From NCBI GenBank assembly GCA_963921795.1, contig OY997652.1, positions 58,454,919-58,518,918 of the forward strand: a stretch of DNA of 64,000 nt, read 5' to 3'. Of this stretch, positions 1 to 64,000 are shown piece after piece; position 1 is the first letter of the stretch, and each line of letters starts with the position of its first letter. The position numbers were made by a program, and so were the translations under genes. This stretch comes from Nannobrachium achirus. Its lineage: Eukaryota; Chordata; Actinopteri; Myctophiformes; Myctophidae. A model generated the notes under the pieces. It ran no database searches. It saw nothing but the letters and a program-made list of their open reading frames with translations, and had not been told where the DNA came from.

Positions 1-79
1 AAGGAGAATTAATAAGTGCTACAAAGTAACTATAGCAGGTGAGCACCAAACCTAGCATCTGACTGAACAACAAACCATC

Positions 80-829
80 CAGTGTTAATTTTGTTGACTA
101 AGACAAAAAATATAAGTCGACTAAGATGTTGATATTTAGTCGACTGAGACAGGACTAAAACAATTTCAGAAGACTAAACCGGACTAAGTCTAAATTGTTG
201 ATTTAGTCTTAAGACTAAATCTAAGTCTAAGACTAAATGGAATTAAACCCAAATACATCTTTTATCTTTACATTTGAGAATGTAGGCACTTATCTGTTCT
301 TTACAAATCTCGTTGGTTTTGCACAGAGAGTAGTAGACAGTGTCAGATGTGATTGATACTGTTACTATAATATTTGCAGAGCAGAGATATTGTACCTGAC
401 AGTGGCACTGTGGCCACACACTAGGCATTGTAGCCTTGCCATAGCAGTTTTACTTGAACATTAACATAAGTATTGTATTTGCTACTGTATATTAAGGTGC
501 AATGGCATTACAGCCAAGACAGTGTTTTTTTTTTGTTTTTTTTTAGAACTCAGAATTGCACTGTATTTTTCTGACTCTTTTTGATATTGCACAGTGGAAG
601 AATTATTTGTTCAGAGTCATGTGGTTATATTTAGCCTAAAAGAATAAGACTAAAAGACTAAGACTAAAAGACTAAAACTAGACTAAGAGTAAAATGTTTT
701 GATATTTAGTAGACTAGACTAAGACTAGACTAAAACAATTTCCGAAGACTAAACCATACTAAGTTGTATGATTTAGTTTTAAGACTAAGACTAAGACTAA
801 ATCAAAAATGTCTGACAAAATTAACAATG
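80..829. mobile_element. Non-autonomous hAT element, GACTAAA-rich
   Basis: The ends are inverted repeats, CAGTGTTAATTTTGT on the left and ACAAAATTAACAATG on the right. The element is flanked by a perfect 8-bp duplication AAACCATC at 72-79 and 830-837, diagnostic of hAT transposition. The interior is degenerate GACTAAA/TTTAGTC repeats and encodes nothing. Confidence 0.9.
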
Positions 830-837
830 AAACCATC

Positions 838-1334
838 TAGCATAAGTATTAGTATCTGTGGACAAGTCAACAACATACATACATACACATCTAAACATAA
901 TCCAAATGAATAAATTAGACAGTCAAATATATATACGTAAATATCAGCAACCAGGGAAGTTATAAATAGCCTACAGATACATCTGCAGCAGCAGCTTTCG
1001 CATTACAGGATGAAATGCCAGTGACTGCATTTTTATGTTCAACATTAGTTCCTTTTATACGTAACGTTCCCTGAGATATTTAAAGGTTACAAAAGCACAG
1101 TTTTCAGATGAAAATGTTTATTGTCCAAAATGATGTCCAAAACCGTTACATTTCAGGAAAAAAAAAACGTACTAATACCCGACAAAAGCAAAAATAGTAG
1201 AACTACCAGCTCACAACACGTTGCAACGCTGTGCGTTGTGAGCTGGCAGGTTGGCTATTTGTGTTACCAATGTGTGACACTAGTATGGTGAAGTAGGACA
1301 TTAGTTTACATTATTATTCACATTATATTCTGAC
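838..1334. other. Intergenic or intronic sequence plus a hairpin repeat
   Basis: Nothing coding is seen. Bases 1190-1262 hold a member of the AGCTCACAA palindrome family: CCAGCTCACAAC at 1206-1217 pairs with GTTGTGAGCTGG at 1235-1246, with AAATAG outer ends. Confidence 0.6.
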
Positions 1335-1501
1335 CTGGAATGGGGACTGGACGATCCTCAGAGGGTGTTCATTATGAACCCCAGTGGACTGACAGGCTGA
1401 GCACAGGTCATAGTTAGGACACACTGTACACCAATACCTGGTCCCCACGATAGGATCTATCTCACAGCCGTCACAACACACACCAAGGTGGACGTTAGGA
1501 T
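1335..1501 (-). CDS. ZZ-type zinc-finger exon resembling SQSTM1/p62
   Basis: The acceptor GTTTCGTTTGCTAG precedes the exon and the donor is TTCCAG/GTCAGA. It encodes [19 protein letters not shown], then [20 protein letters not shown] and [16 protein letters not shown]. Three CxxC pairs and the final H..H are the ZZ zinc ligands, and NYDLC matches the DYDLC site with which human p62 reads N-terminal degrons. No PB1-domain exon was seen upstream in the 3.8 kb before the last TRPM exon. It may belong to an adjacent sqstm1-like gene, be a stray duplicated exon, or be spliced to the TRPM gene: the phase (two bases of a codon) fits exon 14 exactly. Confidence 0.78.
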
Positions 1502-3038
1502 CTAGCAAACGAAACAATAGAAATGTATTAGTATGAATTGTGTATAAAACTAGAACACATGCTTCCCGGAGCACAGGTCTGTACCAGGCCAGGTAGCTAA
1601 AACTGACCTCATTGACAATGTGGGTACTTTTGAATGGAGGTTCTTCCTTGGCCTACTGGGAGTGAGTGTTCACTTTTCCTCACCGATGGGTCCAGCAATG
1701 CCTGTTACATTATGTGCAAACATGCTCCTCCTGAACACTTTGTCAGATTTTCAAATGCCATTTAGTTTGACTCCGATTTACGACTACAATGATTTACAAC
1801 TACTTTCAGATACATCTTGATAACGTGACTTCAGGGATAATGTGTACCAATTAAGTAGAATTTTGGACAAAATTGGTAGGAGTAGCAAAAAAACTGTTAT
1901 GCAACGAACATGACGGTACACTTGTATTTCATCCTTGAACAGTGTTGTTTTTGTAGACGAAACGATGACGAATATCATTTTGTTGACGCACCTTTTTTTC
2001 ACGACAAAGACGTGGCGTTAACAAGCTAAAATGGGGGGCACGGTGACTAACATATTACGAGACCAATGTGTGTTTTCGTTGACGTGGCGGAGACGAGACG
2101 AACATCTGGTTTATTGGACGTTTTAACGTGCATGAAAAGCTGTCAAATATTATAAAGGCTGTTGCAATGGAGGGGTAGTGGCCAATCATATGGAACGTTC
2201 TAGGACGCATATAGCAACAGGCTCTGTGATTGGCTATATGTCGGCATGACTATACACACGTGTTGTTTGTTGTTGTCGGAAGCATATCAATTAATCATTT
2301 CAGTCGTCGGAAAAGAAGACACGATATGGATTTATTTTACAATCCAGGAAATAATGCAGGTTAACATCTGGCGCTAAGCTTCAGGCTAATGTTGGCTTGT
2401 TTAAGCAAACGTAAATTAATTGAATTGTTTGTTGTAAAGCATGGAAACTTTCTTTCGCTGGATGCGGAGAGAACGGTACGCGATAGCGAACGGTACTATA
2501 CCCACTAGTGACGTAGTGGTTTTGTTTTCGGTCAGCGGCGTCCGGCGTTGCGTATGGCTGTGACGTGTAAATCCTTGGAACTCAACAGCACTGCACGCGC
2601 GCGTGTATGCGTGCGTGTGTGTGATAAGTGCCAGTTTAGTGATACCATACGAAAAAAAGACATGCATACTTTATTCTTAGATAATATTACAATTGCCTCC
2701 TGTGTGAACTGTGCATATAAATAGGATGGGGCAGGTGTAACATTGTTATTAGCCTATACATCTATCCACAACTTCCCAACGTCCCATCGTGCATTGCGCA
2801 GAAGGCAGCTTCCGGCACCGCTACCGAGTGTGATCTACAAGCTCACAACGGCTGCATCTGCAATGCGAAGTGAGCTTGTATGTCTGCTGTTAACCGGAAG
2901 TGTCCCGCAAATGATGCTACAGTAAATTCTCTCGGAAACATGTGGATTGCTTTATGAATTCAATTGCACCTGTCAACTTTGATTCCAAAGTCTAATAGGC
3001 TACTTAATGAATTTATTTAAAGACACATTTTTCTTTTT
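1502..3038. other. Non-coding sequence with one palindrome
   Basis: No exon was recognised on either strand. Bases 2831-2890 hold another AGCTCACAA-type hairpin (ACAAGCTCACAA, then GTGAGCTTGT). The rest is unremarkable. Confidence 0.5.
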
Positions 3039-3206
3039 GACTAAAACTATTGACTAAAACTGGACTAAAACCTTTGTGTGGGTTCGTCGACTAAAACTAG
3101 ACTAAAACTATCAAGGATATAAATGACTAAAATGTGACTAAACCTAATAAGCATTTTGTCAAAAAGACTAAGACTAAATCTAAACTGCCTGCCAAAAACA
3201 ACACTG
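3039..3206. mobile_element. Right end of a second GACTAAA-rich hAT element
   Basis: GACTAAAAC-type repeats end in CCAAAAACAACACTG, the complement of the CAGTGTT terminus seen at base 80. No left end was found, so this is a truncated copy. Confidence 0.6.
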
Positions 3207-3459
3207 TCCATGAACCAGTTGGAATGTGCGTACAAAGTTTGATGGATATATCGGATATTGCGTTCATGATTTGAAGCAATTATGGGGGGACGGGGGGTTG
3301 AAGTCACCCTCTAAAGTCAGATGTGTCCCCCTCAAAACGTATCTAGGAGTCATTTGTAATAAGTCTTTCTACCACTTTTTCTAGTCACGTGTTCAAATAC
3401 TGGATTGTGATTGGCTTAAAACAGTAGTAAATCAGGCAACAATACTCGTCTGTGTGAAA

Positions 3460-3529
3460 TACCCGGATGCGTTGTCATGCTAATGAGGCACATTTCAGAG
3501 ATCAATGCGCCTCACAACGCATCCGGGTA
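3460..3529. repeat. Short palindrome (ACCCGGATGCGTTGT)
   Basis: TACCCGGATGCGTTGT at the left pairs perfectly with ACAACGCATCCGGGTA at the right, separated by about 38 bases. It looks like a small hairpin MITE. Confidence 0.7.
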
Positions 3530-3953
3530 CTTTCAGTCGGAACACCTTTCCCCAACCAACAATGACGTAGGTCCATGGTCGCAGGCGTCCTATGTTTACT
3601 AGTGAACGTACTATCGTCGCCGATTTATTCCATTGGATCCAATGCAATCCGCCAACTTTAAATACCCTTTTCTCTGAACCTATGCTTTTCTGGAAGCGAA
3701 CAGCCTCTATTTACGGCCGAAACTGTGCTTCTAACTAGTGCTTAGCTGTAAGCTAGACATGCACCACAGTATGGACCAGAGATAGCACCTCAAGGAGTTG
3801 GCGCCATCTGGTGGTGACTAGAAAATGTTGTGTTTATGGGACTATTTGCTGTGGTGGCGGAAGTTTGTGTATTCTGAAAATATTAATGATTGTAACTAAA
3901 GATCCTTGCAAGTTACAACCGTGTTTTCTTTCATTTATATGTAAAAAGTGGTA

Positions 3954-4104
3954 GAAAAGCAATTTACCATTCAAGGTCGTGGGTTGTTGTCTGATATACC
4001 TCTGTTTCAGGGTTGTTTGCCACTCGCCTGGCGGCTCGTGGCACAACCCTGAAACAGTGGTAAATCAGACAACAACCCACTCCCTCTCATGGTAAATGGC
4101 TTAC
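3954..4104. mobile_element. Hairpin MITE with 38-bp arms
   Basis: The arms at 3979-4016 and 4043-4080 (starting GTGGGTTGTTGTCTGAT) are nearly perfect inverted repeats. Imperfect outer arms carry TTTACCAT and ATGGTAAA. No coding content. Confidence 0.75.
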
Positions 4105-4235
4105 TTTCCACACAAACACAAAGCTTTTTGAATGATTTATAGTCTCAGTAGAGGTGCACGGATGATGGTTTTAGCTGCGGTTGCCACGGTTAACCTCCAT
4201 TCGGGCGGATTTGGGTCAATCAAATATAATTATTA

Positions 4236-4523
4236 ATTAAAGGAGTGGTGACACCGGCCGAAATTTAACATTATGGTACAGTAGGTCACGTGGTCTTTGT
4301 TGAAACGGTTTGGAAAGGGGGTGGAGCCGGCTGTTGCTGCCGACAGGCCCTTCAACATGTATGGGCCTGTCGGCAGCAACACAGAGCCCCCATTGATAGG
4401 CTGTTGATTGTACTGCATCATTTGATTGGATAATTTAACATGGGGGTACATGACATCATTAAAAAAAATTGCTAATTTGATAGCCATAATTAGCTGTTTT
4501 GGCCGTGTCACGCCCCCTTTAAT
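4236..4523. mobile_element. MITE with GGAGTGGTGACAC termini and an internal hairpin
   Basis: Left end TTAAAGGAGTGGTGACAC and right end GTGTCACGCCCCCTTTAA are inverted repeats. A second, perfect 19-bp inverted repeat lies inside at 4332-4350 and 4363-4381 (TGTTGCTGCCGACAGGCCC). Confidence 0.75.
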
Positions 4524-4734
4524 ATTGGATAACCGCAGAGGAAATGTGTAACGTAACGTTGTTCTTCATGAGGCAATATCCATGATTAAACTTACAGCTG
4601 TGTCCACTTAAAGCGGCATCAGCATGCCTTGCGCTGGTTGCACCTTGCCAAACCGTGCTAAAAAGTTAAACCCCACATAGCTCCATTGCGTCGGTAACAG
4701 TTAACTTCTCGCTAGCAAGCTGTGTGTGTCCATT

Positions 4735-4803
4735 TCTCTCTCTCTTTTCTCTCGCTCTCTCTGCCTCGCGTCTGTCTCTATCTGTGTGTGTGTGTGTGTG
4801 TGT

Positions 4804-4840
<37 letters not shown>

Positions 4841-4846
4841 GCGCGT
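4735..4846. repeat. (CT)n then (GT)n microsatellite
   Basis: A pyrimidine-rich CTCT stretch is followed by about 60 bp of GT repeats with few interruptions. Apparent reading frames here are repeat artefacts. Confidence 0.95.
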
Positions 4847-5318
4847 ACCTGCCTGCGTGCATGCCTGCCTGCCACCTCCTGCCCATTCACGTCTGTCTTT
4901 TGTGTGAGAAGTAAAGTGGCTACAGTACAAGTACAATACAAGTACAGTACAAGTAGCCTAGGCTTAGTTGACAACTAGTGTTTACTGCTGCTTATAGAAT
5001 TCTATTGCATAGGTTAGGTGCGGCCCCTCCGCCTGTACCACACCCTCTAGATTTATAGATTTAATCGACCCGTCTCTCAATCAAATCAAATTAGGTACAT
5101 TATCATGAAAAATTTAAAATCCTCAAGAACGACTAATTATTTGTTCATCATTGTAAACCTGTGTGTGCATTCATGAATTCATACATACGGGTGCTCACAA
5201 TAAAAGACTGTTAGCAATCATTCTCCTTTGTTCAAAACTTACACAGTGATCAAATCACACAATAAGCTAAAGATAAAATGTTTTATTCTGTTGTATTTGA
5301 TCCAAATCAAGTACTGAC

Positions 5319-5506
5319 CATTTGTAGAATCCCTGAGAGGCTCCTTCTGGAATTTCTTCTCCAAAAAAGAGATGAAGATTTGAAGGTGGGAGAGGATGAT
5401 GAAAGGAGGAGCCAAAGCAGGATGGGCCTGGTACTCTACGATGAGGTTGTACCACTGGAACATCCAATAGTGGTTGCTCTTCTCCTGCACCTTTTCAAAG
5501 GTGTTG
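5319..5506 (-). CDS. trpm4-like: TRPM4/5-like channel, exon 14 (TRP helix), last typical TRPM exon seen
   Basis: The acceptor CTCCATGCAG is followed by NTFEKVQEKSNHYWMFQWYN, LIVEYQAHPALAPPFIILSH and LQIFISFLEKKFQKEPLRDS with TN. It matches TRPM4 from YTFGKVQGNS through PALAPPFIVISHL, that is, the TRP helix and the start of the cytoplasmic C-terminus. The donor is AAATG/GTCAGT, ending one base into a codon. No further TRPM-type exon (KEN.L motif, coiled coil) was recognised between here and base 1. Confidence 0.95.
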
Positions 5507-5818
5507 CTGCATGGAGGGTTGAAGGTACAAATCAACAAACTATTAAATCATATTCAGGGTAGATTGGATCTTGCAATCTTCATATGGGGTGTGCTTTTTG
5601 AGCGGTGGTACAGCATCTCCAAAGAGTCGGTTTATCTGTTCCTAGCTATGTCCCTCCCTATCTACTGTATGTCTGTAGCATGAGCTGCAAGGCTGCAATA
5701 CCGCTGGTGACCAGTGGTAGCTGCTGATGCACCACTTACTTCAACACCTGGGTGACATACCTTCAAGTTCCACTGTTGAGCAACCTTGCAATGCATGTAT
5801 TTGACCCATACAAATACA

Positions 5819-5820
<2 letters not shown>

Positions 5821-5905
<85 letters not shown>

Positions 5906-5909
5906 GTGT
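5821..5909. repeat. (GT)n microsatellite
   Basis: Nearly pure GT repeat of about 89 bp immediately before the 5' leader of the LINE. Confidence 0.97.
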
Positions 5910-6728
5910 TGTTCTCCGTGGATCGCCACCTTGTCGTGGTGGAGAGCCTTGCGTGTTCCAATGAACCTGAAAGCTATGCCGTCGGGAGCTTATGCTCCTG
6001 GTAGGGTCACCCATGGCGGTAAGGTCGAGGGGGAGGTTCCAGACGAAGAGCGGTCCGAAGACCACAACGGCGGAACTGGCGGAGGATGACACGTGACACA
6101 CGTCACAACGGCAGTGAAGGCGGATGAAGGTTAATTGGTGCCTCATTGCCTACTGGGTGCACTGTACATGTTGGCTACGGGAGTGAACCCGGAAGGACAA
6201 ATCTGCTGTGAAGACCTGCATCAGGCAGCCATCAACAGACCGATGTGCTGGCAGTCTTCTGCAACACCTCTCTACAGAAGGTCGTCATGAGCTTTTCATG
6301 CCACTGGAGGACGTAGGGTGGAGCCAAGGCAGTGAGGGTAGTGACTGCGCACCACTTCCTTCACTATAATCAACTCCTTGCGCAGGCCTGCTCCAAATAC
6401 CCCTACCCCCATTCCCACCCCATTCCCCACCCCCAAGTCCTGCGGCGATGGAGAAGGGTAGCAGATACAGGTCAGGATGTGACTGGGAGTACCTAGCCCA
6501 ACTCTGCACGTAGGCGGCGTGGGATAGATGGTCGCCGAGATACGGGACGGAACAACGTGTCTCTCCGGCAGCTCTCCATGTGACTGAGCAGCCCCACCCT
6601 GCTCACCCTGAAATGGGAAGGGCCTAGAAAATGTGGCCTAAAAATGGTCTGTTCCTCTTCACCCGGGCAGCCTACCGCAGCTGCCGGGTCATCCCCTATG
6701 CGGTCAAAAACACAACAAGAAAACACGA

Positions 6729-7268
6729 TTGACACTCACAATGGCGATTTGGAACGTCCAAACTCTTCTGGACGTGCGCGATGATTCCTCTCGCCCCCGC
6801 AGAAGAACAGCGCTGGTGGCGCACGAGCTGAAGAGGTATAACATCGACATTGTGGCCCTCAGCGAAACCCGCTTCCATGGGGAGGATTCCATAGCAGAGG
6901 TGGGAGAAGGCTATACTTTCTTCTGGAAGGGGCTTCCAGAAGGCTCCCGCTGCCTCCATGGGGTAGGCTTCGCTGTGAGGACCTCCCTACTTCAGAAGAT
7001 TCCAGAATCCCCCGTTGGCATTAGCGAACGACTGATGACCTGGCGGATTCCCCTCACAAAGAACCGTTATTGCACCCTCATCAGCGCATATGCCCCAACA
7101 CTGATTGCTGACCCTCAATGCAAGGAAGAGTTATACGCCTCCCTGCACTCCGCCATCAGCAAAACACCTCCCACTGACAAGCTCGTTCTTCTAGGAGATT
7201 TTAACGCAAGAGTGGGCTCTGACAGTGTACTGTGGAAGGAAGTGATTGGTCAGCACGGTGTTCAATAG
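6729..7268 (+). pseudogene. LINE endonuclease domain (broken)
   Basis: The frame encodes an AP-type endonuclease, with IWNVQTLLD at the start, DIVALSETRF carrying the catalytic Glu, ISAYAPT, and LLGDFNARVG with the Asp/Asn pair. After HGVQ it stops, and the frames that follow lack the end of the endonuclease and the usual linker, so a deletion or frameshift lies near 7260. Used by the retrotransposon to nick target DNA, but inactive here as a unit. Confidence 0.88.
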
Positions 7269-7619
7269 TCCCGAAACACCAGCAGATCCAGACATCGGAT
7301 CGACATGGAGCACCTTACGCACGGCCCTTCACCAAGCGGCTGTGGAGTCTATAGGGTACACCAAAAGGAGACACCAAGACTGGTTCGACAACAGTGCACC
7401 GGGAATTCATGATCTGCTTCAAGCAAAACACAAGGCCCTTGCAGCTCATCTCTCAAATCCACAATCCACTGAAGGCTCACCTCAACCGCCTCAGAAGTGA
7501 AACCCAGCGCACCCTCAGAGCCATGGAGAATGACTGGTGGACAAAGAAGGCCTTAGAAATACAACACCACGCAGATACCAACAACTGTCATGCTTTCTAT
7601 GATGCCATCAAGTCCATCT

Positions 7620-7893
7620 ATGGTAAATGGTAAATGGTAAATGGTGCATTTATATAGCGCTTTTATCCAAAGTGCTTTACAGAGATTGTGCATTACATTC
7701 ACCCATTCACGCACACATTCATACACCGGTGGCAGAGGAAACCATGCAAGGCACCAACCTGCTCACCGGGAGCAACTAGGGGTTCAGAGTCTTGCCCAAG
7801 GACCCTTCGACATTAACTCAGGGGGAGCCCGGATTCGAACCCTTCGTGCTCTAATAACGGTTTCTCTACCCCTGAGCTATGCCGCCCACAGAG
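7620..7893 (-). mobile_element. tRNA-derived SINE inserted in the LINE
   Basis: On the minus strand the head has an A box TAGCTCAGGGGTAGAG and a B box GGGTTCGAATCC, so it is tRNA-derived. It is followed by a conserved fish SINE body with AGCGCTATATAAATG, and the tail is repeated CCATTTA. It splits the LINE frame between SIYG and RKSITPVRSADG. It is not a functional tRNA gene. Confidence 0.85.
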
Positions 7894-8939
7894 GAAAAGC
7901 ATCACCCCGGTAAGGTCAGCAGATGGTGCCACCCTCTACAAGGACAAACAGCAGATCCTGGATAGATGGGCTGAGCACTTTAAGACACTGTTGAACACAT
8001 CAAATCCTGTACAGATGGACATACTCTCCGACCTCCCTTGCCTGCCCCTTGTAGACATGCTGGACTTCTCCCCCACCTTTTCAGAGGTATGCAAGGCCAT
8101 CAAGGGACTAAAAAACAACAAGAGCCCTGGCCTTGACGAGATCCCGGGAGAAATTCTAAAGTATGGTGGATATCTTCTGTTCCGTAGAATGCATAAGCTG
8201 ATCACTGCCATCTGGTCTTCAGAAGTCATCCCGCAAGATTGGAAGGATGCTAACATCATAACAATCTATAAGAGGAAAGGTGACAAAGCAGACTGCGGTA
8301 ACAGTAGAGGTATCTCTCTTCTATCCACGGCTGGGAAGGTGCTAGCACGGATTCTCTTACATCGATTAGCAACCCATGTAACTGAAAACATCCTGCCCGA
8401 ATCCCAGTGTGGCTTTAGACGTGATCGTAGCACGGCAGACATGATCTTTGTTGCAAGACAGGTACAGGAAAAAATGCAGAGAACACAGCAAAGACCTGTA
8501 CATGGCATTCATAGATCTGTCCAAGGCCTTCGACACAGTCAACCGGGACATGCTGTGGAAAGTATTGGGGAAGTTAGGTGTGCCAGCAAAGTTCCGCAAT
8601 CTCCTGCGGCAGCTACATGATGGAATGCAGGCATGCGTGAGTAACGGTGGCCAACAATCCCCATTTTTCAGTGTGGACGTGGGGGTCAAGCAAGGGTGTG
8701 TCCTAGCCCCAACCATATTTAATATCTTCATCTCCACTGTCACCCTCCTGTCCCATAAATATCTGGACCCCACAGATGGGATTCGGATACAGTACCGGCT
8801 GGATGGTAACCTTTTTAACATCCGTCGCCTCCAAGCCACTACCAAACTCACCACCCAGCAAGTCCTGGAGCTACAGTATGCCGATGACTGCGCTCTACTT
8901 GCCCACTCAGCAGAATCCCTTCAGCGTGCACTAATGTAG
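7894..8939 (+). pseudogene. LINE reverse transcriptase (frameshifted)
   Basis: Before a frameshift near 8470 the frame carries NNKSPGLDEIPGEILKYGG, ANIITIYKRKGDKADCGNSR and PESQCGFRRDRSTADMIF. The next frame has AFIDLSKAFDTVNRDMLW, GVKQGCVLAPTIFN and the catalytic box YADDCALL. These are RT blocks of a non-LTR element. The enzyme cannot be made from this copy. Confidence 0.9.
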
Positions 8940-9072
8940 TTGCCTCCATATACACTGCCATTGGTCTCCAGATCAACATAAAGAGTGCACTCCCCAGCCA
9001 AACACGCCAATCTTCACTCTGGACGGGCATCCATTAGCCACCGTCCCTCACTTCACCTACCTTGGGAGCACT

Positions 9073-9719
9073 TTGTCTTCATCCTGTACCATAGACGACA
9101 TCCAGGCTCGAATTGGCCTGGCTTCTGCTGCCTTTGGAAGGCTAAGGTCCAGGGTCTTCCAAAACAGGAACCTCACCATCTCCACCAAGGCTGCTGTGTA
9201 CAAGGCAGTTTGCCTCTCCACGCTGCTCTATGGTTCGGAAACCTGGACACCCTACCAGAGGCACATCCACAGTCTAGAGGCCTTCCACATCCGTTGCCTC
9301 CATATGATCCTGGGTTTGACTTGGGAAGACAGGGTGCCCTACGTTGAAATGTATGACCGTATGCCAGCCCACTGTCTACCCCGACAGATCATGTATGGCC
9401 AGCTACTAGTTAGTCAAAGGTCTGCTGGGGGCCAGAAAAAGCGGTACAAGGACCATATCAAAACCCTCCTGAAGAAGTGTGACATTAAACCACCAACCCT
9501 CGAGTCCCTGGCTGTTGATCGCCACACTTGGAGCGCTACCTGTCATCAGGGAGTCACTCGAGGAGAGTACAGCGACGTGCACAGACGCACCAACGTGCCT
9601 CAGCACCACCAACCACCACAGCTGCCTTCCCCTGCTCCTCCTGTGACAAAGTCTGCGGATCACGCATCGGTCTGAGCAGCCACCTGGCCATGCACAGACG
9701 AAAGGCACAACCACAATAA
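9073..9719 (+). pseudogene. LINE ORF2 C-terminal region with C2H2-type finger
   Basis: The post-RT region reads STLLYGSETWTPYQRHI and continues to KRYKDHIKTLLKKCDI. In another frame the end encodes CSSCDKVCGSRIGLSSHL with AMHRRK, a Cys2His2 finger typical of the C-terminus of some LINEs. A frameshift near 9540 separates the parts. Confidence 0.85.
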
Positions 9720-9776
9720 TCAACCCATAAATTCTATTTGGAGCAACGCCATCGTCGACATCGACGGACTGCCATA

Positions 9777-11120
9777 AGCAAAAGTAAGTGTGTTAACAGA
9801 CTGCACAGTAAGCTGGAACAGCAGACAGAAACCATTGATCAGAGGATTCGCAGATGACTGACAGGTGAGATGCTTTTCATTGCAATAAATAATGTTGTGG
9901 GTGCTGCAAGTGGTGTGAAGGCACCTAGAGATGCTCCATTTGACGTGAATTGTTGTTTTGTGCAATAAGGGGTTTGAGAGCATTGACATTTTTATTTGTA
10001 TTGTTTAATACATTTATTTTAGCAAAGGTGTAAGTGTGCACAATAGGGCTATTAGATACTTTAGTCTACTGGCTTATCTGTATCAATAGGATTCGGAATG
10101 TGCTCAACTCCATTGTTCTCATTTCAGTAAAATGATATGTTTAACATACATAAAACTTTACCCTGGGTGAAAATGTACAGTATGTTGAATATATTTTGGG
10201 GCGATAGTGGTCACATTGGAAAGATAGATTTAATCCTAAATCGGAAGACTTCAATGTAACCCCAAAAAGTAATGCTTAAAAAGAATTGACACAAAATTGG
10301 CAAAAAGTGGCAAAGTTTCATAAAGCCACCATCTTGTAAATATGCAACTTCGGGTTCCAGACACACTCAATCCCACCCGACAAGCGTTCCGAATGCATAG
10401 TCGCGCGAAAAAACTGTCCTCATATGGAGCATTGTCAATTGCGTTGCGACGTAGCCTGAGCCATTCAAATAAATAAATTATATCTGCGAGCGAAAGAAAG
10501 GGTGGACGACGTCGCGGAACAACGCGTTGGCACTCGTGGTAGGTCAGGACGGTCTCATTGAAACTAATGTATTTTAATGTGATTTTAACGCCCGCATCGC
10601 TTCGCATCGCTCGCTTTGCGTCGCCAAAAAGATATTAAAAAAATGTATAGACACGAGTTTTGATCAGTTTTGACCAGTAGCTCATCTGATTTAACACACG
10701 GGTGACTAACCGGTCCCTTAGGCCGATTTTGAGATTTCAAAGTGCAATAACTCTCCCCGTGAAGGTCTCAGAAATGTCCCCTTCCATGACTTTTCCTAAA
10801 TACTCAAGATATATGTTCTCGTTTTTTTTCCCCTTCTGAAACGTTTCCTAATTATGAAATAAAATACAATTATACTACTCTGACGGCTGTTATCGGCAGA
10901 AAAGACCGTTCTCCCCCATTTCTCCCCCTCCCAGAAGAAGCAGAAGAGACTTCACACCTCCAGCCCACCTGGAGTGCGCCTTTGTTGCTTCTAATAGATC
11001 ATTTACATTTCACTGTCAGCAAAGATAACATGACTAAATGTTGACTAATGTTTTATTTTATAATTGAAAATAATAATGATAATATCAATGTATCAATTGT
11101 ATTGTTATCGCGCGTTATCG
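9777..11120. other. Intronic sequence without recognisable elements
   Basis: AT-rich single-copy-looking sequence. Nothing coding or repetitive was recognised. GCATCGC/GCGTCGC motifs cluster at 10590-10625. Confidence 0.4.
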
Positions 11121-11613
11121 CCGTACGGGTCCATTTGGTTTCATTCTAGAGCCAAACGTTTGGCGAGGCTGTTTTTTTTTTTTTTTTTTTTAAATACTAC
11201 TCTTTTTTTTTTTTAATACTACTCCACAACATCTCGGATCCAAATATTGTATTTTTACTCCACTACAATTATATGAAAACATAGCTACTAGTTACTTTGC
11301 AGATTAAATTATTATATTATAAAACATAGTGCCTTTAGACTATTTGAAAATAGCCAAGCTCACAACGCGTCGCGCTGCGCTGTGACACGTGTGAGCTTAT
11401 TTTGATGCCATTACTTTCGTAGCCTACTTCTTTTACCCAAGTGCATTTTGAATTCCGGACTTGTAACAAAGTATTTCAATAATGCAGTATTGATATTTTT
11501 ACCTAAGTAAAAAATCGGAGTACGTTTTCCTCCACTGAGAACAGAGAGACAGAGACAGAGACAATGAGCCAAATGAAACCAAATGGAACCGTACGGGTCC
11601 ATTTGGTTTCATT
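11121..11613. repeat. Segment bounded by a 25-bp direct repeat
   Basis: A 25-bp sequence starting CCGTACGGGTCCATTTGG occurs at 11121-11145 and again at 11589-11613. An inverted partial copy (AATGAAACCAAATGGAACC) lies just before the second. Between them are poly-T runs and an AGCTCACAA hairpin at 11347-11404. The origin of the duplication is unclear. Confidence 0.6.
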
Positions 11614-12136
11614 TTACGCTCGCAAGCTCAAGCTAATGGATCAGTATTGCCGTTGTCAGCCTTTGTCAACTTAGCAAAGAGACAAAAACGACCAGGCTTG
11701 AAATGTTTTATTTCTATATATATCTATAGCTACATCATGAGAAGAGATGCATTGCAAGCCTCCGCAGCGTTTTGCAGTGCAGAGGAGTTGAACAGCGCGA
11801 TGGATATAAATAAGTGTCAAAGTGAACTTTTATATTACTCCAAAGGTGCAGAGATTGTTGACAAAATGTTACATAACGTCCATCATAAAGTTTTCGGGGT
11901 CCAAGAAGAGTATGAACTTGTGTCTAAAATATCCAACGTACTGTATATTCGGCGTGCACCAGGCCGCCAGCCCTGCAATGCCGTAGCAGTCTACCAAAAC
12001 AATATCGCATCATCTTTTGGATAATTATATGGAAAGCGAGCGCAGTTTCATGATGGAATACACAATCCCTGAGTAGTGAGCACAATAAAGTAGAGAAAGA
12101 CAGAAGACAACGACTCCAGGTATGAATGAACTCAAA

Positions 12137-12137
12137 C

Positions 12138-12169
<32 letters not shown>
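12137..12169. repeat. (CTGT)n microsatellite
   Basis: About eight CTGT units. Confidence 0.95.
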
Positions 12170-12421
12170 GAATGCTGTGGAAAGTTGCAATGATCCCGTA
12201 CCTTTGAATTAATATCTGGAGCAATCATCTCGTATGCCTGCCTTGTATGATTGATTTAGGCTATTTTATTAGCAGTTTGGGACGAGGAGGAGTGGGACAG
12301 GACGGGATTATTTTTTTTACTCTGATTTCTTTCTGCGGGAGTGGGACGTGACAGGAGTGAAATTTCACTCCCGTGTCATCCTCTAATGTGTACTAAACAG
12401 TAGGCACCCGACGCAACAGCC

Positions 12422-12462
12422 GTATATATATATATATATATATATAGATATATATATATATT
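12422..12462. repeat. (TA)n microsatellite
   Basis: TA repeat of about 41 bp with one interruption. Confidence 0.93.
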
Positions 12463-13170
12463 TATAAAAGGGACTAAACACAGCAAAACCCCAAAATAAG
12501 GAGAGTTTTATAATAGCCTATCAAGCAACAGAAATGAATTACTTTAGTTGTAGGCTGTCTACAGAGAGAAAAAGAGACGAGTGGCACTGTGGCAGCGCAC
12601 TTGAGAGGTCAATTGAAATGCTAATTCACATTTGGAAGACAATAGAACCCCCGCTGGCTGCGGGGGGAGGAAGTGTTGCGCTCCTGGGCCAAAAGGGAGG
12701 AAATTTAACGGTCAAAATGAACGATAAATGCAGGCGGAGTGGTATTTTTTTATTTTCAGTCACCCAAGTGTTAAAGGTTATAGCCATAAGTATGACTGTT
12801 TTTAGGTGGCAGTCATATTGAAATTGGACAATATTCAGGGGTAGACATTAAGGGAAATTTACTACTGGCCCTCAGGGCCAGTGGATTTTGATTATCACTG
12901 GCCCTGACACGCGTGTGTGCGCAAAACTTGCGTCCTCGTTCATCCTCGATACCAGCGTCTTTTTTTTATGAATTGAGTACATAGGACCCCAATACCAAAC
13001 AAGCCATTGAGCTTTCTGTGGTTTAAATCCTTTCAGTAGAAGTTGTATCAGTGAAGTGTACTGTCCTGTCCCTTTTGCCATTCAAAATATCATCCCCCAT
13101 AAAAATAGGCCTACTCCTAACACCAGCTGTAGCCTGTTTAACTGGTGAGGGCCCCAGCCCAGATTGACAG

Positions 13171-13171
13171 C

Positions 13172-13268
<97 letters not shown>

Positions 13269-13281
13269 GCCTGTCTGTCTG
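13171..13281. repeat. (CTGT)n microsatellite, about 111 bp
   Basis: About 27 CTGT units, one CTGC. The longest tetranucleotide tract of its kind here. Confidence 0.97.
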
Positions 13282-13803
13282 GTTAATTAGCCTAGGATCA
13301 AGGCTATCAAAGGTGTATTTTATAGATGATATAAAAATGTAAATAAAATACATATATGATATTCTTGATCCAAGGCCAAGGTTTTATGCTGGCATAATTG
13401 CATCATATTTATAAACTGTGTATACATTCCTGCTCCAGCTAGTCAGTTATACAGAAGATGGAAGCATATACAGCAATTATAGAAATATAATATTAGACCT
13501 TAATTGTGGAATGTTCAATCATGTTCTAATCATGTATGCCTATGTGTTACATTACTTAAGGCCATTTTCTAAATATTTGACTCTTTAACAAATAATTGTC
13601 AAATTTGACATCAAAGTGCCCACTCTTCCTTAGTGCCCACTGTTGTGTTACATGCTAGCTGTCTGTCCCTCATCCATCCATCTCTGACACTGAGACACTC
13701 CATTCTCATCTTCTCATTTGATATACATATTCTCAATAGGCTACAGTAAACGTTGATTCTAAATATTTACAACAGTTAAAAGAAACTAATTTGCCGAATG
13801 CGT

Positions 13804-13805
<2 letters not shown>

Positions 13806-13889
<84 letters not shown>

Positions 13890-13890
13890 C
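13806..13890. repeat. (CA)n microsatellite
   Basis: About 85 bp of CA with one CG near its end. Confidence 0.97.
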
Positions 13891-14180
13891 GGACCGCCCC
13901 TCTCTCTCGTTCAGTAGACACAGCGACAGGCAGGCGACAGCGTCTTCTTTCAGTATAGTAATGGACCTTTCCCCAACTTCAAGAACATAACTTGTCTATT
14001 GTACTTTCTGATTCTGACCCGCGGTGGACATACTGAACAGCAGGGCAACAGCGCGCCGTTGTCAACAATCTCTAGAAGCTAACGCTGTTTAGCTGTTAGC
14101 AGCATCAACGGAGCTCTACAGTAGCAGGCTGGCTGCTCTGCCGAACGCATGGATGTGAATGAGCGTGCCAGCGTGGAGCG

Positions 14181-14352
14181 TAGAGATGGGGCGTTCGCGA
14201 ACTAATCGAGTCTTTTGAACGACTCTTTGAAATGAACGATGGGATCCTGTTCGCAGTATAGGAAGCCATTCCTTTTGTAAATGAACGGCTCTTTGAAAGG
14301 AACGGATCTTAGAGATCCGGCTCACTTCAAAGAGCCATAAATCTCATCTCTA
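14181..14352. mobile_element. Small hAT-type MITE
   Basis: Ends TAGAGATG and CATCTCTA are inverted repeats, flanked by GTGGAGCG and GTGGAGCT, an 8-bp duplication with one mismatch. The interior is made of GTTCGCGAAC and GAACG/CGTTC motifs, a common fish repeat. Confidence 0.8.
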
Positions 14353-14996
14353 GTGGAGCTCAGAACTGTGACTGCAGCTGCTGTGCGCAAGCACGCAGAA
14401 GGCACCTTTTCTCCGTCTTTGATCGGGATCACGCAACACTATATTTTAGCGGTAATTACGAGACGATTTCACCGAAATTATAACAAAACAGTACCATAGG
14501 GAATACATGTGAAATTAGATATAAACGTTATTACTTGTTTTATTTTCAAGGCATTAAATTCACTGGCCCAAACGGGCAAGTCCCTGGTGAGTTCTGGTGG
14601 CCCTGTCACTCTAAAAAGTACATCCGGGCCAGCGGGCTAGTTCTAATGTCGACCCCTTATATCGACCGTGAAGGTTGCTGGCTTGGGCGATCGAGCTAAA
14701 TAATTAGAGCGTGCCCTGCACTTCATCTGGGCCAAATGCTTTTAAGACTGATTAGTGTGGAAATATCCTGGACTATTGCTGAAATACTGTCCGTATAGGT
14801 CATTATGTAGCTTAAAGCTAAAATATGAAATTTGCTCAATATAATTATGCACGTTTGCATCCGGCAGTTTCTAAATGCTGGGGATCCATACACAACATTT
14901 CCGGGTTCACATTCTGGTAAGATCAGAGGTGATGAGAGGAGAGAAGAGCTGAGTTCAGGAAAGCAAGAAGAGACACATAATAACATTAAAGGAGTC

Positions 14997-15057
<61 letters not shown>
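14997..15057. repeat. (CAGA)n microsatellite next to TRPM exon 13
   Basis: About 15 units, 26 bases downstream of the exon 13 donor on the host gene's strand. Confidence 0.97.
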
Positions 15058-15082
15058 AGGAGGTGGCTAACAGGGAACCTAC

Positions 15083-15251
15083 GTGAGCATGGCGATGAGC
15101 AGGTTGATGAGCAGTATGATGGTGACCAGCAGGAAAACCACCAGCAGAATGATCACCAGACAGTTACTCAGCCAGTACTTGTTCCTGCATGGCTCAGCAC
15201 CGCCCTCTATCTCTGTCACGTTGGAAGTGCACTTGTCGGCCATGTCCCAAT
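15083..15251 (-). CDS. trpm4-like: TRPM4/5-like channel, exon 13 (outer pore loop and S6)
   Basis: The acceptor is AGTGGGATTAG and the donor CTCAC/GTAGGT. The outer loop reads DWDMADKCTSNVTEIEGG followed by AEPCRNKY. It has an N-glycosylation sequon (NVT) and two cysteines, as in the TRPM4/5 outer loop. S6 reads WLSNCLVIILLVVFLLVTI then ILLINLLIAMLT, the family's LLNLLIAMF pattern. A (CAGA)n tract lies 26 bases past the donor. Confidence 0.96.
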
Positions 15252-15534
15252 CTAATCCCACTTTGATTAAAATAACAGCATTATTATTATTGTTATTGTT
15301 ATTAGTATTAGTAGTAGTAGTAATATTATAATAATACATTAACAACAGTCAACATATAAGTCTCAAGATGAAATTAAGATTTACACATAAGACACTAATG
15401 GGCGATGGCATTTTAAGGTATTGTAAGTGATGTATACAATATATAATTAAAACAACATGTTAACATCAAGTTAAATCTCTATAATGTGACAGTAACCATT
15501 GCTATAAAGCTAAAGTAAGTACCATTGTATGCTG

Positions 15535-15808
<274 letters not shown>

Positions 15809-17057
15809 CTGAAACAAGACATACAGTATAGGCTGATTATCAATTCAAAGACTTGGGGAGTAGAGACTTCCCTCCTTGGGAGTTCAGACTAGCAAGTTCT
15901 CCTTAGGAGAAGGGACTTCCGAGGACGGGAGGACGGGAGGAGGGTAGTTCTGCTATTGGAATAGCAGCATACTCAATGACGTCACTGTCTCAGCTTGCTT
16001 CAGGGCATTCCACTGTGCGTTTCTGTGAATAGGCCTATAGGCCTATTAGGCAGATCTACAGTACAAGTTGGACGCATTCATAGCAGTAGATCTGTTCCAA
16101 CAGAGGATAAAATGTGCTCACTCAACAGTCATAGTGAACTTTACAAATTAGAAAAAAATAAATAAAACACAACACTGGCTTTGTTCTTTATTTCATTTTT
16201 CCAAATGTCAACCAAATCCTTTCTACTGTTATACAGTATAATGTATAGAAATGTGCATATGAATAGCCTATATTATTAATTATAAATATAATATAGCCCA
16301 CTGAGTGTCCAGCCCTGGGTGATTATCGTATTATGCCGTTCTCACGGAAATCTTACTGCAAGTGGCCAAAAATGTAATAATGACTTAAAATAAAGTCAGA
16401 TATAACATCTAAGCTACTCTTCAATAAATGACTTTTCAGGGCTTAATGTGCATTGACAATAAAACAAAATATGACATACTGAAACAGCCTTGCCTATTCA
16501 TTAGTTGCACCTAAGTAAAGTGTAGCCTATATTAGGTCAATATAATTATAAAATTGATTGATTGAATACAATCAAATTAAATACTGCAGACTTGTATATT
16601 TTAGAATCAATATATAAAGCCACCAGTAAAAAAAGATGTTGACATTTGCACATACTGTAGTGTAGATGGTGCTGTTGAACAGTTTGTGGGTAATTTGCTG
16701 TGGAAAATCGGTTCAAGTCTAGTCCAGAGCAAACTTGGTAAAGTGGGAAGATCGGGGCAGATCAAGTCTACATCCTGGTATTTGGTCTCTACTTGCTCAG
16801 ATGCAGACTTGAGGATTGGAATGGTACTTGGAGACGGACTGATGACGTTTACAAGTTCGGGAGGACAGGAGTACAGACAAGTAGGCAGATTGAAATTGGG
16901 CCTTAGTGTTTATTTAGACTGTCTGTGACCTCTCCCTCCACTGGAGCTAGAGCAGAGGTTGAGGTCACAAACTGGGCAAGAATTCATTATAATATCAGTG
17001 ACCAATGCAACCCTCATAGCGTGATAAAAGAACGTTAACATGTGTCTTATATCTTAC
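15809..17057 (-). other. TRPM intron 11
   Basis: AT-rich intron. No exon or clear mobile element was recognised. Confidence 0.5.
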
Positions 17058-17190
17058 CATCTTGCCAACAATGATGATTTTTGGTCCCATCTGTTTGTGA
17101 ACAGCGAAGATGTGAATGAGACGGAGTGTGAAGACCATGTAGTCAATACACAGGACACATCGTCCAAACGCATAGGCCCACTCAAACATC
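17058..17190 (-). CDS. trpm4-like: TRPM4/5-like channel, exon 11 (S4 and S4-S5 linker)
   Basis: The acceptor GTGTGCTTCAG completes an Arg codon, and the donor is AAGATG/GTAAGA. It encodes [20 protein letters not shown] and [20 protein letters not shown] with VGKM. This is near-identical in pattern to TRPM4 [20 protein letters not shown] and to TRPM5. It is the strongest family match in the window. Confidence 0.97.
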
Positions 17191-18490
17191 CTGAAGCACA
17201 CAAAAACAATAAATAAATGAATAATACATTTTAACTAAACTCCCATTTGAAGATCATCATCACTGTTCCGGCATTTATCATAGTAGGCATTATAGGCATA
17301 TGCACTGGCGCCTAATCAATGGAGCAAAGGGAGCAACAGCTCCCCCAGATCTGCCCCCCCCCCCCCCCCCCCCGCAGGAATATTGCGTGCCGATCAAATA
17401 GCGTGAAGCGCTTTTGCATATTTATTTAGCGTCAGACCCTAGCTCTGGTGTAACTTACTGCACGTTAACACGTACGTCCTTTAAGTAGACCTAAAAATAA
17501 AAGTAGTGTGTTGACTAATCATTACAAGTGTCTCTTATTTCTCTTATTTTGAAATCCGATTTTAGAGGAAGTCAGTCTTAACCCAGCTGCCATGACACTT
17601 TGTTATGCTGTTCGAAACTCCAGTGTAACTTAGTAAACACGGACCCACGTGGATTAAAAACAATATATTAGCCACAGTTCATATTTACGATAGGATATTT
17701 AAACCATGCTGTGACTTAAACAAGAACACACTTTGGAAATACGGCACGTTAACCTCTCGGAATCTCCGCAGCAGCATACAGTATTATGTGAGTAGATCAT
17801 CTCATCTGTCTGTCTCTCTCATGCTGGTTTATGTCGCATCACAAGGCTTTAACGTAACGTTGTGGGAGCAGAGCGTGTAGCTCCAATATAACGCTTGCTG
17901 TGCAGTTATCAGGTGCAAATGACTAGATCGGCCATCGCCGGCGTCTTTTCTCTTTACTAGGCTATTATTTATATTGTCTTGCACTTGCATGAGTGACTAC
18001 GAGATGTACGTGCAGCATATGCATATCTTGATACAATCTGCTGTCATAGTTCTCCATCTATTAAACATGGCACTGTTGAATAGGATAACTATTTAATGTG
18101 TAGCTCTGAAAGGCTTGCATTGTAGACCTATTTATGTGGTCATGTCAGAGCCTATTAAAAAGAAAAGGTGCGCACCAAGCAACACCCAAAAATGACTTAA
18201 TAAAGGAAACCCGTTTAGTCGACTTTATACCCAAAAATACATATTTTTTCTCAAAAAAAAAAAAAAAAAAATCTCCAGGATTTGTGCTCCCCCTAGTGGG
18301 GACAGAGTTAGGCGCCGGTGGGCATATGTCTGGTGGGCATATGTCTGCGTATGCGATCGAGTGGATGGCAGTGTCGCTTCTGTGGTCCATGTGTGCTGAC
18401 CATACAGTATGTAACAGTGAAATATCAACAATGCTACCAATCACAGGGATCAATAAAGGTCTACCTACAGTATATGGATATCCATCTAAC
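17191..18490 (-). other. Part of TRPM intron 10 with a poly-C tract
   Basis: A run of C lies at 17355-17373 and a run of A at 18253-18270. Nothing coding was recognised. Confidence 0.5.
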
Positions 18491-18491
18491 C

Positions 18492-18548
<57 letters not shown>

Positions 18549-18549
18549 G
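18491..18549. repeat. (CAGA)n microsatellite
   Basis: About 15 units. Confidence 0.97.
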
Positions 18550-18723
18550 GCAGTCTGTAAAAACGTGTTTACCCAATCAAACCGGCTGTAACGTCTCTGA
18601 CAGCTTCAGATATCAAACCTGCCAGTATCTTGTTTTTTAGTATTGTTCCTAGTGTTTCCTAGCCTTCCTAGCCACCTCCCTGTATTACTATAACATAATG
18701 TAACACATAATGTAACACATAAT

Positions 18724-18768
<45 letters not shown>
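18724..18768. repeat. (CA)n microsatellite
   Basis: About 22 CA units. Confidence 0.97.
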
Positions 18769-18771
<3 letters not shown>

Positions 18772-19176
18772 TGTGTATATATATTCGCCGTAAGTGTTGT
18801 GGTTAATCCTTGTTCTTGTGTATCCAAGTATTTCTAGTCCTTGAGTAATTAGACCCCTTAGTTTTCCCTGTGCCTTCCTAAGTTCCTATTCTTTTGTTGT
18901 CACTCATCACTGCTCTGCCTGTGACTGTTTGTATCTGCACTCCTACTCTTCCAGAACCACATTGTGCTGGAGGTAGGGAGCGCTCTGTTTTATTCACCTG
19001 GACCACGTGGAGGTGCCGAAAGTCGGGGGGATTTACTATTCTGTCCATATCGTGACCTAACTCGGACGGTGCTGAGTCGGCTCATTCGACCTTGGCAACG
19101 CTCTACACAGCGACTCGCTTGCTCGCCGGTGTCTCACGTGGATCAAGGTCGCGTGAGACGGCGTGCCTCCGTCATC

Positions 19177-20702
19177 CAGTGTTGTAAAGTAACGAAGTAC
19201 AAGTACTTCGTTACTGTACTTAAGTACAAATTTTGAGAATTTGTACTTTTATTTATATTTTTTCAACCCTGAACTTTTACTTTTACTCCGTTACATTTAA
19301 AAGGAAAAAATCGTACTTTTACTCCACTACATTAAAATTGGACACCTCGTTAATCGCTACAAATCGAGGGCCGGGCCCGGGCTCAGAACCATGCTCGGAA
19401 CATTTCGCATTTCACATCTCTCGATCTCTGTGTGTGCGCTTAGCTAGAATGGAGTGTGGTGTGAGTGCTGCCTCCCATAGCCTTGTAGGCTAATAGCCTT
19501 CTAGGGTATGGGTTCTATACGTATCTATAGCAACACGGCTCTGATTGGTCGTGACATGAGTACATTAGCCAATGGAGAGCCGCAATGAGCCGAGGGGTTG
19601 ACGGCTTTTCTTCACACACTCACACAAGTCTCCTCCGCGACTCTGCGTACACAGCGAGACTAGAAAATTAGGAGCAGTACTGTAGTTACTAGTTTCACCC
19701 ATTTCACCGTCATTTCTCAAATAAATCGCCCTGTAATGATTCCCCGACCTCCCGTATCAGTTACGGGATGCGTGCGTGTGTCTTTACTCTTTAGTACTGG
19801 ACCCTGTATTTTACGAGATGGCTTGTAACCCACGGGCGGCAAGCCGACAATAATATCAATATCTAATTGCTGTGAAGATATACAGTAAATAACAAACGGT
19901 GGGTGGAGGAAGATTTCTTGCGTTGTGATGTGTGTGTAATTACTTGCTGTGCTGTTGTGTTGTGTTGACTTCTTTCTTTTAATCAGAGCGCAAGACGAGC
20001 ACAGCTATAGAGGGCTGTACATACATCTCTCAGTCTCCGTCCCCGCCGACCATAGTTTTCGTCGGAAAGTTTCGACTTTCTGACGTGCGTGCAGCTTTCC
20101 GAACTCAAATTGGGAGTAATCCTTTTCAGAAGTTGCAAGAGATGTAATTTTGTAGTTGAACCGGACCTTTCCGACGCAAATTTTGTTGGTCTGTGACAGT
20201 ATGGACTCCCCTTGAGAGTGTAGCTGCAGCGCGCAGCAGTGAAAGCCACGCACACAAATAATTAATTAAATAATAAGGTGACAGGCTTCGGGGCGGCCTC
20301 GGGCTTTAAATAGCGGCACCAAACAGGCCATGGGCTGGGCCTGGACTGAAGTCCACATTTTAGGCCCGTGCAGGGCTCTACTTCCTCCTCTGATACAGAC
20401 GAACGTTATACAGCAGACACAGAAGCAGTTGTTGCTACTGGCAGTGGCACTGGCACAGCTGCTTCGGCATTTTTGTACTTTTACTTGTACTTGTACTTTT
20501 ACTTTTTACTTTTACTTTTATACTTAAGTACATTTTAACACTATGTACTTTTGATACTTAAGTACATTTAATGAGAGCTACTTTCATACTTTTACTCAAG
20601 TAATAATATTATTGGTGACTTTTACTTTTACTTGATTAACTTTCAAGTGGAATATCGGTACTTTTACTTAAGTATGGGTTTCCAGTATTTTATACAACAC
20701 TG
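19177..20702. mobile_element. Non-autonomous hAT element with exact target duplication
   Basis: It begins CAGTGTTGTAAAGTA and ends TTTTATACAACACTG. The 8-bp duplication CCGTCATC flanks it at 19169-19176 and 20703-20710 with no mismatch, so it is probably young. Subterminal regions are full of TACTTTTACT motifs. Related fragments lie at about 30830-31200, 37060-37250 and 37505-37560. No transposase frame is seen. Confidence 0.93.
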
Positions 20703-20859
20703 CCGTCATCTCCACCGAAAGCAAGCACTCCGCCCTTGGAACCTGAACTGTTTTTATTTGACCCGCCTCAACTCGACCCACCAATTAAGTAAAACATTGT
20801 TTTACTTAATTGGGATCCCACGGATTACACTCAGCCAGTCAGCCCACACATATTGAAAA

Positions 20860-21327
20860 TGCCTATAATTGGGAATAACCCCTTGAGCTGAACCATCTCA
20901 TTTTCAAGGAGCACCGCACATTACAGAATACATACAAAATACATATACAGTAGGTACATACATACAGTAACAACCAGAACATAACACTATAACAAAAAAT
21001 AGGAAAAAATAAACACAACAAAATAAAAGAACAACAGACATAAAACAAACAAAACACAGAGCACATACTTTATATGAATCATTGTGTCAGAGATCTATTA
21101 TACTGTTAATGAAAGCATGAGCAAGTAGTCTCAAAATAAGAGGACAGCGATGTTTTGAACATTTGAAAAGATAATATTGACCGGATATGAGCAGGTAGAT
21201 TGTTCCAGTCGGAAGGAGCTTTAAAACTAAAGGATTTTTTTCCAACTGAGGTGGGAACTTTAGGGGGAACTTTGAAATAAATGTGTGAACAATGTCTCAG
21301 TTGATGAGAAGATGTGAAAGGGTCCAT
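20860..21327 (-). pseudogene. LINE 3' fragment (ORF2 C-terminus)
   Basis: The minus strand encodes KVPTSVGKKSFSFKAPSDWN and NLPAHIRSILSFQMFKTSLS, the usual end of a non-LTR ORF2 just before its stop, followed by an AT-rich 3' region. The 5' part is missing. Confidence 0.75.
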
Positions 21328-21426
21328 AATCCATATACTGTTTGAGATATTGTGGGTAATTAAAATGAATACATTTAAATATGAATTGAAACCAGTGGGT
21401 AGCCAAGTGCAAATCTACATAAGCGA

Positions 21427-21443
21427 AGCACGCACGCACGCAT

Positions 21444-21494
<51 letters not shown>

Positions 21495-21530
21495 CACACG
21501 TGCGCACACACACACACACACACGCACACA
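21427..21530. repeat. (CACG)n then (CA)n microsatellite
   Basis: ACGC units pass into CA repeats. It makes artefactual open frames. Confidence 0.95.
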
Positions 21531-21643
21531 CATGCTCTCTTCTCCACCTTGAATGCTGCCTTCTTTTTTACACACTCAGAAAATAATCTGGCAAACCCCC
21601 ACAAGAACCCCTGGCCTAGACGTTGAAACAAGGTAATTACAAT

Positions 21644-23112
21644 GGCCGGGTTTCCCAAAGCGATCTTAAGCTTTAGGATGGTCGTAAGACCCATCGTAGC
21701 AGCAAAACTGTTATGAAGGCTCCTGTCAATCAAGGCTACGAAGGCTTTCAGGAAACCGGTGAGAGTGTACAATGGAACCAAATGGGCTGCTACGATGGGT
21801 GAGCACACCTTAGGAATGACTTCAGAAAACCCATCGTAAGGTCTCCAGGACGATCGTAGAAGAACATGTGAAGGCTCCTGTCAATCACGCAGACCTGTCT
21901 TACGAAGGTTTTTTTTAAAGGTGACCTGGGGCGCCCTTAAACCCTTTGTAGTGAAGCATAACTATAAAAGTATATAAAAAAATCGATCTAAGTCAAGTGG
22001 ATGGCAGAGTAGCTAGCTTAGGCTACACACCTGCTATAAAAATAAGTAATATAGTGAGAAAAGAAAAAAAAAGATGAACTGTATATTTGTTATGTTATGC
22101 GTCTGTTGGGTTGCTTGAGAGAGCGCACCACAACACAAATACTTACATAAAAACGAAGAGCTACCCATTGGTTCTCAAAGTGTGGTCCGGGGACCCTTGG
22201 GGGTCCCCAGCTAAATGATATATAATACTACACGGAAGCGGGGATAGAACCCGAAGTTTCCACTTGTCAGTCCAACACACAAGCCATCGCGCCAATCGAG
22301 CGCTGAATTTTATTGGCAGGGCTGTTGTATTTAGTTAGGAAGTTATATGAACCAAATGGACCCTCATCTTGGGTATGTAGCCTGCTACGTGCATGTAGGC
22401 CTACAAATGGGACCATTTAATTGTACAGTACACTCTCTGAGTTACACCCATGATGAGGGTTCATGTGGTTCCTACTTCAGCCTTGTTGCAACCGCTGTTG
22501 GCTTGGCGGACTGTATGTTAGACTGATTAGTTAAAGCCTCGGGTTCGACTCCCGTTTAAGTGCATCGCCACGTATCAAGGACCTCTTGGGGTCCCCGGAC
22601 CCACTTTGAAAATCAAAGCTCTATAATATAGTCTCATGGTAGCTTATATAAATATTTAAGATGATTTAGAAGAACAATTAAGTCGTAATTTAAAATTAAA
22701 ACAACTAGGCTATTTTGTGCAGCCGTTAAATCTTCCAAGTAGAGTTTAAAATAAAAACAAGTGGTCTGTGTGGTCAGTTAGCCTACCAACAAGTTTGTTA
22801 ATTTTCAGCATTGTTTTCTACTTCTTTCTCGCGGGGCGAGTACAATCACACAACAGCTGAAATTCATTTGCGAGCGCAGCTGGTTGTGGGGATCAATCAG
22901 GACCCAGAGCCATTCAAGGAGAGTCGGTGCAGAGTTGCATCATCTCCGTTCACATGGGGGCAGAGTTGGAAGAACTCTATAATACAAGGCTCTGGCCAGC
23001 CTAAGGGCATGCGTAGCCTGTTTTGAGAGAGGCGCGTTTGGGAAACAGCTTCGTCGTCGTACCGGAGTGTCCTACGACAGGCCTGTACGACTGCGCTTTG
23101 GGAAACCCGGCC
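21644..23112. mobile_element. PIF/Harbinger-like non-autonomous element
   Basis: The termini GGCCGGGTTTCCCAAAGCG and CGCTTTGGGAAACCCGGCC are near-perfect inverted repeats. AAT on both sides is a candidate 3-bp target duplication. The left and right portions share TACGA and TCGTA motifs. A foldback repeat is nested inside. Confidence 0.8.
22169..22616. mobile_element. Foldback repeat carrying tRNA-like arms
   Basis: Ends TTCTCAAAGTGTGGTCCGG and CCGGACCCACTTTGAAAA are inverted. The left arm has, on the minus strand, a tRNA-like B box GGGTTCTATCCC. The right arm has GGGTTCGACTCCC on the plus strand. It is nested in the Harbinger-like element. Confidence 0.7.
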
Positions 23113-23789
23113 AATGACTATAGACAGTCTATACAAAGAGGCTTAAAAACAGCAATGTCTAATACAAGCCTAGCCGTCTAAAGAACTTTTAGACCAGTTA
23201 TAACCCGGTTGTAGCAGAGCGGTTTAGTAGTCTAATAGACCGACACATACTCAGTGGGTTCTTTATAACTGTCAGAGACAACCAAGCATGAATATCTGCA
23301 CAGGCAGAGGCAGCCTTTTTAGTAACTTATCCTTGATTATGTTGTAACGTTAATGTTGTAATGTTGTAATGAACATTCAGCTCCATTAATGACGATTATG
23401 CCATATCCACACAATAATAGAGCACTGAGCAGAGGGTCCTGCAGCAGTTTTGTGGACATACATCTTGTCAATCCTCAGTATTTTTTAATTTTTTAATCCA
23501 AGTTTTAACAGTAGTGTGTATGGTCTCTTATAACATGAAAAATAGTATTTCTGAACTGAAGTGGATTTTAATGACTGAAGTTGGATTGAGCCTATGCTCC
23601 AGATACAATCTGGGTGAGGCCCAGGCTCTTTGTTAGCCTGCTGCCACCAGGCTCCACCAAACCAGCATTAGCCACCAAACACTGGATTCTACCTGCCTAG
23701 CATCAGCCAACTAACACCAGGCTAAACCAGCCAGCAGCAGCCAGGTTACACGGTCGAAAGCAGCCATCACCACCAGCTCCGGAGTTGCC

Positions 23790-24056
23790 TGCACCACCAG
23801 GCCCACAGCAGCCTTCACCACCAGGTCGGCAGCCTGCACCACCAGGCCCACAGCAGCCTCCAACACCAGGGCACAGCAGGCCCACAGTGGTCTGCACCAC
23901 CAGGCCCACAGCGGCCTGCACCACCAGGCCCACAGAGGCCTGCACCACCAGGCCCACAGAGGCCTGCACCACCAGGCCCACAGAGGCCTGCACCACCAGG
24001 CCCACAGCGGCCTGCACCACCAGGCCCACAGTGGCCTGCACCACCAGGCCCGGAGC
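23790..24056. repeat. 24-bp minisatellite, GC-rich
   Basis: Units of CACCACCAGGCCCACAG plus GGCCTG repeat about ten times with a period of 24. All frames stay open on both strands because the period is a multiple of three. It lies 200 bp before the LINE ORF1 start. Confidence 0.9.
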
Positions 24057-24263
24057 AGCAGCAACCAGCACCACCAAACACTAGGCTGTGCCCTCAGCAG
24101 GAGCCAGAAGACGGTGAGGCTTGTTTCTAGCCTGTGTTCCGTCTTCATTAAAATCATCGTGTGTGTTTGGTGAGACCTAGTTATCTGTGTTGGTGAGTTA
24201 TATTTGGTTTGTTTGAGATTTGTGTTTACACATTCACACTAGTCTGACTTGCATTTAGTCACT

Positions 24264-25046
24264 ATGGGTCCTAAAAAGAACCCAGTCCTCCAGGAGGATG
24301 AGTTTGTGACTGTCACTGTGTTAAATGACATGCTAGAACAACAAAAGCAATTTTTCAAAGAACTGATGGATCTCCAAGAAAAGAACTTTAAAACTTTTCT
24401 AGGTCTCGTCATGGACTCTACCACCAAGAGAGTTGATGATTTGGTAAAAACAGTTTGTGAGCTTAAACATAGCCTGGAGTTCACCCAAGCAGAGACAGAA
24501 AGTGTCAAGGCCTCAAATGTCTCGAACCAAGCAGCAGCTCAGTCAAGCACTTTGCTACTTGACCAAGTACAGGCTGCCCTAGATAAGCTCTCCTCTAAAG
24601 GAGACTATCTAGAAAATCAATCCAGGAGAAACAACATCCTGATTGATGGTATTGAGGATTCTAAATCCGAATCTTGGCAAGAGACCGAGACTAAGCTAAA
24701 AAAGATGTTGAAAGACAAACTTAAATTGGATTCTAAACTGATTGAAGTGGAGAGGGCACACAGAATTGGCTCCTTTCTGCCTGATGGGAGACCCAGATCC
24801 ATAGTAGCCAAGATGCTCAGATTTAAGGATAAGGAGGAGATTTTGAAAAGGGCAAAAACCCTCAAAGGTTCCAAGATTTTCATAAATGAAGATTTTTCTG
24901 AAAAAGTCCGCCTGAAACGGAAAGAATTAGTTCCCCTTCTCCTGGAAGAACGCAAAAAAGGAAACATTGCATATCTCAAATATGATCAGCTGATTTCCCA
25001 CCCCCCTTCCGGCAAGCCAGTTGTAACCAAGGCTTCTGAGGTCTGA
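24264..25046 (+). CDS. LINE ORF1 protein, open frame
   Basis: A 260-codon frame from the ATG in ACTATGGGTCCT. The N-terminus MGPKKNPVLQEDEF is followed by a coiled coil with heptad-like MLEQQKQFFKELMDLQEKNF. The RRM-like core reads RRNNILIDGIEDSKSESW, with VERAHRIGS and RSIVAKMLRFKDKEEIL, as in L1/L2 ORF1 proteins that bind the element's RNA. No break is seen, in contrast to ORF2. Confidence 0.88.
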   Translation: MGPKKNPVLQEDEFVTVTVLNDMLEQQKQFFKELMDLQEKNFKTFLGLVMDSTTKRVDDLVKTVCELKHSLEFTQAETESVKASNVSNQAAAQSSTLLLDQVQAALDKLSSKGDYLENQSRRNNILIDGIEDSKSESWQETETKLKKMLKDKLKLDSKLIEVERAHRIGSFLPDGRPRSIVAKMLRFKDKEEILKRAKTLKGSKIFINEDFSEKVRLKRKELVPLLLEERKKGNIAYLKYDQLISHPPSGKPVVTKASEV

Positions 25047-25099
25047 GGCGACATCTGAGGCCGATTGAGTCAATGGCTTACGTTGAATATATTGTTTAA

Positions 25100-28000
25100 T
25101 TGTATTTATTGTTTCTTTTAACTGTTATGGTGAATTCACACTTGGGTAACAGTCCTCTTACTGTCCCATCTGGTCTAACCAACTTGGAAATGGAACTGTC
25201 ACAGTCTGCTGAATCTGTAGCTCTAACAAGTGAGAATGACAATGTAGATCCTCTCAATAGTTATTTTAATGACAAGATATTCAGTCTCATTGAAATTGAC
25301 GTTAATAATAAATATAACATCTGCATTGATCCTGACCTGAATTGTCTGAAATACGCAAACGAATCGATCACTAGTGAATATTTCAATGTTGAAACATTTA
25401 ACAGATTACAAGAAAGTATTAACTCCCACTCAAATATGTTTTCTACTTTTCACCTGAATGTTCAGCGCCTTACTAGCAGTAATAAGTATGACCGTCTTGT
25501 ACATTATCTATCTTCACTGAATCAGGAATTTTCTATCATTGCTCTCTCAGAAACATGGCTCTCAGAATCAACAAAAAACCTATATGACATGTCTTTATAT
25601 AATGCTATTCACTCCTGTAGATCAGAGAGAGAGGGAGGTGGTGTGTCAATTTATGTTCATAACAAGCTTCAATTTTATGTAAGGGATGATCTTGCTTTTG
25701 AGAGTCATGCAACTGATGTTGAGTCACTCTTTATTGAAATACCTTCATGTTCACTTTTGGATGGCAAGAATGTTATAGTGGGATGTATCTATCGTCCCCC
25801 TGATACAGATATAACAACTTTCAATGATAGTTTGTCACTGATATTAGATTTAATTAATAAAGAAAAACAAGTTATGTTTCCTGCTAGGAGACTATAACAT
25901 TGATTTATTTAAAAAAGAACATGCAGCAATTGCTGATTTCCTAAATTCCATGTACTCTAACTGTCTTTATCCTGTGATTTACAGGCCAACAAGAGTGACC
26001 AGTTCTTCTGCCACTCTTATTGATAACATCTTTACAAATTCTTTGAACGATGTAGCACAATCAGGTATTCTACTAACGGACATATCAGATCACTTTCCTG
26101 TATTCCATTTTTCCTTGCCAAATAAAAGTGGACATGTAGAAACAAATAATAGCTATAAATTTCAAATTTTTAACGCTAAAAACATGGAGCAGTTTGGAAG
26201 GTTGATTGACAACATTTCCTGGGATGATGTTTATGAACATTCTTCTGTACAGCATGCTTATCATTCATTCATTAATTATTTTAATTCTGTCTTTCATCGC
26301 TGCTTTCCTTTGGTTAAACCCAGGAAGAAAGCTGGTGAAGGTCTTTGGAAACCCTGGTTTACAACAGGTCTCAAAAAATCCTCCATTTTAAAAAACAAAT
26401 TGTATAAAAAATTCCTCACTAATCCGACTCCACTTAATTCTGCGATTTATAAAAAATATAAAAATAAATTCATTCATCTATTGAGGATGTCAAAGAAAAT
26501 GTACTTTTCTAATAAATTCAGAGAATCATCAGACATCAGATTCACTTGGAAGGTTGTCAATGAACTTCTTAACAAAAAAAAGTGTACTGCATCCCTCCCA
26601 TCTCAGTTTAAAGATGGTGAAAAGATATATAATGACCCTGTGGTTATAGCAAATGAATTTAACCATTTCTTTTGCAAATGTGGGATCATCTCTGTCAAAG
26701 GATATGGGAGTTCCCAATTGTAATCATTTAGATTACATTAAGGGTAACTTCCCTAGTATTTCGCAGTTTGAAGAAACTAATGAATCAGAGGTGTTGGAAT
26801 TAATTTCCAACTTGAAGATATCAGCAGCTGGTCACGACGATATTGGTGCTTCATTGGTCAAATCAGTATCTTCTTCAATCATTAAACCCCTTATTCACAT
26901 TTTCAACTTATCTCTGAAATCTGGGGAGGTTCCAAATGATTTAAAAATAGCCAAAGTTATTCCCTTGCATAAATCTGGTGATTCAAGAACTTTCAATAAT
27001 TATCGCCCAATATCAATTTTACCATGTTTCTCTAAAATATTGGAAAAACTGGTTTATAACAGAATTTTGAACCATTTAAATGAACATAATATCTTATATG
27101 AGCACCAGTATGGTTTCAGAAAAAATCACTCCACAGATATGGCCCTCTTACAGCTGATAGAAAAAATCTACTCATCCATTAATGACAAAGAAATTGCTCT
27201 TGGCATATTCTTAGATCTTTCTAAAGCATTCGACACTGTTGATTATACTATATTACTTGATAAATTATATAATTATGGTTTTCATGACGTAACATTGAAA
27301 TGGTTGTCTAGTTATGTTTATAACCGTGAACAGTTTGTCTATGCTAATGGTTGTTGTTCATCCAAAGTTAAGATGTCATTTTACACCCATTTTGTTTGCT
27401 GATGATACCAATTTGATTCTTACCCACAAAGATTTTGATTCGCTCATTAAGGAAGCTAATTCTGGCATAGCTATGCTTTCAGAATGGTTTCTTGCAAATA
27501 AATTATCTCTAAATATAAAGAAATCCAATTTTATTGTATTTGCAAGTAAAAACAAAAAATACTGTCATGATAGAGCTAAGATTTCTATTGGTGGGATCGA
27601 AATTAATCAAGTTTCATCCACCAAATTTCTAGGTGTCCTAGTCGACGAAAAATTGTCTTGGAAAGAACACATTCATACGGTAACCAACAAAATTTCAAGA
27701 TCTCTTGGTATCATCAGAAGAATCAGGGGTTTGGTTAATCAGGCTTGCCTCTTAACACTTTATTACAGTTTAATTTATCCATATCTCATTTACTGCAATA
27801 TTGTTTGGGCAAGTACATATCCATCAAATTTACACAAATTACTCATTGCCCAAAAGAAATTTGTAAGAATAGCTACTTCTTCTTCCTATTTGGCCCCATC
27901 TGCCCCTCTGTTTAGAAAATTAAATGTATTATCTATCTATGACATTAACATAGTCCAATCCTGTTCTTTCATTTATAAATGTACATACCTTTCAAATATG

Positions 28001-28252
28001 CTTCCTAGACCTTTCAAAGAATATTTTAAGACCAATTCACAATTTCATGATTATAATACTAGACAATCGGACAATCTTCATCCTCCCTTTAGTCGCATCA
28101 CACATAGCCAGTTCTCCATTAAAGACAGAGGTTCTTCATTCTGGAATACACACATACTTATTGCCAAATCCTCATCTTCAATTAGTAATTTTAAACATAG
28201 ATTGAAGGCCAGCCTGATAAATCAAGCCTCTACATTTAATTCTACCACTTAA
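25100..28252 (+). pseudogene. LINE ORF2 (endonuclease-RT), frameshifted and internally deleted
   Basis: The endonuclease reads STFHLNVQRLTSSNKYD, IIALSETWLSES and GCIYRPPDTD. A frameshift near 25890 falls within the GDYNIDL motif. A second near 26680 falls in HFFANVGSSLS. RT blocks follow: FNNYRPISILPCFSKILEKL, YGFRKNHSTDMALL and GIFLDLSKAFDTVDY. Near 27377 a deletion removes the CGVPQGS to INDI block, and the frame resumes with LFADDTNLIL. The rest is intact up to SLINQASTFNSTT. Confidence 0.92.
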
Positions 28253-28554
28253 AGTGGCCATGCTTCTGCATACGCGCAAGCACGCACACACGAGCGCGCG
28301 CGCACACGCACGCGCATACGCGCAGACACACACTTTCGAGGGAAAATTGTTTTTTAGTTTTCTAGTTTGAATATTGTGTTTCAACTTCACTTGTTTATTA
28401 CTTAAGGTGAGATTTAAGAACCTTGTATAAGCCCTTTATGGGCTTCCTTTCTCGCCTGCACATATTTTCATGCTTTTTTTTTTAATAATGTTAACATGTA
28501 TTGTTTGTTTTCTTATTGTGCAAATAAATAAATCAAATCAAATCAAATCAAATC

Positions 28555-28662
28555 AATAATATCTCAAATGTATATAGCGCTTTTCTGAGTACCCAAAGAC
28601 GCTTTACATGGGGCAAAAGTAACAAAATAAACAACAACTGTTTGTTGTTGTTGTTGTTGTTG
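28555..28662. repeat. SINE-tail-like fragment and (GTT)n tract
   Basis: TATATAGCGCTTTTCTGAGT and AGACGCTTTACA resemble the end of the SINE at 7620. A GTT repeat of about 25 bp follows at 28638. The cluster ends about 57 bp from exon 10. Confidence 0.65.
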
Positions 28663-28718
28663 TTTTCTGACCTTGCTTGAAGCACTATAGTACCTAATAA
28701 TGAATAATTTGTACCAAC

Positions 28719-28834
28719 CTGCTGATGAGACCAAGAATGAACAGAAGGATGGCAGCGAGGTCATAATAGTTCCAGACATCCTTCATGTACAGCTTCATCC
28801 TCTGGCTTAAAGTCATGTCACCCATGAAGAACAC
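28719..28834 (-). CDS. trpm4-like: TRPM4/5-like channel, exon 10 (S3)
   Basis: The acceptor is GAACTTTCAG and the donor AGCAG/GTTGGT. It encodes VFFMGDMTLSQRMKLYMKD, then VWNYYDLAAILLFILGLISR. The S3 residues Asn and Asp in WN..D match the Ca2+-coordinating pair of TRPM4/5. A Helitron-like element end begins about 20 bases upstream of the acceptor, and the tail of a LINE/SINE cluster sits about 60-80 bases past the donor, so the exon is closely boxed in by repeats. Confidence 0.93.
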
Positions 28835-28855
28835 CTGAAAGTTCATAAACACATC

Positions 28856-28906
28856 AACCAGTAAGACTCCCTGATCGGGAGATAAGCGACCGTCAGGTCG
28901 CAGCGT
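28856..28906 (-). mobile_element. 3' end of a Helitron-like element
   Basis: AACCAGTAAGACTCCC followed by GGGAGATAAGCGACCGTC is the reverse of the 3' terminus of the element at 59964-60695. A hairpin GCGACC-GTCA-GGTCGC lies at 28886-28901. It abuts the exon 10 acceptor region. The other end was not located. Confidence 0.65.
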
Positions 28907-29874
28907 GATTTTTGGGCAAAATGAGTAGGACAGTGTCCAAAAATTTGTTTGAAAATAATCGGCCAGATGGTGGTGCTATATGGGACAGATCCTTGTTGAT
29001 GACATGAGTGTGGCTTTTTTAGAGCGGGGTCTAATGAATTTTGGCAAAAAACAATAATGAATAATACTAATATGACAAACACGATTCTCTCGCTTATAGG
29101 GTATTGATAACTGAACAGACCAGATCATTGGAAGATGCCAGCTCCAAATCTGTGGACTGTAGGTGATGGGAGAGGGTTTTTATGAGGCTTAAGATGCTTT
29201 CCAGCATAGTGACATGCAGAATTAACTGTCCATAGAGTATGGTTACATAGAAGTCAGTCAGTTGTCTTTCACATATTTAATTTATTTAATCCATAAATAT
29301 TGTTCATCACAATTGGTGATGGTGGTTTGTGAGGGGGGGGGGGGGGAATAGGGGGGTGACTATTTTCATGGCAGACCCCTGAACAGTGTTTGTGCCCAGT
29401 TTGGATGTTGCAGGTCCGATGTTGCGTCCACCCACCCTCAAGGCAAATATATTATAGGTGTCACATGTCACCACATGTAGGCTGCCTTACATTACAGCTG
29501 TGGCAATGTTGCAGGCAGTGAAATTATTAAACTTACATCCTCCTATACGGTGTGGACAAAAATAAAACAAATACATCTAAATATTCATAAAAGGCTGACT
29601 AGCTAAAACCTGTTTTTGGTTGGAACTTAGAAGCGCTCAAAAGACAACACATGCCTACCAAAATAAAATGAAAACACAGAAATACAGCAATTAGATGTAT
29701 AAAAAAATAAAAACTTTTTGTTATGTTTCGATGTGTAAACATAGGGCAAATTACATGACACGATTCAAACCTCATTCCACTGTACTTTATGTACTGTAGT
29801 TACTGTAGTTGGATGAGTGGGAGTGTGTATTAACACAGGATGCAATAAGAGAGAGAGAATCTCATTCCACTCAC
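28907..29874 (-). other. TRPM intron 9
   Basis: Poly-G at 29333-29346. Nothing coding recognised. Confidence 0.5.
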
Positions 29875-30103
29875 CTCGTAGATCTCCTCACATAAGAAGG
29901 TGAACACCCAGAAGTACAGCACATATTCACTGATGGACGGCCCACTAGGGGGCGGTGGCTTAAAGTCCACCAGCAGCACGTAGGCAAACAGGAAGAGGAA
30001 GAGGATGTACATCACTGCATTTCCCACAAAGGAGGTGACGGGAGCTCTCCAGAACATACGCCATCTTCCTTTGAACGGCTTTGACTTCTCCTTTTCATCT
30101 TCC
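29875..30103 (-). CDS. trpm4-like: TRPM4/5-like channel, exon 9 (S1 and S2)
   Basis: The acceptor CACCTTGCAG opens a 229-bp exon ending at GAG/GTGAGT. A short charged linker ([14 protein letters not shown]) leads into S1, [19 protein letters not shown] through YVLLVDF. A proline-rich loop PPPPSGPS follows, and then S2, [18 protein letters not shown]. In TRPM4/5 the S2 end reads CEELRQ or EEIRQ, where the Glu and Gln bind the activating cytosolic Ca2+. Here the Glu is kept and the Gln position is Glu. The linker is far shorter than the roughly 70 residues of human TRPM4. Confidence 0.95.
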
Positions 30104-30255
30104 CTGCAAGGTGGAGCATCATCATAAACCCACTCAACTTAGTCTTAAAGTAAATTAATAATTAGTTTTAGTAACAAGTATAATATGCATATGGAAGTGT
30201 GTGGAATACCTTGGAAGTGTATTATTGTGTTAGACATGTAAGGCTGGGTTCTAAC

Positions 30256-30353
30256 CTGTAGGAGATGAAGTTGGTGAAGCAGAGTGGGAAGCAGAAAAGG
30301 CCAAGAAGGACTTTCCACACTGATGTGTCCTTCTTCATGTCACCCCACCAAGC
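30256..30353 (-). CDS. trpm4-like: TRPM4/5-like channel, exon 8 (WWGDM and pre-S1)
   Basis: The acceptor is TCTGTCTCAG and the donor TACAG/GTTAGA. The exon encodes AWWGDMKKDTSVWKVLLGLF and CFPLCFTNFISYR. WWGDM and the following hydrophobic stretch are characteristic of TRPM4/5 just ahead of S1 (human TRPM4 KWWGDM, then an apolar helix). The exon ends two bases into an Arg codon that exon 9 completes. Confidence 0.92.
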
Positions 30354-31272
30354 CTGAGACAGAGTGGACTGAGAAGCAGAAACTGTCTGTTTTAGCTGGC
30401 AGTAGGGTCATGAGTTCATGAGTTAATAACATATACTAGAAAAAAGCCCCCTGCGGGGGCCTGGCCCCTTATGTAAAAGTCCCCTGTACTCAAGAGATGG
30501 ATACAGTCCAGAGGGCAGCTAAGCAATACAAATGTAGGATAGCTCAACATTAAATATGCAGTTTGTTCCAAAATGCAAAATGGTGTAAAATGTTGAGTCT
30601 GTAAGATATAATAGTTTCAGAAATACAAACCCCTCAGGTACAGGGTGGCCTGCTCTGTTTTGGCTGGGTGGGTTATAATAAGATAGAAAAAAAGCACCCC
30701 TGGGGCGTTTGTTTAGGTGGCATGGGATGTGTAGTGTAGTAGGAAAGGCAAAGTTAAATATTATGTTGAAATAAAGTGTACAATGGTAGGCCTACTGTTG
30801 AATAGTTTTTTTTTTTAATTATGAAGTTGTTGTAGAACATGGAATGATTTTGGCATTGGTAGCCTAATACTTTTGTGCTTTTACTCAAGTAACGCATTCG
30901 AACACACACATGTTACTTGTAACAGAGTACTTTTACCTAAGTAGAAACATTTCAGTACTTTTCCACTCGCAGCGTCGACGGACATTGCCGTTGGTGTTAT
31001 ACACCAAATCGTGACCTATAGAAAACGGTGCCTGCGATGTTTTGATGTTTTAAATAATGTTTATGTCATTTCTACACAGATGTAGTTTGTTTTAGGTAAT
31101 TTCTACACACGTTGTTGTTCATAGCTTAAGAGGATAGGATCGAGTAGGGCATGGGAGGGAGAGTACTTTTACCTAAGTAAAAACATTTGAGTAGTTTTGC
31201 AACTCAGCATCCACGGATGTTGCTGTTATACTCCGAATCAGCCGCCCCTCTCCCTCTCAAAGCCGTTCTGAG
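30354..31272 (-). other. Start of TRPM intron 7
   Basis: It contains GCCCCCTGCGGGGGC, a GC hairpin, at 30447-30461, and ACTTTTACTC-type fragments of the 19177 hAT family from about 30830 to 31200. Nothing coding. Confidence 0.5.
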
Positions 31273-32278
31273 TAGAGGTCTTCACGGGTCCAAAAAAGCG
31301 AACCGAAATCGAAAAGTACCGTCAAATGTCGTCCGATTCCGACCCGTTCCGAAATAATAATCACATTACAAAACCAAACCCGAGTGGCCCCGTAACGTCT
31401 CGTCCGATTCCGTCCCGTTCCGACTTTCTTTCTTTTTTTACAGACTGAAACCCGTGACATGTTGTCCCGAAATCCTTTTATTTCCGAGGTTCCGAGAGAC
31501 CCGACCATTAAATCATTATTAAAATCCCCTGTCATGTACCGATAATTCCTCACTCACGGCAGCTGTGCGGCGTGCGCTTAACTGATTGACAGGCAGAAGA
31601 AGTCTGCCAAGGAATCTAATATTAACATCGAAACAAATGCAAGGGATAAAGGAATACGTTTAGGCTATTTTCAATCAACAGAGGTAAGTCATTTTCGGGT
31701 TGTTTGTCATGGTTTAACTTGTAGGCGAGCACTTTCTTATCAGCCTGACGGGCGACAGCAGAAGCTGCTACGCATCACGCACACGCATGCATTACGCACG
31801 CACCAAGCTCTTTTTTCCCCGCTGTAAATCTGATCTTAGACCAGCATTATCATCTCACAGTTACAGCCATTCTTCATGTCGCTGCCTCGCGGCTAATAGT
31901 AATAACGGACCTGAATCTGATCCCAGGTCAGCCTAAACACAGCACAGCACACACGTTAAACACAACTCCACTTCGTTCCGTATCCTGATCATAGTGCAGC
32001 GGCGCACGCCAGCGCACACACACACATTGATTGATTGCTTGCTTGCTTTATAGTTTGCATAAAAAGCAGAAAGTACACACACGTCACACACACAGTACGG
32101 GTCCTAACAGGTCCTCTTGGGTTATACACATGATGATTACAGTCCCGTGTTCCGAAGTGTTCCGAGGGAAATGCGACCGTTTCCAACCCGGCTCCGAGTG
32201 ATTATGATAAAACACTGACCGAACCCGGTACGGGTCTCTCGGGTAATTTCGGGGTCGGGGCCCCCGTGAAGACCTCTA
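31273..32278. mobile_element. hAT element with TAGAGGTCTTCACGGG termini
   Basis: Left TAGAGGTCTTCACGGG and right CCCGTGAAGACCTCTA are perfect 16-bp inverted repeats. The 8-bp duplication GTTCTGAG is exact at 31265-31272 and 32279-32286. Subterminal CCGATTCCG motifs repeat. No transposase frame. Confidence 0.93.
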
Positions 32279-32286
32279 GTTCTGAG

Positions 32287-33503
32287 TCCTCTCCCCCTCC
32301 CCTCCCCTCCCCTCCCCTCCCCTCCCTCTCCCTCTCCCTGCACAGAAAGACAGAGTGGAACAGTTATTGTGGGATTAATTATGACACATGTGGGCACATG
32401 ACAAAATTAGATAGGTCCTTTGTTGCTAGCTGCATTAAGATTGTCATTGCAGGAAAGTCAGAAAGGATAAAGTAGAAGGTTTAAAGCACGCTATTCCTAT
32501 CATATGTTATACTGTGCCGTTGCTCTCTCTCAACTGTATATGTTTTTTGCAAGTAAAATTAAATTGTCTTGTTGTCAACATAATCAGCTGTTGTGTCAAA
32601 GCAAATTGATTCAGGGAGAACATTTTAACTTTCCAACGAAAATTCGGTGGTCAGAGACAGTATGTTGAGCCCTTTAACTGTGTCAACAGCACACATCACA
32701 ACACAAGTAAGGAATATTCCTCTAGCCACCGTTTGTTATGCAGTTACTGTATATCCTCACAGCAGAAAATTAGTTGTTGGCTTGCCGTGGTTACATGTTT
32801 TATTTCCTTCAGCAGCCTTTGGTATAGATTTCGGCTCTTTTCTGCCGATAGTTCTGTCTTCTTTCACTTTCACTTTCTCCCCACCTTCTCCCCACCGTTT
32901 GGTCCCCCCCCCCTGGTCCCCCCCCCCCCCCCCCAGCATGATGCCCTGTGCTTAGCACGTAAAGCATGTGCATTAATCCATGAGAGAACGTGAGAGAACC
33001 TATAGCCTAGAGTGCTTCCTTCCACTCCATTCTAGCTGTGCACTGAGCCGAGCATGGTTCTGAGCTCGGCCCGGCCCTAGGCCCACTGGTGAGATACAGA
33101 AACGGGCCGAGCCTGGCCCGTTTTGGCGTGCCGGGTCAGGTTTGCAGGATTCTTACACAAATGGCAAGGGGCCAGTTGATGCCTGAAGAAGGTCTATGAC
33201 CGAAAGCTTGCACACCTAAACTGAAAATAAAAACTTGATTTTGCACAGTTTTGATTGTGCGGAGACTCCCTTTACAGTCATTTTGTATTTTGCTCCTTTT
33301 TGGCTCCAGCACCTCACCTGAATCTACTGGCAGATGAGCAGTGTTTTGTTTGTTTTTTTCACTAAGGGGCCAGTTGATAAAATGACAACATTTATGATAT
33401 TTGATAACTTCTGTCTTTCATTGGAGCCTTATGTTGTCCATCTTAACAACTGACACTGTAAGGGCTTCCGACATAAACAAGACTGTAAAAAGACTTATTT
33501 GGG
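32287..33503 (-). other. Intron 7, repeat fragments
   Basis: Repeated CCCCT at 32289-32335, poly-C at 32906-32936, and an inverted fragment (33030-33085) matching the interior of the hAT at 19370-19455. Nothing coding. Confidence 0.5.
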
Positions 33504-34110
33504 ATGCTCCTCATCCAGACATCTGTCATATCAAAACTTGACTATTTTAACTCTCTCCTCACTGGTCTCCCGGCATGTGCACTTAAACCTCTCCAACTGA
33601 TCCAAAATGCTGCAGCACGACTGGTCTTCAACCAGCCTAAGGTCTCTCCCCTTCTCCACTCCCTCCACTGGCTCCCGGTTGCGGCCCGCACTGAATACAA
33701 AACACTGATGCTGGCCTTCAAAGCAGCTAAAGGTATGGCTCCTCCATACCTCCAAAACCTGATCAACCCCTACAACCCCACCCGTTCACTTTGATCAGCC
33801 AACACAGGGATACTGACAGAACCCTCGCTAAAAACCCCAGGACAAAAATCCACTCGTCCACTCATCCAACCCTAACCCTAACCCTCGTCCCTCAATGACC
33901 ATACATGAAGCTAGATAGCATTTTTTAGTTTTCAGAAGTGTTTTTTAACTGATTAGGTGCGTGACCTATGTTATTGTTTTTTTAGATTGATATTCCTATG
34001 CATTTGTACTGACATATTATCTCGCTTATTATAGTGATGTGGATTACCTGCTTATTGTAAATCACTTTGGATTAAAAGTGTCTGCTAAATGCCTAAACTG
34101 TAAACTGTAA
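33504..34110 (+). pseudogene. LINE ORF2 C-terminus and 3' tail (first copy)
   Basis: It reads LLIQTSVISKLDYFNSLLTG, LIQNAAARLVFNQPKVSPL and LHWLPVAARTEYKTLMLAF, a frequent fish LINE sequence. The frame breaks after NPTRSL. The 3' region ends AAGTGTCTGCTAAATGCC with TAAACTG repeats, shared with the copy at 37960/49815. Confidence 0.85.
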
Positions 34111-34474
34111 CTCCTTTTAGGCAGGGTGTTTAACTGTACTTGTACTGTACTACATTTCTATTGTATTTACTATAGTACTGTTCTCCATTGTTGTCTAATA
34201 AAATATTCATTCAATCAATCAATCAATCAATTCTGGCAAATTAAACAGTATTGAATTTGCATGAGATGGTAAAATGAATGACAAAGCATCCGTCTATTTT
34301 GGGTTACAGTTCCGGTTCTTGGCATCAATCTTTCTGCAACTTGAGTGCTTGCAGTTTTCCCTTCCTGGATGATTATTCATTTAACAGTAATTTCATTAGG
34401 CTAAAGATAAGATAATACTGTAACTTCTTCTTTGTTCTGTCTTTAAAACATACTTTTTAAATGTTATCTTTATT

Positions 34475-34951
34475 TATTGCGACCGTAAGGTCGCAGTTTA
34501 GTATCAAAACCTCCACCGGCCGTCCGTCACGTCACACGTCACACCTTTGCCCTGCTCATATCTCCGCATCAGTATGACATCACACTGCTGACATCAGTAT
34601 GAACCTTTGTGTACGTTGCTGTGGCAACAGTCTGTTGTTGCTGGTCTGTTAGTGTACGTTAGCAACCACCTTAGCAACCATGGTTTTACCCTAGCAACCA
34701 ACTGTTTACCCTAGCAACCAACTGTTTACCATAGCAACCATGTTTTTTTACCCTAGCAACCAACTGTTTACCACAGCAACCATTTTTTTTTACCCTAGCA
34801 ACCAACTGTTTACCATAGCAACCATGTATTTTTTTTACCTTAGCAACCAACTGTTTACCATAGCAACCATGTTTTTTACCCTAGCAACCAACTCTTATAT
34901 TGGTAAAACAAACTGTTGGCCTATTTGTGCCGATTAGGGAGTCTTACTGGT
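34475..34951 (+). mobile_element. Helitron-like element carrying a TAGCAACC minisatellite
   Basis: It starts TATTGCGACCGTAAGGTCGC (a hairpin GCGACC-GTAA-GGTCGC), continues with ACCTCCACCGGCCGTCCGTC as in the 59964 element, and ends CGATTAGGGAGTCTTACTGG. The middle (34672-34890) is a tandem array of CCTAGCAACCAACTGTTTAC and ATAGCAACCATG units. The 3' stem-loop of the related copy is missing. Confidence 0.7.
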
Positions 34952-35196
34952 TAATTGATTGATTGGTGGGCCAGTAAAAATTGTGCCAGGGGCCGGAGCC
35001 CGCAGGCCTGAGTTTGAGTATCACTGCTCTACAATGTTAGCTGAACTGTCGCACCGCAGTGCATCTACGTAGTTGGCGTGCTTCTCGCTTCTTTCATTTT
35101 ATACAGTAATTGAAGTTAAAGTCATTAAAATGGCTGAAATCTTGACCAAGATAGTTGAGGATACCATCTGAACCAGCCAGTCAGAGATGAACCAAC

Positions 35197-35339
35197 CTCT
35201 AATCCTTCATGTTTGAAGAAGCTGTGTGATTCAACAGCTATGCCCATTTGGAAGCAGTTCATGTCCCAGACTGGAGACTTTCTGTTGAGCAGCTTGAAGG
35301 AGTCACTCTCATCAGTCTGGTAACACGTGTCCAATATAC
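35197..35339 (-). CDS. trpm4-like: TRPM4/5-like channel, exon 7
   Basis: The acceptor CTAAACTCAG is followed by GT, which completes a Gly codon. The exon encodes ILDTCYQTDESDSFKLLNRK, SPVWDMNCFQMGIAVESHSF and FKHEGLE. It aligns with the TRPM4 segment [22 protein letters not shown] through ARAFFAQDG. The proposed donor GAG/GTTGGT is weak but keeps phase 0 with exon 8. Joining the two leaves about five residues fewer than TRPM4 before the WWGDM motif, so the true 3' end of this exon is less certain than its start. Confidence 0.82.
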
Positions 35340-35547
35340 CTGAGTTTAGGAAGAAAGCACACAGGAAATCATTATAAAGAAAAATATGTATTTATTGGAA
35401 GAAAAAAATAGAATATATTAATTTTTATAAATGTAACATATATTTCCATGAAGTTGAATAGAATGTTTCCAAAGTTGACATATAGTCTCCATAGGAGCCA
35501 TAACGTCTAAAAGCCAACACAGTTTGATGATTTATTCAAGGTCTCAC

Positions 35548-35683
35548 CATGTGCCCTGTCCTCAAACTTCTGTGTCAGCTTTTCCATGGAAAGTTTGGTG
35601 TCTGTCCGAATTTCCAACTTTGACTTTGACATCTCTTTAATCATCTTACAGGCACCCAGTGCATTCAGCACTGGCTCCTCTGC
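35548..35683 (-). CDS. trpm4-like: TRPM4/5-like channel, exon 6 (ALGAC motif)
   Basis: The phase-consistent acceptor is CTCTCCCAG, and the exon begins GCA GAG GAG. It encodes AEEPVLNALGACKMIKEMSK and then SKLEIRTDTKLSMEKLTQKF with EDRAHG. The ALGACLLLRVMA segment of TRPM4 is clearly recognisable. The donor is CATG/GTGAGA, phase 1, which fits exon 7. Confidence 0.9.
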
Positions 35684-37959
35684 CTGGGAGATGGACAGAG
35701 AGACAGAGGGACAGATGGATAAAGAGACAGAGGGTTGGTTACAGATACGCTACATAGGCCTATCTTTATATTTACAACAGAATAAGTGATCTACTCCCGG
35801 GTCATCACCTGTATGTATCGCTAAATTAATACCAAACCACTTGGCCAAGATGTACTACATATGTACTAAATATAGCTAACACCCATGTCACCTTTGCAAG
35901 ATGTCGTTTCCAAACCAATGTATACAGTTGTATTCCTTATTACCCTCATCTTTTGCCTTTGTATAAAATAGCCTCATGTCGACCCAGAAACAGTTAGCCA
36001 AATAGCTAATAGTTAGCTCACAACCTTCTACTTTTCTCTTTCAAATCAATCATGGTAATGTCTGTATTTAACTATTGGCCGTCGCGTTAATAGTCCCCTC
36101 AAATAGTTCTCATCTACAACGCAAACCAAACATTATACACCACGTCATCGCATCATCAATACTTTATTAACGTCTGTTTACATTATACGCAGTGGACACC
36201 ATCATTGTCACCAGATTGTATAGGTCAACATTTGCATACACAGATGCCTGCTAGGGGCTTCCCGACATAGACAGAGAGAGAGACAGACAGAGAGAGCGAT
36301 GGCAGGGATATTTTTTATTTTTTAGCGTGGCGCAGCCACACACACACTCCTATTCCATGACAAACTTCACGTGAGTCCCTGCAAATGCATGGTACCTAGG
36401 TTCATTGCGGACCGTGACACAGACAGCTATGCCAAAGAAAAGGAGGACACATTCTCTCCAAGACGCAAGCGTCCACGCTTAACAACATCTACTGCAGACT
36501 GTAACACAGACAGTTATGCCAAAGAAAACAAGCACGCTATCGCTCCACTTACTTCATTCTGTGTACATTTCACTCTGAACTGCGTCCTCTCCTCACTCGT
36601 AGATGCAGCTCAAAAGTTATTTTCAGACAAGTTCCTCCATAACAATCCATGACTGTATATAACAACTCTTCTTCCAATCCTAATAATTATGACATCCTTA
36701 AATCCTTATATGCAAAGAGTAAATGTTCATGTCTAATTACAACACGTTTGCTTACTGCAGCAACAGAACATCCCCCTCCCCTCTCTGCCCACATGTGTAG
36801 GGCAAAACATGTCATGAGAGGATTTTTACCCCTTGAGCATAATACAAAAAGGAAAGTCAGCGATATAAAGCATTTTCTCTCTTGAAAATAATGAAAGCCA
36901 GAAATACCTTAATGTGTCTGAATAGAAAAAAATAAATACTTTATAAAATAAAAACATTTCTATTGCTAAGTAGTCTGTATAAAGTTATCACAGCATAAAT
37001 GTAGTGGAGTAATAACCATACTTTGGTGTGACCGTTCCCTTACAAGTAAAAGTCCGGAATTCAAAATTAACTTGAATAAAAGTACCCAAGTATTAGTACC
37101 AAAAGTAAAAGTACTCAGTAGGCAGAATGTCCCTTTTAAAATATCAAAAAATATTTTGCAAATAGCAGATCTACAAGCTCACAATACTGCAATGTAGAAA
37201 TACTCTGTTACAAGCAAAAGTCCTTTCATGAGCACCGGTGGTTTGAGGGAAACCAGTAGCGCCCCATGCTATCCAGACAGTTTTTAAGTTGCTTGATTCA
37301 GATTTAGATATTTGATATTCATTTTATTAGACACGCCCCTTTCTATACAAACCCACTTCAAACCACTTTAACCATGATAAATTCATCGCAAACTCATACT
37401 GCCCTCCTTTTTCAATTACCCATTTCAATATTATTAATATTTTATCTTATGCATAGATTAAAAGCTGCCGTTTCATTTGCTGTGATGTTGAAAGGTAACA
37501 CATGTGAAATCAGTGGTGGAAAAAGTACTCACATTTTATGCTTAAGTAAAAGTATCAATCAGCAGAGTGACATCAGCACAACAGAACAGTTAGCTTAAAT
37601 GGGACACTCTTGCTGTGTGTTAGTGCTTCCGTTTTTCTGCCTCCGGACAGCAGGATTAGGGGAGAGCCTATTCATTCACTTCACCTAGATTATCCAATCC
37701 ACACACACTGCAAACAGGGCAATGCGCTGTAGATTAATCTCTATTCAGGGGTCCCAGACTTGATTTGATAGTCAATTAATTGTTACTGTCAAATCTTTTG
37801 TCCCAGTCCAGTTCTTGCTGAAAGACAGTCAGCCTCTTCCTCCTGACCTCATTGACCTAATCCTGTTGCATTGTTACATCTGTAATTTCCCAATACTCTT
37901 ATGTCATGTTACCCACTACTATTACATCCTCTAAACTTGCCTACAGCAAAATATGATGT
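35684..37959 (-). other. 3' part of TRPM intron 5
   Basis: It holds small repeats: hAT-like TACTTTTACT fragments at 37060-37250 and 37505-37560, and a single arm of the AGCTCACAA palindrome at 37163-37190. Small open frames (for example 36371-36652) match nothing known to me. Confidence 0.5.
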
Positions 37960-38178
37960 GTATTCTACATACATACAAAACACTGATGCTGACCTTCAAA
38001 GCAGCCAAAGGTATGGCTCCTCCATACCTCCAAAACCTGATCAACCAGAACCCTCGCTTAAAACCCCAGGGCAAAAATCCACTCGTCCGAGACAGTTTGC
38101 CCTCCTGGCCCCCAAGTTGTGGAATAAACTCCCTGTCGCACTTAGAACAACGGACTCACTCGCTAGCTTTCGCCGTGG
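37960..38178 (+). pseudogene. LINE ORF2 C-terminus, left half (host of the LINE nest)
   Basis: KTLMLTFKAAKGMAPPYLQN matches the copy at 33504. Then in another frame comes RQFALLAPKLWNKLPVALRT with TDSLASFRRGL. It is cut at 38178, where the tail of L2 copy A begins, and resumes near 49815. Confidence 0.85.
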
Positions 38179-38698
38179 ATTAGTTTAGTTTAGTTTAGTT
38201 TATTTGATCATCATATTTTCATACAGGTCATACATTCATATAATCATTGTTACAGGTGATCAAAAGGAATAGGCTGAAGCTGAAAGCTTGTGAATGCCTA
38301 TCCTACATGTTCATGAATTAAGACATTGATTAGTTATGAGTGTTCAGATTATTATTATTTTTTTTCCAAAAAAAGAGAAAGAAAAGAAAAAAGAAAAAGA
38401 AAAGAAAGAAGAAAAAAAGAGAAAAAAATAAAAAATTGAAAAACTAAAAACAAAATGTATAAGGAAATAGACTTGATACATTCCATAATAATAACAATTC
38501 AAGAAACAGAGATATGTTACAAAGTAATAGTAAGAGAAATAATAATAGAATTAATAATACTAACAAGTATGAATACATGATAATGATAATGAGACTATGA
38601 AATGCTGTATTTGGCCAGGATATTTAATTTGAGTATTTTTTTAAATTGTGAAATGTTCTTACTGTGTTTGATCTCTTCTGTCAAACTATTCCAAATCT

Positions 38699-41600
38699 TT
38701 ACTCCACAAATAGAAATGCACATACTTTTTTTTGGGTGGTCTGAACAGTTGCTTGTTTAAAATTGAGTTCCCACCTTAGGTCGTAGCCACCCTCCCTATC
38801 ACTAAACATGTTAAGAATGTTAGCTGGAAGCAGTTTATTTCTTGCTTTGAACATCATTTGAGCAGTTTTGAACTCTACTAGGTCAGGAAGTTTCAATGTA
38901 CAAGACCTCAAAAATAGATTATTAGTGTGTTCATAAAACCCCACTTTATGTACTATTCTTATTGCCCTTTTTTGTAATATAAATAACGGATGAATATTAC
39001 TACTGTATGTGTTTCCCCACACTTCCAGGCAGTAGGCCAGATAAGGCAGTATGAGCGCGTTGAACAGGTTTAACAGAGACATATAATTAAGTATATCCCT
39101 TGTTTTCCCTAAGACACCAACATTCCTTGCCACTTTTGCCCGCACATATTGTATATGGGATTTCCAGTTTAATTGATGATCTATTACTACTCCCAAGAAC
39201 ATATTTTCGTAAACTCTTTCCAATTGAATACCGTCAATTTTTAGTTCAACTGGAGTGTTTGGTGGAATAATTTTATTTCCAAAAATCATGAATTTTTTTA
39301 TTTATTTATTTAGAGATAACTTATTTAAGGCAAACCACTGCTTTAGTTTGTAGAGTTCAGCTGAGACCACATCCAGTAGTTGTTTAATGTTTTCCCCCGC
39401 ACAAAGGATGTTTGTGTCGTCGGCAAAAACAACATAATTCAAAATGCTTGATACCTTACAAATATCATTTATGTATAATATGAATAGTTTGGGACCTAAT
39501 ATTGATCCTTGCGGTACCCCACAGGTGATGTTGGAGCATGCTGACTTATATTCATCAATTTGAACATATTGCTGTCTGTTTTCAATGTAACTTTTTATCC
39601 AATTCAGCCCAATGCCTCTAATTCCATATCTTTCCATTTTTTCCAGGAGAATTTCAAAGTCTATTGTGTCAAAAGCTTTTTTCAGGTCAAGAAAAATACC
39701 TATTGCATAGCCTTTATTTTCAAATGATGATGTCAGTTTTTCAGCAAGCTCCATCAATGCCATGTTAGTAGAACGTCCAGTTCTAAAACCATATTGACTG
39801 TCAGTTAGTATGTTATGTTTTTCAATAAAGCTGTCTAATCTTGTAGAAACAATTTTTTCCAGAATTTTTGAAAACTGTGATAGCAGTGAGATAGGCCGGT
39901 AATTTGTAAAAAGATGTTTGTCTCCCGATTTCTAAACTGGGATTACCTTTTAGTCGGAGCCCTTAGGGATATCTCGTGCTAATCAGTCTAAAAGCGCGAA
40001 ATTTTGCACAGATGTAGCTCAGGGCATGCTCTAATGATTTAGCTAGGGCGCCCGAGTCGGCGACCTTCGGGGTCGCCACAGCGGCCAAATCAAGTTGGGC
40101 TCCCATCGACTTTCAATACAGGAGGAAAATACCCAGAAAAACACTTTTTTTCTGGGTATTTAAGTAGGATGTGAGGGGTCTAGCTAGGGGTTTGTCATGA
40201 TGCTGAATCCACTGCAAGCATTTGTTTTGCACAAAAAACATTCCTTGGGCTAGAAATGGCCTCAGAGAACGATGCATATATGGGTGAGCATTCATGTTAG
40301 TCGGAGGCCTTAGGTTTTTTTTTCTCGTGCTAATCAGTCTAAAAGCGCCAAATTTTGCACAGATGTAGCCCAGGGCATGCTCTAATGATTTAGCTAGGGC
40401 GCCCGAGTCGGCGACCTTCGGGGTCCCATAAAACGATGGTTTAGTGATGAAAAGTGATGAGTCATCATTTTTCAGAGTTTTGTAGGTGTTTTCTGGAGCT
40501 GTGGCGACCCCGAAGGTCGCCGACTAGGGCGCCCTAGCTAAATCATTAGAGCATGCCCTGGGCTACATCTATACAAAATTTGGCGCTTTTAGACTGATTA
40601 GCACGAGAAAAAAAACCCTAAGGCCTCCGACTAACATGAATGCTCACCCATATATGCATCATTTTCTGAGGCCATTTCTAGCCCAAGGAATGTTTTTTGT
40701 GCAAAACAAATGCTTGCAATGGATTCAGCATCATGACAAACCCCTAGTTAGACCCCTCACATCCTACTTAAATACCCAGAAAAAAAGTGTTTTTCTGGGT
40801 ATTTTCCTCCTGTATTGAAAGTCGATGGGAGCCCAACTTGATTTGGCCGCTGTGGCGACCCCGAAGGTCAGCGGCTCGGGCGCCCTAGCTAAATCATTAG
40901 AGCATGCCCTGAGCTACATCTGTGCAAAATTTCGCGCTTTTAGACTAATTAGCGCGAGATTACCATGTGATCTCCCTAAGGGCTCCGACTATTTGCCATT
41001 TTCATCTGTATGGGAAAGATGCCCGTTTTTAGTGACAGATTGCAGATATATGTTATTGGGTCGGCCACTTCCGTAATAACCTTTTTTAGGAGTGTCATGT
41101 TTATACCATTTCCATCAGTTGATGTTTTATTTTTGAACTTTTGGACAATGTCAGTAATTTCCTTTTTGTTTGTGCTGTAGAAAAAGATAGTGGATGGATT
41201 TCTTTCAACAACGGTTGGAGGACCGCTGCCAGCTGTAACCGGGTGAATCTGTTTAGCCAAGTTTGGCCCGACATTTACAAAGAAATTGTTGAACCCCTCC
41301 ACAATTTCATTCATTTTTGTTATTGATTTGCCCTTTTCAATAAAACTATTAGTGTTTTTTCGAGTTGGTTCCTTTTCTAATTATTTTATTCAATATGTTC
41401 CAAGTTCCCTTTATGTTATTTTTATTTTTTTCTAATAATTTGTTATAGTAATCTTTTTTACATCTTCTAATTATAACCATTAATTTGTTTTTATAGGCTT
41501 TATATTTAGTTTCTTTATCAATTGTTCTACATTTGATAAAATCTCGGTATAATTTGTTCTTTTTCTGCACGCATTCAACAGTCCGTTTGTCATCCATGGT

Positions 41601-41826
41601 TTGAGTGCTTTAGAGTTTTTTTTATATTCTAGGATTGGACAATTTTTCTCATATAATAACAAGAATATATTTAGGAAATTGTCATATGCTGTATCCACAT
41701 TTTCTTTGTCGTACACCTCGTTCCATTTTTCAGCTGCAAGGTCCCTTTGAAGTGCATTTATTGCTGTCACAGATGTAACTCTTCTGTATGTTTTCGGCTT
41801 TACCACCTTTTCTAAACTTGAATTAC
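38699..41826 (-). pseudogene. Copy A reverse transcriptase
   Basis: From 41826 the sequence reads SLEKVVKPKTYRRVTSV, ALKPWMTNGLLNACRK, then FNNFFVNVGPNLAKQIHPV and SLKTGIFPIQMKMA. After the palindrome come IPVYKSGDKHLFTNYRP, GIFLDLKKAFDTIDFEILL, CGVPQGSILGPKLFILYIND and VFADDTNILCAGENI, and at the end WKSHIQYVRAKVARNVGVL. Small frameshifts occur near 39295, 41345 and 41590. Confidence 0.9.
39951..40991. mobile_element. 1041-bp palindromic foldback element
   Basis: The terminus TAGTCGGAGCCCTTAGGGA is mirrored by TCCCTAAGGGCTCCGACTA. Each arm is about 480 bp around a centre at 40430-40500. Within each arm the terminal unit (CGTGCTAATCAGTCTAAAAG, then GCGACCTTCGGGGTC) occurs twice, at the tip and near the centre. 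TTT at 39948-39950 and 40992-40994 is a 3-bp target duplication; the uninterrupted LINE codons are restored if one copy is removed. Mirror open frames at 40113-40295 and 40636-40818 are shadows of the arms. Confidence 0.92.
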
Positions 41827-43037
41827 AGTCATTGATTGATTGATTATTTTATTGGCACAATGAATTTACACACATGTACAGTGGACACATTTAAAACATG
41901 TAGCACAGCACTGGTAGAGCTAAAAGCATTTTGTCCAATAGGAACATCCCAATAAGTCCTTTTACAGTCTTGATTCCATTGGAAGTCCTTGGCACTCAAT
42001 TTACAGAACATGGCAATATTTGTTGCATTTGATAAATATAAATAATTCACATATATGTAAAGAAGAAAAATAAAAGGGGGGGGGGGGGTCACTTTTTTCC
42101 TATCTTCAGGGAAAAATGTAGGCTACCTACGCCTCTGACCTCCTGAAAGATGAATTTTCAGGGCCGTTTTAAAGGAGGCCAGCGAGTTACTTGTTTTAAG
42201 GGAAATGGTCAAAGAGTTCCACACTTCAGTGGCTGTATTGTAAAAGGAGAATTTCCCCATGTTTGTACTATGGGTTTGTATTATTAAATCGTTGTTTACG
42301 CTCCCTCTGGTGTTAGTTGTGGGTGTCGCTTACTTTTTGGAGGTGTTTGATCAAATATGCAGGCACTGTGGGGGTTGATGATAGATTTGCATTGACTATT
42401 TTAAACGTCAGACCCATTTTCAATTGTTTAACCCTGTCTTCTACATTTAGCCATCCTAGGTCCGCAAAATGAGTGGGGGAAATATGGGTCATTGGCCCCA
42501 GGTCGAGAAGTAGGCGAATCAATTTGTTTTGGGAAGTTTGGAGCTTTGTCTTAAGTGGCATTTTGATGTTGGAGTACCAGGAGGTACAGGCATAGTCGTA
42601 ATGGGGCTGGATGATGGCCCCAGCTAGAGTCCCGAGGGCCCTTTTGTTAACAAAAGAGGACATTCTACCCAGGTATCTCGTTCTTTGGTTAACTTTTTTG
42701 ATCACAGATGTTGCCATGCTATCCCCAGATAGGTATTTATCAAGTATACAGCCCAAGTAGGTAATCTCTTCCTTGCTAGTGATTTCTGTGTCATCAACCT
42801 TGATCTTGAAATCGTTTGTATTTATCTCCCTTAGGGAATGTCTGGACCCAAAAAGAATAGATTCCGTTTTACCGAGATGTAGAGACAGTTTGTTGTCGGT
42901 AAGCCAAGTACGGATTTTGGTGACTTCTGAGCTAAGTGCTTCCTCAACCTGCAATTTGTTCTCACCCGCAATCAGTAGAGCTGAGTCGTCAGCGAACAGG
43001 AACAGTTTACAGTTACAAGCCGCATTCATGTCGTTAA

Positions 43038-43493
43038 CTCTCCTACTGCCAGATTATTTATTTATTTATTGGGTCTGGTGCCATCAAAAAGCGGCTTACC
43101 TTTGCGACGTTATAGCAGATAGACAGACATTTATTTATTTATTTATTTTTTTATTGTGCAATAGTGCACTTTGGTCTGCCAGGCAGCAGAGGGCGGCGTC
43201 ATGCGAGAATGAATGTGAATTTGCCTGTTATGTGTTGAAGAAGAAGAAGACCAGTCACTGGCCACAGAGCCTTACAGCCAGAGGAAATCAACAAGGAAGT
43301 GAATTGTTCTCCGTTGATCTAACGCATAATGGATTTTTTACACCATCACCGCGGAAAATGTGTTTACAGTAAACGGCCGCACGACCCCTCATCAGCTTAC
43401 AGTCATCAGACGAACGAACCGAACGAGCGCCGTATTGGCATCGAGGTTCTGTAAAAAATGGGGCGAACGTTAACGTTCAAAGCGTGGGGAGAG
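43038..43493. mobile_element. TTAA-flanked MITE (piggyBac-like) in copy B
   Basis: TTAA at 43034-43037 and 43494-43497 flanks termini CTCTCC and GGAGAG. The insertion splits the codons for LLYIN and DMNAAC, and one TTAA restores them exactly. TTAA duplication is the signature of piggyBac-type transposition. A relative lies at 51738-52121. Confidence 0.85.
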
Positions 43494-45201
43494 TTAATAT
43501 AAAGTAGAAACAGTAATGGCCCTAGAATGCTCCCTTGTGGGACGCCGCAGCTCACCGGGAGGGGCGAGGACATCATACCGTTGATGTCCACCATTTGTTC
43601 TCTTCCCTCCAGGTAGGATTTCATCCAATTTATTGATGCGCTGTCAAAACCAATCGCCCTTAGTTTGTTTAATAATATTGAGTGGTTTACTGTATCGAAT
43701 GCTTTTGCCACAGTATTTGCCCGAGTCCACTTCACGTTTGATGTGGTCTGTCAGATACAGTAGGCATGTATCAGTGGAATGTGATGTTCTAAAACCCGAC
43801 TGGAAGTAGTTTATGCTCGGCGAGGTAGCTGTTGATTTGTTCATGGATGGATTTCTCTATTACCTTTGAGATCGAACTCAGGATGGAGACAGGGCGGTAG
43901 TTGCCAGGTTCTAATTTACTACCTTTTTTATATAGTGGGATTACCCTTGCCATCTTGAAGTCCTGTGGGACTTGACAATTTGAGATGGATATATTCGTAA
44001 TGTGGGCTACGATGGGGGCTATGGACATAGCTGCGTCTCTGAGGAACCGGGGGGGTATATTATCCAGGCCAGTGGCCTTGCTAGGTTGGAGGGCGATGAG
44101 CTTTTTCAGCACATCCTCGGTTTTTACGGGTTTAAATGCGAAAGTATCTTTTTTTGCCCCTAAGTTCTCATAGTGAGCTACTATATGGTCATAGCCATAA
44201 AGTCCTGAATGTGGAGGAAGTTTGCTGACCAATGTGGTGGCAATAGTGGTGAAGAAGCTGTTGAGGCTGTTTGCCACCACCAGCTTTTCAGTTATAAGTG
44301 TGCCATTCGAAATAATACAAATATTGGTACTTTTAGTTTGTAGCTTATTGTTGCAACCTAAATTTTTTAATGCTTCCCATAGTTTTTGTGGATGGTTTTT
44401 GTTTTCTTCAATGTTTTCATTTAAATAGTTCTTTTTAGCCTTTTTAATCATATTATTTACTTTGTTGCGTAGTTTCCTACTTTTTTCAAGCGTTTCCTCA
44501 TTATTTGTTTTCCTGTACTCTGAGTGGGTTTTATTTCTGAGTTTAATTGTGTTCAATATTTCTGTGTTCATCCATGGCTCTGTACGAGCTCTGACCCTGA
44601 CCTTTTTAGAGGGTGCTAATCTGCCCAGGTCTCCTCGACTGAGGAGCAATTTAGAACTTCTGACCAATCCATGTTATCTAGTGCTGTGGTTAGGGCTTCA
44701 GGGGAATAATGCTTCATGGATCTACAGCTCCTTGTGGTGTGGCACTGGACTGCGGCCCTGTGTGGAATTTTTCGAGTACAGAATATTATGTTATGGTCGC
44801 TTAAGTTACATTCTATGACACCGCTCTTTTTTATTCTAGATTTGTCTGATGTTAATATTAGGTCTATGGTGGTACGGGAATTATGGCTTACTCTTGTGTA
44901 TTGTTTGATCATCTGGGTAAGACTGTGTATATTACAGAAGTGTTTGAAGGTTTTGAAGATGGGAGTGTCTTTCCGATGTATGTTGGTGTTAAAATCTCCT
45001 GTTAAAATTACCTCCGCGCTCCCTAAACCCGCCACATGCTTCTCCAATAGGTCATAAAATGAGTTACAGTCTGGGGGTAAATGGCCCCAATTATCAGAGG
45101 GTTTGCACTATGGTAAATTATTTTTATCCAAACAGATTCAGTATCCATTCCTAATTCTGGTAGTACAGTATAGGTTATGTCAGATCTTACATATATACAT
45201 A

Positions 45202-45223
45202 CCCCCCCCCCCCCCCCCCCCCC
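45202..45223. repeat. 22-bp poly-C run
   Basis: It occupies the Gly-Gly-Gly codons of the copy B endonuclease (poly-G on the coding strand). Confidence 0.95.
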
Positions 45224-45764
45224 TCAACGGTCCCTGTCCTTCCGGATTACTGTATAGCCTTTTATCTCTATCTCTGTGTCTGTGCTGGAATCATCCAGTT
45301 TGGTTTCAGAGAAAGAGAGTATTCCCACTTTCCCGTTGCCAAACATGGATTTTAATTCTGACCATTTTGATTTGCATTTCAAACTGTTTATATTTAAGTG
45401 GATTATGTGGAGTCCTCTAGTTGAGAATAAATCGTCCATGTCATTAGTGGAGTGATACTGGTTGTCATTTTCTGGTTCTGGGGTGACAATGGGGGGTGGA
45501 GGAGGTGGTGGTGTAAAAACCTGCAAATCATTTGTAGTGTTATAACCATCACTAGTGTTTAAAATGGGGGGAGTATTAGGCCTAATTATTGGAGATTGGC
45601 GTGGGAATGTGGATGAGCTACTATTAAAACCATGTAATACTTGTGCTGTAATAGTTGGGGAATAAAGTGGCATCGAATTATTGATGTAATGATTTATAAC
45701 CTGAGTTTGATTTTTTTTTTAGTTTTTGTAGTTTTGGTTATTTTTGGTCCGAGCCTAGGGGACG

Positions 45765-47066
45765 TCAATTTTTGACGGACCCATCTGTGGGCAGCTGCCG
45801 GACGTAAACAGCTAAATTAGTCGAGAGGGCTTGGCTTCCCCGTCTGTTGGGATGCAGACCATCGCGGTTATAAAAAGAGCTACGGTCCCAGAACATATTA
45901 AAGTTATCAATAAAGTTAAAGTTGTGAGAGCGGCAGAGTCGCCTTAGCCATGAGTTCATACTGGCTATTCTGCTGAAGCGCTCATCCCCGCGGCCATAGG
46001 TCAGAATTGGACCAGAGAGGGAGAACGAGATGCCACTGCTAACCAGGAAATCGATTAGGTGTAGGTAATCTAGCTTTAATTGCAGTCGCCGTATCATTTG
46101 TGCCAGTGTGGATCAGGACCTGTGTTATCGTCGTGGGGAGTGCTGTGAAGATATCGGGGAGTTTATTTAAGATGTCTAAAACAGTGGCACCAGGAAAACA
46201 GTGCGTTACGGAGTTGGAGTTTGGAAAGTGGATTTGCTTCACGATGGAGTCCCCAATAATCGCGACTGAGGGAGATTTACGTGGAGGAGTAGTGGACGTG
46301 ATTTGGTGCGGCATGGAGGATGGCTCTAATCGTGGAGATGGGACCCGTCTTGGGGGAGTGTATCTCCGGACCGAGTGTGCTCTGTGTCCCCCAGACTGGC
46401 GCCGTATGGCCTCTTTCAACTGATTTTTACGACCCTTACTTTGTCTAGGATCAGACACTTTGGGTCTCACCGAGGTGGGTGGTGGTGCAAAATGGCCATT
46501 TGACCGCCCCTGGTTTGCTGGGGGGTTTTCGTGGCCGGACAGAGGGGGAAAGTCACCCATATCCAGTAGCGAGAATCTATTTCTGGTGGTAAATGACTTT
46601 GTCGGGCCTAGGGGTGAGAGGGGGGGGGGGGGGGGATCTTCTACGATTTCCACCAGTGACTAGGGACCACGGGACGGCTGGTGTGGAGCTGACCGGGGCA
46701 CCATCACGGATGCTGCCGACTGCAGCCCCTCTGCAGAGGGCCGGGACGGTGTCGTCGAGCTCCCCAGAGGCGCGGGTCCCGCTGAGGTGGAGGGGGGGGG
46801 AGCCGGCAGGGAACGGTGTCATCCAGCGTGACTGCCTTGGAAACGGTGGCCGTTGCCCCGATGTGGATCTCGGGGTCGGATGATCCTTCCTTTGGAGCCG
46901 GGGAGGTGTCGTCTTCATCTGGACATATGGAGTCGAGGAATGTTTCTGTGTCTTTGATTTGATGGAGTCGGGTTACTCTGAACTTCAGCTCGGACACCTC
47001 CTGGGAGAGTCGGTGACATCCCTCGCAGCTGGGTGACAAGGTAGGTGGAGCCATGCCCGAGGGCAT
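45765..47066 (-). pseudogene. Copy B ORF1 with SGNH esterase domain
   Basis: The start carries CEGCHRLSQEVSELKFRVTR, a CxxC plus coiled coil, followed by a proline-rich, partly frameshifted middle. Then comes the esterase: VAIIGDSIVKQIHF (block I Ser), LIHTGTNDTAT (block III Asn), and after a frameshift near 46090 RDGLHPNRRGSQAL (block V Asp/His). Esterase ORF1 proteins are known in zebrafish L2-type and CR1 LINEs. It is broken by at least two frameshifts, so it is inactive here. Confidence 0.9.
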
Positions 47067-47824
47067 GGTAGCTGGGGGTGAAAAAGCAACTTTGGCGAGT
47101 AAATTGTGAATGATATAATGTAGCTGCTAGATGAGGGGCATGGGAAGTGAGCACTTAGCGGCGTAGAAATACACCTACCCGCATGGGCCACATTAAAGGT
47201 GGCCCGGTGCGGTGGATGGTCTCAGACAGAGGTGATGGTGTGTACTGGAATCCTGTACAGAAATGTACCTACCGGCGCGGGCCACATTCAACGTGGCCCG
47301 GTGCGGGGAGTAGACTCAGCGTTCCTCCGGGGTGGTTTCCAGGGTTAGCCCCGGAGAGTAGCTCACGCTCGCTGGATGCCAGGAGCAGTGGGTTGGTAGC
47401 GGCCAGCAGCAGGCTAGCGGCACCAGCGTAGATACCGGTGTCGACCGGGTCGTGATGGATCCTCAGGATGTTTAGGCATTAAAAAAAGATATCCAAAAAG
47501 TCAAATCCGTCAGGATCAGAGAGGGAGACAGCCGATTTTGGGCTGTCATGTAGGTCGGAGCTAGTCCGGCTGCTAGCTGTCAGACAGCCAAGGCAGGTAG
47601 CGTTTTAGCCACCGACGGCAGCACGGGTCTGCTAAAATGTCCAAAAAGTTTAAAAACCAAAAGTCTGATCATTAAAAATAGACCAAGTATGGTGATATGT
47701 CCAGATACAGCCGTCATAAATAGCGTTAAAATGGAAATAAGACCCAAACAAATAACTTAAAATAGCAGCTTTCTGCAGAGCTTCAGAGCTTCAGCGGTGA
47801 AGAGAAACACTCCAATTCCCAAAA
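47067..47824 (-). promoter_or_regulatory. Copy B 5' UTR with tandem hairpins
   Basis: Two imperfect tandem units at about 47160-47240 and 47260-47330 share CTACC, GGGCCACATT and GTGGCCCGGTGCGG. Each forms a GGGCCAC/GTGGCCC hairpin. This is probably the element's promoter region; that role is inferred only from position. Confidence 0.5.
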
Positions 47825-48490
47825 AGTCATAGATTGTGAACACCGGTAGATGGTCAGTGATATCATTCATGAGTATTCCACTGACTGTGTTTTCCATCAA
47901 GTTATTCGTAAATATGTTATCTATAATTGTGGCAGAGTGCGGTGTAATCCTAGTTGGCTTACTTATCATAGGGTAGAAGCTCATACTGTACATAGCGTTT
48001 GTAAATTCGTCAATTTGTATATTATGTCTGGGGTTCAAAAGATCTATATTATAGTCCCCACAAATATAGCAGGCTTTATCTGTCTTTGCAAACATCTCTT
48101 CCATAAAGCTCTTAAAGGACAGAATGTTGTTTTCCGGAGCTCTATACACACAGCTTACTATGACATTTTTCTTTTTTTCCATAATTATTTCTATTGATAT
48201 ACATTCACACACATCTTCCACAGCAATAGACATATTTTCAATAACCTTGTAATTTAATCTATTGTCAACATAGATAGCCGTTCCCCCACAGTTCTTATTT
48301 ACCCTATTTATAAAGTTAAAGTCATACCCTTCCAAATTGAAATCAACCCCCCTTGCTTCATCAAGCCAAGTCTCAGAAATTGCTATTATGTTAAAGGGAT
48401 TTTTAAGACGACTCAGGAAGTCCTGGAAAGAGTCAAAATTTGCATACAGACTTCTGCTGTTAAGATGAATAACAGATAGTCCTTTTTCAG
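47825..48490 (-). pseudogene. Copy A endonuclease domain
   Basis: It reads LSVIHLNSRSLYANFDSF, NPFNIIAISETWLDEARG, GGTAIYVDNRLNYKVIEN, CVYRAPENNILSF, ICGDYNIDLLNPRHNIQIDE and KPTRITPHSATIIDNIFTNN. These are the APE endonuclease motifs of a LINE. The domain ends at VFTIYD, where copy B was inserted. Confidence 0.9.
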
Positions 48491-48553
48491 TCAGGGTCTA
48501 TATCAGCAAAGTTTGTGTCATTCATAACAATATATGGTTGGATTCATGTACGT

Positions 48554-48608
48554 ACACACACACACACATGCACGCGCACACACACACATACCCACCCACA
48601 CGAGCGCA

Positions 48609-48688
<80 letters not shown>
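48554..48688. repeat. (CA)n microsatellite in copy A
   Basis: CA-rich, the purest part from 48611 to 48688. It lies just upstream of the endonuclease start. Confidence 0.95.
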
Positions 48689-48689
<1 letters not shown>

Positions 48690-49048
48690 GGTGCGTCTGT
48701 GTAGACAGTTACGATAATCCATGTGCTGTGAGCTGGTGTCTCGGGCAAGTTGACTTTTATCTTGAGATAGTGTTGTTGTCGACCTTGGCTCCTGCAGCTG
48801 GTGGAATGTTGTCTTTTGGGTAGAGCATGGGGGGATGTTGATTTCTGGGTCAGTTTGACTTTTAACTGTAGTGGAGTTTGTGCTATCAAGCTGTTTGTGC
48901 ATCATGGAGACAGGGTAGTCAAAGCTGTGAGAGTCCTTGCACTGGAGATTTACAGTCTCATGTACAGTAGAGGCCAACCTAAAAACTGATAAAGTAACAG
49001 AAAGAGTACTCTCACATACAGCAGTGTTTGTGTCCATTTCAGCACCTT

Positions 49049-49728
49049 TCATTTGTAATTGTCCAGTTCCTTCAAATCACAAATCACTGTTATCTTGGCT
49101 GTATCTCCATTTGGTTTTACCATCACTTTGCCATTTCTGCTCCATGTACCTTGAATTTGTTTCTGTTTCTTGAGCACGCGCGCCTCTTTGGCAATTTCAG
49201 CATTTTTCTTGGTTAGATGCTCGTTAACGTAAACATCCGAACCTTTAAGCATCCTTCCTTGTCTCAAGAGTTGATCTTTGTGTTTTCTGTTTGCGAATCT
49301 CATCAGTATCACAGGGATTGCTTTACGATCCTTGCTCTGGAGTGTGTAGCAAGCTGCGATGTGATCCTGTTTCACCACAATCTCCTTTGATTTAAAGAAA
49401 TCAATGACTTGCCTTTCAATGGTTGCTTGTTCCTCTGGCGGGGTATCCTCGCTGGGGCTACTGGCCGCAGCCGCCCTGGCATAGGAGAATGGTTTAACTC
49501 TCAGCCCCGAAATAATTACGTCATCCGCTCTCGAAAATTGCTCCAATTCATCCACTTTTTTTCCAGTTCTTCAATCTTTTGATCTCTTTCCTTGACCATC
49601 GCCTTCAACTCCAAGACCTCCTTCATCAGGTCAGCCTGATGTTTGGTCATCAAACTCGTCAATTTAGTCATCTCCTCAGCCTGAAGGCTGAGTGAGGTCT
49701 TTATTTCTTCGATATCCTTTTTCGTCAT
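49049..49728 (-). pseudogene. Copy A ORF1
   Basis: The N-terminus TKKDIEEIKTSLSLQAEEMT leads into a coiled coil (LELKAMVKERDQKIEELEKK). Then comes an RRM-like part: RADDVIISGLRVKPFSYARA, ATIERQVIDFFKSKEIVVKQ, IPVILMRFANRKHKDQLLRQ and KGSDVYVNEHLTKKNAEIAK. One frameshift near 49550 divides the two parts. This resembles nucleic-acid-binding ORF1 proteins of L2-like LINEs. Confidence 0.85.
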
Positions 49729-49814
49729 TTTGTCGTTTAGTTGTTCAGTTAGTTTGTTTGGCCCTGCAGTGTGCTACACCACAAGTGGCCTTGTAGGAGC
49801 TTTAGTCTATGCGA

Positions 49815-50137
49815 CTGTCTTTATCGCCTGTCTGAACACCAGTCCAAGATTGAAGACTCACCTTTTCAGACTCCACCTAAACCCTTAGCACTACCAAAAA
49901 AAAAAAATCAATGACCATACATGAAGCTAGTTAGCATTTGTTTTTAGGTTTTTAGAACCTTTTTGTTCTTTACTGATTATATTGTGTTTTTTCTAGATAG
50001 CTATTCATTTGCATTTGTTATACTGCTGTTGATGTACTGACATATTATCTTGTTTATTATTGTGCTGTTTTATCTGCTTAATGTAAGTCGCTTTGGATTA
50101 AAAGCGTCTGCTAAATGCCTAAACTGTAAACTGTACA
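49815..50137 (+). pseudogene. LINE C-terminus and 3' tail, right half
   Basis: LNTSPRLKTHLFRLHLNP and a stop complete the frame left at 38178. The 3' UTR CAATGACCATACATGAAGCT through GCGTCTGCTAAATGCC matches 33890-34107. The tail is TAAACTG repeats. Confidence 0.85.
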
Positions 50138-51614
50138 TATAGGCCTGTGACAAATTGTCAAAAAGTGCTTTAGTTTTCGAGATACCCCTACCAGAGGTAG
50201 AACCAAACACACGATAGTTTTTCCTCATCTCTAAGGCCTCCCATACATGAAATGGATTCTTGTATAAAAATATTTGACTGCAAAAGTGGTGAAATTGATA
50301 TATAATGTTATACACCCCAGACTAAAAATAAGGCCTGTCCGTCTGGGGGTTGAGGCATATACACTCCTGTAGATTCACAATGGAAGCTCTGATAGGTTTA
50401 GAACTTGCCATACGTGGAGCCAGGACATCCTTCTACATCCTAGAAAAGACCAAATGTCAGTATCTGAATTAAAATGGGAGATATAGGCATTTGAACACAT
50501 ACCTACAATAGGCGGAAATGTAAATCTATGTAGAACACTTTCTTTACTTTCTAGTGACTCTGACATGGATTGCCATATCAACACACATGCTTGTTGGAAA
50601 GGCGTGGCCCTACTGAATTCAACAGTACCAATTGTGTAAAGGTAGCTTGTATACTCATGGAGTTATATCACTAAATGTATATGGTGTCCCAAATGAGTAA
50701 TGCAAAGTACAATATCACACTGATTAATTTTATTTTCAATTCACTTATCAAGGGTTGACATCTTTAACAAATTACCTTGAGTAGAAGTCCCTGAAATGTA
50801 TGAAATGCCCCAAATTGAGAAAATGTTAAATTGTATGCAACTTCAACTATAGGGCAGAGAAACGTGTAGGCCTACAGTAGAAATACTAACAATTATTTAG
50901 CAAACCTGGCTGAGGGAAACCAAGCTCCATCCATTGGAAGCTGCATCTATTCTCTCTGTATCTTATTGCCTACACTACATGGGCTTCTTCATAAACAGGT
51001 CAATCATTGCAAATATTTTGGAAAGTGAAAAAAGAAGGTCCTAGCCAAATCAAAGAATGACCTAGATTACATTTCCATTTAGTGTAATAGAGCCTTTCCA
51101 ATGGCCTACATTGACATTGTATTTTGTACGTTGTGCAGCACTTTTGTCGACCCTTGTGGTTTTTAAATGTGCTCTAGAAATAAAATTGACTTGACTTGAC
51201 TTCACTTGGTTTGACATTAGCACTACCCTGACCCTGTTAAACCAGAATGGAACAGAGCCTTAAGTGGTATCAATTATGGTTACTTAGTGTACATAGAGCA
51301 TGTATTTCTAAAAAGCAGACTGCCTAACTCTAACCCTAAACCTAACCTCAGTAACCGTGACGTGGGTGATTATCTAACCTGCCGACGCTTGCAGGTGATT
51401 ATCTAACCTGCCGACGCTGTTCGACCCAACGGGAGTTTGACCTATGGGCCCCTGGCTTTCTGTTCATATCCTGAAATTGGCTGAAAAACATAATTTGGTT
51501 TCCTGTGTCCTTGCATTAAAGACCCATAGACTGCATTCTGGGCTCTGGGCTCTAAATGAACCGGTGTTGCCATGTCTGCTTATAATAAGTTTGTGTCTTA
51601 AAACATAAATAAAT

Positions 51615-51659
<45 letters not shown>

Positions 51660-51737
51660 TAGTTGCTTATTGGGCTTACTTTCTAATATTTTTTTAAACC
51701 AGTGGTTCCCAAATCTTTTCATATCAAGGACTCCAGA
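50138..51737 (-). other. Middle of TRPM intron 5
   Basis: No genes. A (TA)n tract of about 40 bp lies at 51617-51657 and a direct repeat (GTGATTATCTAACCTGCCGA) at 51365-51412. Confidence 0.5.
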
Positions 51738-52121
51738 TTAACTCGCCCCAATTTTGAACCAATACGGCTCGTTCTTTTTACGTTGTCCGATGACTGTAAG
51801 CTGATGAGGGGTTGCGCCGCCGTGTACAGTTAAAACATCTCCCATAATGCTGCTCTCAAAAATCCACCGCCCGTTAGCAATAATGGAGTCCCAAATCACT
51901 TCCTGGCTGTTTTCTGTGGATCTGATCTAGAAAATGCATTTCTATGCTCTGAATGTATGGCAAGCGGTGCGGCCCAATTCACAATAATTATTTGCATAAG
52001 GCTGCCCTCTGCCGCCAGCTAAGCTAAAGTACACATATGAGCGTCCATTGTAAAATGAATCGCAAAGGTAAGATGCTTTTTGCTGGCACCAGCCCCAATA
52101 AATAAATAATAAATCTGGCAG
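51738..52121. mobile_element. Second copy of the TTAA MITE, inverted and diverged
   Basis: It starts TTAACTCGCCCC, matching the reverse of the right end at 43493. It contains GGGGTTGCGCCGCCGT and GCCCTCTGCCGCC, and ends AATAAATCTGGCAG. The last bases of the terminus are lost. Confidence 0.7.
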
Positions 52122-52235
52122 TCCCCCATCTGAAAATATGTGGTGCCAGGGACCTCCACACAGATTTGTGTTGTTAAATTGTTTCACAAATATTCAAATA
52201 ATTGTAGTTTTTTTTCCTCAATATTTTTAAATAGC

Positions 52236-52295
52236 AAATATACAAGCTCACAATGTGTCGCAATATGACACATTGTGAGCTTGCTGATCTGCTTT
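52236..52295. repeat. AGCTCACAA palindrome, best copy
   Basis: Perfect 17-bp arms CAAGCTCACAATGTGTC at 52243-52259 and GACACATTGTGAGCTTG at 52267-52283, with a 7-base loop. Confidence 0.85.
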
Positions 52296-52486
52296 TTTAA
52301 AATGTAAAACTGAGCCTAGTTGCTTCTGTTGGGCTTATTTCTTTGGCTACATCTGGCAACAGCCAATTCCCTGTCACTTTCTTACTTGGGAGGAAGTGAA
52401 AAGATGTTTTTGAAGCAGCACACAGAGAAAAACTCTCTGGCGCCCTCTGTAAAAGGCAATGGCAGCCTCCATAGAGAGGGCCAGGA

Positions 52487-52639
52487 CAGAGATTGCGTTA
52501 GACCGGGAATTGCCGGATTTGACCGATTTTTAATGACAAAGACCGGAAAATATAAACCTCATCGGACATAAGGACCGATTGAAAATGACACGGCAGTTCA
52601 TTAATATCACCGCAAATCCCTCTCTCTCTCTCTTTCTCA

Positions 52640-52705
<66 letters not shown>

Positions 52706-53707
52706 TCACTCTCACATGCATGTTAGTTTGGTTGCACAAAAACACACGGGTTAAGCTACACTTTTTCCTGTTAATAATAACCTATGTGAAATAAGCTGCA
52801 TTGGGAGATACGCGGCAGACACTTTATTGTGAAGGTAAGACAGGAAATGATAGTTGTTGCTGGGTTGGCCCTAGTTGTCGGTTTGTTATGATGTCGCTAA
52901 AGTCTGTGAGCTGCATTGGTTTGGAATACCCCGCGCAGTTTAAGTTATACATGAATGGACAGTCAAAATAAGTTGTATTATCAGAACTGTTTAGCCTACA
53001 TTAATTTGCGAACGGGGCGCTGGGGGGAGAGAGAAGACAGCAGTCCATTTCAGCGTCATCTTGCAACGTGCACCCACGGGAATTATGGAAGACACGCAGG
53101 ACAACTAACAACCCATATAAAACAAACTTTATACACTCGATTGACGTTCTTTATGAGGAGAGTTATGGAAACTGTACGAGATCACCACCAAAGCCTTTAC
53201 AACCTTCCCAAAGTTGCATAGAGATGCATGGACATCGTGACCACTCGACCATAGCAGTGAGTAGTCTATAATTGATTAATTTCTGGACAGATGAATCTAT
53301 CAACCTATGAAACATTTGCGCAGACCTCACTTTCAGAATATTTCTCATTATTCTGTACATGTGTTAGCCTCGATGCAACAGAAACAACTTGTTATGAAAC
53401 CATGCAGTATGCGTGCAAACACACAGCCTGAGCCTGCGCGAGAATAGTCCAATATAAATTAATTCCCTTATGCAAGATGAAGCTGTATGTTTTTTGTACA
53501 GCCTACTACTCCTTTACATTCAATTCGTTCAGTCCCAACTATACAACAGGACTTAAACTGTTGTTTTTGGCTATGTTTTTGCACCTGCTTGTCATCCATG
53601 CATTACAATTATGACTAATTATGTCCGGTATTTTTATCAGATGTCCGATAAATTTTAATCATGCCGGTCACGGTGACCGGCTGTTAAAAATCCTAGCGCG
53701 ACCTCTG
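52487..53707. mobile_element. hAT element with CAGAG termini
   Basis: Left CAGAGATTGCGTTAG and right CTAGCGCGACCTCTG are imperfect inverted repeats. The 8-bp duplication GGCCAGGA is exact at 52479-52486 and 53708-53715. It contains a (TC)n tract at 52620-52700. No transposase frame. Confidence 0.88.
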
Positions 53708-53715
53708 GGCCAGGA

Positions 53716-54242
53716 ATAAGGTGAATAGTCAGTGTGTAGTTGATGAGTGGTTCAGTTAGCGCCATCTACTGGTACCCAGAATGTCTATATAAACCAGAAG
53801 CCCAGAGCAGTCTACTCTCTGCTATGAGGTAGGTTATGTCACGGTCCGGTGCTCCTCTGCAAAAGTAAAATATTGCTTCTCGCCCTTAGGGCGTCTTATT
53901 GGTGTAATATACTGTACACTGTTGTGTAACATCAGTTGACATGCTTCTTCAGTGTATTTGTGTTTTGTTGCTGTTACTCACATCAGTTTTACTATGTATT
54001 TTGTACTGAAGTCAATGTTATCTTTCACAAAACCAGAGGAGGAGCCAACTTCAATATGTTGTGCTTTGAACCAATCATTGTAGGTAATTGTTCTTTATGT
54101 ATTAAGTCAAAGGTTTACAAGTTAAGATAATGTTAGCATCGGCCGCCATGACTCAAAGAGGCAGTAACGTAGTAGCCGGGTTACAATCCCGGGTGTTACA
54201 CAAGTGCATGTTAAAAAACAAATAGAGAATCAGGTGTTTTAC
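53716..54242 (-). other. 5' part of TRPM intron 5
   Basis: Nothing recognised. Confidence 0.5.
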
Positions 54243-54368
54243 CTTCTCCCAGAGGACGGCAGCCATGTCACTGTAGTTCTGTAGGACAGCCCAGATGAAG
54301 AGATGAGTCCAGGGGGATTCACAGAGCTGGTTCCTGTATTCTCCATCCAGACCTTGCTTTCTGACATG
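54243..54368 (-). CDS. trpm4-like: TRPM4/5-like channel, exon 5
   Basis: This 42-codon phase 0-0 exon has acceptor TCTCCTCAG and donor GAGAAG/GTAAAA. It encodes HVRKQGLDGEYRNQLCESPW and then THLFIWAVLQNYSDMAAVLW with EK at the end. This matches the TRPM signature W..L..WA.L.....MA...WE (human TRPM4 [23 protein letters not shown]). The following intron is 18.6 kb and holds the nested LINE complex. Confidence 0.9.
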
Positions 54369-54789
54369 CTGAGGAGAGAAGAAAAGAACTATGAAGAGGA
54401 AATGGGAGATGAGCATTAAATGACCAATGGAGAATTGTTTTCATTCTTATATTGCTAAAGAGTAAATATTTTACCCCATCATAAATCACAACTTAGGCCT
54501 ATGTTTGTTTTACTCCAATGTTTACAAACATTAGTAAGTCAATCACCTAGAGAATAAAAAACATTTCTCTAGAGCTATCTGATTACATTTATATTACTGA
54601 TCAGGCCTTCATTGACTTCTCACTCCCCCTCTACACTAAATATCTTCACAGAAAATAGTCAACCTACTACTTCTACAACACTGCTACTGCTATGTCCACT
54701 GAGTGTTCAACCCCAGAACAGGGACACTAGGGTTCATGTTTAAAAAGTGGATGAAACAACATAACAGTATTATATGTTCAGAAGAATAC

Positions 54790-54888
54790 CTCCAGAGCCT
54801 TCTTGCCAGAGGTGAAGTCTTCTAGACCCAGAGCAGTGAAGTAGAACGGCTTCTCTTCACCCATGAACTTCTTCAAGACACCTGACAC
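54790..54888 (-). CDS. trpm4-like: TRPM4/5-like channel, exon 4
   Basis: This 33-codon, phase 0-0 exon has acceptor GTCTCTCCAG and donor CTGGAG/GTATTC. It encodes VSGVLKKFMGEEKPFYF followed by TALGLEDFTSGKKALE. Its first part aligns with the TRPM4 region HVLRMLLGKM, the rest with a poorly conserved linker. It was found from its splice sites and flanking exons. Confidence 0.82.
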
Positions 54889-54975
54889 CTGGAGAGACAG
54901 AGAAGAGGCAGAAAGAGGACATAAGACAATCCTGTCAGAGGACAACTTTCCTCTCAAATCAGGCTTTGTCCGATG

Positions 54976-55019
<44 letters not shown>

Positions 55020-55021
55020 TC
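54976..55021. repeat. (CTTT)n microsatellite
   Basis: About 11 units, between exons 3 and 4. Confidence 0.96.
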
Positions 55022-55235
55022 GTTTTTCAGAAATAAAGATTCAAACAGTATAGAATTATCACGATTATATTATTCACCAATATATAGCTTTATATTAGTA
55101 GATTGTGCTGTGCCAACATTATATAGTGCAACATATAATAATAACATATAATAATAATATAATACAACATTAAGTAGTGAGTGAACAGAACCACTGATCA
55201 AGGATTATAATATATTTGTCTGAACATAAACTCAC

Positions 55236-55472
55236 CTCAAACAGGCTGATCTCTTTCAGAGAGTCAAGGTCTGAGTTTCCCAGTCTCTCCTTCAGTTGCT
55301 CCAGTAGCAGCTTGTAGAGCAGTGTGTCTTCATCCACTCTGCTGTAGAGTTCCTCCAGGAGGCCATAAGTCAGGTATTCCTCGAAGTTGAACTTCTTCTC
55401 AATGAACAGACGTACAAACGGTGTCTTGTCATTGGTCAGTGCGAACGCCATGCAGTCCTTCAGAGCTTCATC
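55236..55472 (-). CDS. trpm4-like: TRPM4/5-like channel, exon 3 (ankyrin-like region)
   Basis: This phase 0-0 exon of 79 codons has acceptor GTCCAACAG and donor TTTGAG/GTGAGT. It encodes DEALKDCMAFALTNDKTPF, then VRLFIEKKFNFEEYLTYG and a leucine-rich stretch ending in LKEISLFE. It corresponds to the TRPM4 segment [20 protein letters not shown], which forms helical repeats in the cytoplasmic TRPM homology region. Reading frame, splice sites and family match all agree. Confidence 0.9.
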
Positions 55473-55700
55473 CTGTTGGACACAGTGGAAGTAAAACAAG
55501 GACAGTTTATCAAACTGTTTATAAAAAGTAAACCAGAAAACAAAAAAAGGAAACAATATTGAGATTTGAATTCATTATCCTAAAATAAATGCACACAATC
55601 TGTCACTGTGTGTGTGTGTGTGCGCGCGCGTGTGTGCATGCGTGTGTGCAGTGTGTGTCTTTGTCTGTCTTTGTCACACAGTTGTGATGTTGTTTCTCAC

Positions 55701-55782
55701 CGTCCAGTCGATGTCATCATTGAAGAGCTGACTGCTGGCAAAGTCCACTCTGTTCCATCTCAGTGATAGAATCAGCTCCTTA
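55701..55782 (-). CDS. trpm4-like: TRPM4/5-like channel, exon 2 (WNRVD motif)
   Basis: The acceptor CCCTTACAG precedes the exon and the donor is GACG/GTGAGA. It encodes KELILSLRWNRVDFASSQLF and then NDDIDWT. The motif AWNRVDIA is a hallmark of TRPM proteins, and here it reads RWNRVDFA. The exon starts with one base of a codon and ends in phase 0. Exon 1 ends with one base rather than the two needed here, so a short exon of about 31 or 34 bases probably lies between them (about 11 residues are also missing by comparison with TRPM4). A sense-strand (GT)n(GCGT)n tract of 212 bp ends 46 bases upstream. Confidence 0.88.
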
Positions 55783-55828
55783 CTGTAAGGGAAAGCATTA
55801 CCTGATGCACGCTGCTTACTGGCTGTAA

Positions 55829-56043
<215 letters not shown>

Positions 56044-56127
56044 AAATCAATCATAATTATTGCAGGACCAAAAAGAAGACTATACCCTTCCCAGGGTAGA
56101 ACAAAATTAGACATTGTTTTTTCATGT

Positions 56128-56561
56128 TTAACGGAGGACTTCAACACTTTTCAACCTGTCTTCATATAATAGGTCCTCACTAATGTTCATAATAAAATAG
56201 CACAATGTCTTTCTACTCAGTCTGGGTCTCATAGGAGAGCTGTCAAATCCTTCCACCGGTGACATCATCATTTGACAGATTTTTTTTAAACAATATTTTT
56301 GAAAAGAAATATTTAGATTGTTATTATCACGAGAACAATGGCTTCCACTTTAACATTGCAACCTTTCAGGAATAGAAAGCCTGCAGTTTCTATTAGCTTG
56401 CATTTCCCATTGATGATGTCACCGGTGGAAGGATTTGAACCACCCACAGCTCTCCTATGAGACCCAAACAGAGTAGAAAAGAATTGTGATATTTTATGAT
56501 GGACATTAGTGAGGACCTATAATATGAAGATAGTTTGAAAAGTGGTGAAGTCCTCCTTTAA
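56128..56561. mobile_element. Foldback MITE with long arms, TTAA ends
   Basis: The outer ends TTAACGGAGGACTTCA and TGAAGTCCTCCTTTAA are inverted. Arms of about 140 bp (containing GGGTCTCATAGGAGAGCTG) pair across a 130-base centre. Confidence 0.8.
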
Positions 56562-56867
56562 GAATTTCTCTGTACTTTTACTGCAAAAGAATGAAATTCA
56601 TCCTTGAAGTGACTCATCACTGCACTTCTCATTTTCTACCTGGTTGTTTTTACATCATACTTTCATAGGCCTAGCCCTATATGGTCTACAGGTAGTGTCC
56701 CTACACCCTAAAACAACATTTTATGCCAATATTTGCTTCTATTGCGAATCAGCAGCCTTTTATATAAGGCCTGGCCTTGTTATATGCGGAAATAGAAAAA
56801 GGTGCCATTTTCTGAGCAAGATTCACATGTAATACTGTTTCTACTCTTACTATCAGGGGTATCATTA

Positions 56868-56870
<3 letters not shown>

Positions 56871-56952
<82 letters not shown>
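56871..56952. repeat. (GT)n microsatellite
   Basis: About 41 units, in the intron between exons 1 and 2. Confidence 0.97.
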
Positions 56953-56956
<4 letters not shown>

Positions 56957-57091
56957 CCCGACCCCAGGGAGGGGTATTTCAAAAACTTGAGTGTTTGTTC
57001 CTGCACTAAATGTGTTGTAGCCCACAGTGTTTTTCACCTCCCAGAAATAAGGACTATTAAATATAATATGAATTATTGTTCTATATTGTAC

Positions 57092-57240
57092 CTGGCATCA
57101 GGGCTTTGATGATGACTGTATCAAAGTCTTCTGGTCCGTCCTTCTCTTCATGGTAGAATGTTATCAACTTCCTGTTATGGTAGATGCTCTGAACCTGGGG
57201 GTCAAGGTCAAAGGTCAAATCATGAGCAAATTGTTCATTT
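57092..57240 (-). CDS. trpm4-like: TRPM4/5-like channel, exon 1 of those visible (end of N-terminal homology region)
   Basis: The exon follows an acceptor TTCTGTTTTGCAG and ends at the donor CCAG/GTACAA. Translation gives NEQFAHDLTFDLDPQ followed by FYHEEKDGPEDFDTVIIKAL. The DG.E.F.T.I.KAL pattern is the one that closes the N-terminal homology region of TRPM4/5 (human TRPM4 has DGSEEFETIVLKAL). It begins with the last base of a codon and ends one base into a codon. Thirty bases upstream of the exon, on the sense strand, is a (GT)n tract. Exons further 5' are needed for the SLOG-type domain and were not found in the remaining 6.7 kb. Confidence 0.85.
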
Positions 57241-57269
57241 CTGCAAAACAGAAGGTTTAGTTTAATCAT

Positions 57270-57270
<1 letters not shown>

Positions 57271-57336
<66 letters not shown>
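57271..57336. repeat. (CA)n microsatellite upstream of exon 1
   Basis: It reads (GT)n GCGCGCGC on the gene's strand and ends 30 bases before exon 1. Confidence 0.97.
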
Positions 57337-57342
<6 letters not shown>

Positions 57343-59052
57343 GTAATGCACGTTCTGCTCTGTTTGGCTCTACACAGTGGAAGCAAGAGAGAGGATGACA
57401 TGCAATGATGCAACACATGTTGGATTCAAACTATTAAAGCTATTTTCCCACTGAAATGAGTCAGATAAACTCATGGATGGTCAGGTATACAGGCAGTATT
57501 TATATTTGTTTTAGAGGAGTTGCTAACTTAAAGGACCTACACCATGAATTTTCACTTTTTCTCCAGAGCTCGCCACGGTGGCCGGGTGGGTGCGGAGCTC
57601 CGCAGCCAGACGGAGGTGCACCGTCTCGGGCTGCGCAGGCAGGGCGAGCGCCCCGGAGCCTGCGGTCAAAAAGTTTGGGAACCACTGTTCTATACTAGGC
57701 TATGATATCCTAGGTTTGTTATCGCCAAAATAAACATTGTTCTACCGTGAGTGATACGTAGTATGCAGTGAAGAATATAGCCTACAATAGTCTAATGTAG
57801 ATTAACTTTCTGTAATGTCTGGTCTAGCAACGGTCGCCCTGTGTCATTTGACAGTAGGCCTATATCATACAACATAGGCCTACAGTAGGCTATAATCAGA
57901 GCTGCAACGTTATCCTATTTTTGTATTGGCCCAATATTAACATTATTTGTTGTCAACGTGGGGTCCGGGGAGGAGTGGAGAGGAGGGGAGGGGGGAGGGG
58001 GGAGGGGGAGGGGTGGAAAAACCCCACTAGATGCGCCCCTGAGCAAACAGAGGCCGTTTTGGTATTGCAGCTGGAGAGCCTCATTATAGCACAGCTAGAA
58101 GAAACAAAAGGAATGGTCAGAGTGTTTGTTGAGGGTTAAAACCTGTCTAAGACTCAATTTTGAGCATATATTTATACAAAAAATAGAGTTTTAAAAGCAT
58201 GGTGTAGGTTCTTTAATCTCAGACATCCAGGAGTTAGCTTAGCAAACCTAAGCTTTCAACACACATTCAAACAGCAAACAGAGACATACAAATATAATAT
58301 AGCCTACAAATACATCCACAACCTTGTCTGATTATGGAAAAGTATAAGCCAAAACATTTTTCTGCAAAACAAACTACCATGCCATACCAGCCTTACCATG
58401 CCTTTAACCATGCCTTCACATTGCTGAATATTGACCATAGACCATACAAAATATGGACAGTGGGAACCATCACTTGACCCATTGGTTTCCATCAGAGCGA
58501 AAATGATGAGTGTCTGCCATCATTGTTTTAATGGTACCCAGTAGTGATGCGCGGGCCGACCCGGTGCCCGTGGCACCCGCCAACCCGCCCGCAATGCGGG
58601 TGGGTGGGTCAAGGTTTCAGACTCAATTGGCGGGCAGCGGGCGGGTGGGTTATCACCACTCTCATGTGCAAAAAATAAATAAGAATAATCACCTGTTCTT
58701 ATTTGCCTTTTATTCTTAACTCATTCCCCGCCTCCCCCGATAGTCCCGAGAAAATCCCAATGTCGTTCCCCGCCAGGCCCGATAGTCCCGAGAATTTGCT
58801 TTTATATAATGTAATGTTTAATTACATTCTTCCACAGCCCGTCACAAAGTCTGAGCCTTTTATCTTAAAGGGAACCTAAAATATCACACATCAAAGTAAG
58901 TGTGTTTGAAAAAAATACTGTAATAATGTATAAATTGCAATACAAATGTATAAATCTCCCCATAACCCACAGTGAACTGGCAAAAGACGCATTTGAGCTC
59001 AAAAGGCTGGCTGCCGGAAAAAAAAAGAGAAGAAAAAAAAGTGTGAGAACAG

Positions 59053-59054
<2 letters not shown>
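57337..59054 (-). other. Intronic sequence upstream of TRPM exon 1 with hAT end fragments
   Basis: AAAAAGTTTGGGAACCACTG at 57669-57688 is a hAT-type right end, preceded by a GC-rich block. TAGTGATGCGCGGGCCGACC at 58542 is a hAT-type left end. No upstream TRPM exon was recognised. Confidence 0.5.

Positions 59055-59125
<71 letters not shown>
59055..59125. repeat. (GT)n microsatellite
   Basis: About 35 units. Confidence 0.97.
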
Positions 59126-59127
<2 letters not shown>

Positions 59128-59837
59128 TCCCTCCAGGACCACTATATCTCTGTTTCAGTGGTCCCTGTTGGACCCCCTGATGGTGTTCAGTCCCATAAAA
59201 AAACAGTGCTATCAGTGAGATCTGCCTCTCTCTCTCTCTCTCTCTCTCAAGACACAAAACACACAATTATCGCCAATTCGCCATATAAATGCTTCTAAAA
59301 CGTACCTGATAATGATGATGGTTGATTTGAATCCACACCCTGGGTTATAATCCATACATCCAGGCTATAATATTAGTTTTGTAATGGTATTTAGTCCACA
59401 AACAAGCCATGATCGCCTTTGCAAAGGTGGGGGTCCCTGGTCGCCTTTCTAACGGAACCAATAAGGGGTCCGCGGGTCCAACGCTTCGCCGACCTCCCAG
59501 AGCAGTGCGGAGTTACATAACATTGTAAAATCAATCAATAAGCCGATCATTTGTTACATAAAGTTCACATGATCCAGTTGCAGGGACAAGTGGTCCCTGT
59601 CGATGGGGTCTCACAAAGGGGGTCCCCTGGTCTCCAGCCAACACTTAGGGAACCAGGTGGGCGTGGGGGTCCCTGGCCCACGCTCCACCAAAACAAGCAT
59701 CAACTACAGCCAACAAGCGATCGATCAACTACAGCCTCGCCTCGTTAGCAAACTGCGTCTGCCCTGCTCTAGCCAGGGCAGTGCAGAGGATTTTTTAGGG
59801 GCAGGGGGAGACATTTTCTAACATGTGCTAGAATGTG

Positions 59838-59910
59838 AAAATAGCAGATCTACAAGCTCTACAAGCTCTCAAAGTGTCGCAGAGCGACGTGTTGAGAGAT
59901 TGCTGATCAC
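59838..59910. repeat. AGCTCACAA-family palindrome, diverged
   Basis: AATAGCAGATCTACAAGCTC at one end and GAGAGATTGCTGATC at the other, with a GTGTCGC/GCGACGT centre. Confidence 0.65.
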
Positions 59911-59963
59911 CTTGTTGAACAAATGTCATAGCAATCCATTCTAGAGGTGTATTCTAGAAGTGT

Positions 59964-60695
59964 TATTGCGACCGTCAGGGAGCAGTTTACTATGAAAACC
60001 TCCACCGGCCGTCCGTCGGTCGGTCACACGTCACACGTCACACCTTTACCCTGCTCATATCTCCGCATCAGTATATAGGGCTTGTTTGTTTATTGTATGA
60101 CATCACGCCACATCATCAGCTGTGGACTCTGTGATGTCATCGTATCGCATCAGTATATAGGGCTTGTTTGTTTATTGTATGACATCACGCCACATCATCA
60201 GCTGTGGACTCTGTGATGTCATCGTATCTCCATATATGGCCATCTCCGTATATGGAGATATAAGTCGTCCATGCCCAAGTATGGGCTGGTGAGGTCAGAC
60301 TTTGTGTGATGCGTAGGTTATCTCAATATATGGAGATTCAACATTCCAGGCAATGCTCTCTTCCCTGGTGAGAATTGCCCCTTTATATAGGGCTTGTTTG
60401 TGTATTGTATGACATCACGCCACATCATCAGCTGTGGACTCTGTGATGTCATCGTATCTCCATATATGGCCATCTCCGTATATGGAGATATAAGTCGTCC
60501 ATGCCCAAGTATGGGCTGGTGAGGTCAGACTTTGTGTGATGCGTAGGTTATCTCCATATATGGAGATTCAACATTCCAGGTGTAACTATGGCTACCCGTA
60601 TGACGTGAGAGGTGGAGGTTGTGATATTTGTGGAGATATTTGTGGAGATAAGCGACCAACGGTCGCTTATCTCCCGATTAGGGAGTCTTACTGGT
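59964..60695 (+). mobile_element. Helitron-like element with terminal hairpins and internal duplications
   Basis: It starts TATTGCGACCGTCAGG and ends GATTAGGGAGTCTTACTGGT, sharing both ends with 34475-34951. A perfect 14-bp stem (GGAGATAAGCGACC, loop AAC) lies at 60644-60674, followed by CTCCC-GATTA-GGGAG at 60671-60685. The interior holds three copies of ATAGGGCTTGTTTGT...GTGATGTCATCGTATC (60076, 60158, 60394) and two copies of a block of about 120 bp (60229, 60465). Assignment to Helitrons rests on the 3' hairpin and lack of inverted ends or target duplication. Confidence 0.65.
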
Positions 60696-62899
60696 TGTAA
60701 AGACTCATGCCCCCTTTGATGTCAATGTGTGTGTGTGCACCTGTAGGCCTACAGAGCGCAACTAGCATTTACACACAGAAACAGAGAGACAGCGCCCCCA
60801 AGTGACTTGTAGCAGACTTGTAGAATACTGTAGCAGTAATAGTATATCAATGTGAACTTGCTGTTTTTGGTCAGACATAGCATATAAAAATATTTTTCTC
60901 TGCATTTTTCTAAACAGAAAATTCTAAAAATAATTCCTATTACATAATTACATTAGTACACTTATCTGATAAGTGCCTGACGCCATAAATACAAATATCA
61001 ACTGAGTTATTCGCTCGAAAAGCCATCAATCACAAAAAGGTCAATATCTCCAGTTCTTTCAATTATAGCTGGATTTTGGTCAAAAATGGCTATTTTGAGA
61101 TGGCTGCAACTATAGAAAAAAAAGCTTTTTATTTATTTATTTTATTTTTCGGTGAGACTAGAGTTTGTCCTGTTTCATTTGAGGTTCTGTATGACATTGT
61201 CGAAAAAATACAGAATTTAGGAAAAATGTCAATATAAAAAAAATATATCAATTTTTTTATTAAACAAAATGGCAGGAGAGCCATACAGTCAATGTTAAAA
61301 TGGCGGCCAATGTGTTAATAAGAGTAGGCTTCTAAGAATAAGAATATAACGTTTTGAATATGAGCAGAGAGGAGCAAGGTTTCTCCTCTGTTCCTTGGTG
61401 CGAGGACCGTCCCAATTCCGCTCCTGTTGGGGCCGCGAACCACATTTTGCCAACATCTGCGCTCGCTGACACCATCAGACAATGTGAGCACAGAACAGAT
61501 CATTGACATAAACCCTTAAACGCCATTCTTACCCCGACGATGCCCCCACAATTTAGAGAGAATGAACATCTTTGAATGACCTTAAGGCTAAACTCCAATT
61601 TGAACAACATGTTTGTTTATTTAGCCCATGACAATATTGTGCTACTGTAAACCTTTCTGTAAAGCGACTTTGGATACTTAGAAGAGCCGTATATAAAGAT
61701 GAGCTATGGAGATGTTAGACCATCTTTTTTTTGGACTTGTTGCCTACCGATTGTTCTATCTAGATATAATGAAGAAAATTATAAATATAATATAGCCTAC
61801 AGACAGTTGTCTTTAATAGACAGGCATAGACAGAGACACAATGCACGCTGTGGGCTTGTAGATCGGCTATTTTCTATCTTACTTCTTAAATAGGTCAGTG
61901 TTTTCTTAGATAATTTCTTAGATTTTTATTTTATTTATTCATGAAATTATAAGGGGAAAAAACATTTATTTATTTTAAATCTTTAAATGTTATTCTTTTT
62001 GGGGGAGAATGTTTTTTGAATATTTTTAAATGATACAAAACTAAATGTAGGAAACCAAACATTAAGGGACTCATAAAAATGTTTTCGTGACCCACAAATG
62101 GGTCCCAACCCAGTGCTTGGGAAACCACAGATGATTGTTGTATTCTCCGCTTTGAGAACTGTCTGTGACTCTGCCTCATTTTTCTCTCACCCTCTCTCTG
62201 CCTCATCTTAAAATAAATGTGAGAAATCTCTGTTCTGTCTAATAAGAGGCAGATGGAACGGCATGATAGCGTTGATTTAGCGTTAGCTCTGCTCTGGTCC
62301 ATAGCGTTAGAGAGTGGAGTTCTCCACTAACGATATGGACCAGAGCTAATTTAGCGTTAGCATGTTGCTAAGCTATCGGATCACCGTTGAGGAAAATCAA
62401 CAAACGTAGGCTATAATCGATTATGTCACGTCACCGCATCGATGCAGAATAGCGACCGCATGGCGATACAAGCGAATTAAAAAGTCCAATCCACAACTAC
62501 ACCACACTATCAATATCAACGACAACCTAGCCAAGTTTATTTACTGTCCTCCGTTTGAGCTCTCCGCTCCGTCTGTGACTGGCTGCTGAGCGCTCCGCTC
62601 AGCTGCACAGTCAAGCATGGGTGTTGACGTCACATGCAAGAGAAAGCAAGCGCTTGATTTGTTCAAAAATAAAACGACCATTATCCCCCATCCACTTTCA
62701 CCACTACTGCACTGACAAACCGGACGGAGCCAAGACGAGAAAAAAGCGCTCCTCTTCTCACTGCTGCTCAAGCCTCGCAGCCTAGATGACATGACCCCCC
62801 CCCCCCCCCCCCCCCCCAAATATTTTTACATCGAATCTGAACGAATCACACAAACGATCACTTTGGATTCAAAACGGCAACTTTAGATTCAAAACAAGA
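60696..62899. other. Repeat-poor sequence upstream of the LINE fragment
   Basis: One arm of the AGCTCACAA palindrome (TGGGCTTGTAGATCGGCTAT) lies near 61851-61870, and a poly-C run at 62795-62817. No gene recognised. Confidence 0.5.
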
Positions 62900-63870
62900 C
62901 TTTAAACTAGGGACAGGAACCATAAAATGGAACAAAGATAAGCTCTTGTCCTCGCACAACAACCTCAGAGACCTGATGCTCAACTACCAGTCAGCTGTCA
63001 AGAATGCCAGAAGTACTGTAAATATTTTAAGTTAATTGCCTCCCACTCCCATAACTCCAGGATAATGTTTCAGGCTATGCAATCCGTAATAAACCCACCA
63101 CCCAGTCAGTCCCTAGAAGCTTCCCCAGAAAAGTTCCTGCAGCACTTTATGGGCAAGCTAGAGGGAATCAGACAGCAGTTGTCTACTGAACCAACATTTC
63201 CTGATCCTGAGGTGTGTCCTGTGCCACCCTCCCAACTCACCTCTTTCAGTCTAATCACAGCAGCAACACTCCTGGAAACTGTCACACTGATGAAATCCTC
63301 ATCTTGCCCTCTTGATATCATTCCCACCACATTTCTGAAGGAGAACATACTGACTGTCGCCCCTGCCATTGTTTCAATTATTAAATGTTAACCTAGTAAA
63401 CCTCTTTTTTTTTTTTTTATATTTTTAGACCCATCTCCAGTCCAAACTACAGTTCTTATCAAAAAAAATTGAAAAATAGTGTCCAAGCAACTGATTCATT
63501 TTATGAATTTTAATTGTGTCTTTGAAAAGTTTCAATCCGGTTTTAGGGCCTTGCACAGCACAGAAAAAGCACTTTTAAAAGTTACAAATGATCTTTTATT
63601 AAATGTGGACAGTGGGTTTTAGATCTTCGCTCTGCATTTGACATGGTTGATCACCTTATTTTAATTGAATGCTTGAAAAACATGGTCGGCCTGAATGAGG
63701 GAGCACTATAGTGGTTTGACAGAATTGTTTCCGTGTTAATTGGGGAGGCCTCATCTTCACAGGCTCCTTTTAAATGTAGAGTCCACCAAGGCTCAATTTT
63801 AGGCTCCCTACTGTTCAGTATTTACATGTTGCCTATTGGCAACATAGTTACGCGGACGACACGCAGCTGT
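62900..63870 (+). pseudogene. LINE RT fragment with internal deletions
   Basis: It reads LRDLMLNYQSAVKNARSTVN, then LMKSSSCPLDIIPTTFLKEN and APAIVSIIKC. After a gap come FEKFQSGFRALHSTEKALLK and finally YADDTQLYISV. These are RT blocks of the LINE type whose 3' end occurs at 33504 and 37960. Blocks between SIIKC and FQSGF are lost. Confidence 0.8.
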
Positions 63871-63873
63871 ATA

Positions 63874-63960
63874 TCAGTTTACAGTCAGTTTACAGTTTAG
63901 GTATTTAGCAGATGCTTTTAATCTAAAGCGACTTATCCCCTAAGACCTGGTGTTGCAGGT
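63874..63960 (-). mobile_element. Inverted LINE 3' tail
   Basis: The reverse complement reads AGTCGCTTTAGATTAAAAGC with ATCTGCTAAATACC and TAAACTG repeats, the 3' tail seen at 34107 and 50137, but opposite to the adjoining RT fragment. Confidence 0.7.
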
Positions 63961-64000
63961 AACATACCACACCCCAGTTACATTACTGACTTGCTGAAAC

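Follow-up and report, generated by a model that had tools for sequence, protein, structure and literature searches.

Extra cytoplasmic domains are known from several TRPM channels: according to PMC13143021, those of TRPM2 (NUDT9H) and TRPM6/7 (kinase) are enzyme-related and C-terminal, and Atlantic salmon, after an extra genome duplication, has 16 TRPM members. The words zinc, ZZ-type, sequestosome and SQSTM1 have no occurrence in the main text of that paper. Our literature search found no report joining TRPM with a ZZ domain or a zinc finger, and a search on TRPM4 expansion gave nothing on fish TRPM4, judged by titles. The other relevant system is the ZZ finger of SQSTM1/p62, in which I127, D129, N132, R139, D147 and D149 are described as residues of the Nt-Arg pocket. 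The N. achirus gene analysed here resembles TRPM2 and TRPM6/7 in being a TRPM channel with an additional cytoplasmic domain, whereas its predicted addition is a small zinc finger ahead of the coiled coil. As read from the DNA, a ZZ finger inside a TRPM channel tail is different from the known C-terminal, enzyme-derived TRPM domains.

The window, the whole 64,000-nt stretch of N. achirus DNA that was analysed, carries on its minus strand a TRPM4/5-like gene in which 14 recognised TRPM exons and a ZZ exon give 760 open codons with no stop. The most upstream TRPM exon recognised (57092..57240) is followed by an MHR exon (55701..55801), two MHR3 exons (55236..55472, within the Pfam TRPM2-like domain, and 54790..54888), an MHR3/4 exon (54243..54368, in the same Pfam domain), and the first and second MHR4 exons (35548..35683 and 35197..35339). 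The channel part is encoded by the pre-S1 (30256..30368), S1-S2 (29875..30103), S2-S3 (28719..28834), S3-S4 (17058..17190), S5/pore-loop (15634..15808) and pore/S6 (15083..15251) exons, and then by the TRP-helix exon (5319..5506), for which the best PDB matches are TRPM5 (E 1.6e-13).

The 15-exon translation has Pfam matches to TRPM2-like (PF25508, positions 1–257 of 257, E 1.7e-65), by which MHR3/4 is present, to the six-transmembrane Ion_trans domain (PF00520, E 4.9e-16) and to ZZ. Its PDB matches were TRPM5 (2.9e-175), TRPM4 (1.1e-153), TRPM2 (4.8e-132) and TRPM8 (3e-104), and by these best E-values, which are not a tree, the gene appears closer to TRPM4/5 than to TRPM2/8. The best match is 7mbp, which we take to be zebrafish TRPM5; its pore motif is FGQ, whereas that of the N. 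achirus gene is FGD. The gene shares with TRPM5 and TRPM4 the MHR3/4 region, six transmembrane segments, the TRP helix and a coiled-coil exon with a WETxQKxNFL motif, but differs from them in having a ZZ between TRP helix and coiled coil and in the many paralogues present in the same genome. We put the probability of this anatomy, a TRPM4/5-like gene with an SQSTM1-type ZZ exon between the TRP-helix and coiled-coil exons, at about 0.87, a figure that covers the anatomy alone.

SLOG (MHR1/2) exons were found in one paralogue (C7), whereas five exon queries from that paralogue found none at 57–84 kb in the present gene (best E 0.045), so its N-terminus is either far off or lost. This absence, together with long introns full of repeats, is what would be seen if the locus were a decaying, 5′-truncated copy, with the architecture real in relatives and no channel made here. 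Against such decay stands the stop-free frame of 760 codons that runs through all 15 exons, and, since other introns reach 18.6 kb, the N-terminus may sit further right. We consider decay unlikely, though a serious alternative.

The exon at 1335..1501 (minus strand, 167 nt, phase 1 to 0) encodes a ZZ finger (Pfam PF00569, E 4e-14, 52.6 bits against a gathering score of 21.4), and its best PDB match is SQSTM1 (E 1.1e-15). The zinc ligands (Cys/His) are kept at 8/8 positions, as in the p62 ZZ (7r1o), with which 29 of 51 aligned residues are identical; the N. achirus finger differs by a one-residue insertion and by its placement in an ion-channel gene. Of the p62 pocket, D129, R139 and D149 are kept, whereas I127 (a backbone contact) is replaced by C, N132 by E and D147 by N, the last two being side-chain changes. 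In a small scoring matrix built from the gene's own exons, the ZZ donor was strong (equalled or exceeded by 0.3% of 3953 GT sites) and the acceptor, which is preceded by a directly readable T-rich tract, was moderate (14% of 3897 AG sites). A stop closes the frame just past this donor and there is an AATAAA at 1122, yet the idea of a terminal exon was rejected because AATAAA is common on this strand (1.27 per kb), the donor is strong and a suitable following exon is present. An AlphaFold model of the ZZ exon alone (pLDDT 45.7, pTM 0.20) was discarded. Viral contigs scanned with the ZZ and TRP exons gave no relatives.

The original prediction had the channel end in the ZZ finger. Reading the assembly left of window base 1, where that prediction had proposed to look for a TRPM tail, revealed a minus-strand coiled-coil exon at −302 to −214, next after the ZZ and in frame through it, so the ZZ is not the end of the channel; the tail is missing from the window because the window ends before it. 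The ZZ exon sits after the TRP helix and ahead of the coiled coil. Exon reading bore out the predicted junction, in which the TRP exon ends one base into a codon and the ZZ exon opens with the two bases needed, and likewise the interval between these exons yielded neither a TRPM tail nor a p62 PB1. All phases given here are taken from predicted splice sites: the TRP donor is in phase 1, the ZZ runs from phase 1 to 0 and the coiled-coil acceptor is in phase 0. If TRP is joined directly to the coiled coil, the frame closes after 19 codons, whereas TRP-ZZ-coiled coil is open, and the ZZ is therefore needed to reach the coiled coil in frame. Transcripts that pass from TRPM to a coiled coil without the ZZ, one of the refuting outcomes named in the original prediction, would be frameshifted in this gene.

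The same contrast was seen among paralogues. The coiled-coil acceptor was in phase 0 in 6/6 ZZ genes read, and a phase-1 acceptor was available in 4/4 genes read without ZZ; locus L056 also offers two phase-2 acceptors. The first donor motif past the TRP exon was in phase 1 at all ten loci examined. The open frame around the tail match was 29–43 aa in nine loci with ZZ versus 42–104 aa in 23 without (Mann-Whitney p 9e-6). In ZZ-bearing genes the coiled-coil exon thus appears to begin later and in phase 0, so that ZZ inclusion would be required to hold the frame from the TRP exon. The original prediction had cautioned that the TRP-side match is by itself weak evidence, and it is weak also because human SQSTM1 intron 2, to which c.301+2T>A is assigned, is likewise in phase 1.

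Across the genome, TRP-exon matches number 55 or more, greatly exceeding the TRPM total of 16 given for salmon in PMC13143021, and 83 ZZ matches were assigned to this family. Of 32 pairs of TRP and coiled-coil exons, 9 have a ZZ in between on the same strand, and a ZZ lies within 25 kb downstream of only 9/55 TRP-exon matches; at one locus it was placed ahead of the TRPM N-terminus. Of 40 ZZ places in the DNA search, 25 are more than 150 kb from any TRP match and 17 have none on their own contig, and the ZZ exon thus also occurs outside these TRPM genes. Seven TRPM exon queries matched none of twelve 10-kb ZZ loci (L014, L015, L017, L020–L028) at E 1e-3, although a different query later detected a TRPM N-terminal exon in L027; for the sequence common to the twelve, no gene was named among the matches listed.

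These remote ZZ places, and a ZZ start in phase 1 like that of human SQSTM1 exon 3, would suit a separate p62-like or KCMF1-like gene that begins between TRP and ZZ or lies within a TRPM intron. However, tblastn with a human p62 sequence found only the ZZ, with no PB1 match either between TRP and ZZ or over the 30 kb to the left, TRP-ZZ-tail order and strand are repeated at nine loci, and the tail acceptor phase differs in the ZZ genes that could be read. A separate gene is most improbable, including the neighbouring p62-like gene that had earlier been allowed for. The exon order, predicted phases, open frame and nine-locus recurrence are read directly from the assembly, and they bear out the original assignment of the SQSTM1-like ZZ exon to a TRPM4/5-like channel gene.

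Intron sequence beside the ZZ exon aligned over at least 20 nt at 36/37 fetched loci, at many of them for hundreds of bases, and ZZ copies are dispersed across many contigs. Both features, and an overall pN/pS near 1, would fit a stray exon copied with its intron as a mobile cassette and unused in most transcripts. This is very unlikely, given that skipping the ZZ breaks the frame in this gene, that stops occur in 0 of the 47 fetched copies of at least 40 codons and in only 2/94 matches genome-wide, and that pN/pS at zinc ligands is 0.04. The comparison set of 47 leaves out a shorter fragment (the second unit of L041), which has a stop. Six cysteines are retained in 47/47 copies and the histidines in 45/47 and 46/47.

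Over all pairs the ZZ pN/pS was 0.99, and 1.33 for the window's copy against all copies; relative to its nearest relatives, the window's copy gave dS 0.028 with dN 0.142 (L012) and 0.171 (L013). In 23 disjoint pairs (46/47 copies), from which the ligand value comes, pN/pS was 0.97, and non-ligand sites gave 0.109 versus 0.087 (Fisher p 0.046). The published pocket sites had higher entropy (permutation p 0.048). These values are no more than suggestive of diversifying selection. A pocket pN/pS of 0.72 counts against it, as does the similarity of ZZ and TRP exons in nonsynonymous:synonymous counts (0.97 versus 0.75, p 0.65), the TRP comparison comprising 14 sequences in seven pairs with one gene present twice (L013 and L054).

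Under the favoured anatomy, the gene would belong to an expanded group of TRPM4/5-like cation channels into which an SQSTM1-type ZZ exon, with part of its flanking intron, was inserted between the TRP-helix and coiled-coil exons. The finger could serve as a cytoplasmic ligand- or partner-binding module next to the gating helix, through which a Ca2+-activated cation channel is tuned when a protein N-terminus or partner binds. We propose this function tentatively, by resemblance to p62, and the two differing pocket side chains weaken it. More doubtful is a wider scheme in which the cassette spread to two positions, one ahead of the TRPM N-terminus and one separating TRP helix from coiled coil, giving a large TRPM4-like repertoire variable recognition modules with a constant zinc core and a changing surface, each of which would tune its channel to a different choice of cytosolic N-termini or partners. 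If the predicted anatomy is true, a small zinc finger that binds a ligand next to the TRP gating helix would couple a cytosolic signal to a TRPM pore in a different way. Close relatives with and without ZZ in one genome would form a natural series for testing the domain's effect and show exon shuffling for which the splice phases can still be read in either state.

Outside the gene product, a tRNA scan found none and an Rfam scan returned one LINE 3′ element. The TRP-ZZ intron holds a MITE-like element at 1936..3210, presumably hAT-like, with inverted ends and a target-site duplication read by eye.

Both exons named in the original prediction were present on the minus strand. The TRP-helix exon of a TRPM4/5-like gene (TRP exon, 5319-5506) matched TRPM channels, with TRPM5 as the best match (E 1.6e-13), and the SQSTM1-like zinc-finger exon (ZZ exon, 1335-1501) matched Pfam ZZ (E 4e-14), kept 8/8 zinc ligands and ranked SQSTM1 first in the PDB (E 1.1e-15), followed by HERC2 (7.5e-11). 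Their in-frame join held as part of a longer reading frame: 15 exons (14 TRPM plus ZZ; 57240 down to 1335), located by homology, by eye or by splice sites, gave 760 codons without a stop. The joined gene comprised a whole TRPM2-like domain, Ion_trans and ZZ in Pfam, and its alignment to the TRPM5 structure 7mbp, which we take to be the zebrafish protein, covered the MHRs through the TRP helix. The N-terminal SLOG exons of this gene were not found in the 57-84 kb searched. The pore motif (15634-15808) was FGD, compared with FGQ in 7mbp, at a position presumably with a role in ion selectivity. In exons 29875-30103 and 28719-28834, S2 carried EEIYE, compared with EEIRQ in 7mbp, and the N and D of S3 were kept; we assume these S2 and S3 positions to be Ca2+-site residues. 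The long introns contained open frames that by eye resembled reverse transcriptase, and a UnaL2 LINE 3' element (Rfam) was located at 50070-50124.

No coiled-coil tail was found inside the window, which meant little because 3/13 introns upstream of the TRP exon exceeded the 5.3 kb remaining there. In the 30 kb read to the left of base 1, an 89-nt tail exon of the TRPM type, EWETKQKQNFLTAQTERSSDSERIKQISD, was present at -214 to -302 on the strand of the TRP and ZZ exons, with more coiled-coil exons downstream of it. The finger is therefore internal, and the channel does not end in ZZ as had been proposed.

The predicted splice sites gave phase 1 for the TRP donor, 1 to 0 across the 167-nt ZZ exon, and 0 for the tail acceptor. 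Joining the TRP exon directly to the tail led to a stop after 19 codons, and TRP-ZZ-tail remained open. By these predicted phases, the ZZ exon must be spliced in at the window gene; a small, unseen exon between TRP and tail might instead restore the frame. The phase match on the TRP side is weak evidence alone because human SQSTM1 intron 2, in which c.301+2T>A is listed (PMC9361805), is also phase 1. The weight of the sequence argument rests on the match at both sides of ZZ plus its recurrence at other loci.

Genome-wide match counts, all lower bounds, were at least 94 protein matches for the ZZ exon in the 1.66-Gb assembly (presumably a teleost's), at least 55 for the TRP exon (0 with a stop) and at least 33 for the tail exon. 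We kept 83 of the 94 as the family of the window ZZ; the 11 weakest were dropped, one being a stop-containing fragment and several probably ordinary ZZ proteins. Stops were absent from 92/94 ZZ matches, and of the two with stops, C4:1004437 belongs to the kept 83. The weakest TRP-exon matches are probably ordinary TRPM genes. The TRP-exon matches point to a TRPM4/5-like family of very large size; contigs C18, C9, C12 and C1 each had several members.

A same-strand TRP exon preceded 32/33 tail exons at a distance of no more than 25 kb, and ZZ stood between the two in 9/32 pairs. Open frames around the tail match spanned 29-43 codons in the nine with ZZ and 42-104 in the 23 without (p 9e-6), as expected if the tail exon of ZZ genes had been shortened at its 5' end. 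The tail acceptor was phase 0 in 6/6 ZZ genes read. A phase-1 acceptor, fitting the TRP donor directly, was available in 4/4 genes without ZZ that could be read (of six such loci covered, the other two showed no tail exon within the 3 kb fetched). Downstream of the TRP exon, the first donor motif was phase 1 in 10/10 loci, with and without ZZ. At six loci the ZZ exon measured 167, 170, 173, 173, 167 and 320 nt (the last a double ZZ), and every length left 2 on division by 3. These lengths, tail frames and predicted splice phases are before-and-after evidence for insertion of the ZZ exon. L019:4677-4997, in a TRPM gene, contained two ZZ units joined within a single open stretch; L047 and L050 had comparable doubles.

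Contig C7 (loci L027 and L061) carried, in order and on one strand, a ZZ exon belonging to this family (L027:40-168 and L061; C7:67747423), an N-terminal exon of TRPM4 type, exons for SLOG and the MHRs, and a TRP exon 24 kb on. As judged from this exon order, the ZZ domain has a second location, ahead of the N-terminal exon of TRPM. No report of TRPM joined with a ZZ or other zinc finger was found in the open-access literature searched, and the words zinc and ZZ-type were absent from the main text of a TRPM evolution paper (PMC13143021). Fourteen TRP exons had a same-strand ZZ no more than 150 kb upstream, another 13 same-strand pairs had ZZ 25-150 kb downstream, and no pairs within 150 kb were on opposite strands. 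Some pairs belong to a neighbour because neighbouring genes stand in tandem, as with the ZZ upstream of C12:6570523, which is the one following C12:6636096. The C18:3088928 gene had one ZZ after its TRP exon and four 37-44 kb upstream. In the DNA search, 17/40 ZZ places had no TRP match on their own contig (e.g., C17 and C24). Loci L014, L017 and L028 had acidic repeat-like open frames (SDQEE..., GGDTREEN), possibly exons of ZZ host genes, within ~2.7 kb of ZZ copies that had no TRPM exon nearby.

Of 37 fetched ZZ loci, 20 came with only about 170 bases per side. At 36/37 the alignment ran at least 20 nt into an adjoining intron, at many for hundreds of bases; L036 was the exception. The ZZ exon has therefore usually travelled with intron sequence, and its spread would have involved duplication or some other copying route. 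MITE-like elements stood on either side of the window ZZ exon (inverted ends 80-94/815-829 and 1936-1953/3193-3210), and the exon lies inside neither.

The p62 ZZ domain binds N-terminal arginine via D129, N132, R139, D147 and D149 and the I127 backbone (PMC6197226). D129, R139 and D149 were kept in the window ZZ, whereas N132 was replaced by E, D147 by N and I127 by C. Across 47 ZZ copies the cysteines were invariant, and the residue preceding the first zinc ligand was of 12 types (45 copies counted). The nonsynonymous/synonymous rate of the ZZ exon was 0.97 overall and 0.04 at the ligands. Since the TRP exon rate (0.75) was not significantly different (p 0.65), fast evolution may be a family property and does not demonstrate selection acting on the finger. 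We infer, as the preferred reading, that ZZ would form a cytosolic recognition finger adjoining the gating helix and tune a Ca2+-activated cation channel; it may instead serve in scaffolding, trafficking or the control of degradation. At locus L009, a post-tail coiled-coil exon occurred in two near-identical copies (4178-4279 and 8975-9076; 97% and 100% to the query) adjoining CA/GT repeats.
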